In this document: positions 1 through 64,000 of the stretch, one piece after another
How the letters are laid out: the number at the start of each line of letters is the position of its first letter
How positions within the stretch are numbered: the first letter of the stretch is position 1
Assembly: GCA_023386955.1 (NCBI GenBank)
Contig: JAEWIS010000044.1
Span: 248,001 to 312,000 of the forward strand
Origin: Bacillota bacterium
GTDB lineage: Bacteria > Bacillota > Bacilli > Paenibacillales > NBRC-103111
DNA: 64,000 nucleotides
Direction: 5' to 3'
The notes under the pieces: model-generated
Databases searched by the model: none
What the model saw: only the letters and a program-made list of their open reading frames with translations
Told to the model about the DNA's origin: nothing
Made by a program: the position numbers and the translations under genes

Positions 1-1
1 A

Positions 2-1345
2 CCGGGCAACATGGCCTTGGGTGCTGCCGGCAAACCGGAGCTTGCATATGAAGCGGCGCGGATATCCGGCATGGAATTGCGCCAAATGGGCATTAATCTC
101 AACTTTGCCCCTTGTGTGGATGTGAACAATAATCCGGCTAACCCGGTAGTGGGTGTCCGGTCCTTCGGGGAAAATCCGGAGCTGGTTGCTTCATTGGGGG
201 CAGCTGCGGTGAGAGGATATCAGGAGGTTGGTGTAAGCGCTTGCGCCAAGCATTTCCCGGGTCACGGCGACACCGAAGCGGATTCCCATCATGAGCTGCC
301 GTTAGTGCCGCATAGCCGGGAGCGGCTGGAGCAGGTGGAGCTGCCGCCATTCCGGAGTGCTATACTGGCTGGAGTTGATGCAATTATGACGGCACATGTG
401 CGGTTTCCCGCCTGTGATCCCGGCGGAGTGCCAGCTACTTTGTCGCCTGCCATCCTGGGCGGACTGCTGCGGAAAGAGTTGGGGTATAAAGGCGTAATCG
501 TCACCGATTGTCTGGAGATGAACGCCATTTCGCAAACCGTTGGTGTAGGGCGGGGAGCCGTGTTGGCTGTAGCGGCGGGAGCCGACATGGTGCTGGTCAG
601 CCACCGGGAGGACCGCCAGGTGGAGGCGCTGGAGGCGCTGTACACTGCGGTCGAGAGCGGTGAGCTGCCCATGGCGCGGATTGATGAGGCTGTTGGCCGT
701 ATCCTTCGGGCCAAGATATGGCGGGAGGAGGTCTGGCGGCAAACGGAAGCGGCCGGTGTGCGGCTGGTTGGTGATGAGGTGAGCTGCAGATGGGTGGAGG
801 AAACGGCGGAGCGCTGCGTCACTTTGGTCCGGGCAGAGCCAGGTGCACTGCCTCTGCGCGGGGATGCTCCGACTCTGGTGGTTTGGCCGGAGGTCAGGCG
901 AAGCACGGAGGTGGATGAGGTGATTCCCCAGGAGCTCACCCTGGGGCGGGCGTTGGCTCCGTATGTGGCGGATTTGTGCGAGATGGTCATCGGCACGGAG
1001 CCGACGGCGGCGGAGCAAGCGGCAGTGCTGGCGGCGGCGCGGGGCGGCCGCCTGCAGATTGTGGCGGGCGTGTACAACGCCGCCTTTGCTCTGGGGCAGG
1101 CCAGCCTGGTTCAGGCGCTGGCCGCTCTGCCCGGCGCCACGGTCACGGCTGTGGCGCTGCGCAATCCCTATGACCTGCTGGCGATGCCGCAGGTCCATGC
1201 GTATGCGGCCTGCTACGAGAACAGGCCGCCGATGCTGTTGGCCGCCGCCAAGGTGCTGGCGGGCCGGGTGCCGCCGCAGGGCAGGCTGCCCGTCAGCCTG
1301 TCGGCGGAATATCCCGCAGGCTGGGGGATGGACAGCCTGCAGTGA
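2..1345 (+). CDS. nagZ: Beta-N-acetylhexosaminidase, glycoside hydrolase family 3 (5' end outside window)
   Basis: Only the 3' part is present; the reading frame is open from base 2 through the window edge, so the ATG at base 11 is internal. It would remove N-acetylglucosamine from muropeptides or related glycosides during cell-wall recycling. The family-3 NagZ signature is plain: KHFPGHGDT followed by DSHxxLP at about residues 80-95 (the His of this loop acts as general acid/base in NagZ enzymes), and the nucleophile motif VIVTDCLEM at about residue 165. After about residue 250 the chain continues into the smaller C-terminal domain often seen in Bacillota NagZ proteins. No terminator is obvious; the next object downstream is an inverted-repeat element. 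Family assignment is secure; the exact substrate is inferred. Confidence 0.88.
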   Translation, partial: PGNMALGAAGKPELAYEAARISGMELRQMGINLNFAPCVDVNNNPANPVVGVRSFGENPELVASLGAAAVRGYQEVGVSACAKHFPGHGDTEADSHHELPLVPHSRERLEQVELPPFRSAILAGVDAIMTAHVRFPACDPGGVPATLSPAILGGLLRKELGYKGVIVTDCLEMNAISQTVGVGRGAVLAVAAGADMVLVSHREDRQVEALEALYTAVESGELPMARIDEAVGRILRAKIWREEVWRQTEAAGVRLVGDEVSCRWVEETAERCVTLVRAEPGALPLRGDAPTLVVWPEVRRSTEVDEVIPQELTLGRALAPYVADLCEMVIGTEPTAAEQAAVLAAARGGRLQIVAGVYNAAFALGQASLVQALAALPGATVTAVALRNPYDLLAMPQVHAYAACYENRPPMLLAAAKVLAGRVPPQGRLPVSLSAEYPAGWGMDSLQ

Positions 1346-1476
1346 TGGGTGAACTCTGGGGTGTAGCAACGGGACGTGGTATCCACCGGGGAGTGATGAG
1401 GACCCCCAATTGTAGGAAACGCCGCGCTTGTACCCGAAATTTTCACTTTCGATGGTGGCCTATGGACCGTGGCTGA

Positions 1477-1665
1477 TTCTAACGGCGGTGAGCGCCGCTA
1501 TTTCCGGTAAAATAGCCTTTTTGAAAATCTAACGGAAGCAGCAGCCGTTATTTGTTCCTTTTGAAGCAGAAATCTAGGCAAAAGGGCAAAATAGCGGCGC
1601 TGGCCGCCGTTAGAAAAAAAGGAATGGCCAAATTGGCGATATAGCGGCTGTAGCTTCCGTTAGAA
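1477..1665. repeat. FFRR inverted-repeat element, copy 1
   Basis: Two forward units (TTCTAACGG...GCCGCTATTT near 1477 and CTAACGGAAG...GCCGTTATTT near 1538) are followed by two units in reverse orientation (AAATAGCGGCG...CCGTTAG near 1591 and ATAGCGGCTG...CCGTTAGAA near 1641). Total length is 189 bp. The arms can pair into a long hairpin. The same architecture and nearly the same length recur at 12770, 31268 and 31889, with a half copy at 21928. No coding function is visible. Confidence 0.8.
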
Positions 1666-1815
1666 TAAATACCGGCAAAAAAGCAGCAGCGGAACGGTCG
1701 AACGGATGAGCATTTTCCTACCAGATAGAGCTCAGAAACGCTAAAAATCCCTCTTGCGTTTTACAAAAAGCATAGGTATAATTAGTTCTTGTCCGGCAGA
1801 CATACCGGAAGCTAC

Positions 1816-1837
1816 GGGGCCTTAGCTCAGCTGGGAG
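1816..1837 (+). pseudogene. Truncated tRNA-Ala, 5' half only (unit A)
   Basis: Twenty-two bases match the 5' half of tRNA-Ala (acceptor strand GGGGCCT, then TAGCTCAGCTGGGAG). The match stops at the end of the D-arm and runs into unrelated sequence that contains the small palindrome CCGGCATGGCCGG. No partner 3' half with AGGCTCC or similar was found in the window. Confidence 0.6.
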
Positions 1838-1895
1838 TCCGGCATGGCCGGTTACACTACCCCAACGAATTGAATACCAGCGTAAGTTTAGGGAT

Positions 1896-1917
1896 GGGGA
1901 ATTAGCTCAGCTGGGAG
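1896..1917 (+). pseudogene. Truncated tRNA-Ala, 5' half only (unit B)
   Basis: Acceptor strand GGGGAAT then TAGCTCAGCTGGGAG. It stops at the same D-arm base as unit A. Its acceptor strand does not fit the intact tRNA at 1978, but it pairs with the orphan 3' half at 5682-5740 (ATTCTCC, six Watson-Crick pairs plus one G-U). Joined there, the two pieces make a normal 73-nt tRNA-Ala(GGC) plus encoded CCA. Confidence 0.7.
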
Positions 1918-1977
1918 CACACCATGTAGTATTCACCAACCCAGCGAATGAAGTTAAAAAGTAAGGATTAATAATTA

Positions 1978-2050
1978 GGGGCCATAGCTCAGCTGGGAGA
2001 GCGCATCGCTGGCAGCGATGAGGTCAGGGGTTCGATCCCCCTTGGCTCCA
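1978..2050 (+). tRNA. tRNA-Ala (anticodon GGC)
   Basis: A full 73-nt cloverleaf: acceptor GGGGCCA/TGGCTCC with one G-U pair, D-arm GCTCAGCTGGGAGAGC, anticodon stem CATCG/CGATG around loop CTGGCAG (anticodon GGC), T-arm AGGGG-TTCGATC-CCCCT, and discriminator A. CCA is not encoded. It starts 82 bp after unit B and 162 bp after unit A, so the three lie in a regular tandem array, and it is the only intact one. A rho-independent terminator follows directly. Confidence 0.95.
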
Positions 2051-2059
2051 TATAAAAGA

Positions 2060-2085
2060 GTCCGCAAAATATGCGGGCTTTTTTT
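2060..2085 (+). terminator. Terminator of tRNA-Ala
   Basis: Stem GTCCGCA/TGCGGGC with a five-base loop, followed by seven T. Confidence 0.85.
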
Positions 2086-2449
2086 GTGCAATTTTTTGTA
2101 TCCACAGGCTTTCTCCTGATGATGCCGAGAACACTTTCCTCTTATTTTAATGTTTTATGACTAACACTCCCTCAAAATATAATCTGAAAATTGGCAAATT
2201 CGAATAAGGCAATTGAACAAGGTAAAAAGAACTACATAGAGCCTCCTGCATTTGGCAGGGTTCTTTTTGTTTGTCGAATTTGGGAATAATTCCTGGATTT
2301 CGGAGAAGATATAGGTTATTATTACTATAAAGATAACTTGAACTCAACATAAAAAGTAATTTGACAACTTTTTAACTACTACATACTCCAAATCAGTCTA
2401 TGGCTTATAAGTTCTTCAATGGCAGATGCTTGACTTAGGAGGGAGACAG
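2086..2449. other. AT-rich spacer with a possible second terminator
   Basis: No gene is supported here. Bases 2224-2268 can fold with CCTGC/GCAGG and an outer AAAAAGAAC/GTTCTTTTT pairing ending in a T run, which could act as a terminator. Base composition shifts here from the balanced host type to AT-rich, marking the start of the acquired segment. The 5' leader and promoter of the next gene must lie in the last 150 bases; no convincing -35/-10 pair was picked out. Confidence 0.4.
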
Positions 2450-5400
2450 TTGGATATCTTATTTTTACAGTTAAGCGATATTCATATCGAGGACAAAAAC
2501 AGTATAAGTTACTTTCATTTAAAGAAAATTATACACGCAGTACGTGCTCAGAAGCCATTTGATTTTTTGTTCTTAGTTTTGTCTGGAGATATTGCGTATT
2601 CTGGACAAGAACATCAATACGATGTTGCTTATAAAATGGTTGGACGAATAATTAATTTGTTAAAAACTGAATGTGATTTTTATTCAAAAGTTCACATTAT
2701 ATTGGTTCCGGGAAATCACGATGTAGATATGTCAGGATCTCCCCTAACTTCTAAAGAACTTATGGATATGAGAAAGAAAAATAGCTTTACATGGTATATG
2801 AATACAGAATTGGAAAAACAGAGACATTTTTTCAATTTTGCTAATAGGAATAAATTATTTACTTATAATAAATTATTTGAGCACTATACTGTTCAGTTAA
2901 CAAATGATTTTTCTATTGAAATAAATTTAATTAACAGTGCTTTATTTTCTACATTAGAAGAAGACAAAGGACTTCACTTTCTTCCGCAAGATGTCATTCA
3001 AAGTGTGAACAACCCAACTGAAGCTGATTTTGTAATAACAGTTATGCATCATCCATCTGATTGGTTTATTGATACAACAATGCAACCATTGGAAAATGTC
3101 ATATATTCGAAGAGTAGTTTAGTTTTTTATGGTCATGAACATTTTCAGGCTACGTCTATGATTATTAATGAGCAATCAAAAGGAGCACTAATTCACGCTG
3201 GTGGTTGTTTGAGCGAAAAAAATAGATGGGATAATAGTCAATTTATCATAGGTAAGTTAAGTATTATTGAAAAAAAGTATGTATACATTGTAAGCAAGTA
3301 TAAATGGAATTTTACTCAAAACCAATATGAAAGAATGCAAGAAAGTAAGCATTATCTTCCAGATAAACCATCAAGAGAAAGAAACTTAATTATTATTTCA
3401 GATTATAAAGAGAAACTCCTAGTTGACACAAAACAAGAGGCGTTTAAAGACTTTACAAGGTATTTTGTGTTTCCTCGTATGGAAACAATGGAATTACCGA
3501 TGAGTCACACAAGAGAATTCATAACTGATGATGAATTTATAGAAGAAGTTTTGACAAAGAAAAAAGTGATGATAAATGGTCAATATAATACTGGAAAAAC
3601 TACATTATTAAAATGGTTATTCATGCGTCTTATAGAAAAGGGATACACCCCTATACTGTGTGACTCTGAAAACATCCAAGGGAATCCTAAAAGAATAATT
3701 AAAAATTGCTTTGAGGATATATATGGAGATAATGCTTCTGATTTTCAAAGATTTGAGCAAATCTCTAAAGATAAAAAAATATTTTTAATTGATGACGTTG
3801 ATTTAATTAAACCAGATCACTTTGAGAAACTTATAAGTGGAGTTTGCGAGGAATTTTCTTACTTCATATTTGCTTCGAAGCATACGCATAATTTGGATAT
3901 GATAGAACGGATGAAAACTTATTTAAAAACAGCTGATTCTATTCATAAATATCAACTTACAATGTTTTATTCAGATAAAAGAAATCAGTTAATCCAAAAG
4001 GCTGTAGAATGTCACTTAAATGATCAATTTGCTATTGAAAAAGTAACTCAACAAGTTTCTGAACTAATAAAGGCCCAAAAAAGACTTATACGGTTTGACC
4101 CGGATTTTATTTTAAAATACGTAGCATATTATTGTAAAAATGTAGGAGATACTACTACTCGTACAACCAATATATTTAGTAAAGTTTTTGAGGCAAGCAT
4201 AATAAATTCACTTAATAGATACGGTGCAAGAATCTCAGTTGAAAAAGCATTCATGTTGTTATCAGCTATAGCTTATGATGTTCATTTTGGAAAGATTTAC
4301 CCCATTCCTGGAGATGTTATTAAGAATAGTATAGATAATTATAATAAAGAATATGGAGCGAATGTACCGTTTGAGGAAGCGTTCTCATTATTTATTGAAG
4401 CAAAAATAATTATTCCCAACGAGGGAGAAATTGATGGACCACGCACTTATCGATTTGCAAATAAAAGCTACTTAGCTTTCTTTGTTGCCCGTCGATTAAA
4501 TGTGCAATACCATGAAACTGGTGATGATGGAGATCTTCAATATATTATTAAAAATGCATGTTTTGGAATAAACGCTGATATACTGCTATTTATAACATAT
4601 ATTACTGATAATGTTCGAATATTGCGATTTATCTTAGACATGGTTGATAGTTACACGAAAGATTGGGTTGAATTCTCATTGAATAATCTCCCAAATTTTT
4701 TGAAATGGAGAAAAAATCACCGTGTTGATTCACCATCCCCTGATGCCTTTGAACAACATGAAAAGAACGTAATTAACGAGGAAAAGCAGGTACAAAATGG
4801 GATAGAAACAGTTGATTTATATGACTACTCAGATGAAGAAGCTGATAAGGAATTTAACTGTATACTTCGTGCAATCCAATTATTATCAATTGTAGCAAGA
4901 TGTCTTCCCATTTTCGAACACATTATGAAGAAACCAGAGAAGGATAGATTTGTTAAGCAAATATATGAACTTCCCAACAAAATTTTTCGAGTTTGGTCGA
5001 ATTGGGTTGATAAAGAAGCTGAGGAATTCATAAGATATTTTGAGCAACAGCCGGATCATTACTATGTAAAGCAAAGGGCAATGACAACACAAGACATTGT
5101 TCAGGCACTTCAGTGGACAGCTATGTCGTTTCTGTTAGATCTATATAAAATGTCTATGGATCAGGCTACAAAAGAGCATACCCTAAATTATTTTGAAGAA
5201 TATCCTCAAATGGAAACCCAAAATGAACTATACAAATTACAGTATCTTATTGCTTTGGAAGTACAAGGCACAGGTAATAGTTTTGTAACAACTGCCATAC
5301 AACTTAGCGAGAGTACGAAAGAGCCCCTAATACAAACAATGGTTGCTCGTGTAGTAACTACTGCAAGTGTATTTAAAAAAATGCACTTTAAAGACAATCA

Positions 5401-5497
5401 AAGACTTCAAGAAGCTTTTTTTAAAGGAACACAGTCTCGTTCGCTTCGTAGACCCCAAATGCTTTTAATGCAGCGACAAAAACGTAGGGACGAATAG
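2450..5497 (+). CDS. Metallophosphoesterase-NTPase fusion, STAND-like putative defence protein
   Basis: 1015 residues from a TTG at 2450. This start is chosen because AGGAGG at 2437-2442 sits seven bases ahead of it; the in-frame ATG at 2426 lies upstream of that site. The N-terminal 250-290 residues carry all five calcineurin-like phosphoesterase motifs in order: SDIH (D10, H12), SGD (D47), PGNHD (88-91), MHHP (about 205) and YGHEH (about 228). A P-loop NTPase follows, with Walker A GQYNTGKTT at about 377 and Walker B IFLIDDVD at about 443. The remaining 400 or so residues are helical and without a family I recognise. A nuclease-type effector fused to a sensor NTPase is the usual plan of STAND/Avs-like anti-phage proteins; that role is inferred. 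The gene is very AT-rich and lies alone inside a split tRNA gene. Confidence 0.85.
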   Translation: MDILFLQLSDIHIEDKNSISYFHLKKIIHAVRAQKPFDFLFLVLSGDIAYSGQEHQYDVAYKMVGRIINLLKTECDFYSKVHIILVPGNHDVDMSGSPLTSKELMDMRKKNSFTWYMNTELEKQRHFFNFANRNKLFTYNKLFEHYTVQLTNDFSIEINLINSALFSTLEEDKGLHFLPQDVIQSVNNPTEADFVITVMHHPSDWFIDTTMQPLENVIYSKSSLVFYGHEHFQATSMIINEQSKGALIHAGGCLSEKNRWDNSQFIIGKLSIIEKKYVYIVSKYKWNFTQNQYERMQESKHYLPDKPSRERNLIIISDYKEKLLVDTKQEAFKDFTRYFVFPRMETMELPMSHTREFITDDEFIEEVLTKKKVMINGQYNTGKTTLLKWLFMRLIEKGYTPILCDSENIQGNPKRIIKNCFEDIYGDNASDFQRFEQISKDKKIFLIDDVDLIKPDHFEKLISGVCEEFSYFIFASKHTHNLDMIERMKTYLKTADSIHKYQLTMFYSDKRNQLIQKAVECHLNDQFAIEKVTQQVSELIKAQKRLIRFDPDFILKYVAYYCKNVGDTTTRTTNIFSKVFEASIINSLNRYGARISVEKAFMLLSAIAYDVHFGKIYPIPGDVIKNSIDNYNKEYGANVPFEEAFSLFIEAKIIIPNEGEIDGPRTYRFANKSYLAFFVARRLNVQYHETGDDGDLQYIIKNACFGINADILLFITYITDNVRILRFILDMVDSYTKDWVEFSLNNLPNFLKWRKNHRVDSPSPDAFEQHEKNVINEEKQVQNGIETVDLYDYSDEEADKEFNCILRAIQLLSIVARCLPIFEHIMKKPEKDRFVKQIYELPNKIFRVWSNWVDKEAEEFIRYFEQQPDHYYVKQRAMTTQDIVQALQWTAMSFLLDLYKMSMDQATKEHTLNYFEEYPQMETQNELYKLQYLIALEVQGTGNSFVTTAIQLSESTKEPLIQTMVARVVTTASVFKKMHFKDNQRLQEAFFKGTQSRSLRRPQMLLMQRQKRRDE

Positions 5498-5519
5498 CAT
5501 GTCGGTCCTGCCCCGACTG

Positions 5520-5545
5520 GGTCGTTCTCTGATGTAAAAACGACC
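5520..5545 (+). terminator. Hairpin after the metallophosphoesterase-NTPase gene
   Basis: Seven-base stem GGTCGTT/AACGACC, 22 bases after the stop codon. It lacks a T tract, so it is only a weak terminator candidate. Confidence 0.35.
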
Positions 5546-5681
5546 GATTTACAACAGAGTGAAGGCATGTCATCTAGCCACGCTGATGCTACTCGTCTTT
5601 TATTAAAGTATGCCCTAAGGATTGTCCCTTATACTTTATGAGCCAAAATGAATTCAAAAGGGTGTGTAAAGGACTATCCGC

Positions 5682-5740
5682 GGGAGAGCGCATCGCTGGC
5701 AGCGATGAGGTCAGGGGTTCGAGCCCCCTATTCTCCACCA
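5682..5740 (+). pseudogene. Orphan 3' half of tRNA-Ala with encoded CCA
   Basis: Starting at GGGAG (end of the D-arm), 41 bases are identical to the intact tRNA at 1978, including the GGC anticodon. The T-arm differs by one base and the acceptor strand is ATTCTCC, then A and an encoded CCA. There is no 5' half next to it: upstream is unrelated sequence. ATTCTCC pairs with GGGGAAT of unit B at 1896, not with the intact tRNA. A good terminator follows. This is probably the displaced end of the original tRNA gene. Confidence 0.8.
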
Positions 5741-5751
5741 ACACCACACAC

Positions 5752-5775
5752 AAACGGCAGAGATGCCGTTTTTTT
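5752..5775 (+). terminator. Terminator behind the orphan tRNA 3' half
   Basis: Stem AAACGGCA/TGCCGTTT, four-base loop, T run. It was probably the terminator of the ancestral tRNA transcript. Confidence 0.85.
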
Positions 5776-5849
5776 ATCTGTGTTTCCGAGTTGGATACAT
5801 GTTGGTTGCTGTGTGTCGCTCGTATGACGGCGGATAGGAGGCTGTAACC

Positions 5850-6536
5850 ATGAGCGAAGAAACAGAACTGCATAAGGTCAGTGAGGAAACCATGCGCTTT
5901 ATGCGAGGGAAATATGTTTTGGATGAAATGGGTTACGGCAAGAATGAATTAAAATTCCGCAAAGGCGGAAAAACGGTGCTGACTATCTACATACGCGAAG
6001 ACCATTATGATTTTCTCGTTATTTTCGGGAAAGCAGAACGTGAAGGATTTGAAGCTCGGCGCAATGAATTCCCGCAGAGGATACAGGAAATTTACGATAA
6101 GAGCAAAACATACCATGACGGCAAATGGATGTTTATTTCCGTTGCCGATTTACATACGCTCGAAGCTGTCAAGCAGCTTGTATTAATGAAGAAAAAGCCT
6201 AACCGAAAGCCATTTCCGAAAGAGCATGCGGTCTATGCCAGTTGCGGACACCGTTGCGATTTGTGTGTGCATTATAACGGCGGAACAATCAGTGAGGTGT
6301 TCCGGGCGGAGTTGAAGGAGCGGCTGATACGTGTATACGCCGGGGGTGTAGGCGATGGGGGATTCTGGGGCGATGATATGAAGTTATGTGATGGCTGTCA
6401 TACTGGGGGCTTAGATAAAGGCTTTAGCTGCGACTCGTGGAAATGTGCTGCGGAAAATAACGTTGATACATGCCAAAATTGCCATAAAAAACCTTGCGAT
6501 AAGACACATCATTTGTATCAAGAGGCTAAAACCTGA
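5850..6536 (+). CDS. DUF3788-DUF3795 two-domain protein
   Basis: 228 residues; ATG after a perfect AGGAGG. The first 120 residues look like the DUF3788 fold (patterns such as YGKNELKFRKGG and YHDGKWMFI). The C-terminal half is cysteine-rich with CGHRCDLC, CDGCH, CDSWKC and CQNCHKKPC, the DUF3795 pattern, and probably binds zinc or an iron-sulfur cluster. The function of both families is unknown. The two domains are usually separate proteins, so the fusion hints that they act together. It is monocistronic as far as can be seen and lies just outside the tRNA-bounded insert. Confidence 0.75.
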   Translation: MSEETELHKVSEETMRFMRGKYVLDEMGYGKNELKFRKGGKTVLTIYIREDHYDFLVIFGKAEREGFEARRNEFPQRIQEIYDKSKTYHDGKWMFISVADLHTLEAVKQLVLMKKKPNRKPFPKEHAVYASCGHRCDLCVHYNGGTISEVFRAELKERLIRVYAGGVGDGGFWGDDMKLCDGCHTGGLDKGFSCDSWKCAAENNVDTCQNCHKKPCDKTHHLYQEAKT

Positions 6537-6538
6537 GA

Positions 6539-6681
6539 TTCACACAAACACCATTTTTGCCGACGATGTTACATATGTAATTCTTCCTTACGTGTACGAA
6601 CAATATGGAAACTAAAGGGCCTTGCTGCGGAAATATATACGTCTAAGCTTCTTGAAAGTTTGTATGAAGCTGCCGATGAAT
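6539..6681 (+). pseudogene. Possible degraded coding remnant
   Basis: Two short frames read like consecutive pieces of one protein C-terminus: one encodes ...TIFADDVTYVILPYVYEQYGN-stop, and the next, in another frame, encodes ...LKGLAAEIYTSKLLESLYE and then AADE-stop. No start or RBS is visible and no family was recognised. Low confidence; it could be chance. Confidence 0.25.
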
Positions 6682-6737
6682 AGATTATAGGTTCCGAACA
6701 CCGCAATTGCTTCACTAAATAAGATGGAGGATATTAG

Positions 6738-7091
6738 ATGAAGCTTTTAAAAGAAGATGAAATCAGGCAGTTCATTTCTGATGAGGAGCTGCGGGCATTA
6801 TACAATGCCACTATTGAAGATAGTGTCCTGAATGAATGGTTTGCACGGTTTTCATTTCTAAGGCTGAGCGTACATACTCTTCCCGAGAATAAATCAAGTA
6901 TTTACTATAGTATGTATTATTGGTTCATCCAGTTTAAGAAACGGTATGTTGCTCTCATGGGGCCTGACGCAGGAATCGAGCAGCAGGGGTTTCAATTATT
7001 GGAGGAGATAGATCAGGAGCTGGAAGAATCCATTGATTGGGGTATAATCGAAGAAATAGAAAATCTATGTATACAGGGGGAAATCGAATGA
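6738..7091 (+). CDS. Hypothetical protein, first gene of a two-gene operon
   Basis: 117 residues, ATG with TGGAGGA ten bases upstream. Acidic and mainly helical, with no signal peptide or membrane segment. I do not recognise a family. Its stop overlaps the start of the next gene by four bases (ATGA), so the two are translationally coupled and probably act together. Confidence 0.65.
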   Translation: MKLLKEDEIRQFISDEELRALYNATIEDSVLNEWFARFSFLRLSVHTLPENKSSIYYSMYYWFIQFKKRYVALMGPDAGIEQQGFQLLEEIDQELEESIDWGIIEEIENLCIQGEIE

Positions 7092-7543
7092 ATGATTTTG
7101 TAGATAAATGCAGTGATGTGCATGCAGATATGATATCCATTTGTATGGAGTATGTGGAGAATCGGGCAGACAAGGTGTATGTAATTGCTTCTTGTGAAGA
7201 AAGTGTGATTTCCGGCAGCTTCTTTTTTCGCATTCATAATAGGTATGTAGAGTGTCATAAAGTGAATGATGCTTTGGAAGATAGTGAAAAAAGGTACGAT
7301 GTATCTTCCGATCGAATGTTTAAGGTCCTGGATGGACTGTGTGAGGATATAGACCGTATGAAGGAGTTATGCAAGGAATATCATCAGGACATGCCAACAC
7401 AGATGAAGTTAATCTATGATGTTGGGAGCGGCAAGCTTCGGGCCGAGTATCAATATGAACTGGTTTATACTCATGATGACATGAAAACAGCCAACCATAT
7501 TGCGGATGAATGGTTTGAGGAGATCCAAAGCAAATCTCTCTAA
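7088..7543 (+). CDS. Hypothetical protein, possibly DUF600/YezG-like immunity family
   Basis: 151 residues from the ATG at 7088, preferred because it overlaps the upstream stop in an ATGA arrangement and has CAGGGGG upstream. The C-terminal part (MKLIYDVGSGKLRAEYQYEL) resembles the pattern of the DUF600/YezG family, which contains immunity proteins against polymorphic toxins; this is a weak motif-level resemblance. No toxin gene is next to it. A terminator follows. Confidence 0.6.
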   Translation: MNDFVDKCSDVHADMISICMEYVENRADKVYVIASCEESVISGSFFFRIHNRYVECHKVNDALEDSEKRYDVSSDRMFKVLDGLCEDIDRMKELCKEYHQDMPTQMKLIYDVGSGKLRAEYQYELVYTHDDMKTANHIADEWFEEIQSKSL

Positions 7544-7572
7544 TGGATTAGAATGAATGCCACCGCTAATAA

Positions 7573-7620
7573 AAAGGCCGTTAACACATGTGTTTCCTAC
7601 TGTGTGTTTAGCGGCTTTTT
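7573..7620 (+). terminator. Terminator of the 6738-7543 operon
   Basis: AAGGCCGTTAACACA pairs imperfectly with TGTGTGTTTAGCGGCTT and is followed by T residues. Confidence 0.8.
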
Positions 7621-7742
7621 ATATTGTACTGAGCTAAAGCAAATAAGTGGATATGAAAAAAAGGAGGAGAAAGAGTTGGCGTCGAACCTTCTACAAGGGG
7701 AGAAAAATGCTATTTATTAACTATATTTACTGGAGGATACCA

Positions 7743-8390
7743 ATGAAGGAAACGAAAGTTGGCGCAAGCGATTATCTGGCATTAGGGTTATATGCATTTG
7801 CGGGGTTTGGTCTAGAGGTGGTATTGTCCATGCTGCTGCCCATGATATTGGGAGTGAAGGGTTCGGAATATACCCTCGTGCACCACTGTATCCACTGGAC
7901 GCTCACTTGTTTATTATGGGGGAGTATGGCTCTATTTTTGATAAGGCTTTCCAAGAAGAAATACGCTTTTGATATCATGAGGTTAAACGATGTGCCGGAC
8001 TCCAAACGCTGGCTGCTTGCGGTTGTTGTGTCCCTTATTGCCATTATCGTCACGACGGTTGCTTGGGGCGGGTTTAAGCCTGTTCAGGAGTATAAGGGTA
8101 TCGTTACTTTCATTTTTCAGAATATCTATTATTTGTTTGAAGCGGCTTTGATTCTGCTGACCATTGCTTTCGGACAAAAGTTCGGGGAAACGCTGTTTAA
8201 AAAAGGCAGCCTGCCCTATGGCGGGATCTTTCTTGCGCTTACCTGGGGGCTTATCCATATTTTGCTTCAAGGCACAATGACAGGGGTATATGCGGTTTTT
8301 ATGTCCCTTCTATATGGCCTGGTATACATATTGCTCCAAAAGAATATCCGGTACTCTTATATGATGATCGCTCTTGTATTTATTCTATAA
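7743..8390 (+). CDS. Multi-pass membrane protein, degenerate CPBP-like
   Basis: 215 residues from the ATG at 7743, chosen for TGGAGGA nine bases upstream; longer in-frame starts lack a site. About six hydrophobic helices. The end has FEAALILLTIAFGQKFGE and then LTWGLIH about 30 residues on, spaced like motifs 1 and 2 of CPBP (CAAX-processing/bacteriocin self-immunity) membrane proteases, but the paired glutamates and the arginine of motif 1 are not preserved. It may have lost catalysis. No partner gene is evident. Confidence 0.6.
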   Translation: MKETKVGASDYLALGLYAFAGFGLEVVLSMLLPMILGVKGSEYTLVHHCIHWTLTCLLWGSMALFLIRLSKKKYAFDIMRLNDVPDSKRWLLAVVVSLIAIIVTTVAWGGFKPVQEYKGIVTFIFQNIYYLFEAALILLTIAFGQKFGETLFKKGSLPYGGIFLALTWGLIHILLQGTMTGVYAVFMSLLYGLVYILLQKNIRYSYMMIALVFIL

Positions 8391-8413
8391 GTACCAGTAG
8401 TACCGCGGCAGTC

Positions 8414-8452
8414 AAAGCGAGGCCTCTCATGAAGATGGGGGGTCTCGCTTTT
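8414..8452 (+). terminator. Terminator after the 7743 gene
   Basis: AAAGCGAG/CTCGCTTT outer stem with further inner pairing, T tail. Confidence 0.75.
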
Positions 8453-8556
8453 ATGCGGCTGTGAGTTTTATCCTCCTCAATTGGATATGCGCATAAGCAC
8501 AATTTTTGCACAAGCATATGTTGTAGGATCTTAAAATAGAGGAGTTGGAGCATAGG

Positions 8557-8994
8557 ATGACAAGACTTATAGATGCAAGAACTTCAATGGGATTAAGCAC
8601 TACAGATTTAAGTCCCGATCCGTTTCCTGTAGGAGACCCCGTGCTGGCCGGGCAGGTTGGGCTGAATGTGCCGCAGTCCACTCCGGGAATAATTCGCATT
8701 CAATTTGACGGTGTAATAGGCGCGCAATTAGGCATTACTTCCGACGTAACAATCACACTAACGCTGGTGAACGGTACGCTTTCAACAGATCCGATTGTTT
8801 ATCAATCTATAACCAGCTATACCGGCTCTCCTACGAGCAGCAATAATATTCTTATCCCGCTTTCTGCCTCCGTGTATAACATTCCGGCTCCGGTAAGCGG
8901 CTTGCTTATCTATTCACTTTATGTAACTGTCAGTGCTTTCATCCTGCGCTCCGGCCCGGAAAGCCTCAATGCTTCTGCTTACACGGATAATTAG
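8557..8994 (+). CDS. Hypothetical protein, beta-rich, exosporium-protein-like
   Basis: 145 residues; ATG at 8557 with GGAG six bases ahead (a TTG at 8545 lies too close to its own site). No signal peptide. Rich in Val, Ile, Thr and Ser with alternating hydrophobic pattern, as in a small beta-jelly-roll. The opening (MTRLIDARTSMGLS) and the IIRIQFDGVIGAQLG stretch recall spore-surface/exosporium proteins of Bacillales; this is an impression, not a proven match. Its last 29 bases overlap the 3' end of the convergent kinase gene. Confidence 0.55.
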   Translation: MTRLIDARTSMGLSTTDLSPDPFPVGDPVLAGQVGLNVPQSTPGIIRIQFDGVIGAQLGITSDVTITLTLVNGTLSTDPIVYQSITSYTGSPTSSNNILIPLSASVYNIPAPVSGLLIYSLYVTVSAFILRSGPESLNASAYTDN

Positions 8995-10321
8995 GAACAA
9001 TATCCAGAGGTATATGCAATTTTACGATAAACATCTTTTTATCTACATTGGGATCAATAAGGATAAAACCGCCTATGGACTGGACAATTTCTTCAACAAT
9101 AGACAACCCCACACCATGAAAATCCTTATTGGACTTCGTGGTCGCGAGCTTGCCTTTGACCTGCTTCAGCAGACCGTTAAAGGAGTTGACGATCTCCACA
9201 TACATCCATCCGTTGATGCTAGCCCCATTAATCCGAAGAAAACGTTGGGCTGAAGGCTCCATATTGGTACATGCTTCCACACTGTTGGCTATCAGGTTTG
9301 TGAATATCCGGATGGTCTCCAAATCACCGAGGGGCAGCTGGTCTGGAAGATGGAGGGTGGCCGTGAACTCAATTTCTCTGTTTTTGCAGATATTGGCCGT
9401 ATCCTGCAGGATCGCATCTAGCAGCATGTGGTTAGCATACATGTTATGAATGCGGACATTATTCCGCATGGTATCGTAGATTTCGTCCATAAGCCGGACC
9501 GCTTTCTCTTGTTCACCGCCCTGAAGGAGGGACTTGACACCACTCATCATCTGGATAAAATCATGCCGGAACACACGGAAGCTTTTGGTGAAATCCTGAT
9601 AGGCACGGTAGTGGTTTATTTGTCTGTTTAATTGCTCCTGCAAAAGCAAGGTTTGGTGTTCGTATTGAAGCAGGATGGACACCTTCAGAGTGTGGTAAAT
9701 AATAAAGACGAATCCCGCTTTGCTGATCAGGCACGATGCCAAATAAAGAACAGAGAACCAGCTCCCTGGCATTGTAAGAAAACGTCCATTATTAATAAGA
9801 AGCAAATAGAAGATTTGAGTAAGAAGGAAAATAGCTACAATCAGCAATTGTGAAGGGTTGTTTACCAGATGTTTGCTTAGGTCGTCGGGAGCAAGCTTGA
9901 ATCGCAATGTCCAATTAATGACAATGGATAGAATAACGGCCAAAAATAAAATGAGATAATAATACCTCTCGGTTAGTACCTGCCCAATGCTTTTGTGCTG
10001 AGCCAGAGAAAAAATAGAGGCTATGATCCCTCTGCTGCTAAACACTGCAAATACATACAGGCTGCTGGCATATATCATCTGGATTCTGCTCATTCGGTAC
10101 AAGAAACGGGTAATGACCAGCATGCCTGCCATCATGATAAGTAATCCAACTCGGTGAAAGCCCATGATTGTAATAAGGATGTAGATGAGAAGAGAAAACA
10201 AGGAGGCTGCCCACCCCCACAGGGAATGAGGACGGATACGATCAAAAAGCTCATCCATATATTTGATATAGGTGATGGTATAAAAACCGATTGCCGAAAA
10301 TGCCATGATCATGAAGAGCAA
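8966..10321 (-). CDS. GHKL-type sensor histidine kinase (LytTR pair 1)
   Basis: 451 residues. The N-terminal 210 residues form about six membrane helices (AgrC-like layout), followed by a linker and the phospho-acceptor region FRVFRHDFIQMMSG (His at about 252). The ATPase N-box is FTNLIANSVEAC and a G-box lies at HGVGLSIV. The start is a TTG with AAGAAGGGA upstream. It is transcribed with the LytTR regulator ahead of it (29-base gap). No AgrB/AgrD-type peptide gene is nearby, so the signal is unknown. The 3' end overlaps the convergent gene at 8557-8994. Confidence 0.88.
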   Translation of the reverse strand: MLFMIMAFSAIGFYTITYIKYMDELFDRIRPHSLWGWAASLFSLLIYILITIMGFHRVGLLIMMAGMLVITRFLYRMSRIQMIYASSLYVFAVFSSRGIIASIFSLAQHKSIGQVLTERYYYLILFLAVILSIVINWTLRFKLAPDDLSKHLVNNPSQLLIVAIFLLTQIFYLLLINNGRFLTMPGSWFSVLYLASCLISKAGFVFIIYHTLKVSILLQYEHQTLLLQEQLNRQINHYRAYQDFTKSFRVFRHDFIQMMSGVKSLLQGGEQEKAVRLMDEIYDTMRNNVRIHNMYANHMLLDAILQDTANICKNREIEFTATLHLPDQLPLGDLETIRIFTNLIANSVEACTNMEPSAQRFLRINGASINGWMYVEIVNSFNGLLKQVKGKLATTKSNKDFHGVGLSIVEEIVQSIGGFILIDPNVDKKMFIVKLHIPLDIVPNYPCKQKH

Positions 10322-10350
10322 GAATGGTCGTCCCTTCTTTTATCAGGTTG

Positions 10351-11088
10351 TCAAAGCATATAGAGATGTGAGCTGGCCAGGTAATCGGAGAAAGCCTTCT
10401 TAGCAGATTGAGCATAAGTGACTCCGATGGGGAGGGTTTCTCCCGTTTTAAGCTCCACATTTTGGGACATAAAGCTGGCGATATAGGCAATATTGACCAA
10501 AAAGGAACGATGAATGCGCAGAAAATTCCTGTCAGCCAATTGTTTTTCTACCTGCTCCATTTTTCCATAAAATTGCATGGTTTCGCCGTTGGCGGAATGA
10601 ACCGTCAAAACTCGCTTCAAAACCTCAAAGTAAGAAATACTCTTTATTAAAACCCCTTTTTTGACTCCGAAAGACTCAAAGAAGAACATCTCCGCCTCCT
10701 TCTTCTCTGCCAGAGACAAGGCTCTCAAGAAAACCTGCTCGAACTTATCCCGCGGGGTGGATTCCTTGCGCAGATAATGGACCGGGGCAATATCGAAGGC
10801 TTCGAATACGAAATCTTCACTTGTGGTCAAAAATATAATTTCCGCATGACAGCCCAGCTTGCGCAGCTTTCGGGCTGTTTCGATTCCATTGGTTGCTTCC
10901 ATTAGAATGTCCAGGTAAATGATGTCCGCTTTGTAAGTGCATTCAGATAAGTGAAACAGTAAGGCCTCTCCGCTGGAAAAAGAATGAAGGGAAATCTCAA
11001 TATGGTGCTTTGCTGCAAGATCGCTTATTAGCCCTGCATATGTGTTTAATGAGGACTGGCTATCATCGCACAGATAGATATGGATCAT
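10351..11088 (-). CDS. LytTR-family response regulator (pair 1)
   Basis: 245 residues. Receiver domain at 1-125 with acidic pocket (CDD at 7-9), phospho-acceptor Asp in IIYLDILM at about 59, and Lys in YLRKES. LytTR DNA-binding domain at about 140-240 with the characteristic FLRIHRSFLVNI. The ATG has AAGGTGG eight bases upstream. It phospho-relays with the kinase downstream. LytTR regulators bind paired direct repeats; none was identified confidently in front of this gene. Confidence 0.9.
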   Translation of the reverse strand: MIHIYLCDDSQSSLNTYAGLISDLAAKHHIEISLHSFSSGEALLFHLSECTYKADIIYLDILMEATNGIETARKLRKLGCHAEIIFLTTSEDFVFEAFDIAPVHYLRKESTPRDKFEQVFLRALSLAEKKEAEMFFFESFGVKKGVLIKSISYFEVLKRVLTVHSANGETMQFYGKMEQVEKQLADRNFLRIHRSFLVNIAYIASFMSQNVELKTGETLPIGVTYAQSAKKAFSDYLASSHLYML

Positions 11089-11336
11089 TCATCGCACCAC
11101 CTTGTCTTTTTTAGCCTTTCATTAGAAAAGGGGAACTATTCAAGCAGTTTACATGATGAAGTGAGTTAACTATAGTTGGCGTTCCCAATTTCATGTTTTT
11201 TGTCCCGAATGAAGACCGGCAGTGTTATTCGGAGCAGATTTATTTCCAGTGGGAACAATTTTGTGTTATGTCCATCATCTCTCTGTATCCTTGAATAGAA
11301 ATCAGATATTCCATCAGAAAATTCGAGGGGACGCGG

Positions 11337-12161
11337 ATGGTTCATGAAACAGTATTGAGGCAGCTTCAACAGGATCAACGATTTTTGATTTTTATGACAG
11401 GTGCTGACCGGACGCTCTTGTATGTAAACTCCACAGCCCGCCGCTTTATGGATTCTGCGAAAAATCGACTCCACACAAGTGCGCAAGTGCAGTACCTTTT
11501 GCAGTTCATTCAACAAAGAAGCGATGTATGTCTTGAGTACCCGTTAGATGAAAATGTGGTGGATTGTGCACATTCCGCCTGCTTCCGGATTTTTAGTGAC
11601 CGATTATCCCTGTGGGGAAACACTCCTGTTTTTCTTCATATAGTCCGTGATTTAACTGTTCCTGAAGACAAAAGCAGAATGCTGTTCTGCTCTGCTGTCA
11701 CAGATCCCTTAACCGGTCTATTGAACCGGAGAGGCGGGCTACTGCATGTGGATGCGCTTCTGGAAGCCTCCTGCGGTGAAACACATACCCTTGCTTTTCT
11801 GGATTTGGACGGTCTAAAAAAGGTAAACGATTGTTTGGGCCATGAGGAAGGGGATCATTACATTACTGCCCTGTCGGATATCCTGCGGACTTCCATCCGG
11901 AATACGGATATTCTTTGTCGTTACGGCGGAGATGAATTTTTGATCGTTTTCCGGAACTGTGCACCCGTTACATCCAAGCAGATTTTGGCACGTGCCAAGG
12001 AGAAAGCCCGGGAACAAGGCGAATCATGGGGAAAACCTTACCCGGTAAGCTTCAGTTATGGAATTTCAACCCTCCTCCCATCCCAGAAAGATGATTTCCT
12101 GGCGCTTCTCCGGCAGGCTGACATGGAGATGTACCGGATGAAGCAGAGGCAAGCCTTATGA
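11337..12161 (+). CDS. Diguanylate cyclase with N-terminal sensor domain
   Basis: 274 residues. Residues 1-115 look like a PAS-type sensor; 120-270 form a GGDEF domain with the intact active site YGGDEFLIVF at about 200 and the substrate loop DLDGLKKVND at about 160. It should make cyclic di-GMP. There is no transmembrane segment, so it is cytoplasmic. No RxxD inhibitory site is seen five residues before GGDEF (the sequence there is NTDILCRY). It overlaps the broken sortase gene by four bases. Confidence 0.88.
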   Translation: MVHETVLRQLQQDQRFLIFMTGADRTLLYVNSTARRFMDSAKNRLHTSAQVQYLLQFIQQRSDVCLEYPLDENVVDCAHSACFRIFSDRLSLWGNTPVFLHIVRDLTVPEDKSRMLFCSAVTDPLTGLLNRRGGLLHVDALLEASCGETHTLAFLDLDGLKKVNDCLGHEEGDHYITALSDILRTSIRNTDILCRYGGDEFLIVFRNCAPVTSKQILARAKEKAREQGESWGKPYPVSFSYGISTLLPSQKDDFLALLRQADMEMYRMKQRQAL

Positions 12162-12769
12162 GTAAAACCAACAAAATTCTTATTCCCGTCCTTCTCCTCC
12201 TATTCGGATATTCTGCGGTTGATCTTAGCTGCTATTTCCTTAATTTCTACTGGTCCAAAAAGCAAATAACAAATTTGGAGCGAATGATGGATGATCAAAT
12301 CGTTCCTCCGTATTCCGTCATCATGGATTCAAATTCTCCAGATGCGATCAGTACGAAAAGAACTATCCCGGCGCAAGGGACAGAGATGCTTCCCGAATTC
12401 CATAGCCTGTATGCCGAGAATGCGGATATTATGACAAAAAAGAAAATCAGAATGGGCTGCCCTTCTTGGATATCCGCTGTAATATTCTTCAGTCTCCTGT
12501 CCTGCTCATCCATGGCCACAGTATGAAAAATGGTCATATATTCGGGGAACTGTTGAAGTATAAGGATAAAGCGTATTACGAGGCGCATCCGTTATCCAAT
12601 TCAGTTCTTTGTTTGAGAGGGCGGATTACAGGATAATGGCTGTCATCGTCTCAGGGATTTATCCCAAATCGGAACGACGGTTTAAATACTACCAGATTGA
12701 CGGGACGGATACTGAAGCCGGATTTAGCCGGTATATCTTAAACGTAAAGAGTCTTTCTCTATATGAGTT
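12158..12769 (+). pseudogene. Sortase B, frameshifted and truncated
   Basis: Sortase B features are spread over three frames. Frame 1 (from 12158) has the N-terminal membrane anchor (IPVLLLLFGYSAVD) and HSLYAENADI. Frame 3 (about 12442-12600) continues with VLLIHGHSMKNGHIFGEL and KYKDKAYYEAHP, the catalytic-His region. Frame 2 (from about 12609) gives ERADYRIMAVIVSGIYPK and RFKYYQIDGT...VKSLSLYEF. Shifts lie near the A-run at 12434-12447 and near 12600. The chain then runs straight into an FFRR repeat, and the catalytic-cysteine motif (TLxTC) is absent. It cannot make an active transpeptidase. Confidence 0.85.
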
Positions 12770-12957
12770 TTCTAACGAATCTCAGCCACGCTATTTCACC
12801 AATTTGGCTCTTCTTCCAGCTCTAATGAATCTGAGACGCCTTATTCCGGCAAAAGACGTAGAAATGAGCTCCAGTGTAAGCAATAGCGTGGCTCAGTTTC
12901 ATTAGATTTCCAAACGGCCACTTTTTCGCGAAATAAGGTTCGTGAGATTCGTTAGAA
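12770..12957. repeat. FFRR inverted-repeat element, copy 2
   Basis: 188 bp. Forward units TTCTAACGAATCTCAGCCACGC (approximately 12770) and CTCTAATGAATCTGAGACGCC (approximately 12822), reverse units AATAGCGTGGCTCAG...ATTAGA (approximately 12890) and AAATAAGGTTCG...CGTTAGAA (ends 12957). Diverged from copies 1, 3 and 4 but with the same order and length. It lies exactly where the sortase B gene loses its C-terminus. Confidence 0.75.
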
Positions 12958-12975
12958 AACTTTTACAAACGTTCC

Positions 12976-13006
12976 TTGACATTGAAGTGCGCTCCAATGT
13001 TATTCT
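12976..13006 (+). promoter_or_regulatory. MerR-type promoter with 19-bp spacer and operator dyad
   Basis: -35 TTGACA (12976-12981) and -10 TATTCT (13001-13006) are 19 bp apart, the over-long spacing typical of promoters switched by MerR proteins. The spacer holds the dyad ACATTG...CAATGT. Transcription should start at or next to the ATG at 13013. Confidence 0.8.
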
Positions 13007-13012
13007 TGATGT

Positions 13013-13486
13013 ATGGATAAACACTATTCGATTCAAGAGGTCTCCCGTTTGCTCCAGATTCCGAAGGATACGCTCCGGTATTATGACCGGAAGGGAATTG
13101 TATCGCCATCGCGTAAGGAGAACCGTTACCGCCGTTATTCTAAGAACGACCTGATTGATTTGATGAACATTCAAATTTTGCAATACGCGGATTTTACCCT
13201 GGAGGAAATCAAAAGTAAGTTTCATTTTAACAGAATGGAGCATATTGACCCTGCTGATTGCGAGGAGCTTGCTTCCTTCCTGGACGCCAAACATGCGGAG
13301 ACCAGGAAGAAGATCGAGCATTTGGAGAACATCAGCGAATTACTCCAAGCAACAGCCGAAACGTTAAGGGACCTGAATCCGGATAGCGACCGCCGGCTGG
13401 CAGAGACTGTACGTGGCCTTTACCAGCGTATCCGGGGGATAGAACCGGTCATGTGTGAGGAGGGAAGTGATGGCCATGAGGATTAG
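13013..13486 (+). CDS. MerR-family transcriptional regulator, leaderless
   Basis: 157 residues. Winged-helix HTH at 1-70 (YSIQEVSRLL, TLRYYDRKGI), then a coiled-coil dimer helix. There is no ribosome binding site: the ATG begins only seven bases after the -10 element, so the mRNA is probably leaderless. It overlaps the membrane-protein gene behind it by 17 bases, and both are probably expressed from the autoregulated promoter. No effector-binding cysteines are obvious. Confidence 0.88.
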   Translation: MDKHYSIQEVSRLLQIPKDTLRYYDRKGIVSPSRKENRYRRYSKNDLIDLMNIQILQYADFTLEEIKSKFHFNRMEHIDPADCEELASFLDAKHAETRKKIEHLENISELLQATAETLRDLNPDSDRRLAETVRGLYQRIRGIEPVMCEEGSDGHED

Positions 13487-13898
13487 AAATCCGTACTATT
13501 GTATCGCTGGTATTCTTGCCATTCTGTTCGCAGTGACCCATGCCTGGAACGGACAGTCTGTTGAGCTGCCCAAACTGGATATGGATGCAGTATCTCTCCA
13601 GACCCGAATCGTGTTTACGTATGTATGGCATATTATTACCGCAGAAAATCTGATTTTTGGCATTGCCTTCCTGATGATGTCCATGGTGCGTGAGCCTTCC
13701 AAGGTCCGTTTTGCCGCATGGGTTATCGCTTCGATTCTGCTTGTCCGGCTGCTGGTTATTCTCGGTGTAACCATCATTCTAGATGCTTCGGCGCTGGGCG
13801 GTACGTTATTGGATTCTATGGCCATTATCATTTATATGATTCTTCTTCTTATGGGTATAAAAAGGAGAGGCAATCCTCCCCGGTCTGGCAGAGGATGA
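13470..13898 (+). CDS. Small four-helix membrane protein
   Basis: 142 residues from the ATG at 13470, with GAGGAGGG just upstream inside the MerR gene. Four hydrophobic helices (about 8-25, 50-68, 75-95, 105-125). Family not recognised. Co-transcription with the MerR gene suggests it is the target of that regulator, perhaps a stress- or efflux-linked protein (inference). Confidence 0.7.
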   Translation: MAMRIRNPYYCIAGILAILFAVTHAWNGQSVELPKLDMDAVSLQTRIVFTYVWHIITAENLIFGIAFLMMSMVREPSKVRFAAWVIASILLVRLLVILGVTIILDASALGGTLLDSMAIIIYMILLLMGIKRRGNPPRSGRG

Positions 13899-13986
13899 TG
13901 AGGCAGGGCTGGAATTTTTGTGTAAATCCGTATGGTTTCGGCTGTGATGCAGAACATATAAGAAGCTTACAAACGGAGGGATTATC

Positions 13987-14553
13987 GTGACGAATGAAAA
14001 GAAGGCGTTATCCGCTGAACAGCAGGAAGAGCTGTTAGGTATCCTTAAAGTCCGGTTTGAGAAAAACCTGAACCGTCACGAAGGGCTTGAATGGGCCGAT
14101 GTACAGCGTAAGCTGGAAGCGGCTGACGGCAAGCTCTGGTCACTCTATGAAATGGAGAGGACCGGCGGCGAACCGGATGTGGTTGGGTACGATGAGGCTG
14201 CAGATGAGTTGATCTTCATGGACTGTTCGCCGGAGAGCCCCACTGGACGGAGAAGTGTGTGTTATGACCACGAAGCCCTGAATGCCCGGAAGCAAAACAA
14301 ACCGGAAAATAGTGCAATGGGAATGGCTGCAGATATGGGGATCGAGATCCTGACGGAAGACCAGTTCCGTGAGCTGCAGGAGCTGGGCAAGTTCGATGCC
14401 AAAACCTCCAGCTGGGTCAAGACCCCTCCCGAGATGAGGAAGCTGGGCGGAGCACTTTTCGGCGATTACCGGTACGGACAAGTCTTCTTCTACCATAACG
14501 GGGCTGACTCCTACTATGGGGCCAGAGGCTTCCGCGGCTCGCTGCGGATATAA
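13987..14553 (+). CDS. DUF4256 family protein
   Basis: 188 residues, GTG start with ACGGAGGG upstream. Recognisable as DUF4256 by LEWADVQRKLEA, EPDVVGYD, FMDCSPESPTGRRS and LGGALFGDYRYG. Soluble and of unknown function; full length. Transcribed alone; a hairpin without a strong T tract follows at 14582. Confidence 0.85.
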   Translation: MTNEKKALSAEQQEELLGILKVRFEKNLNRHEGLEWADVQRKLEAADGKLWSLYEMERTGGEPDVVGYDEAADELIFMDCSPESPTGRRSVCYDHEALNARKQNKPENSAMGMAADMGIEILTEDQFRELQELGKFDAKTSSWVKTPPEMRKLGGALFGDYRYGQVFFYHNGADSYYGARGFRGSLRI

Positions 14554-14581
14554 ATTTGTCTGGATCCAATAGTCCCATCCC

Positions 14582-14609
14582 AACCCGGTTGCCTTGAGCA
14601 GCCGGGTTT
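14582..14609 (+). terminator. Hairpin after the DUF4256 gene
   Basis: AACCCGG/CCGGGTT stem with a short T run; a moderate terminator. Confidence 0.5.
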
Positions 14610-14780
14610 CTTGCGGAGAAATCTACCGTACCCCTGTACGCCTTGTTCAAAATGTTAAGTGTGGTTTTCCAATTTTATGAATAATTTAGCTATAACGGAA
14701 CCATCTTAATGTTGTAGAATGCCGTGAGTGGGAATTGTGAGGCAGACTAAATTGCCCGGACAATGGAGGTCTTTTCCGAA

Positions 14781-15779
14781 ATGGATCATGATTTGAACAC
14801 CATCCTAACCTCAACAGAGATTGCCGCATTGTGGGCTCAATTTATGAATGATTCCATGTCGATCTGCTTCAGTAAATATGCATTGGAGATCATTCTTGAT
14901 CAAGAAATCAAAGAGATATATAAAATCGCTCTGGGCTTATCCGAAAGCCATGTACTGAGCATAAAACAAATTCTGACCACTGAAAAATTCCCCATTCCAA
15001 TAGGTTTTACGGAGCAGGATGTCAATATTAAAGCGCCGCGGTTATTTTTGGACAGTTTTTTTCTAAACTATATGCTCATCATGTCGTACCACGGAATGAC
15101 CGGCTATGCCGTTTCTCTCCAGGTATCCTGCCGGGCGGATATGCGCCGGTATTATACTGATTGTCTGAATGAAACGATTGCATTATATAATGCCATTATG
15201 GATTTGGCTCTCGCTAAGGGACTGTATACACGGCCTCCATACATCTACTCTCCGGAATTTCCCGAATTGGCGGAGAAAACCTTCATGACAGGCTGGCTTG
15301 GAAAGCGCAGACCCTTAACAGCCATAGAAATCAGCAATATCACCTTTAACATGAACAAGACTTATTTGAGCAAAGCCATATCCATGGCATTCGCCCAGGT
15401 CGCCCATGATAAGAAGCTGAGAATGTATTTGCAAAGAGGCTTGGAGCTCTCCACCAAAGTGACAGAGGCATTCAACAATTTTTTCATGGAGAGTAACCTG
15501 AATTTCCCGATTTCCTGGGAATCCATGGTTACCAATTCGACGACATCCCCATTTTCGGATAAGCTCATTATGTTTCACACCGCTTTTTTATCGTCGGCGG
15601 CCGTCGGTTTTTATGGGGCGGGACAAGCTGTGTGTATGAGAAGGGATCTATCTGCCCAATACCTAAAGCTTATCGGCGAGCAATTGTTATATTCAGAGGA
15701 TGGAGCGGAGCTCATGCTGGAAAAAGGCTGGTTCGAAAAACCTCCCATGGCCGAGGACCGGGACCGTTTGATGGAGTAG
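14781..15779 (+). CDS. DUF3231 family protein
   Basis: 332 residues from the ATG at 14781, with TGGAGG about 11 bases upstream (the ATG at 14763 lies inside that site). Two tandem ferritin-like four-helix modules of about 165 residues, each opening with a LTSTEIAALWAQFMND-type or LTAIEISNITFNMNKT-type helix, as in DUF3231 proteins common in spore-forming Bacillales. A role in spore or storage functions is suspected for the family but not established. A clear terminator follows. Confidence 0.82.
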   Translation: MDHDLNTILTSTEIAALWAQFMNDSMSICFSKYALEIILDQEIKEIYKIALGLSESHVLSIKQILTTEKFPIPIGFTEQDVNIKAPRLFLDSFFLNYMLIMSYHGMTGYAVSLQVSCRADMRRYYTDCLNETIALYNAIMDLALAKGLYTRPPYIYSPEFPELAEKTFMTGWLGKRRPLTAIEISNITFNMNKTYLSKAISMAFAQVAHDKKLRMYLQRGLELSTKVTEAFNNFFMESNLNFPISWESMVTNSTTSPFSDKLIMFHTAFLSSAAVGFYGAGQAVCMRRDLSAQYLKLIGEQLLYSEDGAELMLEKGWFEKPPMAEDRDRLME

Positions 15780-15804
15780 GTAAAACCTTAGATAATAATC
15801 TGCG

Positions 15805-15828
15805 CCTCCCCTAAAGGGAGGTTTTTTT
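15805..15828 (+). terminator. Terminator of the DUF3231 gene
   Basis: CCTCCC/GGGAGG stem, five-base loop, seven T. Confidence 0.9.
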
Positions 15829-15970
15829 GTGCAGGAAATACCCAATAGTTTCGTCCACGTAACTACACCACTTCAAAGTGCGTACTTCCCCACCGGAAGG
15901 TTCGACTCTACAATAAGGGAGTAAAGCGGGCTATTCCCTTCACAATCCAACAACAAAGGAGACTACTCAT

Positions 15971-16603
15971 ATGAAATTGCAACTGGCATTGGATCTGGTT
16001 AATATCCCGGACGGAATCACTCTCGTAAAAGAGGTGGAACCCTATGTGGACATCGTGGAAATCGGCACACCTATTGTAATTAACGAAGGTCTTCATGCGG
16101 TAAAAGCAATGAAAGAAGCCTTCCCGCATCTGGAGGTGCTGGCTGATCTGAAAATCATGGATGCAGGCGGCTATGAAATCATGAAGGCGGCTGAGGCGGG
16201 AGCGGATCTGGTCACAGTCCTGGGTGCTGCCAATGATATGACCATCAAAGGTGCTGTCGGGGAAGCCAAGAAGCAAAACAAGAAAATTTTGGTGGATATG
16301 ATAAACGTGGCGGATCTGGAGAAGCGTGCACGTGAGGTGGATGCGCTGGGCGTGGATTATATTTGTGTACACACGGGTTTTGACCAGCAGGCTGCCGGAG
16401 AAAACCCCTTCGAGGATCTGCAAACCATCAAACGGGCGGTGACCCATGCGAAAACAGCCATTGCCGGCGGCATCAAGCTGGAGACCCTGTCTGAGGTGAT
16501 CAAGGCCAACCCGGATCTGGTTATTGTAGGCGGCGGAATTACCGGTGCGGCGGACAAGGCTGCTGTTGCTTCCGAAATTCAGCGGCTGATCAAACAAGGG
16601 TAA
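15971..16603 (+). CDS. hxlA: 3-hexulose-6-phosphate synthase
   Basis: 210 residues; ATG after AAAGGAGA. It joins formaldehyde to D-ribulose 5-phosphate, the first step of the ribulose monophosphate pathway, serving in detoxification in non-methylotrophs. A TIM barrel of the orotidine-monophosphate decarboxylase superfamily with the conserved LADLKIMDAGG metal/catalytic motif at about 56-67 and the phosphate-binding IAGGIK and VGGGITGA near 160 and 180. Usual length. Five bases ahead of hxlB, so clearly one operon. Confidence 0.95.
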   Translation: MKLQLALDLVNIPDGITLVKEVEPYVDIVEIGTPIVINEGLHAVKAMKEAFPHLEVLADLKIMDAGGYEIMKAAEAGADLVTVLGAANDMTIKGAVGEAKKQNKKILVDMINVADLEKRAREVDALGVDYICVHTGFDQQAAGENPFEDLQTIKRAVTHAKTAIAGGIKLETLSEVIKANPDLVIVGGGITGAADKAAVASEIQRLIKQG

Positions 16604-16608
16604 GCGGC

Positions 16609-17172
16609 ATGAGAGGCAGACAATATGCAGCGCATATCTTGAAGGAGCTGGAGCTGACACTCAGCCAACTCGACAACGTGGACATGCAGGCTATGGCTGA
16701 ACAGATTCTCCAGTCTGAGAAAATATTCGTTGCCGGGGCAGGCCGTTCCGGTTTGATGGGCAAGGCATTTACTATGCGGCTGATGCAAATGGGATTGCAC
16801 GCCTATACGGCGGGGGAGACGGTTACTCCGGGAATTGGCCCGAAGGATATGCTGCTGCTGTGTTCAGGGTCTGGTGAAACGGGAAGTTTGCTGCTGATGG
16901 CCAAAAAAGCTGCAAGCGTAGGAGCAAGGATTGGACTGGTTACAATTAAGCCCCAATCCTCCATCGGGCAATTGGCGGGTGTTACCGTTCGAATCCCGGC
17001 ATCGGTGAAGGAGGATACCGCTTCTTCCCGCGCAGCGTTTACCATCCAGCCTATGGGTTCGCTGTTCGAGCAAGGTCTCTTATTGGGGCTGGACACCCTG
17101 GTGTTACTGTTGATGGATAAGAAAGGCGTCTCCGGTTCGGACATGTTCAGCAGACATGCCAACCTGGAATAA
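16609..17172 (+). CDS. hxlB: 6-phospho-3-hexuloisomerase
   Basis: 187 residues. It isomerises the hexulose 6-phosphate made by HxlA to fructose 6-phosphate, linking formaldehyde removal to glycolysis. SIS domain with AGAGRSGLMGKAF at about 43-55 and the phosphosugar loop CSGSGETGSL at about 85. Usual length. It starts five bases after hxlA and ends at a terminator. Confidence 0.95.
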   Translation: MRGRQYAAHILKELELTLSQLDNVDMQAMAEQILQSEKIFVAGAGRSGLMGKAFTMRLMQMGLHAYTAGETVTPGIGPKDMLLLCSGSGETGSLLLMAKKAASVGARIGLVTIKPQSSIGQLAGVTVRIPASVKEDTASSRAAFTIQPMGSLFEQGLLLGLDTLVLLLMDKKGVSGSDMFSRHANLE

Positions 17173-17182
17173 GCGAAGCGAG

Positions 17183-17219
17183 GACCGGGATTCTGATTCA
17201 TCAGGATTCCGGTCTTTTT
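17183..17219 (+). terminator. Terminator of hxlAB
   Basis: GACCGG...CTGA pairs with TCAG...CCGGTC around a TTCA loop; five T follow. Confidence 0.9.
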
Positions 17220-17245
17220 GTACATATATGGTTGATAGATCCTTT

Positions 17246-17275
17246 TTGCATCTGCGGCCTGCTGTAGTGTAGTAT
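17246..17275 (+). promoter_or_regulatory. Candidate promoter of the HxlR-family gene
   Basis: TTGCAT (17246) and TAGTAT (17270) 18 bp apart, downstream of the hxlAB terminator. It suggests separate transcription of the regulator. Confidence 0.45.
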
Positions 17276-17327
17276 GAAGAGATATCCTAGATTCGTCCGA
17301 AAAAAATGATGAGGGGAGACCTGGTTC

Positions 17328-17690
17328 ATGGCCGCCGAGGTGAAGGAACGCATCAATTTGAAGGAAATCAACTGCGAGAAGGAGTTGACTCTTGCTGTAA
17401 TAGGCGGCAAATGGAAGCTCATCATATTATGGCATCTTGGGCTGGAAGGCACCAAACGGTTCAGCGAGCTGAAGCGTCTGATCCCCCACGTAACCCAAAA
17501 AATATTGATCAACCAGCTGCGTGAGCTGGAGGAAGACCAGCTGATCCAGCGCAAGATATATGCCGAGGTGCCGCCGCGGGTGGAATATTCCCTCTCGGAA
17601 TATGGTCAAAGCTTGATGCCCTTATTGCGGGCGATGTACGATTGGGGCAAGAATTACGGAGAAAATGTAATCTGGAAAATAGAAGAGTAG
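17328..17690 (+). CDS. HxlR-family transcriptional regulator
   Basis: 120 residues. The HxlR-type winged helix covers almost the whole protein: [18 protein letters not shown] at about 15-32, then [17 protein letters not shown] and the wing [11 protein letters not shown]. One cysteine (Cys15) precedes the domain, at the position where redox- or aldehyde-sensing members carry it. In Bacillus subtilis HxlR activates hxlAB in response to formaldehyde and is divergent; here the gene follows on the same strand. That it controls hxlAB is inferred from position. Confidence 0.88.
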
Positions 17691-17700
17691 TAGAATTATA

Positions 17701-17730
17701 GCCCCCCCTTGAACGGGAGGGCGTTTTTGT
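17701..17730 (+). terminator. Terminator of the HxlR-family gene
   Basis: GCCCCCCC/GGGAGGGC stem with T tail, between convergent genes. Confidence 0.75.
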
Positions 17731-17745
17731 GTGATCACCGGCTAT

Positions 17746-18699
17746 TCAAGCGAACAGTAAATGGGCTTTTACCGGGAAAAAATATTCCACCTGTCTGTAG
17801 CCTAAGAGCCCGTAAGTATCGGGTCTGGTTACATGAAACATAACCGGATGCCCGGGCCGTTCATCGTAAGTCAAGTTATCATGTTGGGCGAGCCATTCCT
17901 TGATGCCATTGTACGCCTTCATCACTTCATTGACGTCGAAGTCATGCACAATCGAGGTGGCATAAAGCCCACCTTCGAATCCGATGATTGCAAAACCCTC
18001 CGTATCCGCTTCAGTCACCCAATCCTCAATGGCGTAATACCAAACCGGACTGCCGCTTTCTTGATCATGGAACATGAAGTCCCTGGGATAAAACCGGTCA
18101 ATGCGCTTGGCGTCTAGACTCGTCCACATGGCTTCGAACCTCTCGTGGTTTTCTCCCGCCTTCACTCCGGAGGTGACCATTCTGCACGCAGGTAAAGCCA
18201 CCAATCTTACGTCCGGCTTTTTCTCCAGCAGTTCTGTCACTTCCAGGAGCCGGTTCATGTTCGACGGTTTGCCGATATAGTCCACGTGGATTAACCGGGA
18301 TTCAATATCCTTCGCTTTATCGTAAATCAACCGCACATCCGAATCGGAGCTGAAGTCCATTTGTTCGATTTGATGGATAAATGCCAGTACAATCTCCTTT
18401 AGTTCGTGTAATAGCGCCACCTCATCGTCTATATGCTCCACCTTCTTACTGAGGACCTCCAACACTACACTTGAGCCGGTCGCGCTGAAAATGGACTGGA
18501 TATCCCGTATGCTGATATTGAGCTTGCGCAGGATAAGAATTTGCTCCAGCCTTTTCATGGCGGCTTCGTCATACATTCTGTACGCATACTCGTCACTTCG
18601 TACGCTGCTGATAAGGCCCATGTCCTCATAATAACGGAGAGTCCGGGACGTAATATCGTATTTAGCGGAAACCTCCCGGATTTTCAAGAAACTGTCCAT
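17746..18699 (-). CDS. MerR-family regulator with GyrI-like effector-binding domain
   Basis: 317 residues. The MerR HTH at 1-75 (LKIREVSAKYDITSRTLRYYEDMGL) is followed by a helical linker and a C-terminal 150-residue GyrI/AraC-effector-type ligand-binding domain, the plan of BmrR-like multidrug sensors. Its own promoter has the 19-bp spacer of MerR-activated promoters. No pump gene adjoins it; downstream it converges on the HxlR gene. Confidence 0.85.
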   Translation of the reverse strand: MDSFLKIREVSAKYDITSRTLRYYEDMGLISSVRSDEYAYRMYDEAAMKRLEQILILRKLNISIRDIQSIFSATGSSVVLEVLSKKVEHIDDEVALLHELKEIVLAFIHQIEQMDFSSDSDVRLIYDKAKDIESRLIHVDYIGKPSNMNRLLEVTELLEKKPDVRLVALPACRMVTSGVKAGENHERFEAMWTSLDAKRIDRFYPRDFMFHDQESGSPVWYYAIEDWVTEADTEGFAIIGFEGGLYATSIVHDFDVNEVMKAYNGIKEWLAQHDNLTYDERPGHPVMFHVTRPDTYGLLGYRQVEYFFPVKAHLLFA

Positions 18700-18736
18700 G
18701 ATCCAATCTCCTCCCTAACCTTGGCGATATGCCATC

Positions 18737-18767
18737 ATTATAATAGCTTCCCCAAAGGCAGAGTCAA
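18737..18767 (-). promoter_or_regulatory. MerR-type promoter with 19-bp spacer
   Basis: Reading leftwards, TTGACT (18767-18762) and TATAAT (18742-18737) are exactly 19 bp apart, pointing to autoregulation by the MerR protein encoded downstream. Confidence 0.75.
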
Positions 18768-18865
18768 AGGCTTAACGGTTCGGCTGTTGGTTTCATAAAC
18801 CGATTGTTTGTCCAACCTCACACCATCCTAATCGTGGATACATGTGCTTTGTTTGTGATCACTGC

Positions 18866-20128
18866 CTACATAGAAGCCCGCATGGTGAACACTCCGTTTT
18901 CGGCGAAGAAATCGCAGAGTCCGCCCAGCTTCTCGATGGTCATTACCATACTTTTGACGCCAAAACCTTGCTCGATTTCCGGTCTGACCGGGAGTCCGTT
19001 TGCAAAAAGAATCTGTCCGTTATAGGAGTTCTGAATCTGCAGGAAGATTCTGGACATCTGCCGGTGGGCAACCAGTGAAACAAACCGTTCTCCGTTTACC
19101 TGCTCGCAGGCGCGCAGGGCATTCTCCAGCCCATTGGCCAAAATGACACACAGGTCCGTTGCGTGAACGCCGATATCCGGGGCAAGGTCCGCTTTGCAGA
19201 TTAGCTTGATATTGGCTTTTTTTGCCTTTGTCGCGTAGGAGGATAGGATCAGATTGACGGTTTCATTCTCACAGTACCGGATGATGGAATTCCGTTCAAT
19301 CTCACTGCTGGCTTCCTCAATGTAAGCGCGGGCTTCCTCCAGCTTGCCGTTCTGGAGACAAGCATCCACAAATTGGAGGTGATGGCGCAGATCATGATGA
19401 TAGACGGCAGCCTGCAGCTGTGAGCGGCGCAGACTCTCCAGCTTCATCAGTCCTTGATTGGCCAAAACGGAGAGAATCTGGCGCTCCTTCTCAAGCTCGT
19501 GCCGGTTTTGCATTTCGTTGGTATGTATCACCACAAACAAATAATAACAAACGGCCATAACGGAGGGCATAAACTCTACCGTAACGAAGATTTCGTTATG
19601 CAGGATATCGGTGTATACGGTCGTAATATAATCAAACAGATAATAAGCGGTCGGCACTACGGCAAAAAAAAGCACGGAACGGCGGGGGTTGCACATTAGC
19701 TTCTGCATCTGTGGGGCAACATAACGGATCAGAATGATCAGGAGAGGGAGCGTCATCGCGATTTGTACCGCATAATTTACGGTCATATCATGAAAGAGTA
19801 AAAGCGTTATTGTTCCGAAACAGCGCCGGGCCTGGCAGCAGAGATAGGCGGATAACACGGAAACGGCAGACAGCACCCAGGGTTTCTTGAAATAGACAGC
19901 CAGAGCCATAATCAGCGGCAGATGGGTAATGAGCGGATAAAGCTCTTTTGTACGCTCCAGTCCCCATGTATGATAAAAAACCGCCTGGATGAGGGTAAGC
20001 AGGAGGAAGAGGAGCAGAACCGCGATCCGGTTTTTTTTGTTGTGATCAACACCGGAGAAAGCAACGGATAACACCACACCGAACAGCAGCACGGTCAGAT
20101 AGTTGATCTGTTCCACTGCAGCAAGCAT
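18866..20128 (-). CDS. GHKL-type sensor histidine kinase (LytTR pair 2)
   Basis: 420 residues. Six membrane helices in the first 200 residues, a short coiled region, then YHHDLRHHLQFV with the phospho-acceptor His at about 240 and the ATPase N-box LANGLENALRAC near 335. AgrC/CitA-like layout without a large extracellular sensor. Its ATG directly follows the stop of the response-regulator gene (TGAATG), so the two are translationally coupled. It is not closely similar to pair 1 outside the conserved boxes. Confidence 0.88.
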   Translation of the reverse strand: MLAAVEQINYLTVLLFGVVLSVAFSGVDHNKKNRIAVLLLFLLLTLIQAVFYHTWGLERTKELYPLITHLPLIMALAVYFKKPWVLSAVSVLSAYLCCQARRCFGTITLLLFHDMTVNYAVQIAMTLPLLIILIRYVAPQMQKLMCNPRRSVLFFAVVPTAYYLFDYITTVYTDILHNEIFVTVEFMPSVMAVCYYLFVVIHTNEMQNRHELEKERQILSVLANQGLMKLESLRRSQLQAAVYHHDLRHHLQFVDACLQNGKLEEARAYIEEASSEIERNSIIRYCENETVNLILSSYATKAKKANIKLICKADLAPDIGVHATDLCVILANGLENALRACEQVNGERFVSLVAHRQMSRIFLQIQNSYNGQILFANGLPVRPEIEQGFGVKSMVMTIEKLGGLCDFFAENGVFTMRASM

Positions 20129-20857
20129 TCAGGCATGCCCCCCCTCAAAGGGCAGGGAAAGAAACGCCCGCTTAATGGAATCGAAACGGCCGCGTGAAAG
20201 CGGAAGGATATCCTTTGTCATCATGGTGATTTCCTTGCCGGTTAAGGATTGTACATGCCTCAGATTGACCATGTATGACCGGTGTATCTTGACAATAAAG
20301 GGATAAGGCGACAGCTTTTGCTCCAGCTCGGACATGCTGCCCGGCCCATCCAGGACCCTGCCCGTGGCCAGGTGGTAGTATATGGTTTTGTTGATAATCT
20401 CACAATAGGCAAGCTCCGCAATAAATAGCCTGGCGATACTTCTGTGGTTATGGACCACAATGCTGCTGGAGCGCTCTGCCTGAATTTCCTTGCAGGCCTT
20501 GTTCATGATGCGGAAGAAGGTATTCTCGCAGAGAGGCTTTAGCATATAGAAGTACGCATCAACGGCGTAACTGGCCACTGCAAATTCGGAGCTGGAGGTC
20601 AGAAAGATGATTTTCACATGATCGTTCCCCCGCCTGATTTCGGCTGCCGTCTCCAAGCCGTTTAAGCCGGGCATCATTACGTCCAGAAGAATAATATCAA
20701 AGGCGGGGCGGCGTTCTGCAGCATCAGCAAGCGCGAAGCCCGATTCGTATATTGTGCAGGACAGCTCCACACCGCTGCTGGCGGCAAATTGCTCGAGCAG
20801 CTTGCGGAGGTTTGCGGCTTCCCTTCGGTCATCCTCGCAAATCGCAATATGCAGCAT
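20129..20857 (-). CDS. LytTR-family response regulator (pair 2)
   Basis: 242 residues from the ATG at 20857, chosen for GGAGGG eight bases upstream. Receiver domain with CEDD at 6-9, phospho-acceptor Asp in DIILLDVMMPG at about 57 and Lys in MLKPL at about 108. LytTR domain at about 140-240 (PFIVKIHRSYMVNLRHV). Upstream lie two direct repeats 21 bp apart, the spacing expected for LytTR binding, so it probably regulates its own operon. Confidence 0.9.
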   Translation of the reverse strand: MLHIAICEDDRREAANLRKLLEQFAASSGVELSCTIYESGFALADAAERRPAFDIILLDVMMPGLNGLETAAEIRRGNDHVKIIFLTSSSEFAVASYAVDAYFYMLKPLCENTFFRIMNKACKEIQAERSSSIVVHNHRSIARLFIAELAYCEIINKTIYYHLATGRVLDGPGSMSELEQKLSPYPFIVKIHRSYMVNLRHVQSLTGKEITMMTKDILPLSRGRFDSIKRAFLSLPFEGGHA

Positions 20858-20930
20858 ACCGGGCCCTCCTACCCAATACTTCAGAAGTAAGTTTACCATA
20901 GGAAAAATTGGATGTCATGATAGAAAACAT

Positions 20931-20962
20931 ACATTTTGCGCTATTCCGGTGACGTTTTGCGC
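20931..20962 (-). promoter_or_regulatory. Paired direct repeats, candidate LytTR operator
   Basis: On the plus strand ACATTTTGCGC (20931-20941) and ACGTTTTGCGC (20952-20962) agree at 10 of 11 positions and start 21 bp apart, i.e. two helical turns. They sit 74 to 105 bp upstream of the LytTR regulator start, a usual activator position. Confidence 0.6.
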
Positions 20963-21064
20963 ATTCGTTCCCCATAAAACTCCCGTCCATGCTACGCTCG
21001 ATGGTATGACAGGCAAGATAAGAATGGCACAGCAACCATATGCTGAAAAAAGGTGGATGAGGCG

Positions 21065-21781
21065 ATGGACCTGACTAGGTTGAAGGAAGCGGAGGAACGG
21101 TTTTTGATTCTCTATCCAGGGGGGATTATGAATCCTCTTATGCTGGAAATTGCCCAGAAACGCGAGGGTAAACATCTGGTTAAGCTGGCGCAGAAAAGCT
21201 TCTCCATGGAGCAATTCGATTCACCAAGCCATATTGCGGATAGTATGGGTGTCATTGTGGGCCAGTCCCCTTTCATTTCGCTCTTCGAAAAGGTGAAGCT
21301 CCAGGAGGCCATCCATTTCATGCACGACAATCACAAACAGCAATTATCTGCCGGCATGCAGGAATTCTTGTATGGTAATCAGAGATCGGGATTTCATCAG
21401 ATAACGTCTGTGCTGGACGGGTATAAAATGGCGAAATGGCCGGTGTTGACGGTGTGTCCAAGCTATTGCCGGCCCTACGAGGAGATCTTCATCCATCCGG
21501 TAACTGCCAGGAAGGTAATTGACTATTATCAGTTGGAGGGCCTTACCTACTGTGCCTCCCCGGCGTATGATTTTTATAGGGCGTACCGGGAACATATCCT
21601 TTTCTTAAAAAACCAAGCGGACCCTTCGTTGCAGGGGGATAATGAGGATTTTTGCCGGTTTTTGATCATGTCGACGAATCTTTATCATTCATCCGCCCCT
21701 CAGTTTCCTGTAGGCGCTAGGGGACATCTGAAAGCGGGTCTGGAAAACACGGGCGAAGGTGGCGTAGGAGGTGTAGGCTAA
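21065..21781 (+). CDS. Hypothetical protein
   Basis: 238 residues from the ATG at 21065; the ATG at 21053 gives four more residues, and the GGTGGATGAGG upstream fits neither perfectly. Soluble, no signal peptide; family not recognised (features: RFLILYPGGIMNPLML, KLVKLAQKSF, CPSYCRPYEEIF). The last 25 or so residues turn glycine-rich and low-complexity (GEGGVGGVG), and the stop falls exactly where a different frame begins to encode an SGNH-hydrolase-like tail, so the 3' end may be a rearrangement junction. Confidence 0.65.
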   Translation: MDLTRLKEAEERFLILYPGGIMNPLMLEIAQKREGKHLVKLAQKSFSMEQFDSPSHIADSMGVIVGQSPFISLFEKVKLQEAIHFMHDNHKQQLSAGMQEFLYGNQRSGFHQITSVLDGYKMAKWPVLTVCPSYCRPYEEIFIHPVTARKVIDYYQLEGLTYCASPAYDFYRAYREHILFLKNQADPSLQGDNEDFCRFLIMSTNLYHSSAPQFPVGARGHLKAGLENTGEGGVGGVG

Positions 21782-21861
21782 CCCTGCGCGACGGGCTGGC
21801 AGACGACGGCCTCCACCCCCATGTGCAGGTGGACGCTATTATGAGTCGGGCGTTGGTCTGA
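21781..21861 (+). pseudogene. SGNH/GDSL hydrolase C-terminal remnant
   Basis: A 26-codon stretch reads TLRDGLADDGLHPHVQVDA and IMSRALV then stop, resembling block V (DGLHP) of SGNH esterases. No upstream body or start remains. It stands between a hypothetical gene and a half FFRR repeat, 180 bp before an intact SGNH-family gene. Confidence 0.4.
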
Positions 21862-21927
21862 TGTTGGCTAACGACTCTGTAAGAGCATATTTTGTTGAGA
21901 ATGGCCTCGAAAGGCCTCCCGGGATAA

Positions 21928-22005
21928 AGAATAGCGTGGCTCAGATTCGTTACATTTTCAAACCTACTGATTTTCGCCAAGTAAGGCCTGTGATATTATT
22001 AGAAT
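21928..22005. repeat. Half FFRR element (two reverse units only)
   Basis: AATAGCGTGGCTCAGATTCGTTA (about 21930) and GTAAGGCCTG...ATTAGAAT (about 21980) correspond to the two reverse units of copy 2. The forward units are missing. Confidence 0.6.
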
Positions 22006-22042
22006 CTCGATACATATCAAACTGATTAAGTGAGGTGCCACT

Positions 22043-22645
22043 ATGGGAACGAATACAACTATTCTCGCAATAGGAGACAGCAATACATACGGAGCAGGCG
22101 TAGAGCGGAACGAAGCCTACCCGGCCCAATTGGAGAAGAAGCTAACTAACAACGGCTACTCCTGCAAGGTCATGAATAAGGGGATTAACGGAAATACCTC
22201 GAAGGACGGCGCAGCAAGACTGGGGGAGGCTTTAGCGGAGTATCAACCGGATATTGTGATCCTGCTTTTTGGTGTGGCCGATTTGAGAAGAGGCTCCAGC
22301 ATCGAGGATATTTATCATAACTTGTCAGAGATGATTGAACGTGCGAGAGGTGCCGGAGCTCAGGTCATTATCGTAGGATACCAAGGTTATCCGGCTGATG
22401 CCGGGTTGGAAGAAAAGCTCCAAAACATTGCCCAAAAAGGCGGAGTTACATTAAAGAATGACTTTTTTGAGATGTATGCTCGGTTGTCCCGAGATTATCA
22501 GACGGATCTGATTCCTAATTTCCTGGAAGGTGTATTAGGTGCTGAAGGCACACTCCAAGATGACCAATTTTCTCATTTAACAGGTAAAGGATATGCGATT
22601 TTTGTGGAGCAGCTTTATCCCGTGGTGGTTAGGAACATCAGATAA
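22043..22645 (+). CDS. SGNH/GDSL-type hydrolase with altered block III
   Basis: 200 residues, TesA-like and without a signal peptide. Block I is GDSNTYG (nucleophile Ser about 13), block II has GINGNT, block V region DQFSHLTGKGY supplies a candidate His. Block III reads LFGVADLRRG where TesA has GGND: the oxyanion-hole Asn is Ala. Length and spacing match the single-domain family of thioesterase/lysophospholipase/acetyl-esterase enzymes. Activity may be reduced or altered by the substitution. A terminator follows. Confidence 0.8.
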   Translation: MGTNTTILAIGDSNTYGAGVERNEAYPAQLEKKLTNNGYSCKVMNKGINGNTSKDGAARLGEALAEYQPDIVILLFGVADLRRGSSIEDIYHNLSEMIERARGAGAQVIIVGYQGYPADAGLEEKLQNIAQKGGVTLKNDFFEMYARLSRDYQTDLIPNFLEGVLGAEGTLQDDQFSHLTGKGYAIFVEQLYPVVVRNIR

Positions 22646-22677
22646 CTACCGGTACTCTCGGGGAAAATGAACAGTAG

Positions 22678-22720
22678 GCCGTTAACACTGGGGACCCTCC
22701 CGCATGTTAGCGGCTTTTTT
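22678..22720 (+). terminator. Terminator of the SGNH hydrolase gene
   Basis: GCCGTTAACA/TGTTAGCGGC stem and six T. The stem resembles the terminator at 7573. Confidence 0.85.
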
Positions 22721-22850
22721 GGCGTACGCCGTTTGAGATCCTTGGATCCTCCTCCGCTAATAAATTTTTAAAAAGGCCTTGAAAAGTATTTTTAATCATT
22801 ATACCATTTTTGTGAAGGTACTCTTTATCACTCGAGGAGGAATGGATGGT

Positions 22851-23825
22851 ATGGATCAGAGGAAATTAAGGGAGCTTGAACAGATAATCAGCAGGGATTA
22901 TAGTAATATCGCAGGGATTGTTGTACAACAAAACGGCATCACATGCTTGGAGCACTACTTCAACGGCTATACCGCCGGTAACGCTCTTCATGTGTATTCG
23001 GTGACCAAAAGTGTGTTCTCCGCGTTGATTGGGATCGCCATGGGTAAAGGCCTAATTCGCAGTGTGGACCAGAAGGTACTGGACTTTTTCCCGGACTATG
23101 TGGTGAAAGCTGGGGAAACCACCATACAAAACGTGACGATCAAACATTTGCTGACCATGACGGCTCCCTATAAATACGAGTTGGAACCATACCAGGAGTT
23201 TTTTGCCAGTGAGAATTGGATGAATGCTGCCCTGGATTTATTGGGGGGCGATGGGCCAATCGGCGAATTCACCTATTCAGCCATTGTCGGAACCCACATC
23301 TTATCCGGCATTCTGGCTCAGGCAACGGGACAATCCATACTGGAGTTTGCGACGGAGCATCTATTCTCACCGCTGGGTATCCAGGTTCCGCACAATGTAG
23401 TGCTGCGTAGTGAAGAAGAGCATTATGCCGTGATGAACGATAAGAATACAACCGGATGGGTCGTTGACCCCCAAGGGATTAATACTGCTAGCTGGGGACT
23501 TTTCCTGACATCTGGGGATATGGCGAAACTGGGCCAGCTGTATGCAGACGGCGGTATCTGGAATGGCGAACAAATTATCCCGGCCGGTTGGATCGAGGAA
23601 AGCACTCGGGAGCATAGCCGCTGGGGGGAGCTCTCGTATGGATACCTTTGGTGGATTATAAACGAAGACGAGCAAATCTACGCCGCCATGGGAGACGGAG
23701 GAAACGTCATTTATATCAATGCTAAGAAAAAATTGGTCGTTTCCATCGCGTCGCTTTATGTGCCGGAGGTGAAGGACCGGATTGAGTTTATTATGACGCA
23801 TATTGAGCCGATATTTGAGAAGTGA
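22851..23825 (+). CDS. Serine hydrolase, beta-lactamase (class C/PBP4-like) family
   Basis: 324 residues from the ATG at 22851, ten bases after a strong GAGGAGG; the ATG at 22842 is too close to that site. Catalytic SVTK (SxxK motif) at about residue 50, then the Y-containing motif FTYSAIVGTHIL near 145 (usually YSN; the Asn is Ala here). GDGGNVIYI near 290 stands where the third, HxG-like motif falls. No signal peptide, so it is probably a cytoplasmic esterase-like member rather than a resistance enzyme. Substrate unknown. Confidence 0.82.
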   Translation: MDQRKLRELEQIISRDYSNIAGIVVQQNGITCLEHYFNGYTAGNALHVYSVTKSVFSALIGIAMGKGLIRSVDQKVLDFFPDYVVKAGETTIQNVTIKHLLTMTAPYKYELEPYQEFFASENWMNAALDLLGGDGPIGEFTYSAIVGTHILSGILAQATGQSILEFATEHLFSPLGIQVPHNVVLRSEEEHYAVMNDKNTTGWVVDPQGINTASWGLFLTSGDMAKLGQLYADGGIWNGEQIIPAGWIEESTREHSRWGELSYGYLWWIINEDEQIYAAMGDGGNVIYINAKKKLVVSIASLYVPEVKDRIEFIMTHIEPIFEK

Positions 23826-23859
23826 GTCTGAATTTGACAAAAACCGAGAGGGTGCCCCT

Positions 23860-24711
23860 GTGAAAAAGCCATTTGATGAAAAAGCCTTGCCTCTGGAGGT
23901 AAGGAAGCAGTATAAGGAAAATAAAAAGGCTCTGACAAACATCTTAGCCTATTTAGAAGAGCATGATCAGGATGTTGGGCTGGAAAATGTGCAGCTTGCG
24001 CTTTTTATCAGTTACATTGAAATTGAATGTGCCCTTGAAGTATATGTGGATGATGTCGGCAGCACCCTGCAAAAGGTCCGTGCGAGACTGGAACAATTCC
24101 CTGACTCCCCTCAGGCCGTCACATATCTAAAAGAGCTGGAGAAGCTGGAGAAGGCGGAAAAACGGAGAAGAAACCGGCTGGATAAGCTGATGGCAATGGA
24201 TTTTGATTCGTTGGACCTGCGCGACAAAAAAGATGTTGCCTATGAATTATCCGACTCCAAGAATGCGAAACACAGAGCCCTCGGTGCCCGGTATTTTCTG
24301 AAGCTGTATCAGCAAACGAATGATCTTCATTTGTTTTGCAATTATGCGACAACCCTCTATCAATCTGGTAGTAAAATTGAAGCCCTGAAGGAATTTGAGA
24401 GAATCGAGGAAATGTTCAAAACAGAGGTGTACCCTAATAAGAGTTTTGTCATGAACAGTATTTATGAAAGCCGAATGGATTTTTATAAGCATGACCGCCT
24501 GGAATTCCGGAAGCATTGGGATGCGGCCAAGGCTGATCCATACCTGCAAGAGAGTACCTTTCATTTTCCAGGTTATCTCGGGTACATAACCGACTTCGCT
24601 GAAATTAGCTGGGAGTTTGGCTATATGGATATGTTTGACGAGCTGGTGGACCTCATGAAACAAGAAAGGCTGCCTTTCCCGCCAAAGGTAAAGGCGTATT
24701 ATGAGGGGTGA
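23860..24711 (+). CDS. Helical-repeat (TPR-like) hypothetical protein
   Basis: 283 residues from the GTG at 23860, seven bases after GAGAGGG; a longer TTG start would overlap the hydrolase gene. Basic N-terminus, then helical pairs that look like tetratricopeptide repeats (ALGARYFLKLYQQTNDL, TTLYQSGSKIEALKEFERIEEM). Probably a cytoplasmic protein-binding protein; family not named with confidence. In line with the serine hydrolase gene 34 bp upstream, likely one transcript. It is the last balanced-composition gene before the AT-rich island. Confidence 0.65.
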   Translation: MKKPFDEKALPLEVRKQYKENKKALTNILAYLEEHDQDVGLENVQLALFISYIEIECALEVYVDDVGSTLQKVRARLEQFPDSPQAVTYLKELEKLEKAEKRRRNRLDKLMAMDFDSLDLRDKKDVAYELSDSKNAKHRALGARYFLKLYQQTNDLHLFCNYATTLYQSGSKIEALKEFERIEEMFKTEVYPNKSFVMNSIYESRMDFYKHDRLEFRKHWDAAKADPYLQESTFHFPGYLGYITDFAEISWEFGYMDMFDELVDLMKQERLPFPPKVKAYYEG

Positions 24712-24979
24712 GGGGGATTCTTCTAAGAGAAAGATTCCTGATATTTGAAACCTTATTTGTATGATGATATTGTGAAGTTATAAATGAATAACCTAGTTGT
24801 TAGTAAATTAATAGGTATTTTAGAAGATTCATGGAGTAGTCATAAGAGGATTTATGTATATAATGTCGAATAAGTAACTTCTGCAATAAAAAATAATATG
24901 TTAAAATGTATCGTTCAGATTTTTTTGTCATATCCTAGTATAATGAATATACAATAACTTTTTGGAAAGGAGGAATGAA
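24712..24979. other. AT-rich leader of the ATPase-protease operon
   Basis: No supported gene. A TATAAT lies at 24939-24944 without a good -35. The sudden rise in A and T marks the left edge of the island that ends near 28700. No direct repeat or integrase was found at the edges. Confidence 0.4.
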
Positions 24980-25966
24980 ATGAACGGTGCATTATTAAAA
25001 AGGCTTTTTAAGGCCATTAATTTAGGTAGCACTGAAGATCTACAAAAGATTGCTCAAGCAATTATTGATGATGAATTGAAAAAAGGTCATTCTCAATTGG
25101 CTAAAGAACTAACAAATGCTATGTTGGCCAGTGTTGGGTCATCGAAGCCTGAAGCATCTTTTGAAATGAACAATAAATCAATGTCAGTTTTACCGAAAAG
25201 TAAGAGATATGAAACGCCTCTTGCGACATATATACCAAATGATAAGCTACAGCATAACATGATCTTGCCAAGCATAATTGAAGATAAGTTCAATAGAATC
25301 GAAAAAGAGTACGCGGCAAGAGAACGCTTAGCTATGTACGGCTTTACACCCAGAAAAAAAGTACTATTGTATGGACCTCCAGGTTGTGGCAAGACATTGG
25401 GAGCACAAAGATTGGCATGGAGAACCGGACTTCCACTATTAAAGGTAAGATTTGATTCATTAATTTCTTCTTATTTAGGTGAAACAGCTACTAATCTTAG
25501 ATCTATTTTTGATTCTGCTGCGCATTCCCCATGTATTTTATTTTTTGATGAATTCGATTCAATTGCTAAATCTAGATCTATGGACCAAGATGTTGGAGAG
25601 ATCAAACGAGTAGTAAACAGTTTTCTGCAATTGTTGGATGAGTATGAAGCTCCTGGTCTTTTGATTGCGGCAACCAACTTAAATGATCAAATTGACCCCG
25701 CAATATGGAGAAGATTTGATGATAGCATTGAAATTACCAAACCTGGACCACAAGAATTAAAACAAATAATAACCACTACTCTTTCGGGTATGAAAACAGT
25801 TGAGTTTGATTGGAATATTTTATTGAAAGAAGCGGATGGTTTTTCAGCTGCCCAAATTGTCAGAGCAGCTAGCGATGCGGCAAAAAAGGTTATTCTTGAT
25901 TCATCAGAGTTAGTAACACAAAAAGCACTACTTTCAGCTATTGTTGAAAATAGAGGAGTCAACTAA
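24980..25966 (+). CDS. ietA: AAA-family ATPase of an IetAS-type system
   Basis: 328 residues from the ATG at 24980, six bases after AAAGGAGG. Single classical AAA domain at about 125-300: Walker A YGPPGCGKTLG, Walker B ILFFDEFD, sensor 1 IAATN, and arginine pair WRRFDD. The N-terminal 110 residues are a separate helical part. The pair of an AAA ATPase with a subtilisin-like protease is the IetA-IetS arrangement, first described for plasmid maintenance in Agrobacterium and later listed among anti-phage systems. Three bases separate it from the protease gene. Strongly AT-rich. Confidence 0.82.
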   Translation: MNGALLKRLFKAINLGSTEDLQKIAQAIIDDELKKGHSQLAKELTNAMLASVGSSKPEASFEMNNKSMSVLPKSKRYETPLATYIPNDKLQHNMILPSIIEDKFNRIEKEYAARERLAMYGFTPRKKVLLYGPPGCGKTLGAQRLAWRTGLPLLKVRFDSLISSYLGETATNLRSIFDSAAHSPCILFFDEFDSIAKSRSMDQDVGEIKRVVNSFLQLLDEYEAPGLLIAATNLNDQIDPAIWRRFDDSIEITKPGPQELKQIITTTLSGMKTVEFDWNILLKEADGFSAAQIVRAASDAAKKVILDSSELVTQKALLSAIVENRGVN

Positions 25967-25969
25967 ACA

Positions 25970-28564
25970 ATGACAACACCATTTGAGCATATTAAACTGT
26001 CGCTTGTGAGAAATGCACCTCAAAAGAAACAAAAACCAAAACCGATTGCTAAAAAACCACAAACTGATTTTAATCTTCAAAACAGAAATGGGCACTATAC
26101 TCAGTTAGAGAAATCACGTCAAATACTCGCTCAGGATTGGTTGTTCAACTCAGAAAAAAGACAACTAGACAACTTACCAGAAATGCCTGGTGCGTTGTCT
26201 ATTTTTTTGCAATTGGATGCAACAGAATTTCCGTTGGAAAAGCTAAGAGCTTATGGAATTGAAGTTATTGGTGAATTTGAAGATGGTTTTATTTTAGGGT
26301 CTTCTTCAGATGTTTCTTTAAGTACTTTGGAGGAAAAAATAAAAAAATTTGCCGCGGGTAACCAACATGCTGTTGCAGGTTTGTGGAATATTATTAATGG
26401 TTCGTCATGGAGGTTTGAAAAAATATTATCTGAAGAACTGCAAAAGGAATGGCCATTAAATCCAGAGCATATTTTTGTAGTTGAAGTTGGGGTAGCCTGC
26501 ATGGGAATGGATGATGTTCCAGAACATCCAATTAAACGAAGGAAAAACTATAAAACTGAAGAGGATTATCTTAAAGCTTTAGAACGATGGGAAATAAAAA
26601 AAGAATCCATCTATCAAAAATGGGATGATTTAGCTGATCAAAGATACTCTCAGCTAATGAAAGTTGTAAGTTTCTATGATGGTGAAGATCTATCCGGATA
26701 TTTTGAAGGTGAATCTAATTCAGAAACATGTTTACCTGATAGTTTTACATTAAAAGTCCGCATTAGTGGTAAAGGGTTGGTTGATATTGTTGAAAATTAC
26801 CCTTATGTTTTTGACATTTGCGAAGCAGACAGTATAGAACGTAATGTATTTGATATTCCTGAAGGAACGGCAATTACATCTAATCTGTATTTAAAAGAAC
26901 CTCCAATGAATGCACCTGCAGTATGTGTTATTGATAGTGGAATCCAACAAAGGCATCCTTTTTTAAAACCTGCCATCGATGAATCAACCTCTAGAAGCTG
27001 GATAGGTAATCCATCAGACGTAGCTGATTACGTTGCAAATGGAGGGCATGGTACCAGTGTCGCTGGAGCTATATTATATCCTGTACAAATTCCAAGGCAT
27101 GGTGACTTTCATTTCCATTGTTGGATCCAAAATGCTAGAGTATTGGATCAAAACAAAGGTATGCCTGCTCGGTTATTTCCTCCAAAAATTGTTACGGAAA
27201 TCGTAAATCATTTTTATAATACTGAAAAAAACACTAGAATTTTTAATCATTCAATAAATAGTAATCATCCGTGCAGAAAAGTACACATGAGTGCATGGGC
27301 GGCTCAGCTTGATCAGTTATCATGGGAGAAGGATGTTATTTTTGTTGTGTCTGCAGGAAATCTGCCAGCTAGTTCTCATTATAGATCTTTAATACGATTA
27401 AGCATTAGTGAACATGTTCAGAGCGGACGTACATATCCTGATTATCTTCTTGAACCTTCAAGTAGAATAGCAAGTCCAGCTCAAAGCCTTCAAGCAATTA
27501 CAGTTGGTTCAATTGGATTAGCAAATTTATCTGGGCTTTATACATCGTTTTCACAAATTAACGAGCCCTCCTCATTTTCTTGTACTGGTCCGGGGATATG
27601 GAATTCTATAAAACCAGAGGTAGTAGAGTTTGGGGGCTGTTATGCATTTGATAACGGTAATCCACAAAATATTGTCTCACGCGAGGTGTTGTGTCCTGAA
27701 CTAGTTAGTTCCACTTTGCACGGAGGAAATGCGCTGAGAAAAGACAAAGTAGGTACTTCGTTTTCGACCCCTAAAGTTTCTAGCATATTAGCACATATTC
27801 AACTTGCTTTTCCACTTGAATCTACTCTTCTTTATAGAGCGTTATTAATTAATTCAGCAAGATGGCCTAGTTGGGTTAATAACAGAATGGATAAAAATAA
27901 CATAATTCGGCATATTGGGTATGGTGTCCCTAATGTTAGTCGTGCGACTGAAAATTCATTAAATAGAATAACTCTTATAACAACAGGGGATATTCGAATT
28001 AAAGGAAAGCAAGTCCATATCTACGAGGTTAAAATTCCTGAGGAACTGCGAAAACCGGGAAATTCGTTTGATATTAGAATAGATGTAACATTGTCGTATA
28101 AAGCCCAACCAAGGCGGACGAGAAGAAATCGTCAAAGGTATCTGTCCAACTGGCTTGAATGGGATGTTTCAAAATTAAATGAAACATCTGCGTCTTTTTC
28201 TGCTAGGATGCTTGAAATAGCATCAGATGAAGAGGCTAACTTTGACTATGATGAAGTTGAGGAAAGTAGCTCCAATATAAAGTGGACAATAGGTAAACAA
28301 GGAAATCATGGAATTGTAAAAAATTACCACAGAAACAGTGGGACAGTACAAAAAGATTGGGCTATAGTAAAATCTTATGAACTTGGGAGGAGGTTCTGTT
28401 TAGCTGTAATAGGACATCTAGGGTGGAATAAAGATATCAATAATAGTGTTCCTTATTCTTTAGTAGTATCTTTTGAAGCGTTGGATGAAACTATAGAAGT
28501 ATATTCAAGAATGGCTCTAGAAAATGAAGTGGAAATTGAAGAAGAAGTAGAGATTGAATATTAA
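25970..28564 (+). CDS. ietS: Subtilisin-like serine protease of an IetAS-type system
   Basis: 864 residues; GAGGAG lies inside the end of the ATPase gene. No signal peptide, so an intracellular S8 protease. The catalytic triad is complete: Asp in AVCVIDSGIQ at about 324, His in GGHGTSVAGA at about 362, Ser in GTSFSTPKVS at about 600; the oxyanion Asn is in VSAGN at about 464. Residues 1-300 are a long extra N-terminal region and 680-864 a beta-rich C-terminal region, both typical of the IetS class. The acidic tail (EVEIEEEVEIE) is distinctive. Probably held inactive and released by the ATPase (inference). Confidence 0.85.
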   Translation: MTTPFEHIKLSLVRNAPQKKQKPKPIAKKPQTDFNLQNRNGHYTQLEKSRQILAQDWLFNSEKRQLDNLPEMPGALSIFLQLDATEFPLEKLRAYGIEVIGEFEDGFILGSSSDVSLSTLEEKIKKFAAGNQHAVAGLWNIINGSSWRFEKILSEELQKEWPLNPEHIFVVEVGVACMGMDDVPEHPIKRRKNYKTEEDYLKALERWEIKKESIYQKWDDLADQRYSQLMKVVSFYDGEDLSGYFEGESNSETCLPDSFTLKVRISGKGLVDIVENYPYVFDICEADSIERNVFDIPEGTAITSNLYLKEPPMNAPAVCVIDSGIQQRHPFLKPAIDESTSRSWIGNPSDVADYVANGGHGTSVAGAILYPVQIPRHGDFHFHCWIQNARVLDQNKGMPARLFPPKIVTEIVNHFYNTEKNTRIFNHSINSNHPCRKVHMSAWAAQLDQLSWEKDVIFVVSAGNLPASSHYRSLIRLSISEHVQSGRTYPDYLLEPSSRIASPAQSLQAITVGSIGLANLSGLYTSFSQINEPSSFSCTGPGIWNSIKPEVVEFGGCYAFDNGNPQNIVSREVLCPELVSSTLHGGNALRKDKVGTSFSTPKVSSILAHIQLAFPLESTLLYRALLINSARWPSWVNNRMDKNNIIRHIGYGVPNVSRATENSLNRITLITTGDIRIKGKQVHIYEVKIPEELRKPGNSFDIRIDVTLSYKAQPRRTRRNRQRYLSNWLEWDVSKLNETSASFSARMLEIASDEEANFDYDEVEESSSNIKWTIGKQGNHGIVKNYHRNSGTVQKDWAIVKSYELGRRFCLAVIGHLGWNKDINNSVPYSLVVSFEALDETIEVYSRMALENEVEIEEEVEIEY

Positions 28565-28708
28565 CTTTCCGCAGTTAGGTAAGTTTTATATAATAGTAAA
28601 TAAGTGAGATTCAATCCATAAGTATAATGAAAAGTATATTTTTACTTATTTATCTTCTTAATCACAATTAAAGAAAGAAATTGATGGATTTATAGAGGAG
28701 TACACGAT
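28565..28708. other. AT-rich spacer behind the protease gene
   Basis: No gene or repeat seen; low-complexity A/T sequence, right flank of the island. Confidence 0.4.
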
Positions 28709-28752
28709 AAAGAGCCCCGCAAACAGATAACGCTGTCTGCGCGGCTCTTTAT
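28709..28752. terminator. Bidirectional terminator between the protease gene and the HTH genes
   Basis: AAGAGCC.CGC/GCGCGGCTCTT outer stem with inner ACAG/CTGT pairing, T-rich on both sides in the respective orientation. Confidence 0.75.
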
Positions 28753-28792
28753 TCTGTCGAGACCTGCGTCTCTTTTGATACTCCTTTTCCAC

Positions 28793-29032
28793 TCAGTGGG
28801 TGCTGACGGAGGGTTCGTTTTTCCCACTTTCGATTAGTGAGATGTAAGCTCGGTCCACTTTGCACATTCCGGCTAAATCCTCTTGGCTAAAGTTGGTTCT
28901 AGTCAACCGGAGTTTTAAACTATCCCCAATGACTGCCGTCAATAGGGGAATACGTTTGGGCTTGCTAGATGTTTGGCTCAAAGGATACCTTACCCTACAA
29001 TTTTTCTTCCTTCCTCCGGTCTTTCCATTCAT
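28793..29032 (-). CDS. Short Xre-type HTH protein, probably truncated
   Basis: 79 residues. The HTH (LRLTRTNFSQEDLAGMCKVD, AYISLIESGKNEPS) begins only at about residue 40 and ends four residues after NEPS, where full-length Xre domains continue for 10-15 more residues. The start overlaps the end of the preceding HTH gene by 38 bases in another frame. It could be a small repressor or a decaying copy. Confidence 0.5.
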   Translation of the reverse strand: MNGKTGGRKKNCRVRYPLSQTSSKPKRIPLLTAVIGDSLKLRLTRTNFSQEDLAGMCKVDRAYISLIESGKNEPSVSTH

Positions 29033-29249
29033 CGATCTCCCGCGGGTCTATACCTAAGATTTCACAAATATGCAGTGCGATATTAACGGTTGGGGAAGTC
29101 AATCCATGCTCGATATTCTGGTAATGCTTAAGGGAGACATTGATAGCGCGGCTTACCTGTTCTTGGGTTAAGCTTTTCTGATTCCTGGCTTCGCTCAGTT
29201 TCATATCAAGAAACACCTCTGAGGATTTGTTTCTTTTAATGTTATCCAT
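28995..29249 (-). CDS. Xre-family HTH regulator
   Basis: 84 residues with a complete Cro/C1-type HTH at about 15-70 (LSEARNQKSLTQEQVSRAINVS, HYQNIEHGLTSPTV, ICEILGIDP). Two palindromes lie just upstream, so autorepression is likely. No ribosome binding site is obvious at the ATG. It overlaps the second HTH gene downstream. Confidence 0.75.
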   Translation of the reverse strand: MDNIKRNKSSEVFLDMKLSEARNQKSLTQEQVSRAINVSLKHYQNIEHGLTSPTVNIALHICEILGIDPREIDEWKDRRKEEKL

Positions 29250-29251
29250 TT

Positions 29252-29295
29252 GGTGAAATCTTCACCGCTAATAATGCTTGGTGAATTATAATTCA
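29252..29295 (-). promoter_or_regulatory. Two palindromes at the HTH promoter, candidate operators
   Basis: GGTGAA-ATC-TTCACC at 29252-29266 and TGAATTATAATTCA at 29282-29295. The second contains TATAAT, readable as a -10 in the leftward direction. They lie between the HTH gene and the rightward gene at 29372 and may serve both. Confidence 0.55.
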
Positions 29296-29371
29296 TGTTG
29301 TATAATTGTTTCATTAAGTCCTAATGATTTAGGATTGGATACCGTATTTGTACAAAGAAGGAGGAAACCAT

Positions 29372-29662
29372 ATGCCCGAACCTTGGCCGGAATGGGTGCG
29401 GCCTGCTTTTGATTTGCGTTTTCTGGAGCGTTCGATTGAGGCGTTTCACTTGGATGAAGTGAATGAGCTTGCTCAAAAGCAGGACGAATTGGCTACCGAG
29501 CTGAAGCTGCAACTCACATCAGAGCAGTATCGGCAGATCCTCGAATGGGAAGAGAATCTCAACTTCCGATGCACGATTGAAAAGGAGTGGTTGTATTTTG
29601 CCGGATTAAAGGATGGTCTGACCTTCTGGAAGCACCTGGTGAACATTTTGCCGGATGAATGA
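29372..29662 (+). CDS. Small hypothetical protein
   Basis: 96 residues from the ATG at 29372, preceded by GAAGGAGGAAACC. Acidic, helical, soluble; family not recognised (WPEWVRPAFDLRFLE, KEWLYFAGLKDGLTFWKH). It overlaps the following 41-residue reading frame by four bases, so the two are probably coupled. Confidence 0.65.
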   Translation: MPEPWPEWVRPAFDLRFLERSIEAFHLDEVNELAQKQDELATELKLQLTSEQYRQILEWEENLNFRCTIEKEWLYFAGLKDGLTFWKHLVNILPDE

Positions 29663-29784
29663 AGGAACTGCGGTTAGCCGAAGCTGACCCTAGTTTTACT
29701 ATATATAAACTCTCCCTTAAGCCTTTTGGAGGTTTCCATGTACAATTGAAAGGATCAAAAAATGTGATGGTCATCCAAGCTTAA
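29659..29784 (+). CDS. 41-residue small protein, translationally coupled
   Basis: ATG at 29659 overlaps the upstream stop (ATGA). The sequence begins MKELRLAEADPSFTIY and ends LKPFGGFHVQLKGSK...VIQA; it is compositionally like a folded beta-hairpin protein and not repetitive. The ribosome binding site of the next gene (AAAAGGAG) follows its stop immediately, so three genes (29372, 29659, 29804) look like one operon. Function unknown. Confidence 0.5.
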   Translation: MKELRLAEADPSFTIYKLSLKPFGGFHVQLKGSKNVMVIQA

Positions 29785-29803
29785 AAGGAGAGATGTTGGC
29801 TAC

Positions 29804-30781
29804 GTGCTGAAACTAAAGTATCTTTTTGATAACCGGGACTTGGCGGAAATGCTGCTGAAGAATTGGGATTACGAGGACATCGGGATGTTTAAGCATTACC
29901 GGGTATCCTCCAATGCGATTTACCCGTTCAAACGGGACGGGACGACTCATTTCCTGCGGTTCGCTCCCCAGGGGGAAAAGCTTAAGTTGAACCTTCTGGC
30001 TGAGCTGGAGTTTATTGCTTACCTGCGCGGCAAGGGGTATGGTGTGTTAGAGGCGGTTCCATCCAAGGCTGGCGGAAAGCTTGTTGAGATGGAGACGCCA
30101 TGGGGAGTATACGTTGCATCGGTATTCAAGCGGGTTCCGGGGGTTCAGCTGGATCGTACCGATTTCCCGGATGACGTTATGTTTTGCTACGGAAAGGCAT
30201 TGGGCAAGCTCCATCGTTTGTCTAGTGAATATATGCCGGGTGAAGTCAAAAGATGGTCCTATGCTGATGTGTTGGACTGGATTCAGGATGTGCTGACCGC
30301 ATTTCCCGGAGAGACAGCGGCATTAGAGGAAACGGAGTTGCTGCGAGGGTATTTTGCTTCGCTTCCCAAATCGCAGGCTGACTTTGGTTTGATTCATTAT
30401 GATTTTGAATACGATAACGTCTTCTATGATGAACAGACTCAAACCTGCCATGTCATAGATTTTGATGATGCGATGTATCATTGGTATGTGATGGATATTG
30501 ACCAGGCGCTGGAGAGCTTGCGGGAAGAGGTCCCTCCGGAGGATTTTGAACAGAAGAAACAATGTTTTCTGGATGGGTACCGGACTGAATATGAGGTTTC
30601 CGGCGATGCTGAGAGTATAGTGGCCGCATGCAAGCGGTTCGCTAAGTTGTATGGATATGCCCGAGTCTTGCGGTCTGCTGCTGAAAAGTGGGAGAATGAG
30701 CCGGAGTGGTTAACCGGGTTAAGGGAAAGGCTGGCCGAAGGGCTTGAAGAGGATTCCGCTTTGTTCGGCGAGGTGTTGTAG
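29804..30781 (+). CDS. Aminoglycoside phosphotransferase-fold protein
   Basis: 325 residues, GTG start with AAAAGGAG 13 bases upstream. Protein-kinase-like fold: catalytic loop GLIHYDFEYDNVFYDE at about 198-213 (HxDxxxxN) and the metal-binding HVIDFDDA at about 220. Members phosphorylate small molecules (antibiotics, homoserine, choline and others); the substrate cannot be told. The second residue after the catalytic His is Asp, so the active site looks intact. Confidence 0.85.
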   Translation: MLKLKYLFDNRDLAEMLLKNWDYEDIGMFKHYRVSSNAIYPFKRDGTTHFLRFAPQGEKLKLNLLAELEFIAYLRGKGYGVLEAVPSKAGGKLVEMETPWGVYVASVFKRVPGVQLDRTDFPDDVMFCYGKALGKLHRLSSEYMPGEVKRWSYADVLDWIQDVLTAFPGETAALEETELLRGYFASLPKSQADFGLIHYDFEYDNVFYDEQTQTCHVIDFDDAMYHWYVMDIDQALESLREEVPPEDFEQKKQCFLDGYRTEYEVSGDAESIVAACKRFAKLYGYARVLRSAAEKWENEPEWLTGLRERLAEGLEEDSALFGEVL

Positions 30782-30857
30782 TGTGATGTGTTCCTGCAGT
30801 TGCTCCTATCCTCAATTAGAGGTAAACTGGTGGCATATCTGACAGGTGGTGAAATCC

Positions 30858-31157
30858 TTGGCATTCGGCGTGAAGCGGCAGGAGCTGCAGCAATGGAAAG
30901 AGGCGGTAACCCGCGGGGAAATTGCGTACCTGACTCACTATTGGACTGACCCGCGGTTTCCGTCCATCCGGACTGTCACCAAGGTAGGCTGCTCCGACCG
31001 GAAAGTGCTGACCGAGTGGTGCAAGAGGCATGGGCTGAATCCGGCTTACATCCATGAGCATCCGCCGTATCCCCACTTCGATCTGATGGGGCCAAGGCAG
31101 AGGGAGATTCTGGAGAAGGAGCAGCTTCACGAGCATGTTCGCCGCTTCCGGCTGTAG
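30858..31157 (+). CDS. yneQ: YneQ-like conserved hypothetical protein
   Basis: 99 residues from a TTG at 30858 (AGGTGG seven bases upstream); homologues begin MAFG as here. Conserved stretches ITYLTHYW-like EIAYLTHYWTDPRFP, TVTKVGCSD and YPHFDLMGPRQ match the YneQ family of Bacillales. Function unknown. Single gene; a hairpin terminator lies at 31206. Confidence 0.65.
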   Translation: MAFGVKRQELQQWKEAVTRGEIAYLTHYWTDPRFPSIRTVTKVGCSDRKVLTEWCKRHGLNPAYIHEHPPYPHFDLMGPRQREILEKEQLHEHVRRFRL

Positions 31158-31205
31158 GAAGAGGTGGTCTCCTAGCGTGGTGCACTCCTATACGATTTCA
31201 ACCCC

Positions 31206-31243
31206 AATAGACCGCCCTTGACTGAAGGGGACGGTCTATTTTT
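31206..31243 (+). terminator. Hairpin terminator within the left long repeat
   Basis: AATAGACCG/CGGTCTATT with inner CCCTT/AAGGG, then T. Confidence 0.75.
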
Positions 31244-31267
31244 GGGTTTGGCTTATCTCCGCCGTGA

Positions 31268-31456
31268 TTCTAACGGACCTCAGAGCCGCTATTTGGCTCA
31301 AAAGGAGGCGTCTCGAATTCTAACGGACACCACAGTCGCTATTTCGGGTAAATGAGCTCATTTCAAGGCTGATATGGCTCAATAGCGGCGCTGTGGTCCG
31401 TTAGAATTCCCACACCCCGTTTTTCAGCCAAATAAGGTCGCTGGAGTCCGTTAGAT
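31268..31456. repeat. FFRR inverted-repeat element, copy 3
   Basis: 189 bp: forward TTCTAACGGACCTCAGAGCC and TTCTAACGGACACCACAGTC, reverse AATAGCGGCGCTGTGGTCC and AAATAAGGTCGCTGGAGTCC, each closed by CGTTAGA. The second forward unit pairs best with the first reverse unit, and the first forward with the last reverse: nested hairpins. Confidence 0.85.
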
Positions 31457-31536
31457 TTCCGCCACCACCAACAAAATAAGAAAATGCATCCTCCTTTTGA
31501 TTTAACCGATATAATAGTTGTATTAGAGGTGGAGAG

Positions 31537-31740
31537 GTGTTCTTATTGAAGAACTTCCCAAGACTATTCATACTCCTCTGCGGTGTTGGAGGATTGGCCA
31601 TTGAGATAAGAGGATTAGTCAGATCCATAAATAACAATGAGAGTATAGTTTTTGATGTAGTAGGCGTTTGCATATGGATTCTCTACATTCTTATGTCGCA
31701 ATACAGCCTTAAAACGAAAAAAGGAAAAAAAGATGCTTAG
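31537..31740 (+). CDS. Small two-helix membrane protein
   Basis: 67 residues from GTG at 31537 with AGGTGG four bases ahead; a TTG at 31546 is a reasonable alternative. Two membrane helices (about 9-27 and 40-56) and a lysine-rich tail (KTKKGKKDA). Lone gene between two long direct repeats; function unknown. Confidence 0.5.
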   Translation: MFLLKNFPRLFILLCGVGGLAIEIRGLVRSINNNESIVFDVVGVCIWILYILMSQYSLKTKKGKKDA

Positions 31741-31788
31741 TACCCTTGGAATCACCAGATGGGCCGTTTCCCGCTGATGGGACGGGGG

Positions 31789-32075
31789 CTCCTAGTGTCC
31801 TGCGCTCCTATACGACTTCAATTGAAAATAGACCGCCCTTGACTGAAGGGGACGGTCTATTTTGGGGTTTGGCTTATCTCCGCCGTGATTCTAACGGACT
31901 TCAGAGCCGCTATTTGATATAAAATCAGCCTTCTCAGATTCTAACGGACACCACAGTCGCTATTTCGGGTAAATGAGCTCATTTCAAGGCTGATGTGGCT
32001 CAATAGCGGCGCTGTGGTCCGTTAGAATTCCCACACCCCGTTTTTCAGCCAAATAAGGTCTCTGTAGTCCGTTAG
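31789..32075. repeat. Long direct repeat, right copy
   Basis: Repeats 31169-31461: CTCCTAG, the CTATACGA segment, the AATAGACCG hairpin, TTGGCTTATCTCCGCCGTGA, and the FFRR units. Together with the left copy it could recombine to delete the small gene between. Confidence 0.85.
31825..31863 (+). terminator. Hairpin terminator within the right long repeat
   Basis: AAAATAGACCG/CGGTCTATTTT with inner pairing; terminates the small membrane-protein gene. Confidence 0.75.
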
Positions 32076-32115
32076 CTCCTCGCCGCTACAATAAGGTCGC
32101 TGGTATCCGTTAGAT
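31889..32115. repeat. FFRR inverted-repeat element, copy 4 with an extra reverse unit
   Basis: The basic FFRR part (31889-32075, 187 bp) is followed by one more reverse unit (ATAAGGTCGCTGGTATCC then GTTAGA, ending at 32115). So units can be gained singly. Confidence 0.8.
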
Positions 32116-32236
32116 TACCGCCGCAATGCCAAGTCCGCTGCTTACGCTCAGCCCCAACCGCCCCCATGACAAGGAGCACTCCCATCCGCCCACCCTCAAC
32201 CGCCAGTCCCTACTCGTAAACGCAATACTGGTCAGC
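32116..32236. other. Non-coding spacer
   Basis: C-rich sequence downstream of the DinB gene; no supported gene or hairpin seen. Confidence 0.4.
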
Positions 32237-32734
32237 TCAATACAAATCAGACATGCTCACGTCGTAACCCTGCATCTTCAGGTAGGTGAACAGCTGACCG
32301 CGGTGATGCTGGGTGTGGGTGACGATTTCGATGAGCCACTTGGCTTGGGCTGTGCCGTGCTCCAGATAGAAGGGTTTGGTTTTTTTGTGGAGGAAGTCCT
32401 CCTCCGGCAATGCGTTCATGTACTGCCGCAGCGGCTCCAGTCCTTCTGCCATGGCGGCGCCCAGCTTGGCGAATTCCATCGCTTCGAAGCGTTTTTCCAC
32501 GGCGCGCACCTCCTCAGCCGTATGCTCCTGCACAATCTGCAGATCCACAGCAGGAATCGCGGCCAGGTGTTCAGCCAGCTCCCGAAGGGTGCGCATGTTG
32601 GGCTGCGGGCGGAACTCTATACCTTCCGGCTTCACCTTAGCCAATAGATTCGTGGTGGTACGCACGATCAATTCCAATTCCTCAAACAACATCTGCTGCA
32701 GCTCTTGAACGGCTGTCATTGGGTACACTTCCAT
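32237..32734 (-). CDS. DinB-family metal-dependent protein
   Basis: 165 residues (ATG at 32734; the ATG at 32719 is equally plausible, neither has a strong site). Four-helix DinB fold with metal-ligand histidines: LAEHLAAI at about 50 and HTQHHRGQL at about 145, the two-His end motif of the DinB/YfiT class. Such proteins are often thiol transferases or stress-induced enzymes. Divergent from a WYL regulator with a palindrome between them, which suggests control by it. Confidence 0.85.
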   Translation of the reverse strand: MEVYPMTAVQELQQMLFEELELIVRTTTNLLAKVKPEGIEFRPQPNMRTLRELAEHLAAIPAVDLQIVQEHTAEEVRAVEKRFEAMEFAKLGAAMAEGLEPLRQYMNALPEEDFLHKKTKPFYLEHGTAQAKWLIEIVTHTQHHRGQLFTYLKMQGYDVSMSDLY

Positions 32735-32788
32735 TTCCGTTGAATTTTTCCGGCACCTGAGGTGCTGGTCCTATTAGAGACTATACCC

Positions 32789-32811
32789 TATAATAGTGAC
32801 AAGTATTGTCA
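32789..32811 (+). promoter_or_regulatory. -10 element and palindromic operator of the WYL/DinB intergenic region
   Basis: TATAAT at 32789-32794 followed by the palindrome TGACAA-GTA-TTGTCA (32797-32811), which would cover the transcription start. Candidate autorepression site of the WYL regulator. Confidence 0.6.
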
Positions 32812-32841
32812 TGATTACGGAAAAAGATAAGGAGTTTGACT

Positions 32842-33834
32842 ATGTCCAAGTCAAAACGGCTTATGGAGCTGATGCTTGTGGTCCACCGCAAACGTTCCTT
32901 CACGGTGAAGGAGCTGGCGCAGGAATTCGGCGTTTCCTCCCGGACCATGCTGCGGGATTTGCAGGAGCTGGGTGAATTGGGGGTGCCGCTTTATTCGGAG
33001 GTCGGCCCTCACGGGGGGTACCGCCTGCTGAATGAACGGATGCTTCCTCCCATCGCGTTCAGCGAAGAGGAAGCGGTGGCAATTTTTTTCGCCAGCCATG
33101 CCCTCCGGCATTACCGCGATCTCCCCTTCGAAACGGAAACCTCCTCCGCTCTTCAAAAATTTTATCTGCATATGCCCCAGGATGTCCGCAGCAGAATTGA
33201 TGAAATGCGGGACAGGGTGGATTTTCAGGTGCCGTATAGAAGCCAGGCATCGCCTTTTTTGAATGTGCTGCTGCAGGCGGCGGTCCAGCGGAAGACTGTC
33301 CGTATCGGATATGACGGTAAAGCGGGAGTGGAGGAACGGGATATTGTTCCAGTTGGTATCTATGCCAGCAATGGCTTGTGGTATTGCCCGGCCTATTGCC
33401 TGACCAGGCGGGATTACCGGCTGTTCCGCTGTGACCGGATGAAAACAGCGGAACTCCTGGAGCCTAAAGCCGGACAACCGGAGATGGAGGCATTGCCTGA
33501 GGCGGAACAGGTTCATTTGGGGAATTGGGATAACATGCATGACAAAGATACGGAGTTAGTCCGCATCCATGTGGAGCTTACCCGGGAGGGATGCCGGAGA
33601 TTCGAGACGGAGATGTGGCCCCAGCCCCAAATCCATAAGCGGGAGGACGGGACCGGTTGGATTGAAAGCCGAATACCCAAGTCCGACATTAGCTACAATG
33701 CCCATTATTATATCGGATTGGGGATGGAAGCACGTGTGCTGCAGCCTCCTGAGCTGGTTGAAGCAATCAGGCAGATGCTGGACACATTGCGGGATCAGTA
33801 CGGGACTAATGGAAACGATGCTTCATTGTTTTAA
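32842..33834 (+). CDS. HTH- and WYL-domain transcriptional regulator (YafY/YobV type)
   Basis: 330 residues from the ATG at 32842 (AAGGAG seven bases upstream). DeoR-like winged helix at 1-60 (FTVKELAQEFGVSSRTMLRDLQEL), then a middle region and WYL domain at about 140-225 (VRIGYDGKAG, WYCPAYCLTRRDYRLFRCDRM; the WYL tripeptide itself reads WYC) and a C-terminal WCX extension. WYL domains sense nucleic acids or small ligands. Divergent to dinB. Confidence 0.88.
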   Translation: MSKSKRLMELMLVVHRKRSFTVKELAQEFGVSSRTMLRDLQELGELGVPLYSEVGPHGGYRLLNERMLPPIAFSEEEAVAIFFASHALRHYRDLPFETETSSALQKFYLHMPQDVRSRIDEMRDRVDFQVPYRSQASPFLNVLLQAAVQRKTVRIGYDGKAGVEERDIVPVGIYASNGLWYCPAYCLTRRDYRLFRCDRMKTAELLEPKAGQPEMEALPEAEQVHLGNWDNMHDKDTELVRIHVELTREGCRRFETEMWPQPQIHKREDGTGWIESRIPKSDISYNAHYYIGLGMEARVLQPPELVEAIRQMLDTLRDQYGTNGNDASLF

Positions 33835-33911
33835 TCGCGTTACCACTAAGCATCCGCAACATTATCAGGCGTGGCTCCGTTATTTAGTTAGCAAGAACCA
33901 GGAGGCGATTT

Positions 33912-34325
33912 ATGAGAAAGTGGTTTGTTGCCGGGCTGCTGCTATTCATATTGGCTGTCGTTGTCGCTTGTAATCAAAAGGAAGCATCATATGGGCTAAA
34001 TCTAAATCTTCATATCAGCAAACCTGAAGGACAGGGCTACACGGTTTACAAGAAAGTCGAAGATCAGGAAACGGTAAAAACCATGTTGGATATATTATTC
34101 AATGTGCCGTGGGAAAACGCAAAAGTATCCATGTCCCGACAGCCTGATTATAAGATTGTAACGGTCAACACAGATCCTACGGTGAGTTATGAAACCTTCA
34201 CTTGTGCAGCTTGGCTTTCACCCCGGAAAGACATATTAGAAGTGATTATTGAAGGACAGTCCAAGTACGGGAAGGTTACAGAGGAAGACACCAAAAAACT
34301 GCTTTCAATTCTGGGAACGCCCTAA
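33912..34325 (+). CDS. Lipoprotein, YhfM-like
   Basis: 137 residues, AGGAGG upstream. Lipoprotein signal peptide with lipobox VVAC (Cys at 20). The mature part carries FNVPWENAKVSMSRQPDYKI and AWLSPRKDILEVII, a pattern of the small YhfM-like domain of Bacillales lipoproteins. Anchored on the outer face of the membrane; role unknown. Its stop codon lies inside the terminator stem-loop. Confidence 0.75.
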   Translation: MRKWFVAGLLLFILAVVVACNQKEASYGLNLNLHISKPEGQGYTVYKKVEDQETVKTMLDILFNVPWENAKVSMSRQPDYKIVTVNTDPTVSYETFTCAAWLSPRKDILEVIIEGQSKYGKVTEEDTKKLLSILGTP

Positions 34326-34339
34326 AACGGGCGTTTTTT
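34316..34339 (+). terminator. Terminator of the lipoprotein gene
   Basis: AACGCCC/GGGCGTT with six-base loop containing the stop codon, then T. Confidence 0.85.
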
Positions 34340-34513
34340 AGTTTATGCCTATCAACATTAAAGAAATATAACTCCCGATCAAATCTAATTCAACCCGGAG
34401 GAAAATGATGAAAATTGGCGAATTTTTTCTAGTGGTCGAGGTGGCAAAGACATCTCATCAATGCAACCACATCCAATACCGTGACCTGGTTTGTCCGGAA
34501 AAGAGGGAGAATC

Positions 34514-37500
34514 GTGAAGAAGAGTGTTTGGCGGCAAATAGAAAAAGCGATCATATTGATGTTGAGCAGTGTGCTTGTGCTGGGAGGTTTGATGGTTGCT
34601 CCATCCCAAACGGGAGCGGCTGCTGCAGGCTCTGTAACGGGCTTTAAGTGGAAGCAGCTGTCAAGCAGCAGGTTTTCCAAAATTGCTTATGGACAGGGGC
34701 TGTATGTAGCAGTAAATTCCTCCGACGGGAAGCTCTATACATCCGGAAACCTGGTGAATTGGACCGCTCTGGATATCAGCGCGGTTTCCACCCGCCCCAT
34801 CAGCGCTCTGGAATACATAGAAGGAAGCTTTTACGCCGTTACCATAGGCAATTACGGAGCCGGAGCTACCATACTCCGTTCTGCCAATGGCACCGATTGG
34901 ACCGGCGTGGATTCGGCGGATCCCAGCTTCTCCAGAAGCTCGATTGCTTTTGGAAATAACACATTTGTTGTTCCTACGAATAATACCACCCTGTACTACT
35001 TCCAATCTGCCGATGGAGCAGCCTGGGTCAGGCAGCCATACAATACCCCGGGAACGTCCTCGGTGTTTGATGTGAATTACGCCAATGGCCAGTTTATGGC
35101 GGTTGGCGCAGCGGGGACTATGATGACCTCCGCCGACGGCATCAATTGGAGTACGGTTGTTAAAGCCGCAGGAGAGCCTACCCTTCAAGGAGTTGCCTCA
35201 GATGGGGCAGGGAACTACATCGCAGTGGGGAGCGGGGGGAAGATTCTCCGCACCGATCCTAACAGCGGCAGTGCATTTCCTCTGCTGGAGGTTACCACGC
35301 CGACCGCCTACCCCCTGTATGATGTGGCGTATTCCGCAGACGGAGGCGGGTATGCGGCGGTAGGGGATTATGCCACCCTTTTTTCCGCAGACGGAATCAC
35401 CTGGACACCCGAGGCTGAAAATCTGGTGCTCCAAAATGTGATCTATGCCGATGGAAAGTGGGTAGGAGTAGGAAACTCCGGTGTTTACCAACGGGCAGAG
35501 GTCACCTTGGGAATCGACACTCAGCCGGAGGATATTTCTGTTGTGCCCAACGACAGCGCCGTCCTGATCATCGGTGCTACGGCTGGCGGAGGCGAGTCCG
35601 TCAGCTACCAGTGGTACAGCAATACTGCCGATTCGAACAGCGGCGGAACGCCAATTGTGAACGCCCAGAATTATTACTATCACGCACCGACTGCATCAAC
35701 AGGCACTGTATATTATTACTGTGTCGTCAAAATCCCGGGCTCTACGGCAGCAGTAACCAGCGATGCGGCAGCGGTAACGGTAAGTCCGTTAACCCACGCG
35801 ACCACCCCGGATATTAACTCCCATCCGCAGGACAAAACCGTATTCGTGGGGGAGAACGCCACGTTGACCGTGCAGGCAACGGCGGGCGATGCGGGAACGT
35901 TAAGCTACCAATGGTACACGAATTCTTCGGACAGCAATAGCGGAGGGCAGCCCATTGCCAACGCAACCGGCAGCACCTTTGCAGCGCCGACAGAAGAGCC
36001 CGGAACCACCTATTATTATGTTAAGGTAACCAACACCAACAGCAGTGCCACGGGAACCAAAACAGCAACGGCAACAAGCACAGCAGCGGGAGTAAAGGTC
36101 GATATCGCACCTACCTATACCATTTCTGTACTTAGTGATCGGACGGCGGCCCCCCTCATACAAGGGTATACACCCGGTACGCAGGAAACCGTAACCGTCA
36201 CCTTCTCCAATACCGGTACGGCGGACTTGACCAATCTATCCACAGTGCTTGGCGGTACTCATGCCGGTAATTTCGAGATCACCCAACCGGCAGGAACGTT
36301 AACCAGCGGAGCAACCGCAACCAGCTTTACGGTGAAAGCAAAAGACGGTCTGCCGGCAGGCACATACACTGCCACCGTTACGTTGAAGGCCGACAACATG
36401 GCCGACGTGTCGTTTACGGTGACCCAGGCTGTCCATCTGCCTGATGCGCCGGCCAATCCGGAGCAGCTTGCCGTCGTTGAAGGGAACCGTGAAGTGACAC
36501 TTCATTGGAATACCGTAACGGAAGCGACCTATTATCAGCTGTTTATGTCCCAAGTGACAGGACAATTCGATGGGTCCAGACTTGCCACGGTGACGGATAC
36601 AACCTATACCATCGCAGGGTTAACCAACGGGCTGACGTATTATTTCGTGGTAAAAGCGGGGAATGAAGGAGGGTTAAGCGCGGAATCCAATCAGGTTCAG
36701 GCTACTCCAGCGACAGTTCCTGATGCCCCGGTTCATATTGCTGCAAACGCTGGGAACGGGCAGGTAACGGTTAGCTTTGCCTCTCCGGCGGATAACGGCG
36801 GAAGCCCCATCACCGGCTACGAGGTAACGGACTCCACAGGTACTATAACCGCAACCGGAGCCTCCAGCCCGATTATCGTCGAGGGTCTGGTGAACGGTAC
36901 AGCCTATACGTTTACGGTAAAAGCAATCAACAGTAAGGGAAAGAGTGCTGTTTCCTCCGAATCGAATATCGTCAGACCGGTTAAACCCGTTGAACCGGAG
37001 GAAACGGGGAGCGGAGATGAAGAGTCTGGGGAATCAATTGGTCCTGCAGTTACCACGAATACTCCCACGGCCAATGTTGTGGTGAAGGGGACAGCCGGAA
37101 GTGTGGGAACAGCCAAAACCGCCATCGTCAATAACCGGACTGTTACCACCTTTACTCTGGACCAGCGGAAGCTGGAGGAGAAGCTTGCAGCCGATGGACA
37201 GAATGCGGTGCTGAGCGTTCAGGTGGATGGGCAATCCGATGTGGTTGTGGGAGAGATGAACGGTCAAATGCTGAGGAGTATGGCGGACAAGCAGGCGGTA
37301 TTTGAGATCAAAACCGCTTATGCCTCCTACACCCTGCCGGCGCAGCATATCGATCTCAAAGCGATCTCGGAGCAGCTTGGAGAATCAGTGGCTCTGCAGG
37401 ACATTCAGATTCAGATGGAGGTTGCTCTCTCCAACGCAGACATGATGAAGCTGGTGCAGAACGCCGCTGCGAAGGGCGGCTTCACTGTAGTTGCTCCACC

Positions 37501-38314
37501 AGTTGACTTCACCGTCAAAGCCTCCTATAAGGATAAAAACATCGAAGTGTCCAAGTTTAACACCTTTGTGGAGCGGACGATAACGCTTCCGGACGATGTG
37601 GATCTGAGTGGGACGTTAACTGGTTTGGTGATCGAACCCGACGGCACCTTCCGTCATGTGCCTACCAAAATCATTAAGGAAAACGGCAAAGCTTATGCCC
37701 GGATCAGCAGCTTAACCAACAGCACCTATGTGGTGGTCAAACATCCGGTATCCTACACGGATGTAGAGAGCCATTGGGCGAAGGAGGCGGTGGAGGACCT
37801 GGGTCTCCGTATGGCCTATGAGGACCCGGGAGTAGATACCTTCGGTCCTGACCAGGAGATCACCCGCGGCGAATTCGCATCCTTGATGGTCCGCGGACTA
37901 GGCATCCGTCCGGATACCGGAGCAGCCCCGTTCTCCGATGTCAAAGCGTCGGATCGTTACAGCAGCGCCATCAACTCGGCTTATGACTACCGGTTGATCA
38001 GCGGCTTTGAGGACGGAACCTTCCGCCCCAAAGACAAGATCACCCGTGAAGAGGCGATGGTGGTGGTTGCCAAGATGATGGTGATGACCAACCTGAAGGC
38101 GAAGCTTCCCGTCAAGGATATGGATACTATCCTTCAGCCGTTCGCCGATGCGGATGAAGTCTCCGGCTGGGCCAGGAGCGGCATTGCCGACAGCATCCAG
38201 GCGGGGATTGTATCCGGGAGAAGCAGTACGGAGCTTGCCCCCAAGGCCTATGTTACAAGGGCGGAAGTAGCATCCATTGTGCGGCGTCTCTTGCAGAAGT
38301 CGGAATTGATTTAG
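34514..38314 (+). CDS. Large S-layer-anchored surface protein (Ig-like, fibronectin III, SLH)
   Basis: 1266 residues from the GTG at 34514, with GAGGGAGA upstream. Signal peptide with KK start and hydrophobic core ILMLSSVLVLGGLMVA, cleaved near residue 35. Residues about 40-330: repeated SADGxxW-type modules (YTSGNLVNW, TSADGINW, FSADGITW), a beta-propeller-like region. Two Ig-like modules (about 335-430 and 435-530) share SYQWY and DSNSGG. Then a CARDB-like module, two fibronectin III modules (about 640-825), a domain common in Paenibacillus surface proteins, and three SLH modules at about 1080-1265 (VESHWAKEAVEDL, ISGFEDGTFRPKDKITREE, VTRAEVASIV) that bind pyruvylated cell-wall polymer. Probably an adhesin or envelope component. 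Confidence 0.88.
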   Translation: MKKSVWRQIEKAIILMLSSVLVLGGLMVAPSQTGAAAAGSVTGFKWKQLSSSRFSKIAYGQGLYVAVNSSDGKLYTSGNLVNWTALDISAVSTRPISALEYIEGSFYAVTIGNYGAGATILRSANGTDWTGVDSADPSFSRSSIAFGNNTFVVPTNNTTLYYFQSADGAAWVRQPYNTPGTSSVFDVNYANGQFMAVGAAGTMMTSADGINWSTVVKAAGEPTLQGVASDGAGNYIAVGSGGKILRTDPNSGSAFPLLEVTTPTAYPLYDVAYSADGGGYAAVGDYATLFSADGITWTPEAENLVLQNVIYADGKWVGVGNSGVYQRAEVTLGIDTQPEDISVVPNDSAVLIIGATAGGGESVSYQWYSNTADSNSGGTPIVNAQNYYYHAPTASTGTVYYYCVVKIPGSTAAVTSDAAAVTVSPLTHATTPDINSHPQDKTVFVGENATLTVQATAGDAGTLSYQWYTNSSDSNSGGQPIANATGSTFAAPTEEPGTTYYYVKVTNTNSSATGTKTATATSTAAGVKVDIAPTYTISVLSDRTAAPLIQGYTPGTQETVTVTFSNTGTADLTNLSTVLGGTHAGNFEITQPAGTLTSGATATSFTVKAKDGLPAGTYTATVTLKADNMADVSFTVTQAVHLPDAPANPEQLAVVEGNREVTLHWNTVTEATYYQLFMSQVTGQFDGSRLATVTDTTYTIAGLTNGLTYYFVVKAGNEGGLSAESNQVQATPATVPDAPVHIAANAGNGQVTVSFASPADNGGSPITGYEVTDSTGTITATGASSPIIVEGLVNGTAYTFTVKAINSKGKSAVSSESNIVRPVKPVEPEETGSGDEESGESIGPAVTTNTPTANVVVKGTAGSVGTAKTAIVNNRTVTTFTLDQRKLEEKLAADGQNAVLSVQVDGQSDVVVGEMNGQMLRSMADKQAVFEIKTAYASYTLPAQHIDLKAISEQLGESVALQDIQIQMEVALSNADMMKLVQNAAAKGGFTVVAPPVDFTVKASYKDKNIEVSKFNTFVERTITLPDDVDLSGTLTGLVIEPDGTFRHVPTKIIKENGKAYARISSLTNSTYVVVKHPVSYTDVESHWAKEAVEDLGLRMAYEDPGVDTFGPDQEITRGEFASLMVRGLGIRPDTGAAPFSDVKASDRYSSAINSAYDYRLISGFEDGTFRPKDKITREEAMVVVAKMMVMTNLKAKLPVKDMDTILQPFADADEVSGWARSGIADSIQAGIVSGRSSTELAPKAYVTRAEVASIVRRLLQKSELI

Positions 38315-38319
38315 AATAC

Positions 38320-38360
38320 AAAAGCTGTCCCCAAGCGCATTTGCGAAGGGACAGCTTTTT
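38320..38360 (+). terminator. Terminator of the SLH protein gene
   Basis: AAAGCTGTCCC/GGGACAGCTTT with a smaller inner stem GCGCA/TTGCG, T tail. Confidence 0.9.
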
Positions 38361-38406
38361 AGTTTCTGAAGGAAGTTTTGCTTCGTGCAGCCCGTCCGTT
38401 TATCCC

Positions 38407-39090
38407 TTAATACGTTCTCCTCCTGGTAAACCACCAGCCTCCGGCTGCGAACAGCACATAAAGCGCAAGGTTAAATAGCACGCCTGTCATAAGCGAGTTG
38501 TTGAATAACAGAGCTTTGAAGAAGGCGGCCACATGGACGCGTAAGGAAGAGATGGCTGTTCCCACCGGGATAGCGGTAATCAGCAAGGCCCAGAGCAGCC
38601 ACCCCACCGGGTGGGAATAGCCGGAAACCAGCATGGAAAGAAGGGCCATTACCATGACATAAAAAGCGGCTTGATACAGGAATGACCCCGCTACCCCAAA
38701 GTCTGTCCAATGGAAGGCCTCGATCATGTCCACAATGCCCGTGAAATCCCGGAATATATGGACTTCGAGCTGGTACCACAAGGAATTGAATAAAGCGATA
38801 CCCGCGGCCCAGACACCGAATACAAAATGCAGCCCATTGAAATACTGCTGCCGGCTCGCACCCAAATAAATGATACGGTTGAAATACGTGAGAGGAAGGA
38901 TGACCGCGGTAAGAAGCAGGATCAGCAGTAGCATATTGCCGTCCGAAAGACGCATGGTGTAGCCGCTTTTTATACTGAGTGTGACGATCGTATCCGCCAC
39001 TCTTCCCAGAAGGATTAACAGGATAACGCCCCAGATATACATCCGCATTTGCACAAAAGCCGGTTTAAGATGAACCGCCCATTCCTTCAA
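38407..39090 (-). CDS. ABC transporter permease (YtrC/D-like)
   Basis: 227 residues from a TTG at 39090, which follows the ATPase stop as TAAATTG and has GAGGGAGGG eight bases upstream; the longer TTG start at 39108 overlaps that site. Six hydrophobic helices. It forms the membrane part of the transporter with the ATPase directly upstream, in a GntR-ATPase-permease operon. The substrate is unknown; YtrA-controlled transporters elsewhere respond to cell-wall-active peptides. Confidence 0.78.
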   Translation of the reverse strand: MKEWAVHLKPAFVQMRMYIWGVILLILLGRVADTIVTLSIKSGYTMRLSDGNMLLLILLLTAVILPLTYFNRIIYLGASRQQYFNGLHFVFGVWAAGIALFNSLWYQLEVHIFRDFTGIVDMIEAFHWTDFGVAGSFLYQAAFYVMVMALLSMLVSGYSHPVGWLLWALLITAIPVGTAISSLRVHVAAFFKALLFNNSLMTGVLFNLALYVLFAAGGWWFTRRRTY

Positions 39091-39091
39091 T

Positions 39092-39967
39092 TTATTGCCC
39101 TCCCTCAACCAGATACGCGAAGAACTTCTGCAGCGTCAGGCCTTCTATGGAAATATCCAACTCCCGCGCACGCATGAAATCCTCTTCCGTCAGCTGTTCA
39201 TAAATAGCGGCAAGGGTACCGCGGCCATATGCTTCTGTATGGATAACTCTCTTCCCGGCCGTAAACGTAGCCACCGCCTCGGATTTTCCCCGGAGCATAA
39301 GCGCGCCCATCCGAATCCGGTCCATCTCATCATGGAGAAGGACGGACCCGGCTTCAATAATAAATACCTTCTCCGCCACCGGCGCAATTTCATCAATCAG
39401 ATGGGTGGACAGGAAGATGGTGCGGGGGTGGTTGGCATAATCCTCCATAAGTACTCTATAGAATTTTTCCCGCATCAAAACATCCAGTCCCAGCACCGGC
39501 TCATCAAAAACTGTCAGCGGTGCCCGGCTGGCCAAACCGATGATGTTTCCAACAAGAGCTGCCGTCCCTTTGGAAAGCTGGCTCATTTTCTTACGGGGAT
39601 CGATCCGGAAGGTCTCCAGCAGTTCATGGGCCAATGGCCAAGCCCAATTCGGATGGAAGCCGGATGCAAACTGAAGCACCTCCATTACCCGTGCTCCCCC
39701 GAAGGGGCTGGTATGGTCGCGCACATAACAGAAATTCCTCGGAAGTTCGCCCTTCTTCAGCCTCTTCCCCCATACCTCCAGGGTTCCGCTATCCGGAAAG
39801 ATTCCGCCTCCGATCATGTTCAGCAGGGTGGTTTTCCCTGCTCCGTTGCGGCCTAACAAACCATAAATGACATTCTCCTGCAGCTGCAGGCTCAAATTAC
39901 GCAAGGCAATCGTCCGGCCGTACCTCTTGTTTATATTCCCGCAGGTTAAAACGGTGCTCACGGGCAA
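39092..39967 (-). CDS. ABC transporter ATP-binding protein (YtrB-like)
   Basis: 291 residues from a TTG one base after the regulator stop. Walker A GLLGRNGAGKTTLLN at about 36-50, Walker B LTVFDEP at about 160, H-loop FLSTHLIDE. The ABC signature is unusual: LSKGTAALVG instead of LSGGQ. An 80-residue C-terminal extension follows. This variant signature is also seen in YtrB-type ATPases. Works with the permease encoded next. Confidence 0.85.
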   Translation of the reverse strand: MPVSTVLTCGNINKRYGRTIALRNLSLQLQENVIYGLLGRNGAGKTTLLNMIGGGIFPDSGTLEVWGKRLKKGELPRNFCYVRDHTSPFGGARVMEVLQFASGFHPNWAWPLAHELLETFRIDPRKKMSQLSKGTAALVGNIIGLASRAPLTVFDEPVLGLDVLMREKFYRVLMEDYANHPRTIFLSTHLIDEIAPVAEKVFIIEAGSVLLHDEMDRIRMGALMLRGKSEAVATFTAGKRVIHTEAYGRGTLAAIYEQLTEEDFMRARELDISIEGLTLQKFFAYLVEGGQ

Positions 39968-39968
39968 C

Positions 39969-40337
39969 TCATTCCTTTCTAAGCTGCTTGATCATGCTCA
40001 TGATTTCTTCCGTTGAGAGCGTTAGCTTATCCGCTTCCTTCACCAGCTCCAACAGCAGCTCCTTTGAGAAACGTTCCTTACGCTTCACCAGGATTTTCTG
40101 CCTCGCATCGGCTGCTACGTACATGCCAAGCCCGCGTTTTTTGTACAGAATACCCTCGTTAACAAGCAGACTGATCCCTTTCACCACAGTTGCAGGGTTG
40201 ATCTGAAACAGCTGTGAAAACTGGGCTACAGAAAGAATCTGATCATTCTCCTGGAACGTGCCCTTTAAGATATCATCTTCAATGATGTCGGCTGCCTGTT
40301 GAAAAATGGGATGTTTATCGTCGAAAGTGAAGTTCAT
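39969..40337 (-). CDS. GntR-family regulator, YtrA subfamily
   Basis: 122 residues from the ATG at 40337 (GGTGA upstream; family members begin like this). Short GntR protein: winged HTH at 10-75 (PIFQQAADIIEDDIL, QFSQLFQINPATVVKGISLL, GLGMYV) and a 40-residue helical tail instead of an effector domain, the hallmark of YtrA. First gene of its operon. Matching palindromes stand before this operon and before the divergent exporter operon, so it probably represses both. Confidence 0.9.
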   Translation of the reverse strand: MNFTFDDKHPIFQQAADIIEDDILKGTFQENDQILSVAQFSQLFQINPATVVKGISLLVNEGILYKKRGLGMYVAADARQKILVKRKERFSKELLLELVKEADKLTLSTEEIMSMIKQLRKE

Positions 40338-40359
40338 GGTTTCACCATTCATCATATTA

Positions 40360-40381
40360 GTATGTTACCTGTCCAACATAC
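40360..40381 (-). promoter_or_regulatory. GntR operator 1
   Basis: Perfect palindrome GTATGTT-N8-AACATAC, 22 bp, immediately upstream of the gntR gene. Confidence 0.85.
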
Positions 40382-40447
40382 CATATTAGATCAGCAAACG
40401 ATTGTCAATTACAGCCGGTTGCCGGATATGAACCTGTATTTTTGTTA

Positions 40448-40506
40448 TTGACAACCTTTGGGACCATGCATTACAGTATGCTACATGAGTAACATACTAA
40501 CATACA
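40448..40506 (+). promoter_or_regulatory. Promoter of the exporter operon with GntR operator 2
   Basis: -35 TTGACA (40448-40453) and -10 TACAGT (40472-40477), 18 bp apart. The second operator, GTATGCT-N8-AACATAC (40476-40497), begins within the -10 and covers the start site; an extra half site AACATAC follows at 40500. One mismatch from operator 1. Confidence 0.8.
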
Positions 40507-40574
40507 CAAAACGAAATTCATAGGGCGAATTTGTCCTGCGGATTCATTACATGTGAAGCGGGGAGAGGGAACCG

Positions 40575-41279
40575 ATGAGAATACTTATCGAATTTCAAAC
40601 TGTAACGAAGGAATACCAGATCGGCGAAGTCAAAATCCAAGCGTTGGCCGGTGTGGATTTCTCCATATCGGAGGGGGAGTTCGTGGTGGTTTTAGGCACA
40701 AGCGGCGCAGGCAAAAGCACCATCCTGAATATATTGGGCGGAATGGATACAGCCAGCTCGGGCCGGGTTTTGGTTGACGGCCAGGATATAACCCGTCTCA
40801 ACGAAAGAAAGCTCACGGAATACCGGGGGAAGAAGGTAGGTTTTGTATTTCAATTTTATAACCTGATTCCCAATCTGAATGCACTGGAGAATGTGGAGTT
40901 TGCCGCCGAGGTATGCGATAACCATCTGGATGCCAAGGATATTCTCCATAAAGTCGGTCTGACTAGCCGTACCGGCAATTATCCGTCCCAGCTCTCCGGC
41001 GGAGAACAGCAGCGGGTGGCGATTGCCAGAGCCGTTGCCAAAAATCCCTCCCTGCTTCTCTGCGATGAACCTACCGGGGCATTGGATTATGTGACGGGGA
41101 AGTCTGTTCTGAAGCTTCTCCAGGATCTGAACCGGGAAATGAAAACCTGCATCGTACTGGTCACCCATAATACCGCCATTGCGCCCATGGCCGATAAAGT
41201 GATCAAGGTGAAAAGCGGGTTGATCGAAAGCGTTACGGTGAATGCCCGCAAACAAAGCGTTGAGGAGATCGAATGGTGA
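40575..41279 (+). CDS. ABC transporter ATP-binding protein, LolD/MacB-type
   Basis: 234 residues; GGAGAGGG upstream. Walker [14 protein letters not shown] at about 38, Q-loop [18 protein letters not shown], signature [14 protein letters not shown] at about 138, Walker [12 protein letters not shown]. This class powers FtsX-type permeases that move lipids, peptides or antibiotics out of the membrane rather than importing solutes. Overlaps the permease gene by seven bases. Confidence 0.9.
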
Positions 41280-43612
41280 TGGGGAAATTACGGTACAAGC
41301 TGTGGAGGGACCTGAAGCAATCCGCCGGACAATTTATGGCGTTTGCTGTGGTCATTGCTGTGGGGGCTTTTTTCTATACAGGCCTGGTCACCTTGAGCGA
41401 TAATTTAAGCGGGTATACAGAGCAGTATTTCAATAAGCATAATATCAGCGATCTGAATGTGTATTACAGTCAGCTTTCCAAGCAGGAGATGGCCTCATTA
41501 AGCGGTGTTCAAGGCGTCAAAAAAATAGAAGGCCGGTACAGCATTCAGGCGTCGGAGGTGTTTGACTCGTATAAGGCCATCATAAACGTTCATTCTATTC
41601 CTGAGGACAATACCATCAATACGCCTGCTGTATTGGAGGGGAGTATTCCTTCGAATCAGGGGGAGGTGTTACTGGATTCCCATTATGCCCGTGAGCATAA
41701 CTATCGTACGGGTGATGCCATCACAATCCGGGCCAACAACAAAGATCTTAGGCTCACCATTGTTGGTTTGGGCGAAAATGTGGAGCATGCCAAGAAAAAC
41801 GAAATTCAAGACCACAAAACCCATGGAATCGCTTATGTGGCTGAAGCATCCGTGCCTGACATTGCCGAAGGAAATGTTTACAACGAAATTTTGGTTGATG
41901 CAGAGGACGGCTACGATATCGATCAGATAGCCCAGGTCATCGAAGGGAAGTCCCGGAATCTGTCTTATATGAGTCAAATGAGTAAGGAACGTAGCTTTAG
42001 CTATTCCCAGCTGACGGCCACCATTCATAATAACGGCTTGATGAGCAAGGTCATCCCCTTGGTGCTGTTCCTGATTGAAGCCATTATTCTATTCCTGACC
42101 ATGTCCAGGATGATCGATTCCCAGCGGAATCAGGTGGGGATTATGAAGGCTTTGGGTGTAAAAAACAGAAGCATTATGCTTCATTATATGGGTTTCCCCG
42201 TCATTGTCGGCATTACTGGCTCTATTCTGGGTTATATCGTTGCCGCTGTAGTCTTTGTTCCCATGGTGACGGCGTCTAATGCCAACTCCTATTCGCTGCC
42301 GGGGATCGAATTTTCACTTTCTCCGTTCTCCCTCGTGCCTCCCATTGTTATCTCCAGTGTGTTCGGGATGATATCCTGTTACCTGAGCGGCAGGAAGGTA
42401 CTGAAGGAACGGGCTGCCCAGATGCTGCGGCCAAAACCGCCAAAAACGATGAAAAAAATAGTCATGGAACGGATTCCCGGTATTTGGAGCCGTCTTCCGT
42501 ACAGCTACAAGCTGATTCTGCGGAACATCTTTCTCAACAAGCAAAAAGCGCTTGCCAGCTCCATTGGTGTAGCGGTCAGCACCATTCTGCTTATCACGGC
42601 CTTTGGCACACAGATGTCTCTGCAAAAGGTTGCGGATCAAATCGGAGAGGTGTACACCTATAATCTGAAAATGGACTACAAAACGGGAGTGAATTTGGAG
42701 ACCCTAAAGCTGCCCTCCGGCATAAAAAGCAGCTACGGCTTGTCCACTTTACCGGTGAACTTCATGAAAGACAGCCGGGCAGAAAAGGCCGATTTAGTCG
42801 TAACCGGAACGGAAAACAAGCTTATTCATTTTTTTGACGCTCATGATAACCAAGTTGCTCTGGAGAACGGCGGGGTGCTGGTGCCCAAGTCGTATGCCGA
42901 CAAGTATCACATCTCGGAAGGGGATCTGATTCAGCTGGCCTTTACGGCTCCCGAGCTGCGGAATCAAACCGTTACTATGAAGGTCCAACATATCACCAAC
43001 CAGTATTCCAATCCGTCCTTTTTTGTGACACCGGAGTATTTGGAGAGCTTTGGGCTGACGTACAGCCCAACCTCGCTTCTGGTTGCTGTTGCAGCGGATC
43101 ATGCCGCAGAGGTTCCCCGTATCCGCAGCTTCTTTGAGCAGGACCCTCAGGTGGAGGCCATTACAGACCAGGCGGATTTGGGGAAATCGGCGGAATATAT
43201 GATGCAGCAAAACAGCTTTATGTTTATCATGTTTATCATCTGTGCCGTGATCTTGTCCTTCGGAGCAATCTATACCATCTCGTCCATTAATATTTACGAA
43301 AGAAACCGGGAGCTTGCCACCCTGAAGGTATTGGGTTATCCCAAGAACAAAATCAACAGGCTCATCTTTTCCGAAAATATAGCGGTAACCGCCTTTGCGG
43401 TCATTTTCGCTCTCCCGGCCAGCGGTTACGTGTTCGGGAATATTGTGAAGGCATTGTCCAGCAGCCACCAGCAAATCCCGGACCAGCTGCCTGCTGCCGT
43501 TATACTGATAGCCGTGCTGCTGGCCCTTCTGCTTACGGCTACATCCAGCATGCTTCTCCGCAGGAAGGTAGCGGGCATTAACATGATTGAATCGTTAAAG
43601 AGCGTGGAGTAA
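41273..43612 (+). CDS. FtsX-family ABC transporter permease
   Basis: 779 residues (ATG at 41273 with GAGGAG five bases ahead; ATG at 41279 also possible). Plan: TM1 (about 18-40), a large extracellular domain of about 210 residues, three helices at 250-370, a second extracellular domain (about 440-630) and three C-terminal helices. Two FtsX modules with the NREL-type motif ERNRELATLKVLGY near 685. Together with the ATPase it forms a mechanotransmission-type exporter. Same gene order and ending (EEIEW/KSVE) as the pair at 54189-57291. Confidence 0.88.
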   Translation: MVMGKLRYKLWRDLKQSAGQFMAFAVVIAVGAFFYTGLVTLSDNLSGYTEQYFNKHNISDLNVYYSQLSKQEMASLSGVQGVKKIEGRYSIQASEVFDSYKAIINVHSIPEDNTINTPAVLEGSIPSNQGEVLLDSHYAREHNYRTGDAITIRANNKDLRLTIVGLGENVEHAKKNEIQDHKTHGIAYVAEASVPDIAEGNVYNEILVDAEDGYDIDQIAQVIEGKSRNLSYMSQMSKERSFSYSQLTATIHNNGLMSKVIPLVLFLIEAIILFLTMSRMIDSQRNQVGIMKALGVKNRSIMLHYMGFPVIVGITGSILGYIVAAVVFVPMVTASNANSYSLPGIEFSLSPFSLVPPIVISSVFGMISCYLSGRKVLKERAAQMLRPKPPKTMKKIVMERIPGIWSRLPYSYKLILRNIFLNKQKALASSIGVAVSTILLITAFGTQMSLQKVADQIGEVYTYNLKMDYKTGVNLETLKLPSGIKSSYGLSTLPVNFMKDSRAEKADLVVTGTENKLIHFFDAHDNQVALENGGVLVPKSYADKYHISEGDLIQLAFTAPELRNQTVTMKVQHITNQYSNPSFFVTPEYLESFGLTYSPTSLLVAVAADHAAEVPRIRSFFEQDPQVEAITDQADLGKSAEYMMQQNSFMFIMFIICAVILSFGAIYTISSINIYERNRELATLKVLGYPKNKINRLIFSENIAVTAFAVIFALPASGYVFGNIVKALSSSHQQIPDQLPAAVILIAVLLALLLTATSSMLLRRKVAGINMIESLKSVE

Positions 43613-43640
43613 TTATAGTTCTTACCGCGGCATCGGACGC

Positions 43641-45209
43641 TCATCCCTCCTGTGAAGCCGTACTCTGCTGCTGCAGCCCGGCTTTATAGGCGGATGGGGT
43701 GACGCCGATATGCTTCTCAAACTTGGCGCTGAAATAGTTGGGGTCGTTATACCCGACCTTTTTGGCGATTTCGGAGATTTTCAGATCCGTACGTCGGATC
43801 AGACGTTTGGCTTCCTCCATCCGCAGATGATGAAGGTACTCGTTAAAGTGAAGCCCCTTCTTTTTGCTGAACAGCTGCCCTAGATAGGCGTGATTCATGT
43901 AGTGTTTAGCGGCAACCTCCTTCAAGGTGATGTTTTCATGGAAATGGCTGATTAAATAATGCTCAATTTGACCGATAATCCCGGAATCCTGCTGGACCCG
44001 GAGGGCGGCGATTGATGCGCTAATCTGCCGGCAGGTATCCAGATAGGATATCTCCAGGAGGCGAAGGGGAGTGGTGGTGCAGGAACGGTCAATTTCATGG
44101 GCCGCCTTCATAATCCGTGCGGTGTCTCCTCCCATATTCAACACAATGGCGTCCATATCAAGAAGAAAACGATACAAGTGCATTTTGATGATGGCTGGAG
44201 AAATAAATTGTTCCCTAAAGCAGCCGAAGATTGCCGCAACGGTTTTCTCTGTCTCCGGCAGATTATGGGTCTCCAGAGCTTCCTTCAGCTGTTGGAAGGA
44301 AGCCGGATATTCAGCCTGTTCCTTTAGCGGTGGAAGCAGCTTCAGTGTATCCCCGTTAAGAACGGCCGGCTGGTTCATATAGAGAGCATACACATAAGCG
44401 GAGCACGCCTCCTGAAAGCATTGTGCCAGCTGTTCAGGAGATTGGGCACGGACGCCCATGTACAGGGAGACATGCTGATCCAGGCTGTGGCGCACCTGGT
44501 GAAGGATAGCCGCTGCAAGCTGCTGCTCCTGGGATTGACTCAGACGGGCGGACTCCGGGCCAATCACAAGCACGACCCTGCCGTCCACGTCAAGGAAAGT
44601 GCGAACGCTCGCATCTGCAAGCCGATAGCTCTCCCAGACTGGCTGCAGCAGCCGGTGGATTTGTTCAGAAGAGAGATGGGGGTGACTGTGCAGTGTGATG
44701 ACCATAAGCAAAGCTGGATAACGGACCTCCAATTTCAGGCACATATCCACCTTTCGTTCATTAGGCGCCGTACCCTGCAATAACAAATGGATTAAATTAC
44801 CATATACATGCTGCACCGGTAAGGTACGCTCTGAAACCAGACCGGCCCGAATCCGCTGCAGGGCGGCAATCAGCTCGGCTTTATCCACCGGCTTCAGTAA
44901 ATAATCCTTGACCTCGAACCGGATCGCCTGCCGGGCATAGTCGAATTCATGAAAGCCAGTCAATATGATCACCGGCGTTTGGAGCTGTCTGTCTTCGCGC
45001 AGCGTTTTAATCAATTGCAGACCATCCATTTTTGGCATCCGGATATCCGTTATGATCAAGTCCGGGTTATCTTCTAGAATGAACCGCAGCGCTTGTTCGC
45101 CGTTTTTGGCCTTGGCCGCAATGGTAAAGCCGTATTGCTCCCAATCGATAAGCTGGGCCAACCCCGCCCGGATCACAGGTTCATCGTCGGCGATAAGCAC
45201 CTTGAGCAT
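43641..45209 (-). CDS. AraC-type response regulator (YesN-like) of the xylan locus
   Basis: 522 residues from the ATG at 45209 (AAAGGAGCGG upstream). Receiver domain at 1-120 with DDEP, phospho-acceptor in LIITDIRMPKMDG at about 55 and the Lys in LLKPVDK at about 104. A 270-residue middle region, then an AraC HTH pair at about 415-515 (LKEVAAKHYMNHAYLGQLF, ISEIAKKVGYNDPNYFSAKF). It probably activates the divergent transporter-xylanase operon. Sixteen bases behind the kinase gene. The pair matches the regulators beside xylan and aldouronate clusters of Paenibacillus and Geobacillus. Confidence 0.92.
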   Translation of the reverse strand: MLKVLIADDEPVIRAGLAQLIDWEQYGFTIAAKAKNGEQALRFILEDNPDLIITDIRMPKMDGLQLIKTLREDRQLQTPVIILTGFHEFDYARQAIRFEVKDYLLKPVDKAELIAALQRIRAGLVSERTLPVQHVYGNLIHLLLQGTAPNERKVDMCLKLEVRYPALLMVITLHSHPHLSSEQIHRLLQPVWESYRLADASVRTFLDVDGRVVLVIGPESARLSQSQEQQLAAAILHQVRHSLDQHVSLYMGVRAQSPEQLAQCFQEACSAYVYALYMNQPAVLNGDTLKLLPPLKEQAEYPASFQQLKEALETHNLPETEKTVAAIFGCFREQFISPAIIKMHLYRFLLDMDAIVLNMGGDTARIMKAAHEIDRSCTTTPLRLLEISYLDTCRQISASIAALRVQQDSGIIGQIEHYLISHFHENITLKEVAAKHYMNHAYLGQLFSKKKGLHFNEYLHHLRMEEAKRLIRRTDLKISEIAKKVGYNDPNYFSAKFEKHIGVTPSAYKAGLQQQSTASQEG

Positions 45210-45225
45210 ATCTGCACCGCTCCTT

Positions 45226-47013
45226 TTACCGTTTGTATAAGTCATCGGACGGGTCCCGCAGACAGCGGGGAATCCTCAGCTCAATGGACGTAAACTCCGA
45301 TTCCTTGCTGCGGATATGAAATTCGAATTGATCCTGAAAGAACAGCGTAATCCGGCGGAACACATTTTGCATGCCGATCCGGTTCAGAGAAGGCTCCTTG
45401 GCCCGGACATCCTCCAGCAGCTGATCCACCTTCTCCGGTTTCATTCCAATCCCGTTGTCTTCAATATGGAACACCAGCCAATGATCCTCCACGTAAATTC
45501 TGATGGACACGACCCCCAGGTCATCCAAACCCTGGATGCCGTGTTTGAAGGCATTCTCTACAAACGGTTGAAAAATCAACACAGGAATATAGAGGGGCAG
45601 CGTGTTCGGGTCCACTTCCAGTGTATATTCGATTTCATCCTCGAACCGGTATTTCTGGATGGCCAGAAATTCCCGGATCATCTCCAGCTCCTCCTCAACC
45701 GTTACCCAGTCCCGGTTACCCGTTAAGGAGCGCCTGTAGGTCTTCGACATGTAGCTGAGAATTTCCGCCGTTTCCAGTTCTCCCTTGAGTACGGATTTCA
45801 TCCGGATGGTTTCCAGAACGTTAAACAAGTAGTGGGGATTGACCTGGCTTTGCAGAGCGGTCAGCTCCGCTTGTTTGCTTTCCAGTTCAAAGTCTTTTTG
45901 CCGTAGCTCCGCCTCATAGACGTCGTTGATCAGCTGCTTGATCTTCCGGATCATCCGGTTAAAGCTGTGGAACAATAAACCGATTTCATCCTTTCCTACG
46001 CGGGGATATTCGATTAAAGCAAAATGCTGGCTTTCCACCTTATCCATGTGGCGGGAGAGCAGCCGCGTCCGGAAATACAGAGATCTGGAGATAAGAAGGA
46101 TTAAGATAGTGGCAAATAACAGATTGGCCATGGCCATGATCAAGACATATTTCTTCGGCTGTTCAAGCGCCTTGTAGAAGACGGATTCCTCATATACGCC
46201 AATGATTTTGTAGTCCTGGATGGCTTCCAGCGAATGGAGCGTTCTGTTCATCGTAAATTGATGCTTTGGAATGGAGTCCGGATTGAAGGGGGCCAGGTAT
46301 TGCTGGTCTGCCGAGCCGGTATAAATGACCCGATTTTGACTATCCACCAGGAAAAATTCGCCCAAGGAGCCTTCACTGCGGAAGATTTCCTGTAAAACAT
46401 TATATTTGATATCGATTTTCAGGATTTTTTGATACTGGGAATAAGAGGTGTAGTAGTCCAGCCTGCGGATGATGCTGAAGGAGCGCTCTCCGTCTGCGGT
46501 TACTTCCTGTCCAAAATATACGGCATCCCGGCTGCTGCCAGGTTGGAAGGCTTGCGGATACCACGGGCTGGCCGCAGCTGCCGGGGTAAGCCGGAGTACA
46601 CTGCCTGCATTCAGCACAGTAGGATTATCGGTATAGAAGTTAATCGTAAAGTGGTATTGGAAGTAGGGAGTGACTCCCATCAGAGGGGTACGGAAAAAGC
46701 TGCTGTAATTCATGGTATAGTCCAGATTGTCCAGATATGTCCGGTCCAGTCCTTCATAGAAGCCTTGTGAGAAATAAATATTGTTGCTTAACGCCCCCGC
46801 TTCCTTAAAGGTGCGGGTTAATTGGTTATCCAAACGCTCCAGGGAGAGCTCCAGATTGCGCTGCTCCTCTTTTTTTACGCTTTGGGTGATTTTGGTGTAG
46901 AACAGATAATTGCTCAGGGCAATGGGCAGGAACACGCAGAAAATGTAGAGCAGCAGGAGCTTATTCTGGATTTTCACGTTGTTTAATCCTGGGAGGCCAA
47001 AGGATGTGGACAT
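45226..47013 (-). CDS. Sensor histidine kinase (YesM-like) of the xylan locus
   Basis: 595 residues. TM1 at about 16-36, extracellular cache-like sensor to about 295, TM2 (VLIMAMANLLFATILILLI), HAMP, then the His-kinase motif LQSQVNPHYLFNVLETI (phospho-acceptor His at about 404) and a GHKL ATPase (FVENAFKHGI, DNGIGM). The ligand is probably a xylo-oligosaccharide or aldouronate handed over by the lipoprotein (inference). Divergent from the transporter operon. Confidence 0.92.
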   Translation of the reverse strand: MSTSFGLPGLNNVKIQNKLLLLYIFCVFLPIALSNYLFYTKITQSVKKEEQRNLELSLERLDNQLTRTFKEAGALSNNIYFSQGFYEGLDRTYLDNLDYTMNYSSFFRTPLMGVTPYFQYHFTINFYTDNPTVLNAGSVLRLTPAAAASPWYPQAFQPGSSRDAVYFGQEVTADGERSFSIIRRLDYYTSYSQYQKILKIDIKYNVLQEIFRSEGSLGEFFLVDSQNRVIYTGSADQQYLAPFNPDSIPKHQFTMNRTLHSLEAIQDYKIIGVYEESVFYKALEQPKKYVLIMAMANLLFATILILLISRSLYFRTRLLSRHMDKVESQHFALIEYPRVGKDEIGLLFHSFNRMIRKIKQLINDVYEAELRQKDFELESKQAELTALQSQVNPHYLFNVLETIRMKSVLKGELETAEILSYMSKTYRRSLTGNRDWVTVEEELEMIREFLAIQKYRFEDEIEYTLEVDPNTLPLYIPVLIFQPFVENAFKHGIQGLDDLGVVSIRIYVEDHWLVFHIEDNGIGMKPEKVDQLLEDVRAKEPSLNRIGMQNVFRRITLFFQDQFEFHIRSKESEFTSIELRIPRCLRDPSDDLYKR

Positions 47014-47137
47014 GTGAACCCCTCTCTAATCAATCGCTTTCTTCATTATAGAGAGTGGGTCGCCGGGATAGCAAGGCCCATCTGACAGGGCCAAGGAAAT
47101 GCTATATTATTTCGGCTTATGCCTATATTTTGTCATA

Positions 47138-47166
47138 TTGGATGGTGCATGCAGCCCACTTATAAT
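47138..47166 (+). promoter_or_regulatory. Promoter of the transporter-xylanase operon
   Basis: TTGGAT (47138-47143) and TATAAT (47161-47166), 17 bp spacer, 53 bp before the lipoprotein start. No catabolite-responsive element was recognised by eye. Confidence 0.6.
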
Positions 47167-47218
47167 AAGGTTAGGTTAAAAAAGACCTGCATCATCAAAC
47201 ACAGAGGAGTGAGCTCTA

Positions 47219-48889
47219 ATGAGTGCTCTCAAGAAAGCGGCCTTCACCACGTTAGCCGCAGTTATGACCTTGGCTGCTGCAGCATGCAGCCAGGAGGATT
47301 CGGGCGCGAGCACAAGCAGCACAAGTCCGGGGGGGACGGAGAAAGCGGCAGTAAAGGAATACAGTGTATTTATTACAAGGTCTCTGGCGGATTACCCGGG
47401 GTCCACACGTGTTGGTGACATCATTGATAAAGAGACCAATGTCAAACTAAAGCGTGAGTATCTGGTGGGGGATTTGGATACCAAGATCGGTGTCATGATT
47501 GCCTCCGGCCAATATCCGGATCTACTGGATGGAGGCACTTCCACCTCCAAGCTTGTGAATGCCGGGGCTTATATTCCGCTGGATGAATTGGTGGACAAAT
47601 ATGCGCCTAACCTGAAGAAGCTGTATGGCCCGCTCTGGAACAAGCTGAAGCAGCCTGACGGCAAGGTATATTTCATGCCTGGATGGGTTCCCCACGAGGA
47701 AGGGGATAAGGCTCCTCTTCTGGGAACTCCCCAAACCGGCTTCTGGATTCAGAAGGCCGTCATGAAGGAGTTTAACTATCCGAAGATCAAGACATTGGAT
47801 GAGTACTTTGATCTGATCGAGAGGTATGCCAAGAAATACCCGGAGATTGAAGGCGGTAAAACCATTGGCTTCGAGGGCATCATGGAGGGGACGCGCAAGG
47901 CGGATTTAGTGAATCCCCCGTTCTTTCTCTCCGGTTATCCCAATGACGGGGCAGCCATCGCCAATAAGGTGGAAGGCGGCTTCAAGGTGGATACCTTCCA
48001 GGACAAGGAAATGTCCAAGCGCTATTATCAAAAGCTGAACGAAATCAATGCCAAAGGGCTGCTGGATCAGGAAATGTTCGTGATGAATTACGATCAATAC
48101 ATCGCCAAGCTGACCTCCGGCCGGGTGCTTGGATTATCCGACCAGCGCTACCAGGTGGGTAAGGCTATTGATATTCTCGATAAGGAAAAACCGGAGCGTT
48201 CCTTCATGCCCCTGCCACTGGTCTATGACGCCTCCATTAAAGATCAGTATACCTCGCCGCTAACCATGGGAACCTCAACCGGTATGGGCATTTCCAAAAA
48301 TGCCAAGGACCCGGTTGGCCTCATCAAATATCTGGACCATATTGCAAAGCAGGAAACACAGCTGCTGATTTCTTGGGGCGTGAAGGATGTTGATTATAAG
48401 GTTGATGAGAAGGGCCGCTTCTACAGAACGCCTGAGATGATCGCCAAGTTCAAGGACCCGGAATATAAGAAGCAATGGGGCGGAGATTATTTCCTGGGGT
48501 TCCCTGTTTCGGTGGGGTACTGGGCGGATGGGAACGCAGCGCGTGCGGATAATCAGGTTGAACTGCTTACGGCCACGTATAACGACATCGATAAGGAAAT
48601 TATTAAAGCTTACGGGATTTCGTCCTACAATGATCTATTCAACAAACCGGAACCGCGCAAGTATTTCCCGTTGTTTGACATTACCCTGGAGAAGGGCGGC
48701 AAGGCAGAGGTCACCAAGCAGAAAATGGATGAGCTCATGACCACCTATATTCCAAGGCTGATCCTCTCCAATCCGGCTGACTACAACAAGGTATGGGAGG
48801 AGTATACGGGGAAATTCAAGAATCTGGACACCAAATCGTATATCGATGAGCTTCAAAAGGCGGTTGACTACCGCATGAAGAACTGGTAA
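47219..48889 (+). CDS. Extracellular sugar-binding lipoprotein (LplA-like)
   Basis: 556 residues; AGAGGAGTGAG upstream. Lipoprotein signal peptide with lipobox LAAAACSQ (Cys about 22) and a Ser/Gly/Thr-rich tether. The large type-1 solute-binding domain has GTSTGMGISKNAKDP and a C-terminal region typical of LplA proteins. Captures oligosaccharides at the membrane for the two permeases encoded behind it. In related clusters the ligand is an aldouronate or xylo-oligosaccharide. Confidence 0.9.
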   Translation: MSALKKAAFTTLAAVMTLAAAACSQEDSGASTSSTSPGGTEKAAVKEYSVFITRSLADYPGSTRVGDIIDKETNVKLKREYLVGDLDTKIGVMIASGQYPDLLDGGTSTSKLVNAGAYIPLDELVDKYAPNLKKLYGPLWNKLKQPDGKVYFMPGWVPHEEGDKAPLLGTPQTGFWIQKAVMKEFNYPKIKTLDEYFDLIERYAKKYPEIEGGKTIGFEGIMEGTRKADLVNPPFFLSGYPNDGAAIANKVEGGFKVDTFQDKEMSKRYYQKLNEINAKGLLDQEMFVMNYDQYIAKLTSGRVLGLSDQRYQVGKAIDILDKEKPERSFMPLPLVYDASIKDQYTSPLTMGTSTGMGISKNAKDPVGLIKYLDHIAKQETQLLISWGVKDVDYKVDEKGRFYRTPEMIAKFKDPEYKKQWGGDYFLGFPVSVGYWADGNAARADNQVELLTATYNDIDKEIIKAYGISSYNDLFNKPEPRKYFPLFDITLEKGGKAEVTKQKMDELMTTYIPRLILSNPADYNKVWEEYTGKFKNLDTKSYIDELQKAVDYRMKNW

Positions 48890-48950
48890 TCGCGGGAGTG
48901 TATTAGAGAGAAACAGATCGTAACGACCAATCGGATAGGGGAGATTTACC

Positions 48951-49868
48951 ATGCTGCAAACAACATTCATTCAGAAGCTGTGGCGGCAGCGAGTCCTGGT
49001 GCTCATGTCCGTCCCGCTTCTGATCCATCTCCTGATCTTCAAATATATGCCGCTATGGGGATGGACCATGGCCTTTCAGGAGTATGTGCCGGGAAGAAGC
49101 TTTTGGGATCAAAAGTGGGTGGGCTTCACCCAATTCGCCCGGATTTTCACTGACGATATGTTCTATCAGGTGCTGCGCAATACCCTTGCCATGAGCTTTA
49201 TCAATATCGTGTTTAATTTTGTGACGGCTATAGGGCTGGCCGTACTGTTAAACGAAGTGAGGGTGACCTGGTTTAAGCGGACGGTGCAGACCATCTCCTA
49301 CCTGCCTTATTTTATCTCATGGGTGGTGGCTGCCAATATTATTATGGTGATGCTCTCCTCCGACAACGGGGTTGTGAACATCCTGCTTATGAAGCTGGGG
49401 CTGATCGATTCTCCCCAGATGTGGTTAGGGAAGCCGGAGCTGTTCTGGTGGATAATCGGGCTGGCCAATGTATGGAAGAATGTAGGATGGAACGCCATCA
49501 TCTACTTGGCTGCCATATCGGCCATCGAGCCTCAATTATATGAGTCGGCGGAAATGGACGGAGCCAACCGGCTGCAAAAAATCTGGAATATCACCATTCC
49601 CGGGATAAAACCGACCATCGTCATTTTGCTGATTATGAGCATCGGTCATATTATGCAGGCGGGTTTTGAACAGCAATACCTGCTCGGCAACAGTCTGGTC
49701 AAGGAAAAGTCCATGGTCTTCGACATCTTTGTATTGGAATACGGAATACGGTTGTCACGTTATTCCTTCGCTGCGGCAGCGGGCATTTTTAACAGTATGG
49801 TCAGTATCACGATGCTGTTAATAGCGAACTTCATCGCCGGCAAAATGGGCGAAGAGAGAATCATATAA
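48951..49868 (+). CDS. ABC sugar permease, LplB-like
   Basis: 305 residues, six membrane helices. The EAA loop reads SAEMDGANRLQKIWNITIPG at about 200, the docking site for the ATPase. No ATPase gene is in this operon, consistent with use of a shared MsmX-type ATPase as in other LplB systems. 61 bp after the lipoprotein gene. Confidence 0.92.
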   Translation: MLQTTFIQKLWRQRVLVLMSVPLLIHLLIFKYMPLWGWTMAFQEYVPGRSFWDQKWVGFTQFARIFTDDMFYQVLRNTLAMSFINIVFNFVTAIGLAVLLNEVRVTWFKRTVQTISYLPYFISWVVAANIIMVMLSSDNGVVNILLMKLGLIDSPQMWLGKPELFWWIIGLANVWKNVGWNAIIYLAAISAIEPQLYESAEMDGANRLQKIWNITIPGIKPTIVILLIMSIGHIMQAGFEQQYLLGNSLVKEKSMVFDIFVLEYGIRLSRYSFAAAAGIFNSMVSITMLLIANFIAGKMGEERII

Positions 49869-49882
49869 GGTGGGGAAGCGAC

Positions 49883-50791
49883 ATGTATCGTTCCAAGCGG
49901 CTGTTCACGGGCAGTAATCTGTTCGACGTCATCAATACCTTCATCCTGTGTCTATTGTTAGTGATTACGCTATACCCGTTTCTGAATGTTGTGGCTCTAT
50001 CGCTGAATGATGCCATGGACAGCTTGAAGGGCGGCATTTATTTGTGGCCCAGGAAGCTTACCCTGTTTAATTACCAGAGCCTGCTTCGTGATTCCCATAT
50101 CTGGCATGCAGCGATGATATCTGTCCTAAGGACGGGGATTGCGGTGATTGCAGGCGTATTTTTAACCTCTATGGTAGCGTATACAATCAGCCGGAAGGAT
50201 TATGTATTGCGGAATTTCATTACGGTGGCCTATGTCCTCACCATGTATATTGACGGCGGGCTGATTCCCACCTATTTTTTGATCCGGGATATTGGCCTGG
50301 TCAACAATTTTGCCGTCTATGTCCTGCCCGGTGTGGTGACGGCCTTTAATCTGCTGGTAATCCGCACGTACATTCATTCCTTGCCGGAGAGCCTGGTGGA
50401 GTCTGCCAAGATAGATGGCGCCGGAGATTTCCGCATCTTTGTACAGATTATTTTCCCGTTATGTATGCCGGTGTTGGCTACGATTGCGCTGTTCATCGCC
50501 GTTTCCCAATGGAATGCCTGGTTTGACACCTTCCTCTATGCGTCCAGTAAACCGGAGCTAAGCACACTCCAATACGAGCTGATGAAGATTCTGCAGTCTG
50601 CCAACCAGCAAGTCAACGGCACCTCCCAGGCGATGCTGGATGCGGCGTCAGGCCAAACGGACCATGCGGTTACGCCGGGATCGATCCGGGCCACCATGAC
50701 GGTTGTTTCCAGTTTGCCGATCATTATCGTCTATCCGTTTCTCCAGCGGTATTTCGTGAAGGGTCTAACCCTTGGCGGTGTAAAGGGGTGA
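49883..50791 (+). CDS. ABC sugar permease, YtcP-like
   Basis: 302 residues, six helices. EAA loop SAKIDGAGDFRIFVQIIFP at about 175. Partner of the LplB-like permease; 14-bp gap. It ends with the typical VKGLTLGGVKG tail of this family. Confidence 0.92.
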   Translation: MYRSKRLFTGSNLFDVINTFILCLLLVITLYPFLNVVALSLNDAMDSLKGGIYLWPRKLTLFNYQSLLRDSHIWHAAMISVLRTGIAVIAGVFLTSMVAYTISRKDYVLRNFITVAYVLTMYIDGGLIPTYFLIRDIGLVNNFAVYVLPGVVTAFNLLVIRTYIHSLPESLVESAKIDGAGDFRIFVQIIFPLCMPVLATIALFIAVSQWNAWFDTFLYASSKPELSTLQYELMKILQSANQQVNGTSQAMLDAASGQTDHAVTPGSIRATMTVVSSLPIIIVYPFLQRYFVKGLTLGGVKG

Positions 50792-50845
50792 TGAAAACTC
50801 AACCATAACCGCAAGTCCGGATTCCAAAACAAGAAGGAGGCGTAA

Positions 50846-53800
50846 ATGATGGCTTTTGGAAAACGTAAAAGGCAGCATTTCTCTTGGTCCCTGACCTTCA
50901 TCCTGATTCTGTCCCTGTTCATGCCTTTATCCGGAATGACTGCAATAGCAACGGCATCCCCGGTTCCATCCGGTCAGATTGTGGGGAACCTGTTCGTGAA
51001 TCCTGACTTCGAAGCAGGAACGGTTACCGGCTGGACACCACGGGGCAATTCCATCCTCACTGCTGTGAATGATGCTCATACCGGCTCTTATGGAATGAAG
51101 GTTGTCCGGACTGCAGCGTATCGCGGTGTGCAGCAGGCCGTTTATGGCAAAATGAAGGTTGGCGGTGAATACGAGGTCAGCGTATGGGTCAAGGTTGATG
51201 CAGCAGGAGCCGGGAAGGAAGTCAGGCTTACGCTGGAAAAAGGAATTGACGGGGGAACGAAGCCCTCTGTGTATAAAGGAGTTGGCTCCGCCAAGAATAT
51301 GACGGCCGGGCAATGGACCCAGATTCAGACCACCTACAAGGTAACGGAGGAGGCCTCCGGGACGGTGACGAACCTGATTCTATATTTGGAATCGGCAACG
51401 GATACCTTCGATATTTATGTGGATGATGCGGTGCTTCTGGAGAAGCAGCCTCAGCAGGTGAAGAATCCGGGCATGGAGTTAGGAACCGCCAATTGGCAAA
51501 TCCGGGGCAGCGGTGTTGTTCTCCAATCGGCCAGTGCGCCCCATCCGGTGCATAGCGGGACGAAGAGCCTGCTGGTTTCCGGCCGCAGCGCCAACTGGAA
51601 GGGGGTTATGCAGCCCATGCTGAATACCCTTGTGAAGGGGAAAACCTACCTGGTATCTGCGTGGGTGAGATTGCCCCAGGGAACAGAGGAGACGGTCAAG
51701 CTCAGCTTCCAGAAGAACATCGACGGGGTGACCTCTTATCAGAGTGTGGCGTCAGTCAATGCCAACGGGGTGGAATGGAAGCAGATATCCGGTGTATTTG
51801 CATTGGAATATACAGGGACGCTGACCACACTGGACCTTTATTTGGAAACAGTAAGCACGGGAACCAGCTTTTATCTGGATGATGTGAGTGTGGTGGAAAA
51901 GGTGCTTCCGCCCAAGGTTGTGGAAACCAATATTCCCTCCTTGAAGGATGTTTTCGCTGCCGATTTTCCCATTGGGGCTGCCATACCTCCAACCTATCTG
52001 GACGGGGATGTTCACACGGATTTGCTGAAGAAGCATTTCAACAGCATCACAGCGGAGAATTCCATGAAGCCGTCTTATCTTCAGCCCAACGAAGGGGTAT
52101 TCACCTTTGATACTGCCGATAAATACGTAAATTTCGCACAGGCCAACGGAATGAAGATACGCGGCCATACCCTGGTCTGGCACCAAGGGGTGGGCGATTG
52201 GATGTTCGTGGACGGGAATGGCCAGCCGGCCACGAAGGCGCTGCTGTACGCACGGCTGGAGAACCACATCAAAACCGTGGTCGGACGGTACAAGGGCAAA
52301 ATTTATGCCTGGGATGTGGTCAATGAGGTGATTGATTCCAGCCAGACGGACGGCTTCCGCCGGACCAAGTGGTATGAGATCGCCGGGCCCGAGTTCATCG
52401 AGAAGGCATTCCAATATGCCCATGAAGCGGATCCGGACGCCAAGCTTTTTTACAATGATTTCGCGTTGTTTGAGTCCCCTGCGAAGCTGAATTATACGAT
52501 TCAGATGATTGAGAATCTGCAGGCAAAGGGAATTCCCATTGATGGAATCGGGATACAGACGCACAATAATATCTATGTCCCGGATAAAGCGGCGGTAGAT
52601 CAAGCCATGGGCAGGCTGGCCGCTCTGGGTCTGGATATCCAGATTACCGAGATGGATATGTCCATTTATAAGAATTCCACTGAAAAGTACGATTCCGTCG
52701 CAGATAAGCAGACCGTGGATTCCTTGTTAACCCGGCAGGCCTATCAATATAAGGACATGTTTGAGATTTTTAACAAGTACAAGGCGCATATTACCGGAGT
52801 CACCTTCTGGGGGTTGGCCGATGATAAAACCTGGCTGGACAGCGTGCCTGGAGGGCGGAAGGATCTTCCCCTGCTGTTCGATGAATCCTTGAAGGCGAAG
52901 CTGGCCTATTGGGCGCTGGTAGATCCGACGAAGCTTCCCATGCAAATTCAGACCCTTCATTCCCAGCAGAGCGGAGCCCTGACCGTGGACCTGGCCGGTT
53001 TGGATAACCCCATCTGGGATTACATGACACCGGTAACCGTGACTGGCGAAACCTATGGGAGCTTTGCATTCAAAACCTTGTGGGATAACAGCGCCTTATA
53101 TGTGAAGGTGGAGGTGGCTGACACGACACCCGGGGCAACGGATGCGGTCGAGCTGTTCGTGGATGGGGACAATGCCCGAACACCGGCTTATGATCAAAAT
53201 GACCGCGCTTACAAATTCAACCGGCAGCAAACTCAGGGCAACGGCAGCAGCAGCAGCAGCAACATCCAAGAGAATGGCTCCGGGTATACGGGTTTATTCC
53301 GGCTGCCGCTGGACAGCTCCTTGCCAACCATAGGGAAAAGCATCGGCTTTGATGTCAGAGTCACCAATGGTTCTGAAATCCTGCAATGGAATGATAAAAC
53401 CGGCCAACAAGCCACTACCACTGTTAATTTGGGCTTGTTGAAGTTTGACCCTGCAGCGTTGTATACGGAGGCGGGGAAGGCCACGCCGGTTATAGACGGA
53501 GAAGTGGACACGGTTTGGAGCAACAGCAGCATCAATGTAATAGAGCGTTATTCTGCGGCGATGCCTGCCCAGGGGGCCAAGGGCAAATTCCGCACCATGT
53601 GGGATGACGATTATTTGTACGTGCTGGTGGAAGTGGACGATCCGGTCTTAAGCGCAACCAATGCCCAGCCGTATTTGCAGGATTCCGTGGAATTATTTGT
53701 GGATGAGAATAATCACAAGACCAATCTGTATGAGAGTGATGATGCACAGATCCGGTTCAGCTACTTGAACCAAATTACTACAGGAGGAACACTCCTCCGG

Positions 53801-54055
53801 GATCAGCTGCAGTCTGTCACCAAGACGGTTTACGGGGCGAACAATGAGGTGCTGGGCTACCGGGTGGAGGCTGCAGTCAAGTGGAATATGGTTGTGCCCC
53901 AGGCAGGTCACGTACTGGGCTTCGACGTTCAGATTAATGACGACCCCGGAATCGGCACAAGAAACAGTGTTGCCAAGTGGAACAATTTAACCGATGCGGG
54001 GTGGATGGACACCTCAGGCTTTGGATTGGTCCGGTTAGTTGGCAGCCAGCCTTGA
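50846..54055 (+). CDS. Secreted modular GH10 endo-1,4-beta-xylanase
   Basis: 1069 residues; AAGGAGG upstream. Signal peptide to about residue 38. Domains in order: two CBM22-like modules (about 48-195 and 205-350), GH10 catalytic barrel (about 360-695) with acid/base Glu in WDVVNEVIDS at about 493 and nucleophile Glu in ITEMDMS at about 601, then two CBM9-like modules (about 715-870 and 885-1069). It has no SLH modules, unlike many multimodular Paenibacillus xylanases, so it is probably released rather than anchored. It makes xylo-oligosaccharides for the transporter encoded upstream. Confidence 0.95.
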   Translation: MMAFGKRKRQHFSWSLTFILILSLFMPLSGMTAIATASPVPSGQIVGNLFVNPDFEAGTVTGWTPRGNSILTAVNDAHTGSYGMKVVRTAAYRGVQQAVYGKMKVGGEYEVSVWVKVDAAGAGKEVRLTLEKGIDGGTKPSVYKGVGSAKNMTAGQWTQIQTTYKVTEEASGTVTNLILYLESATDTFDIYVDDAVLLEKQPQQVKNPGMELGTANWQIRGSGVVLQSASAPHPVHSGTKSLLVSGRSANWKGVMQPMLNTLVKGKTYLVSAWVRLPQGTEETVKLSFQKNIDGVTSYQSVASVNANGVEWKQISGVFALEYTGTLTTLDLYLETVSTGTSFYLDDVSVVEKVLPPKVVETNIPSLKDVFAADFPIGAAIPPTYLDGDVHTDLLKKHFNSITAENSMKPSYLQPNEGVFTFDTADKYVNFAQANGMKIRGHTLVWHQGVGDWMFVDGNGQPATKALLYARLENHIKTVVGRYKGKIYAWDVVNEVIDSSQTDGFRRTKWYEIAGPEFIEKAFQYAHEADPDAKLFYNDFALFESPAKLNYTIQMIENLQAKGIPIDGIGIQTHNNIYVPDKAAVDQAMGRLAALGLDIQITEMDMSIYKNSTEKYDSVADKQTVDSLLTRQAYQYKDMFEIFNKYKAHITGVTFWGLADDKTWLDSVPGGRKDLPLLFDESLKAKLAYWALVDPTKLPMQIQTLHSQQSGALTVDLAGLDNPIWDYMTPVTVTGETYGSFAFKTLWDNSALYVKVEVADTTPGATDAVELFVDGDNARTPAYDQNDRAYKFNRQQTQGNGSSSSSNIQENGSGYTGLFRLPLDSSLPTIGKSIGFDVRVTNGSEILQWNDKTGQQATTTVNLGLLKFDPAALYTEAGKATPVIDGEVDTVWSNSSINVIERYSAAMPAQGAKGKFRTMWDDDYLYVLVEVDDPVLSATNAQPYLQDSVELFVDENNHKTNLYESDDAQIRFSYLNQITTGGTLLRDQLQSVTKTVYGANNEVLGYRVEAAVKWNMVVPQAGHVLGFDVQINDDPGIGTRNSVAKWNNLTDAGWMDTSGFGLVRLVGSQP

Positions 54056-54076
54056 TCGGGTTTTGATGTTTATTGG

Positions 54077-54102
54077 AGAGCCGCATACCGCGGCTCTTTT
54101 TT
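54077..54102 (+). terminator. Terminator of the xylan operon
   Basis: AGAGCCGC/GCGGCTCT, five-base loop, six T. Confidence 0.92.
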
Positions 54103-54188
54103 CTTTGTCCGCCGCCATGAGGTTGACAAAGCAACGCCGTGTTTATACGATTAAGTATTAGCACGCCAAAGTCAAGGGAGAGAACCTG

Positions 54189-54890
54189 ATGGCCTATATT
54201 GAATTCAATCAAGTGGGAAAGCAATACGCCTCCGAGGGTGTTGTCATCCGCGCCCTGGAGAATGCCAGCTTTTCGGTGGAGAAGGGGGAGCTGGCCGTAA
54301 TCCTCGGCGCCTCCGGTGCCGGGAAAACAACAGCTCTCAATATATTAGGCGGGATGGATACGGCCACCTCCGGTGAGGTGGTGGTGGACGGCGAGGTGGT
54401 GTCCCGTTATTCCAATAAGCAGCTGGTGGGTTACCGCCGTACGGATATCGGCTTTGTGTTCCAATTCTATAATCTGGTGCCCAATCTGACCGCCCTGGAA
54501 AATGTGGAGCTGGCCGCCCAGATCCGCCAAGACTCGCTGGACGCCTCCGAGACCCTGGATAAAGTCGGGTTATCCGAACGCAAGAATAACTTCCCGGCCC
54601 AGCTCTCCGGCGGGGAGCAGCAGCGGGTATCCATCGCCCGCGCCATCGCCAAGAAGCCGAAGCTGCTGCTGTGCGATGAGCCTACCGGCGCTTTGGATTA
54701 CAATACAGGCAAGCAGATTCTGCAGCTGCTCCAGGACATGTGCCGCCGGGAGAAGATCACGGTGCTGATCATCACCCACAACTCGGCACTGGCGCCTATG
54801 GCGGACAAGGTCATCCACTTCAAGAACGGCCAAGTGGTGAAGATGGTGCATAACGAACAGCCGACTCCCGTCGAGCAGATTGAGTGGTGA
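54189..54890 (+). CDS. ABC transporter ATP-binding protein, LolD/MacB-type (second exporter)
   Basis: 233 residues; AAGGGAGAG upstream. Walker [14 protein letters not shown], signature [14 protein letters not shown], Walker [16 protein letters not shown]. Very similar throughout to the ATPase at 40575, including the C-terminal IEW. Four bases before the permease start. No regulator gene or GntR-type palindrome lies upstream, so control differs from the first exporter. Confidence 0.9.
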
Positions 54891-54894
54891 GGGG

Positions 54895-57291
54895 ATGAAC
54901 AAGGCTTACCGGAACGATATCTGGCGTTCCATCCGCAAAGGGTGGAAACGGTTTATGTCCATCATGATCATCACCGCGCTGGGGGTCGGGATGCTCACCG
55001 GCCTGTACGCTTCCTGCATGGATATGTATTATTCGGCAGACAAGTTCTATGACCGGCAGAATTTATTCGATATCCGGATCATGTCTCCTATGGGACTGAC
55101 TGAAGAAGACGTGAAGACGGTCAGCCGGGTGGAGGGTGTGGAGGCGGTGGAAGGAGCCTTCAGCCGAACGGTTGAGACGGATGTGGATGGTGTTGGAAAA
55201 AGTGCAGAATTGAAGACGCTCAGTGCCAAGGGTATCAATGCCCCTTACATGCTGGAGGGGGTTCTGCCGTCCGGAAGCAGGGAGCTTGCCGTTAACCGGA
55301 AGTACATCGAGGAAAGCGGCGCATCTGTGGGCGGTTCTCTACCTATCGGCAATGAGGCCTATACCATTACAGGTGTAGCCATGGATCCGATGAACATCCA
55401 GGCCGGGGGTATGGCCAGTGTTTTCCGGGCTAATGCCGCCGCGGACTACACCTTTTTCACGGCAGAGCCAATACCAGCGGCGCCAGGCGGCAGCCCTATG
55501 TTTACGGCGGTCTATATGACGGTGGCCGGTACGAAAGAGTTAGATACCTTTTCGGATGAATATAAACAGGTTGTACAGAAGGTTATTAGCGGAATAGAGG
55601 GGCTGCGGGGGCAGACCGGCGCAAGCAACAGTGCCGCTTTATGGTATATCCAGGACCGGACCTCACTGGACAGCTATTCCAGCATGGTAAATGATCTGTC
55701 TTCGATCGAAGCCGTGGGCAAGGTGTTTCCGGTGATTTTCCTGCTGGTGGCTGTGCTGATGAGTCTGACCTCCATGACCCGGATGGTGGAGGAGGAGCGC
55801 GGGCTGATCGGGACCTATAAGGCTCTGGGCTTCAGCAATGGAGCCATTTACCGCAAATACCTGCTGTTTGCCTCGATGGCCAGTCTGTTGGGAGGACTGC
55901 TGGGAGATGTGTTCGGCTTTGTCCTGATGCCCAAATTCATCTCCCTTGTGCTGGAGGAGCTGTACACCGTACCGCATTATGTGCTGCGTTTTGATCTTAT
56001 GTATGGGGTAGGCGGTATTCTCCTGTTCCTGGTGGCTATTGTCGGGGCAACGGCCCTGGCCTGCCGCAGCGAGCTTCGGCAGATGCCCGCTTCACTTATG
56101 CGCCCCAAGGCGCCCCGTGCCGGCTCCCGTGTGTTCCTGGAGCGGCTTCCGGTGATTTGGAACCGGCTGAAATTCCTGAACAAGGTGACGGTACGAAACC
56201 TGTTCCGTTACAAGAAGCGCCTGTTCATGACGGTAGGCGGCATTATGGGCTGCACCGCTCTGATCCTGTGCGGCTTTGCCATTAAGGATTCCATTGACCG
56301 GCTGGGACCCCGGCAGTACCAGGAGGTCTACCGTTATGACCTTATGGCGGTGGCCCAGGAGACTCAACAGGGTAAGCTGGTGGAGCAGCTGGCCGCCGAC
56401 GGCAAGGCTGAGGATTATCTGGATGTGCGGGTGGATAGTGTGAAGCTGCTTAATTCCAGTGGGGACGCGGAAAAAATGCAGCTCATGGCAATTCCCGACG
56501 GAGCGGCAGCAGGGGAGTATATCCGGCTCGAAAATCTGGACGGGAAGCTGGTCCAGCCGGAGGGCGAGGGTGTGCTGCTCACCCAGAACGCAGCGCGTAT
56601 TCTGGGTGTGAAGGCAGGGGACTCCCTTACTCTGGAGGATATGGGACTCAAGCAGCATCAGGTGACCATATCCCATGTGGTGAAGAATTATCTGGGCAAC
56701 AGTGTCTATGTACCGCAGAAGCAATATGAGACCCTGTTCGGAGGTTATGCCCCAAATGGTGTGTTGGCTCATCTGCCAACACTATCCGGTCAGGAGCAGG
56801 CTGCCTATGCGGAGAAGCTCCTGGACAACGATGCCGTATTGTCTGCGGTAAGCACAGCCGCTTTATTGGACGAATACGGCTTTGACCTGATGAACGCCGT
56901 GCTGCTGTTGATTATTGTAATGGCCGGCGGGCTGGCCTTTGTGGTCCTGTTCACCCTGTCCAACACGAATATTTCGGAGCGCAACCGGGAGCTGGCCACC
57001 ATCAAGGTGCTGGGCTTCTACGATAAGGAAGTGCATCAATATGTGAATAAAGAAACGCTGCTGCTCACCGCGGCGGGTATTCTCATCGGCTTGCCCGTGG
57101 GCCGGTTCATCAGCGGATTCCTTACGGTAGCGCTGAACATGCCCTCCATCCATTTCGCCGTGTCTGTGAAGCCGGTGAGTTATCTGATGACCGCAGCACT
57201 GACCTTCTGCTTCGCCGTCGCTGTCAATTGGATCACCAACCGGACGCTGAACCGCATCGTGATGGTAGAGGCGCTGAAGAGTGTGGAGTAG
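54895..57291 (+). CDS. FtsX-family ABC transporter permease (second exporter)
   Basis: 798 residues from the ATG at 54895. Same plan as the permease at 41273: TM1, large extracellular domain, three helices at about 270-400, a second extracellular domain, three C-terminal helices, and the motif ERNRELATIKVLGF near 695; it ends EALKSVE like its paralogue. Exporter of unknown substrate. Confidence 0.88.
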   Translation: MNKAYRNDIWRSIRKGWKRFMSIMIITALGVGMLTGLYASCMDMYYSADKFYDRQNLFDIRIMSPMGLTEEDVKTVSRVEGVEAVEGAFSRTVETDVDGVGKSAELKTLSAKGINAPYMLEGVLPSGSRELAVNRKYIEESGASVGGSLPIGNEAYTITGVAMDPMNIQAGGMASVFRANAAADYTFFTAEPIPAAPGGSPMFTAVYMTVAGTKELDTFSDEYKQVVQKVISGIEGLRGQTGASNSAALWYIQDRTSLDSYSSMVNDLSSIEAVGKVFPVIFLLVAVLMSLTSMTRMVEEERGLIGTYKALGFSNGAIYRKYLLFASMASLLGGLLGDVFGFVLMPKFISLVLEELYTVPHYVLRFDLMYGVGGILLFLVAIVGATALACRSELRQMPASLMRPKAPRAGSRVFLERLPVIWNRLKFLNKVTVRNLFRYKKRLFMTVGGIMGCTALILCGFAIKDSIDRLGPRQYQEVYRYDLMAVAQETQQGKLVEQLAADGKAEDYLDVRVDSVKLLNSSGDAEKMQLMAIPDGAAAGEYIRLENLDGKLVQPEGEGVLLTQNAARILGVKAGDSLTLEDMGLKQHQVTISHVVKNYLGNSVYVPQKQYETLFGGYAPNGVLAHLPTLSGQEQAAYAEKLLDNDAVLSAVSTAALLDEYGFDLMNAVLLLIIVMAGGLAFVVLFTLSNTNISERNRELATIKVLGFYDKEVHQYVNKETLLLTAAGILIGLPVGRFISGFLTVALNMPSIHFAVSVKPVSYLMTAALTFCFAVAVNWITNRTLNRIVMVEALKSVE

Positions 57292-57346
57292 CCGAAGGGA
57301 AATCATTGATTAAATACTCATGTGGAATGACTGGGAGGGAAAGGAG

Positions 57347-57496
57347 TTGAGAGTTTTCTGTAGGAAAACTGGCTTCGGAAGCATATGCTTTGAGGGCGAG
57401 TTTTTTGGCGGCTTTGAAACCTTTATATTTAATTCAAATCAAGGCCGACAAAACGTGTTTGAGCATCCAAGGCACTCCTTTCCCGGTAAGGAATGA
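57347..57496 (+). CDS. Possible 49-residue small protein
   Basis: TTG start with GGAGGG about seven bases ahead; the product begins MRVFCRKTGFGSICFEGEF and ends in PGKE. Two Cys and many Phe/Gly. No family recognised. It lies in a 350-bp gap ahead of a good terminator, which gives it some support, but it may be chance. Confidence 0.3.
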   Translation: MRVFCRKTGFGSICFEGEFFGGFETFIFNSNQGRQNVFEHPRHSFPGKE

Positions 57497-57525
57497 AACC
57501 CAATGAGTATTAATTTGGTTCGTTC

Positions 57526-57556
57526 GGGCAGCCTCCTTAGGCTGCTCCTTTTTCTT
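57526..57556 (+). terminator. Terminator upstream of the TetR gene
   Basis: GCAGCC/GGCTGC, six-base loop, T-rich tail. Confidence 0.8.
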
Positions 57557-57573
57557 TTCGCCGCCGACACCGT

Positions 57574-57625
57574 TTGACAAAGGTCAGGCTTATCGAATAT
57601 GATTTACTTAACGATCGTTAAGTAA
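57574..57625 (+). promoter_or_regulatory. TetR-gene promoter and palindromic operator
   Basis: -35 TTGACA (57574), -10 TATGAT (57598), 18 bp apart. A perfect 22-bp palindrome follows at 57604-57625, with half-sites TTACTTAACGA and TCGTTAAGTAA, right over the transcription start: a textbook autorepression site. Confidence 0.9.
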
Positions 57626-57641
57626 GAGGGGGTGAAGAATT

Positions 57642-58271
57642 ATGGCCGCGGAAGGCAAACGAACACGGATGACCAACCGGGACATACAAGCGGCAGAACG
57701 TAAGCAGCAGCTTTTGGACACCGCGAAGCGGTTATTTGCACAAAAGGGGTATCACGCCACCTCCATGCGGGAGCTGAACAAAACCATCGGCATGACGGAG
57801 GCGCTGGCGTATCATTATTTTCCGGGAGGCAAGCTGGATATCCTGAGGGCGGTTTTGCAGGTTGCACAGGAGGAACGGATTGCCCGGATCGTTGCTTTTT
57901 TGGAGCAGACCTTCCTGGGGGAGCCTGCGTTGGACCAAACGCTGTTGTCTCTGATGGATGGTATTGCCGGACAGATTCAGAACGACCGGGACTATTTCCT
58001 GATTCTGATTCAGGAGCGGAACCAGCTGGAGCCGGAGCAGCAGGAGGCGCTGGACGACCTGACCAAACAACCGTTTCAGGCTATGGAGGTTTATCTGAGG
58101 AAGCTGTTTGCAAGAGGAGAGCTCCGGGAGATGGACTTCGCTATGGCAGCCTCTCAATTTTTATCACACATTGTCGTCTTGATTGTTCAGGGTATGATCA
58201 AAGAACAGAATCTCGGAATGGAGCAAAAACAGCGGATCGTTGACTATTATGCAGCATTGTGGTCCCGGTAA
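57642..58271 (+). CDS. TetR-family transcriptional repressor
   Basis: 209 residues; AGAGGGGGTG upstream. TetR HTH at about 20-65 (LLDTAKRLFAQKGYHATSMRELNKTIGMTEALAYHYF), then the helical ligand-binding domain. An operator palindrome precedes the gene and a diverged copy precedes the ABC transporter behind it, so it probably controls both. Inducer unknown. Confidence 0.92.
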   Translation: MAAEGKRTRMTNRDIQAAERKQQLLDTAKRLFAQKGYHATSMRELNKTIGMTEALAYHYFPGGKLDILRAVLQVAQEERIARIVAFLEQTFLGEPALDQTLLSLMDGIAGQIQNDRDYFLILIQERNQLEPEQQEALDDLTKQPFQAMEVYLRKLFARGELREMDFAMAASQFLSHIVVLIVQGMIKEQNLGMEQKQRIVDYYAALWSR

Positions 58272-58293
58272 GCTGTCTTTTTTTACTCATTTC

Positions 58294-58311
58294 ACTAAAC
58301 GGACGTTAAGT
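58294..58311 (+). promoter_or_regulatory. Second TetR-type operator
   Basis: ACTAAACGGACGTTAAGT differs from the centre of the TetR-gene palindrome at three of 18 positions. It lies 26 bp before the transporter ATPase start. Confidence 0.6.
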
Positions 58312-58336
58312 TAAATTGCGGGGAGGATGCAGCAGG

Positions 58337-59260
58337 ATGGAGCAGATTCGGACGGAAAGGTTGACGAAACGGTATGGAACGGTTTCGGTGGTTCAGGATG
58401 TTTCCTTATCGGTGCAGCAAGGGGAGGTCTACGGTTTTCTCGGCTTGAACGGAGCAGGTAAAACCACCACCATCCGCACCTTGCTGGGGATGATTAAACC
58501 AACTTCAGGAGATGTATTCCTGTTTGGCAATAGAGTAAGCGAAAGCGGAAGCAGGCTGTGGAACCAAGTGGGATATATGGTGGAAATGCCGGCGGCCTAT
58601 CCAAGTTTTACGGTAAGGGAGAATCTGCTGCTGATGGCAAAGCTCCGTGGCCTGAAGCCTTCAGACAGCGTGGACAGGGTGATGAAGGAGCTTAACCTGG
58701 ACGCCTATGCGGACCGGAAAGCCAAATTTTTGTCGTTAGGCAATATGCAGAAGCTGGGATTAGCCAAGGCGCTCCTGCATAACCCGGATATTCTGATCTT
58801 GGATGAACCGACTAATGCCCTTGATCCGGCAGGGATTGTGGAAATCCGGGAGCTGCTGATCCGGCTTGCCAAGCAGGAAGGGAAAACGGTGTTTATATCT
58901 AGCCACATTCTGGAGGAGGTGGCGAAGATGGCTACCCGGATCGGGATTATCCATAAAGGGGTTATGCTGCAGGAGATTACGGCGGGAGAGTTTGAAAAAA
59001 TCCGGCAAAAGCGGTTATATGTTGGGGTTGGCGGACATCGGGAAGCGGCCCGTTCGGCTTTGGCGAATAGTGGTTATTTAGCGCATGAAGTGAAAGAAGG
59101 ACTGCTTGAGCTTGCGGACGAAAGGGCGGTGCGCCACCCTGAATTTGTAGCCAGGCTGCTGGCGGACGCGGGTTTGCCCCTTTCTTTGCTGAAGGTGGAG
59201 GAAGAGGAATTGGAATCCTATTTCTTGAAAACAATTGGAGCAAAGGAGGTGCGGGCATGA
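58337..59260 (+). CDS. ABC transporter ATP-binding protein, BcrA/YxlF-like
   Basis: 307 residues from the ATG at 58337 (GGGGAGG ten bases upstream). Walker A FLGLNGAGKTTTIR at about 37, Walker B ILILDEPTNALDPAG at about 155. The signature reads LSLGNMQKLGLAKA (LSLGN for LSGGQ), as in many drug-resistance ATPases of the CcmA/BcrA group. An 80-residue C-terminal extension follows. Overlaps the permease gene by four bases (ATGA). Confidence 0.9.
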   Translation: MEQIRTERLTKRYGTVSVVQDVSLSVQQGEVYGFLGLNGAGKTTTIRTLLGMIKPTSGDVFLFGNRVSESGSRLWNQVGYMVEMPAAYPSFTVRENLLLMAKLRGLKPSDSVDRVMKELNLDAYADRKAKFLSLGNMQKLGLAKALLHNPDILILDEPTNALDPAGIVEIRELLIRLAKQEGKTVFISSHILEEVAKMATRIGIIHKGVMLQEITAGEFEKIRQKRLYVGVGGHREAARSALANSGYLAHEVKEGLLELADERAVRHPEFVARLLADAGLPLSLLKVEEEELESYFLKTIGAKEVRA

Positions 59261-59967
59261 GCACTTTACTTACAGCCATACAAGTGGAGTCCATGAAGCT
59301 GCGCCGTTCCGCCGTATTATGGGGGATGCTGGGATTTTTCCTGTTTGTCTCCGTTATCCGCATCGGAGAAGGGGATGCTGTAGGCTTTTTGCAAAATGCG
59401 GTTTTTATGTTTGCTTCGGTCTTTGGGCTGGTGGGTTTCGGCGCGTTGGCGGCTTGGGTATTCGGTCGGGAATATACGGACCGGACGATGAAGGATTTAT
59501 TGGCCTTGCCGGTATCCCGCGGTAAGATTGTCGCCGGCAAATTCCTGACCGTTTTTCTGTGGAGCCTGGTTATGACGGTGGCCACCTACGGTTTTGCCCT
59601 GCTGATGTGCCTGCTGTTCCGGTTGGAGGGTTTTTCGGCGGATATGGCGCTGCAATATCTTATCCAGCTCCTGATCATCTGCGGCTTGCAGTTGTTCCTT
59701 TGCGGTCCTGTTGTGTTTGTGGCAATTGTCTCCCGCGGTTATCTGGCGCCTATTGCTTATGCCTTTTGCACACTGATGGTCGCTTTGATTACCGGGTCGA
59801 CGTGGCTGGGAGCGTATCTCCCCTGGTCGGTTCCCGCCCTTCAGCTTGCAGGAAGCGGAAGTACCGTTTTTCCGTTGAGCATGGCCAGCTACATCATTCC
59901 GGTCGCCACCGGTGTCCTGGGGCTGGTTGGCACATGGGCGTGGGTACGGTGGACGGACCAGAAATAG
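59257..59967 (+). CDS. ABC transporter permease (ABC-2 type)
   Basis: 236 residues, six helices. GREYTDRTMKDLLALPVSR at about 70 is the cytoplasmic coupling segment usual in ABC-2 permeases. Forms a TetR-controlled exporter with the ATPase upstream. Ends 12 bp from a convergent gene with no clear terminator between. Confidence 0.88.
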   Translation: MSTLLTAIQVESMKLRRSAVLWGMLGFFLFVSVIRIGEGDAVGFLQNAVFMFASVFGLVGFGALAAWVFGREYTDRTMKDLLALPVSRGKIVAGKFLTVFLWSLVMTVATYGFALLMCLLFRLEGFSADMALQYLIQLLIICGLQLFLCGPVVFVAIVSRGYLAPIAYAFCTLMVALITGSTWLGAYLPWSVPALQLAGSGSTVFPLSMASYIIPVATGVLGLVGTWAWVRWTDQK

Positions 59968-59978
59968 ACGATTAGGAT

Positions 59979-60320
59979 TTAAGAATTATTTGCAGCTTGC
60001 TTCTCAAAATCAATATAAGCATCGTGATCAAAATAATATAAATACGCCTCTACTAATTCTTCAACCGTACAATCGCTTTTTTGCTCGTAAGCATTTTTGA
60101 CGATGCCTTGAATGGTTTGAATGGACAGCGCATCAATCATGTCATGTTCCTTGGCCAGCTTTGGAACATCATCCTCCTCATCTTCAACATCATCAGGGTC
60201 CAGAACTAGCCCTTTAGTGGTTAAGTCCCATACGTCATCTGCCGGCAAATATAACGAATCTGACCAGTTAAATTCATTTACCCTTTTTAAAAGATTCTCC
60301 AGTTCTATTAAATTATCCAT
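59979..60320 (-). CDS. Acidic small protein, DUF7716-like
   Basis: 113 residues from the ATG at 60320, with GGAGGAAG upstream. Pattern WSDSLYLPADDVWDL, LVLDPDDVEDEEDDVP and VEELVEAYLYYFDHDAYIDF matches what I recall of DUF7716, a small acidic family often near polymorphic-toxin immunity genes. No toxin gene is visible here. Single gene. Confidence 0.55.
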   Translation of the reverse strand: MDNLIELENLLKRVNEFNWSDSLYLPADDVWDLTTKGLVLDPDDVEDEEDDVPKLAKEHDMIDALSIQTIQGIVKNAYEQKSDCTVEELVEAYLYYFDHDAYIDFEKQAANNS

Positions 60321-60487
60321 GACACTTCCTCCTCTAATTGGTTGCTGCATCCATTTTACCGTACAAATATATAATTGAACATCCAAGAAAAATGAAACAG
60401 CAACTCATGGTTGACAACCTTCTGCTGCCAGTTGGTTTTCCGGCATCTTCCTTTATACTATAATTTTCTTGTAGAGGAGGAGCAGTT

Positions 60488-61075
60488 ATGGAGCTGGGAG
60501 CGAACATTCAGAAGTATCGTCTTAAAAATAGGCTTTCACAAGAGCAGCTGGCGGAAAAGCTGTCGGTTTCCCGTCAGTCCGTATCCAAATGGGAGCTAGG
60601 CCAGAGTTACCCTGAGGTAGATAAGATTATCCAAATGAGTCTTTTGTTTTCTGTATCCACAGATGATTTACTGATGGATTCGAAGGCACGGGAAATCCGC
60701 GCCAAAAACAATAAGCTGCATCTGGGGTCCATCTATCTGATCGTGAAGGATTTCCAGAAATCGATTGCGTTTTACGAACAGCTCTTGAGTATGACGGTTT
60801 CCACGAAGAACAGTACGATATTCGCAGAGTTTTTCTTTGATCATCAATGTATTTCCTTAATGAATGAAGCAAATTTACCGGGCCATGATTATAGAGGAAA
60901 CGGGGATTACAAGTTCGTTCTGAATTTTTGGGTGAATTATTTGTCCATTGAGCATGAACGCCTTAAGGATTTGGCTATCGGGGAAATAACGGAGATTAAA
61001 CAAGCCAGTCCGACCTATTATTATTTCCATCTCCATGATCCAGATGGAAATGTGATAGAAGTAACGGGCGGGTAG
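60488..61075 (+). CDS. Xre HTH and glyoxalase-fold (VOC) fusion protein
   Basis: 195 residues; GAGGAGGAG upstream. Cro/C1-type HTH at 1-60 (RLSQEQLAEKLSVSRQSVSKWELGQSYPEVDKI), short linker, VOC domain at about 77-195 (IYLIVKDFQKSIAFYEQLL, YYFHLHDPDGNVIEV). The VOC domain could act as a ligand sensor (bleomycin- or lactoylglutathione-like) for the HTH. Followed 25 bp later by a zinc-ribbon gene, possibly co-transcribed. Confidence 0.88.
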   Translation: MELGANIQKYRLKNRLSQEQLAEKLSVSRQSVSKWELGQSYPEVDKIIQMSLLFSVSTDDLLMDSKAREIRAKNNKLHLGSIYLIVKDFQKSIAFYEQLLSMTVSTKNSTIFAEFFFDHQCISLMNEANLPGHDYRGNGDYKFVLNFWVNYLSIEHERLKDLAIGEITEIKQASPTYYYFHLHDPDGNVIEVTGG

Positions 61076-61100
61076 TTTAACCTAAAAAGGAGGCTTTTCG

Positions 61101-61355
61101 ATGGAAAAAGTATGCCAAAGCTGTGGAATGGTAATGACCGGGGAGCTGTACGGAACTAATAAGGACAAAACGCCCAATGAGGATTACTGCTTGCATTGCT
61201 TCACGGACGGCCAATTCGGCAAGGATGAGTCCATGGAAGAGATGATTGAAAGCTGTATCCCCTTCCGGATGAAGGGGCCGGATGGTCCCGATGCAGCTAC
61301 CCTCAGAAGAGAAATGAGAGAGTTATTCCCGACGCTGAAGCGTTGGAAGCATTAG
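61101..61355 (+). CDS. Small zinc-ribbon protein
   Basis: 84 residues; AAAAAGGAGG upstream. Two CxxC pairs, CQSCGMVM at 5-8 and CLHCF near 31-34, with the family's spacing (putative zinc ribbon of the type 'QSCGMP'). The rest is acidic and helical. Function unknown. Confidence 0.82.
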   Translation: MEKVCQSCGMVMTGELYGTNKDKTPNEDYCLHCFTDGQFGKDESMEEMIESCIPFRMKGPDGPDAATLRREMRELFPTLKRWKH

Positions 61356-61381
61356 AGAAAATAGGTCACGAGAGTGGTGTG

Positions 61382-62137
61382 TCAAATTGTATGCTCTTTT
61401 TGAATCTCTGCAAAGTTGACTTCCGTTTCAGCGGTAATGCGGAAGCCAAGCTTCGCTGCTAGCTTGCACGAAGGGACATTCACGGTCCAGCACCCCCACT
61501 GAGGAATAAGTTCCTGCTCCAAACAATAATCGATTAATACAGAGCAACAAATAGCAGCTAAACCTTTATGCCGATGGGCAGGATGGGTAAATACGTCCAA
61601 ATCCATATAACCCAGTCCCTGTCCGCCATCCCGGCAGAAACAAGCTTCTGTGCCGTCGTGCATGGCGCGGACAGTACATTGTCCGTTGTCCTGGCTAAGG
61701 GTGATCGAATATGAATCGGGAGCAGGGGGCAAGTTCCGTTTAAACTCGGAATAAGCTTCGTGATTGAGGTGGTGCAAACGCCTGGTTAAGTAAGGGCCGA
61801 ACGTAGAACGGTTGCAGGGCTCTAAGTATTGGTGGGTGCTCTGCTTCCATTCCGCGCTGCTTGAGAAAACAAAAACAGGCCTTGTTTCTCCGGCCGGGAT
61901 CAAGTCCGATATGATATGGACCATGACTTCATCTAAAAAAACCTCCTGAAAAGCTCCGCCTATGTAATATAAAAAATAGGGGGACTCCACATATACGGAC
62001 TGGGGATCTGGCATCCGGTCAACGTATATTTTTCCAATATGCTGCTGCTCCATAACGGTAATCATCCATAGACAACCGGGAATATCAACCAGCATGGGCT
62101 TAATTAATCCGTATTGCGGGATTTGCAAAATAATCAT
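61382..62137 (-). CDS. GNAT-family N-acetyltransferase
   Basis: 251 residues from the ATG at 62137 (TGGAGGA six bases upstream). Two-domain layout: N-terminal 130 residues, then a GNAT fold with LDVFTHPAHRHKGLAAICC, the acetyl-CoA-binding motif (RHKGLA) at about 200, and CWTVNVPSCKLAAKLGF. Resembles the 'GNAT acetyltransferase' family with an N-terminal half. Substrate unknown. Divergent from the gene at 62177. Confidence 0.8.
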   Translation of the reverse strand: MIILQIPQYGLIKPMLVDIPGCLWMITVMEQQHIGKIYVDRMPDPQSVYVESPYFLYYIGGAFQEVFLDEVMVHIISDLIPAGETRPVFVFSSSAEWKQSTHQYLEPCNRSTFGPYLTRRLHHLNHEAYSEFKRNLPPAPDSYSITLSQDNGQCTVRAMHDGTEACFCRDGGQGLGYMDLDVFTHPAHRHKGLAAICCSVLIDYCLEQELIPQWGCWTVNVPSCKLAAKLGFRITAETEVNFAEIQKEHTI

Positions 62138-62176
62138 GGTAAATCCTCCATTATTATAGAGAGGTGGGGTTTGGGA

Positions 62177-62980
62177 GTGGGCAACCTCTACTTTTCCGGG
62201 AAGCTTCCGGAACAAAATCCCTTCAGTGAAGATGGCTTATACGACAGCAGTTGGGTTCAGCTAGTAATTGCAGAGAATTTGGAGTATTCCATGATAACCC
62301 GGAAAACCATTCTTTTTCAGCTCACAGTGAGCAAATGTTATGAAGGATGGCAATTCCGGGTGATGGATTACATTTCTTATCAACTGGGATATGGGCGGAA
62401 TGTGATTTTGACAGCAGATCCGGAACATTACGAGGAGGCGCAGAAAGTATACCTGGGACATCGTTTACGTGATCCATTTCTGCGCTATTATGAACCAAAG
62501 TACTTAATACATAGTGCACCGCCTGCAGCATTGCAGCATATTCTTCGGGATGGTGCATTAAAATCCTGGACCCGTGTAAAAGCTGAGGGTCATATATCGG
62601 AAGACAGCCCAATTGGTGCTAAATTGGGGGACCCGGAGGATTTTCGGGACTATATTATGCTGGGAGAAGGGCTTGCGCCGGAAGTGGTTGTGAATTCCAG
62701 AGAAAAGGGCTTTATCTGTATGGATGCTGACTGTGAATACTCACCAGGGGCAAGATTTTACTTTGATACCTCGCAGCTTATATCAGTAGGTTTATTAGTA
62801 AGAGATGGGTGCCATTACAAGGTGAAGGATGAACTGCCTATCCATCTGGCCTTGTTCACAGCTACTGTGCCAAAACTATCCTTGGACGGCTGCAGGATCA
62901 CTCCAAACAATTTTACGGAAGCCGCTGACAGAGCTTTTAACGCTTTTTTACAAGTATACCAGCTTGATAATCGTGTGTAG
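62177..62980 (+). CDS. Hypothetical protein with possible ADP-ribosyltransferase-like core
   Basis: 267 residues from GTG at 62177, nine bases after GAGAGGTGG. Family not recognised. Residues about 110-235 include YLIHSAPPAALQHILRDG, ALKSWTRVKAEG and ARFYFDTSQLI, which recalls the H-S/T, 'ILxxGL' and beta-strand order of the KptA/DarT-type ART fold; this is pattern reading only. Not membrane-associated. No partner gene apart from the divergent acetyltransferase. Confidence 0.55.
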   Translation: MGNLYFSGKLPEQNPFSEDGLYDSSWVQLVIAENLEYSMITRKTILFQLTVSKCYEGWQFRVMDYISYQLGYGRNVILTADPEHYEEAQKVYLGHRLRDPFLRYYEPKYLIHSAPPAALQHILRDGALKSWTRVKAEGHISEDSPIGAKLGDPEDFRDYIMLGEGLAPEVVVNSREKGFICMDADCEYSPGARFYFDTSQLISVGLLVRDGCHYKVKDELPIHLALFTATVPKLSLDGCRITPNNFTEAADRAFNAFLQVYQLDNRV

Positions 62981-63021
62981 GGTAAAAAACAGCTATAAGT
63001 AAATGCTATCGCCAGGCATAG

Positions 63022-63051
63022 AAAAACCCGCTTTCGCATATACGAAGCGGG
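63022..63051 (-). terminator. Terminator of the methyltransferase gene
   Basis: CCCGCTTTCG/CGAAGCGGG stem; reading leftwards it is followed by a T run (AAAAA on the plus strand). Probably serves the leftward gene. Confidence 0.75.
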
Positions 63052-63067
63052 CAGGCGTTCCATTCAT

Positions 63068-63856
63068 TTATTCTTTTACGGCAATCATACTCACTGCACC
63101 CAGATATTCTTCATATTTCATGAATACCTGTCGCATGGCAGAGACCCGCTTGAAGGCGCCTCCACGTGTTGCGCAGCGGTACCCGATCTTCAGTGTGCCC
63201 AGCACGCCTTCGTCAGTGATCACACGTTTCACCCGCAGCAGATGCATGGGCGCGGTATGAACTTCAATAACACGGAAGCCGTTCTGCTCCAGCAGCCCTT
63301 TCCATTCATCCACTGTAAGGGGCCGCGCATTCACCCGGATTACCTTGGAAACATCCTTATGAATGGTATCCTTCAACTCGGAGGGGATGTCATTGGGCTG
63401 CAGGGACATCTCGTGGATGGCGTAACGGCCGCCCGGTTGAAGCATACGGTGGGCCTCCCGGATGATCTGCTCCTTGAGCCGGTCCGGCTGCATGGTCAGC
63501 ATGGCTTCGCCATAGATCACGGTGGCGGAGCTATCCGGCAGGGGAGGGGTTCGGGCATCGGCGACTACGCAGGTCTGACTGGTTCCGTTCAGATAGGACA
63601 TGACTACTGCGGCCGCCTCCTGATCCTGCTCGATGGCCGTATACGTATGCGGCTTGCGGCTGAGTGTCAGCTTGGCGGTTCTGCCCACACCGGGGGCGTA
63701 TTCCACAACAGCATCCTTCGACGAGATGTCCAGACGGTCCAGCATCGTCCGGGTCAGCTCAATCCCCCCGGGCCGCAGCACGGTTTTTCCCAGGTTCGCC
63801 AGAACCCAATGACCGGGTATGGTGGCAAAATCCACGTTTCCCTTAAATGTCCCCAT
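63068..63856 (-). CDS. Class I SAM-dependent methyltransferase, Fur-controlled
   Basis: 262 residues; GGGGAGGG upstream. Rossmann-type methyltransferase: motif I VVEYAPGVGRTA at about 50, acidic end of beta-2 TAIEQD at about 75, VADARTPPLPDSSATVIYGEAML (motifs II-IV), LQPGGRYAIHE. The substrate is unknown. The promoter is covered by an almost perfect Fur box, so it should be made under iron limitation, suggesting a siderophore- or iron-related role. Confidence 0.85.
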   Translation of the reverse strand: MGTFKGNVDFATIPGHWVLANLGKTVLRPGGIELTRTMLDRLDISSKDAVVEYAPGVGRTAKLTLSRKPHTYTAIEQDQEAAAVVMSYLNGTSQTCVVADARTPPLPDSSATVIYGEAMLTMQPDRLKEQIIREAHRMLQPGGRYAIHEMSLQPNDIPSELKDTIHKDVSKVIRVNARPLTVDEWKGLLEQNGFRVIEVHTAPMHLLRVKRVITDEGVLGTLKIGYRCATRGGAFKRVSAMRQVFMKYEEYLGAVSMIAVKE

Positions 63857-63888
63857 CCGATGAAACCCTCCCCAATTCGCATCAATTA

Positions 63889-63914
63889 GATAATGATTAT
63901 CATTATCAATTATA
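63889..63914 (-). promoter_or_regulatory. Fur box and -10 element of the methyltransferase gene
   Basis: GATAATGATTATCATTATC at 63889-63907 differs from the classical 19-bp Fur consensus at one position. Reading leftwards, TATAAT (63914-63909) stands just ahead, so bound Fur would block the start site. The -10 lies against the stop codon of the upstream gene. Confidence 0.9.
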
Positions 63915-64000
63915 TCATAATGCGGCTGAAGTGGAATCTATATTTTTTTCCCCATTCTCATAGATGTTCATGATCACCTGCTGCATAGGCAGCTCCTTCA
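63915..64000 (-). CDS. 3' end of an unidentified leftward gene (runs off the window)
   Basis: An open frame enters from the right edge and ends in TGA at 63917-63915; the visible tail reads KELPMQQVIMNIYENGEKN and then IDSTSAAL. Too short to classify. It lies in line with the methyltransferase but is separated from it by the Fur-controlled promoter. Confidence 0.5.
   Translation of the reverse strand, partial: KELPMQQVIMNIYENGEKNIDSTSAAL

Follow-up and report, generated by a model that had tools for sequence, protein, structure and literature searches.

A small insert in a split tRNA-Ala gene and its probable relatives, serine recombinase elements proposed to replace tRNA genes

In the window, the 64-kb stretch of DNA analysed here, the D-arm of a tRNA-Ala(GGC) gene was found to be interrupted by a segment that carries a complete tRNA-Ala gene of its own. 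The segment, 1913-5681, is very likely a small and presumably non-autonomous relative of integrative elements that are moved by an LSR, a large serine recombinase, and that replace tRNA-Ala(GGC). The observations behind this reading are the split halves, intact genes in relatives, arms matching those of an LSR element, the linkage of LSRs to tRNA genes, the carried tRNAs and the changes in their D-loops.

The interrupted gene, here called B, was read directly from the sequence, and the insert between its halves measured 3,769 bp. It contained the intact tRNA-Ala and a metallophosphoesterase-nSTAND gene. When the two halves were joined at GGGAG they gave a 76-nt tRNA-Ala(GGC) with all stems paired, and thereby the split in the D-arm claimed in the preliminary description was borne out. 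ARAGORN called the intact tRNA gene and additionally a defective one at 5671-5740. The preliminary description had also proposed that the target was replaced by a complete carried copy, which was the case, and that this copy was a different isoacceptor, which was wrong because its anticodon GGC is the same as that of B and only the acceptor stem differs. The intact copy retains CAGCTGGGAG and hence could be targeted again. The promoter-like sequence upstream (Table 1) was absent from the output of the consensus scan; transcription from it might continue across the array and reach the intact tRNA.

Table 1. Features of the split tRNA-Ala locus, with positions in the window.
Feature	Position	Strand	Basis
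Promoter-like TTGCGT-17 nt-TATAAT, would read through array into intact tRNA	1754..1782	+	by eye
tRNA-Ala A, 5' half GGGGCCTTAGCTCAGCTGGGAG (GGGGCCT...GGGAG), outer split gene	1816..1837	+	read directly
Left arm x1 of outer element	1838..1895	+	resembles both YN15 arms
tRNA-Ala B, 5' half GGGGAATTAGCTCAGCTGGGAG, attL of inner insert	1896..1917	+	read directly
Proposed crossover GG within B 5' half	1913-1914	+	
Left arm y of inner insert	1918..1977	+	matches left arm of G209 LSR element
Intact replacement tRNA-Ala(GGC), acceptor GGGGCCA/TGGCTCC, no encoded CCA	1978..2050	+	direct reading, ARAGORN
Cargo gene, 1023 aa, calcineurin-like phosphoesterase + nSTAND NTPase; PADLOC candidate PDC-S60	2426..5497	+	
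Right arm of insert (...GGGTGTGTAAAGGACTATCCGC)	5621..5681	-	matches right arm of G209 LSR element
tRNA-Ala B, 3' half ending ATTCTCCACCA, encoded CCA, attR	5682..5740	+	direct reading, ARAGORN, joining
Terminator of tRNA B	5752..5777	+	by eye; same in YN15

Upstream of B lies the 5' half of a second, outer split tRNA-Ala, A, and the locus was therefore read as a nested array. The preliminary description had given the coordinates of the inner split correctly and omitted the outer one; it noticed the split, the copy and the cargo, and missed the nested row with A, the matching LSR elements and the altered D-loops. The partner 3' half of A (AGGCTCC) was not found in the 64-kb window. In Paenibacillus sp. 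YN15 a 3' half complementary to the A 5' half lies on contig C111, and joining the two gave a sequence that was called as tRNA-Ala. Two left units were present in both YN15 and the genome G209, yet each had only one matching right end. Since these are fewer right ends than strict nesting predicts, some units may be tandem duplications. Units of 80-83 bp recur, and the two in G209 are identical.

YN15 also contains B in uninterrupted form. The first 111 of the 126 nt compared (tRNA and terminator) were identical to the joined B, and the same neighbour gene precedes the tRNA with a protein identity of 84%. An intact GGGGAAT...ATTCTCC gene was thus found in a relative, as predicted earlier, though it most likely belongs to another element. 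We rejected YN15 as a simple empty site, considering the LSR situated 18 kb downstream of its tRNA array and the A 3' half on C111. As its tRNA is likely element-borne, YN15 shows an uninterrupted B gene and not an element-free locus.

The left and right arms of the LSR element of G209 matched those of the window insert, and for each arm none of 5000 shuffles (0/5000) was equally good. The right junctions read either GG|TAGAGC, in YN15, G104 and G265, or GG|GAGAGC. Only GG is common to the GG|GAG and GG|TAG junctions, which fits the 2-bp core expected of a serine recombinase. GGGAG had been proposed as either recombination core or 5-bp target duplication; the core does lie inside it, and the duplication is contradicted by the GG|TAGAGC junctions. 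The inverted termini also suggested earlier were weak in this insert, as the comparison of left arm y with the right arm in reverse complement did not exceed shuffles (p about 0.73) and only the x1 arm showed some resemblance to the right arm (p about 0.017). Inverted symmetry of the arms varied among the elements (p 0.03 in G209, 0.0065 in G341, 0.058 in G202 and 0.66 in G191), and was matched by 0/2000 shuffles in the YN15 outer element and in G104.

The G209 element spans 16.5 kb and encodes the LSR, CBASS, a tRNA-Ala and a tRNA-Lys, with attR standing before the host tRNA-Lys. One of the 10 G209 ORFs scanned was a serine recombinase, and its domains were Resolvase, Recombinase and Zn ribbon. 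Among 392 genomes of the order, 27 (G209 and 26 others) had homologues of this LSR, at 28 places. An intact tRNA-Ala (12) or tRNA-Val (9) was located at most 0.6 kb from the LSR at 21 of these. A clear tRNA half stood at the LSR 3' end or within about 150 bp of it at 12 of the 28, decayed-looking halves were seen at the LSR end of 5 more, and in G115 and G082 (2/28) no tRNA was present in the DNA read. The displaced 3' halves were mutated in G202 and G156. In a tree of the LSRs from 22 of the 28 places (without G140 and five others that were broken or partial), the Val-associated LSRs formed a single clade with a support of 100/100. Plasmid and phage collections contained no close LSR, the matches being 1 plasmid and 3 phage records with 31-35% identity.

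The D-loop of all 21 LSR-adjacent tRNAs carried a one-nucleotide alteration at the crossover, and the intact host genes at empty sites kept CAGCTGGGAG in 18 of 18 cases. The alteration is not general, because it is missing from the tRNA of G209 and YN15, which are closest to the window type. G341 also has a tRNA-Val of the altered type, and the 3 kb read there contained neither an LSR nor a scar, so for Val the alteration is possibly an ordinary allele. Judged from these sequences, the D-loop change plausibly gives immunity to re-insertion.

Empty sites were compared for the G341 element, reading 20 loci that were the best of 75 matching genomes. The G341 locus was split and 18 of the 19 other loci were intact, the closest flank being 97% identical. 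The remaining locus, in G320, was a relic with an LSR remnant and a tRNA of the carried type. A tRNA-Lys was found at 13 of the 18 empty sites; an Ala-Lys operon was cut in G209 and G341 only. Two sequence patterns revealed no other intact tRNA-Ala(GGC) in any of the 11 Ala-element genomes (11/11). The first pattern would miss GGTAGAGC in the D-arm and the second, with at most 2 mismatches, allows it; extra matches of the second pattern in G209 and G265 were fragments and not genes.

The cargo of the window insert matched the PADLOC defence model PDC-S60, a candidate model, at 9e-25. It is a probable anti-phage gene, in agreement with the defence-like character first ascribed to it. It is the sole ORF of at least 100 aa in the insert, and a tblastn search of the 64 kb with the G209 LSR as query gave a best E-value of 0.48, so the initial statement that there is no integrase was correct. 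A tyrosine integrase was likewise absent from the insert and from the 10 G209 ORFs scanned. Having no LSR, the insert is presumed to be non-autonomous, a relative of the LSR elements and not a full member, and may be mobilised in trans.

We propose that the LSR would insert the circular element into the D-arm of tRNA-Ala(GGC) at GG inside CAGCTGG(G/T)AG, and that a separate clade would target tRNA-Val(GAC); both LSR activity and the exact crossover are inferred. Insertion would split the host tRNA, the 5' half (attL) keeping the promoter and the 3' half becoming attR. The element brings a complete tRNA gene rather than rebuilding one from a fragment, and the G209 and G341 elements carry additionally a copy of the tRNA-Lys that follows in the host operon. 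A window-type copy sits about 60 bp past attL in the sense direction and could be transcribed there from the host promoter. Because such a copy keeps the target sequence, later insertions would nest, and their 5' halves would line up on the left, first A and then B. LSR-adjacent copies have gained or lost one D-loop nucleotide at the crossover, in many cases together with paired changes in the D-stem, and would plausibly be spared attack by the LSR of their own element. The host halves would then decay and the cell would rely on the element tRNA for the anticodon. On balance we lean towards a wider proposal, in which LSR elements destroy a host tRNA-Ala(GGC) or tRNA-Val(GAC) gene and substitute a working copy rewritten in the D-arm that keeps its structure and evades the recombinase. 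Such elements would be self-immune and make the host dependent, and their tRNAs could become fixed as the host gene (tRNA-Ala in G320, tRNA-Val in G202). Target-keeping members would nest, and the 5' halves left behind would form a fossil row that can be counted; versions with cargo only, the window insert among them, would travel with the family and bring defence genes.

A DDE transposon with terminal inverted repeats and a 5-bp GGGAG duplication would account for GGGAG at both junctions of the insert and for the resemblance between its right arm and the inverted x1 arm. The GG|TAGAGC junctions mean that GGGAG is not a copied target, and there is no duplication of fixed length. Moreover the insert has no sizeable ORF besides the NTPase gene, its arms match those of an LSR element, and the DDE_3 gene of G341 lies inside that element and was read as cargo; we regard this origin as very improbable. 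Equally hard to sustain is a decayed classical tyrosine-integrase island of the 5'-fragment type. Such islands exist, since the available text of PMC4383910 counts, among 3919 Islander islands, 159 that leave behind a 5' fragment of the tRNA, and in G090 a tRNA-Ala preceded by a fragment has a tyrosine integrase downstream. Against it, the linked recombinases are of the serine type, the crossover lies in the D-arm and not at the sites given in that text (anticodon loop, T loop, T/acceptor junction), and the tRNA is restored as a whole gene while both host halves stay displaced.

Tandem duplication and decay of tRNA-Ala genes, involving no mobile DNA, would fit the recurring 80-83-bp units and the identical pair in G209, and may still account for some extra left units. 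Alone it cannot explain why relatives have intact sites, why cargo lies between the halves, or why the arms are shared and an LSR is linked, which makes it a very unlikely explanation of the locus. The two halves are complementary, as a functional split tRNA joined in trans would require; with an intact tRNA-Ala between them, and with mutated displaced 3' halves in G202 and G156, the chance of this is close to nil. An LSR-related insertion thus remains our preferred reading.

If correct, this reading provides a natural case of target recoding for self-immunity and a direct route for mobile DNA to replace a host core gene. The set of LSRs with a conserved attB could possibly be used in genome engineering. 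A full-text literature search, judged by titles and the starts of abstracts and covering little subscription literature, returned nothing on serine recombinases that act at the D-arm of a tRNA in elements carrying a whole tRNA, which is weak evidence of novelty.

Several known systems share part of these features, as far as the accessible portions of the sources describe them. PLE anti-phage islands are similar in bearing an LSR (PMC6002521); the start of that abstract mentions no tRNA target or carried tRNA. Tycheposons (via PMC10872708) are likewise cargo-bearing elements at tRNA genes, and differ in their hosts and in their hallmark tyrosine recombinase, of which none was seen in the insert or the 10 scanned G209 ORFs. 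With the LSR elements of Durrant et al. (PMC10083194) the present ones have in common a Resolvase-Recombinase-Zn-ribbon recombinase, a very short core, attL/attR hybrids and a single cut target gene. Unlike those, they target the D-arm of a tRNA and bring along a complete, often altered replacement gene; in the main text of PMC10083194, as available, "tRNA" occurs 0 times. As in Islander-type islands, insertion occurs within a tRNA gene, function is kept and a displaced fragment marks the far end (PMC4383910). According to the accessible part of that 2015 paper, only tyrosine recombinases were known to target tRNA genes, and restoration proceeds via a tRNA fragment in attP. The elements described here differ by a serine recombinase, a D-arm crossover and a whole tRNA instead of an attP fragment, and would be an exception to targeting by tyrosine integrases only and to restoration from a carried fragment.

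In the window, the tRNA-Ala(GGC) gene B is split in its D-arm by an insert of 3,769 bp. The two B halves had been proposed to form one flawless tRNA, and joined at GGGAG they did give a perfect one. An uninterrupted B gene was found in the relative Paenibacillus sp. YN15, identical to the joined B over the first 111 of the 126 nt compared. The protein of the gene upstream of the tRNA array, which we take to be nagZ-like, was 84% identical between the window and YN15. The inverted termini hinted at in the preliminary description are weakly marked in this insert, the window arms by themselves being not significantly inverted. No helper large serine recombinase (LSR) for the insert was seen in the 64-kb window. 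Both points count against movement of the insert by an LSR.

Parts of the tRNA-Ala array of the window, in order
Feature	Size or sequence	Position
Whole array		1816-5740
tRNA-Ala 5' half A	GGGGCCT	first in array
Arm x1	58 bp	between 5' halves A and B
tRNA-Ala 5' half B	GGGGAAT	after arm x1
Arm y	60 bp	between 5' half B and intact tRNA C
Intact tRNA-Ala(GGC) C	GGGGCCA...TGGCTCC	after arm y
Metallophosphoesterase-nSTAND gene	1023 aa	after tRNA C
Right arm		between 1023-aa gene and B 3' half
B 3' half with terminator		last in array

Elsewhere in the window, repeats with AATAGCGGCGCTGTGGTCCGTTAGA-like inverted units were observed at 31161-32122, about 12766-12961 and 21930, including two 263-bp copies of 92% identity; they are perhaps an intergenic repeat family.

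Both arms of the window insert were recovered in the comparison genome G209 (0 of 5000 shuffles as good, for each arm). There they flank a 16.5-kb element that contains tRNA-Ala, tRNA-Lys, an LSR and CBASS (SMODS cyclase and SLATT effector); it ends at a 3' half of tRNA-Ala, behind which the host tRNA-Lys lies. Of 392 genomes from the order, 27 contained LSR homologues at a cut-off of E<=1e-60 (28 places); the homologue in YN15 is 18 kb downstream of the array there. At 12 of the 28 places, a clear tRNA half stood directly at the LSR 3' end or no more than about 150 bp away: tRNA-Ala 3' halves in G104, G265, G341, G156, G202 and G390, tRNA-Val 3' halves in G191, G155, G138 and G140, and 5' halves in G045 and G023. 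Five further places had decayed-looking halves, judged by eye (G309, G160, G189, G233, G268). The Val-associated LSRs formed one clade with 100/100 support in a tree of 22 sequences. In a class-level sample, 16 of 398 genomes gave LSR matches; in G502 and G628, new in this sample and at 50% identity, the LSR adjoins a tRNA-Ala 5' half, and for six matches at 30-33% identity no tRNA was present in the DNA read.

Other observations on halves concern three genomes. Contig C4 of G104 contains four tRNA-Ala 3' halves, some damaged (20551, 24403, 26263, 48861; L161, L162, L211), which probably represent several element right ends of this kind. In G138 (L197, C1 about 2074219) the right arm known from G209 (GGGTGTGTAAATGACCAT) precedes a decayed 3' half of tRNA-Ala, 4 kb from the intact tRNA-Ala of that genome. 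The half is probably an old window-type right end. Two tRNA-Val halves about 70 kb apart in G045 (C56 about 172-242 kb; L275, L164), with an LSR at one end, possibly delimit a large Val element.

The empty site was investigated for the 10.4-kb element of G341, whose left flank was matched in each of the 75 genomes of the genus. Among the best 20 of the 75 matching loci, G341 itself was split and 18 of the 19 others had an intact tRNA-Ala, followed by tRNA-Lys at 13 of these 18; G401, the nearest to G341 among the loci read, had a flank 97% identical. The remaining locus (G320) still has a remnant of the LSR along with a tRNA of the carried type; the DNA read there contained no tRNA-Ala of the host. 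On the left, the Ala elements have the junction CTGG|GAG, on the right GG|GAGAGC or GG|TAGAGC. Because only GG is common to all of them, a serine recombinase fits and the earlier suggestion of a 5-bp GGGAG target duplication does not; GG is the putative crossover core.

At 21 of the 28 places an intact tRNA (tRNA-Ala 12, tRNA-Val 9) preceded the LSR by no more than 0.6 kb, and in all 21 the D-loop was altered, one nucleotide shorter or longer than the host form: CAGTGGGA in 10, CAGTCTGGGA in 2 and CAGCGGGA in 9. The host D-loop CAGCTGGGA was present in 18 of 18 intact tRNA-Ala genes at the empty site, and also in the Val 5' half of G191. The D-stem was changed as well in 10 of the 12 Ala copies, where GCTC/GAGC was replaced by GTTC/GAAC or a similar form. 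At the seven other places, the tRNA was unaltered and at the far left end (G209, YN15), altered and on a different contig (G104), a related altered Val together with Val halves (G045), a Val copy on the same contig 63 kb off (G233), or absent from the DNA read (G115, G082).

Beyond the element copy and the attR half, no tRNA-Ala(GGC) was found by pattern in 11 of 11 Ala-element genomes; the same pattern detected the ordinary Ala gene in both of two Val-element genomes. A looser pattern gave one further match each in G209 and G265, fragments in which no tRNA was called. Decoding of these codons may still be possible with tRNA-Ala(UGC), and we therefore do not claim that the element tRNA is essential. 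Altered tRNA-Val was also present in two genomes where the 3 kb read contained no LSR: in G341 without a scar and in G202 (L280) beside a 5'-half scar. Either the altered form was fixed once the element had been lost or, in the case of G341, it is perhaps an ordinary allele; L280 is a probable fixed replacement. Carried-type tRNA-Ala without LSR in the DNA read was detected at L264, L271, L272 and L273 (30 of 48 matches read).

The acceptor stems in the window pair like brackets, B inner and A outer, and no 3' partner of A was detected in the 64 kb. YN15 has the same A half with a similar arm; there the matching 3' half, AGGCTCC, was found on contig C111 next to a TIR gene, and joining the two gave a sequence called as tRNA-Ala. 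In the family of YN15, 3 of 104 genomes had 5' fragments arrayed ahead of an intact tRNA-Ala; a more permissive pattern, applied to the order, gave 6 of 392. Among these six, the break was at GGGAG in the D-arm in YN15, G209 and G393, and in the anticodon arm in G058, G090 and G013, which may be a different thing. The anticodon-arm fragments (L115 in G058, L116/L121 in G090, L131 in G013) stand directly upstream of intact tRNA-Ala(GGC), two followed by CAATTGAATA, and seem to be scars left by another crossover or enzyme.

We propose that the LSR would join the element circle to the tRNA D-arm, as arms, core, linkage and empty site suggest. The insertion cuts the host tRNA, and the complete carried copy takes its place, joined by a tRNA-Lys if the operon is interrupted. 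This was seen in G209 and G341, and the two tRNAs are likewise present in the elements of G160 and G176. The copy of the window type stands directly behind attL (the hybrid site with the host 5' half), in sense orientation, and probably uses the host promoter; the insert, having no LSR of its own, would need one in trans. The altered D-loop would prevent self-attack. Against this reading counts that the tRNAs are unaltered in the closest relatives of the window type. Repeated targeting of unaltered copies, leading to nesting, is supported but not proven by the A/B pairing; against it count additional left units in G209 and YN15 for which there is no matching right end.

The 1023-aa window gene matched the PADLOC candidate PDC-S60 (9e-25), and YN15 has CBASS and a TIR gene as defence-type genes, as G209 has CBASS. 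Three G341 cargo proteins had no PADLOC match and the 2.3-kb G191 element has little room besides tRNA and LSR; thus defence-type cargo is recurrent, not defining. A 556-aa gene was observed behind the LSR at the scaffold end in YN15 (L119 12587-14257).

In the literature searched (open papers, mostly at title and abstract level) no description of this LSR and tRNA-replacement arrangement was found, and the word 'tRNA' is absent from the main text, as available, of an LSR catalogue (PMC10083194). The consulted parts of the Islander paper (PMC4383910) describe tyrosine recombinases as the only kind known to target tRNA genes and give three crossover places, the D-arm not among them. We class the LSR elements at the tRNA D-arm among the site-specific integrative elements, as a new variant.
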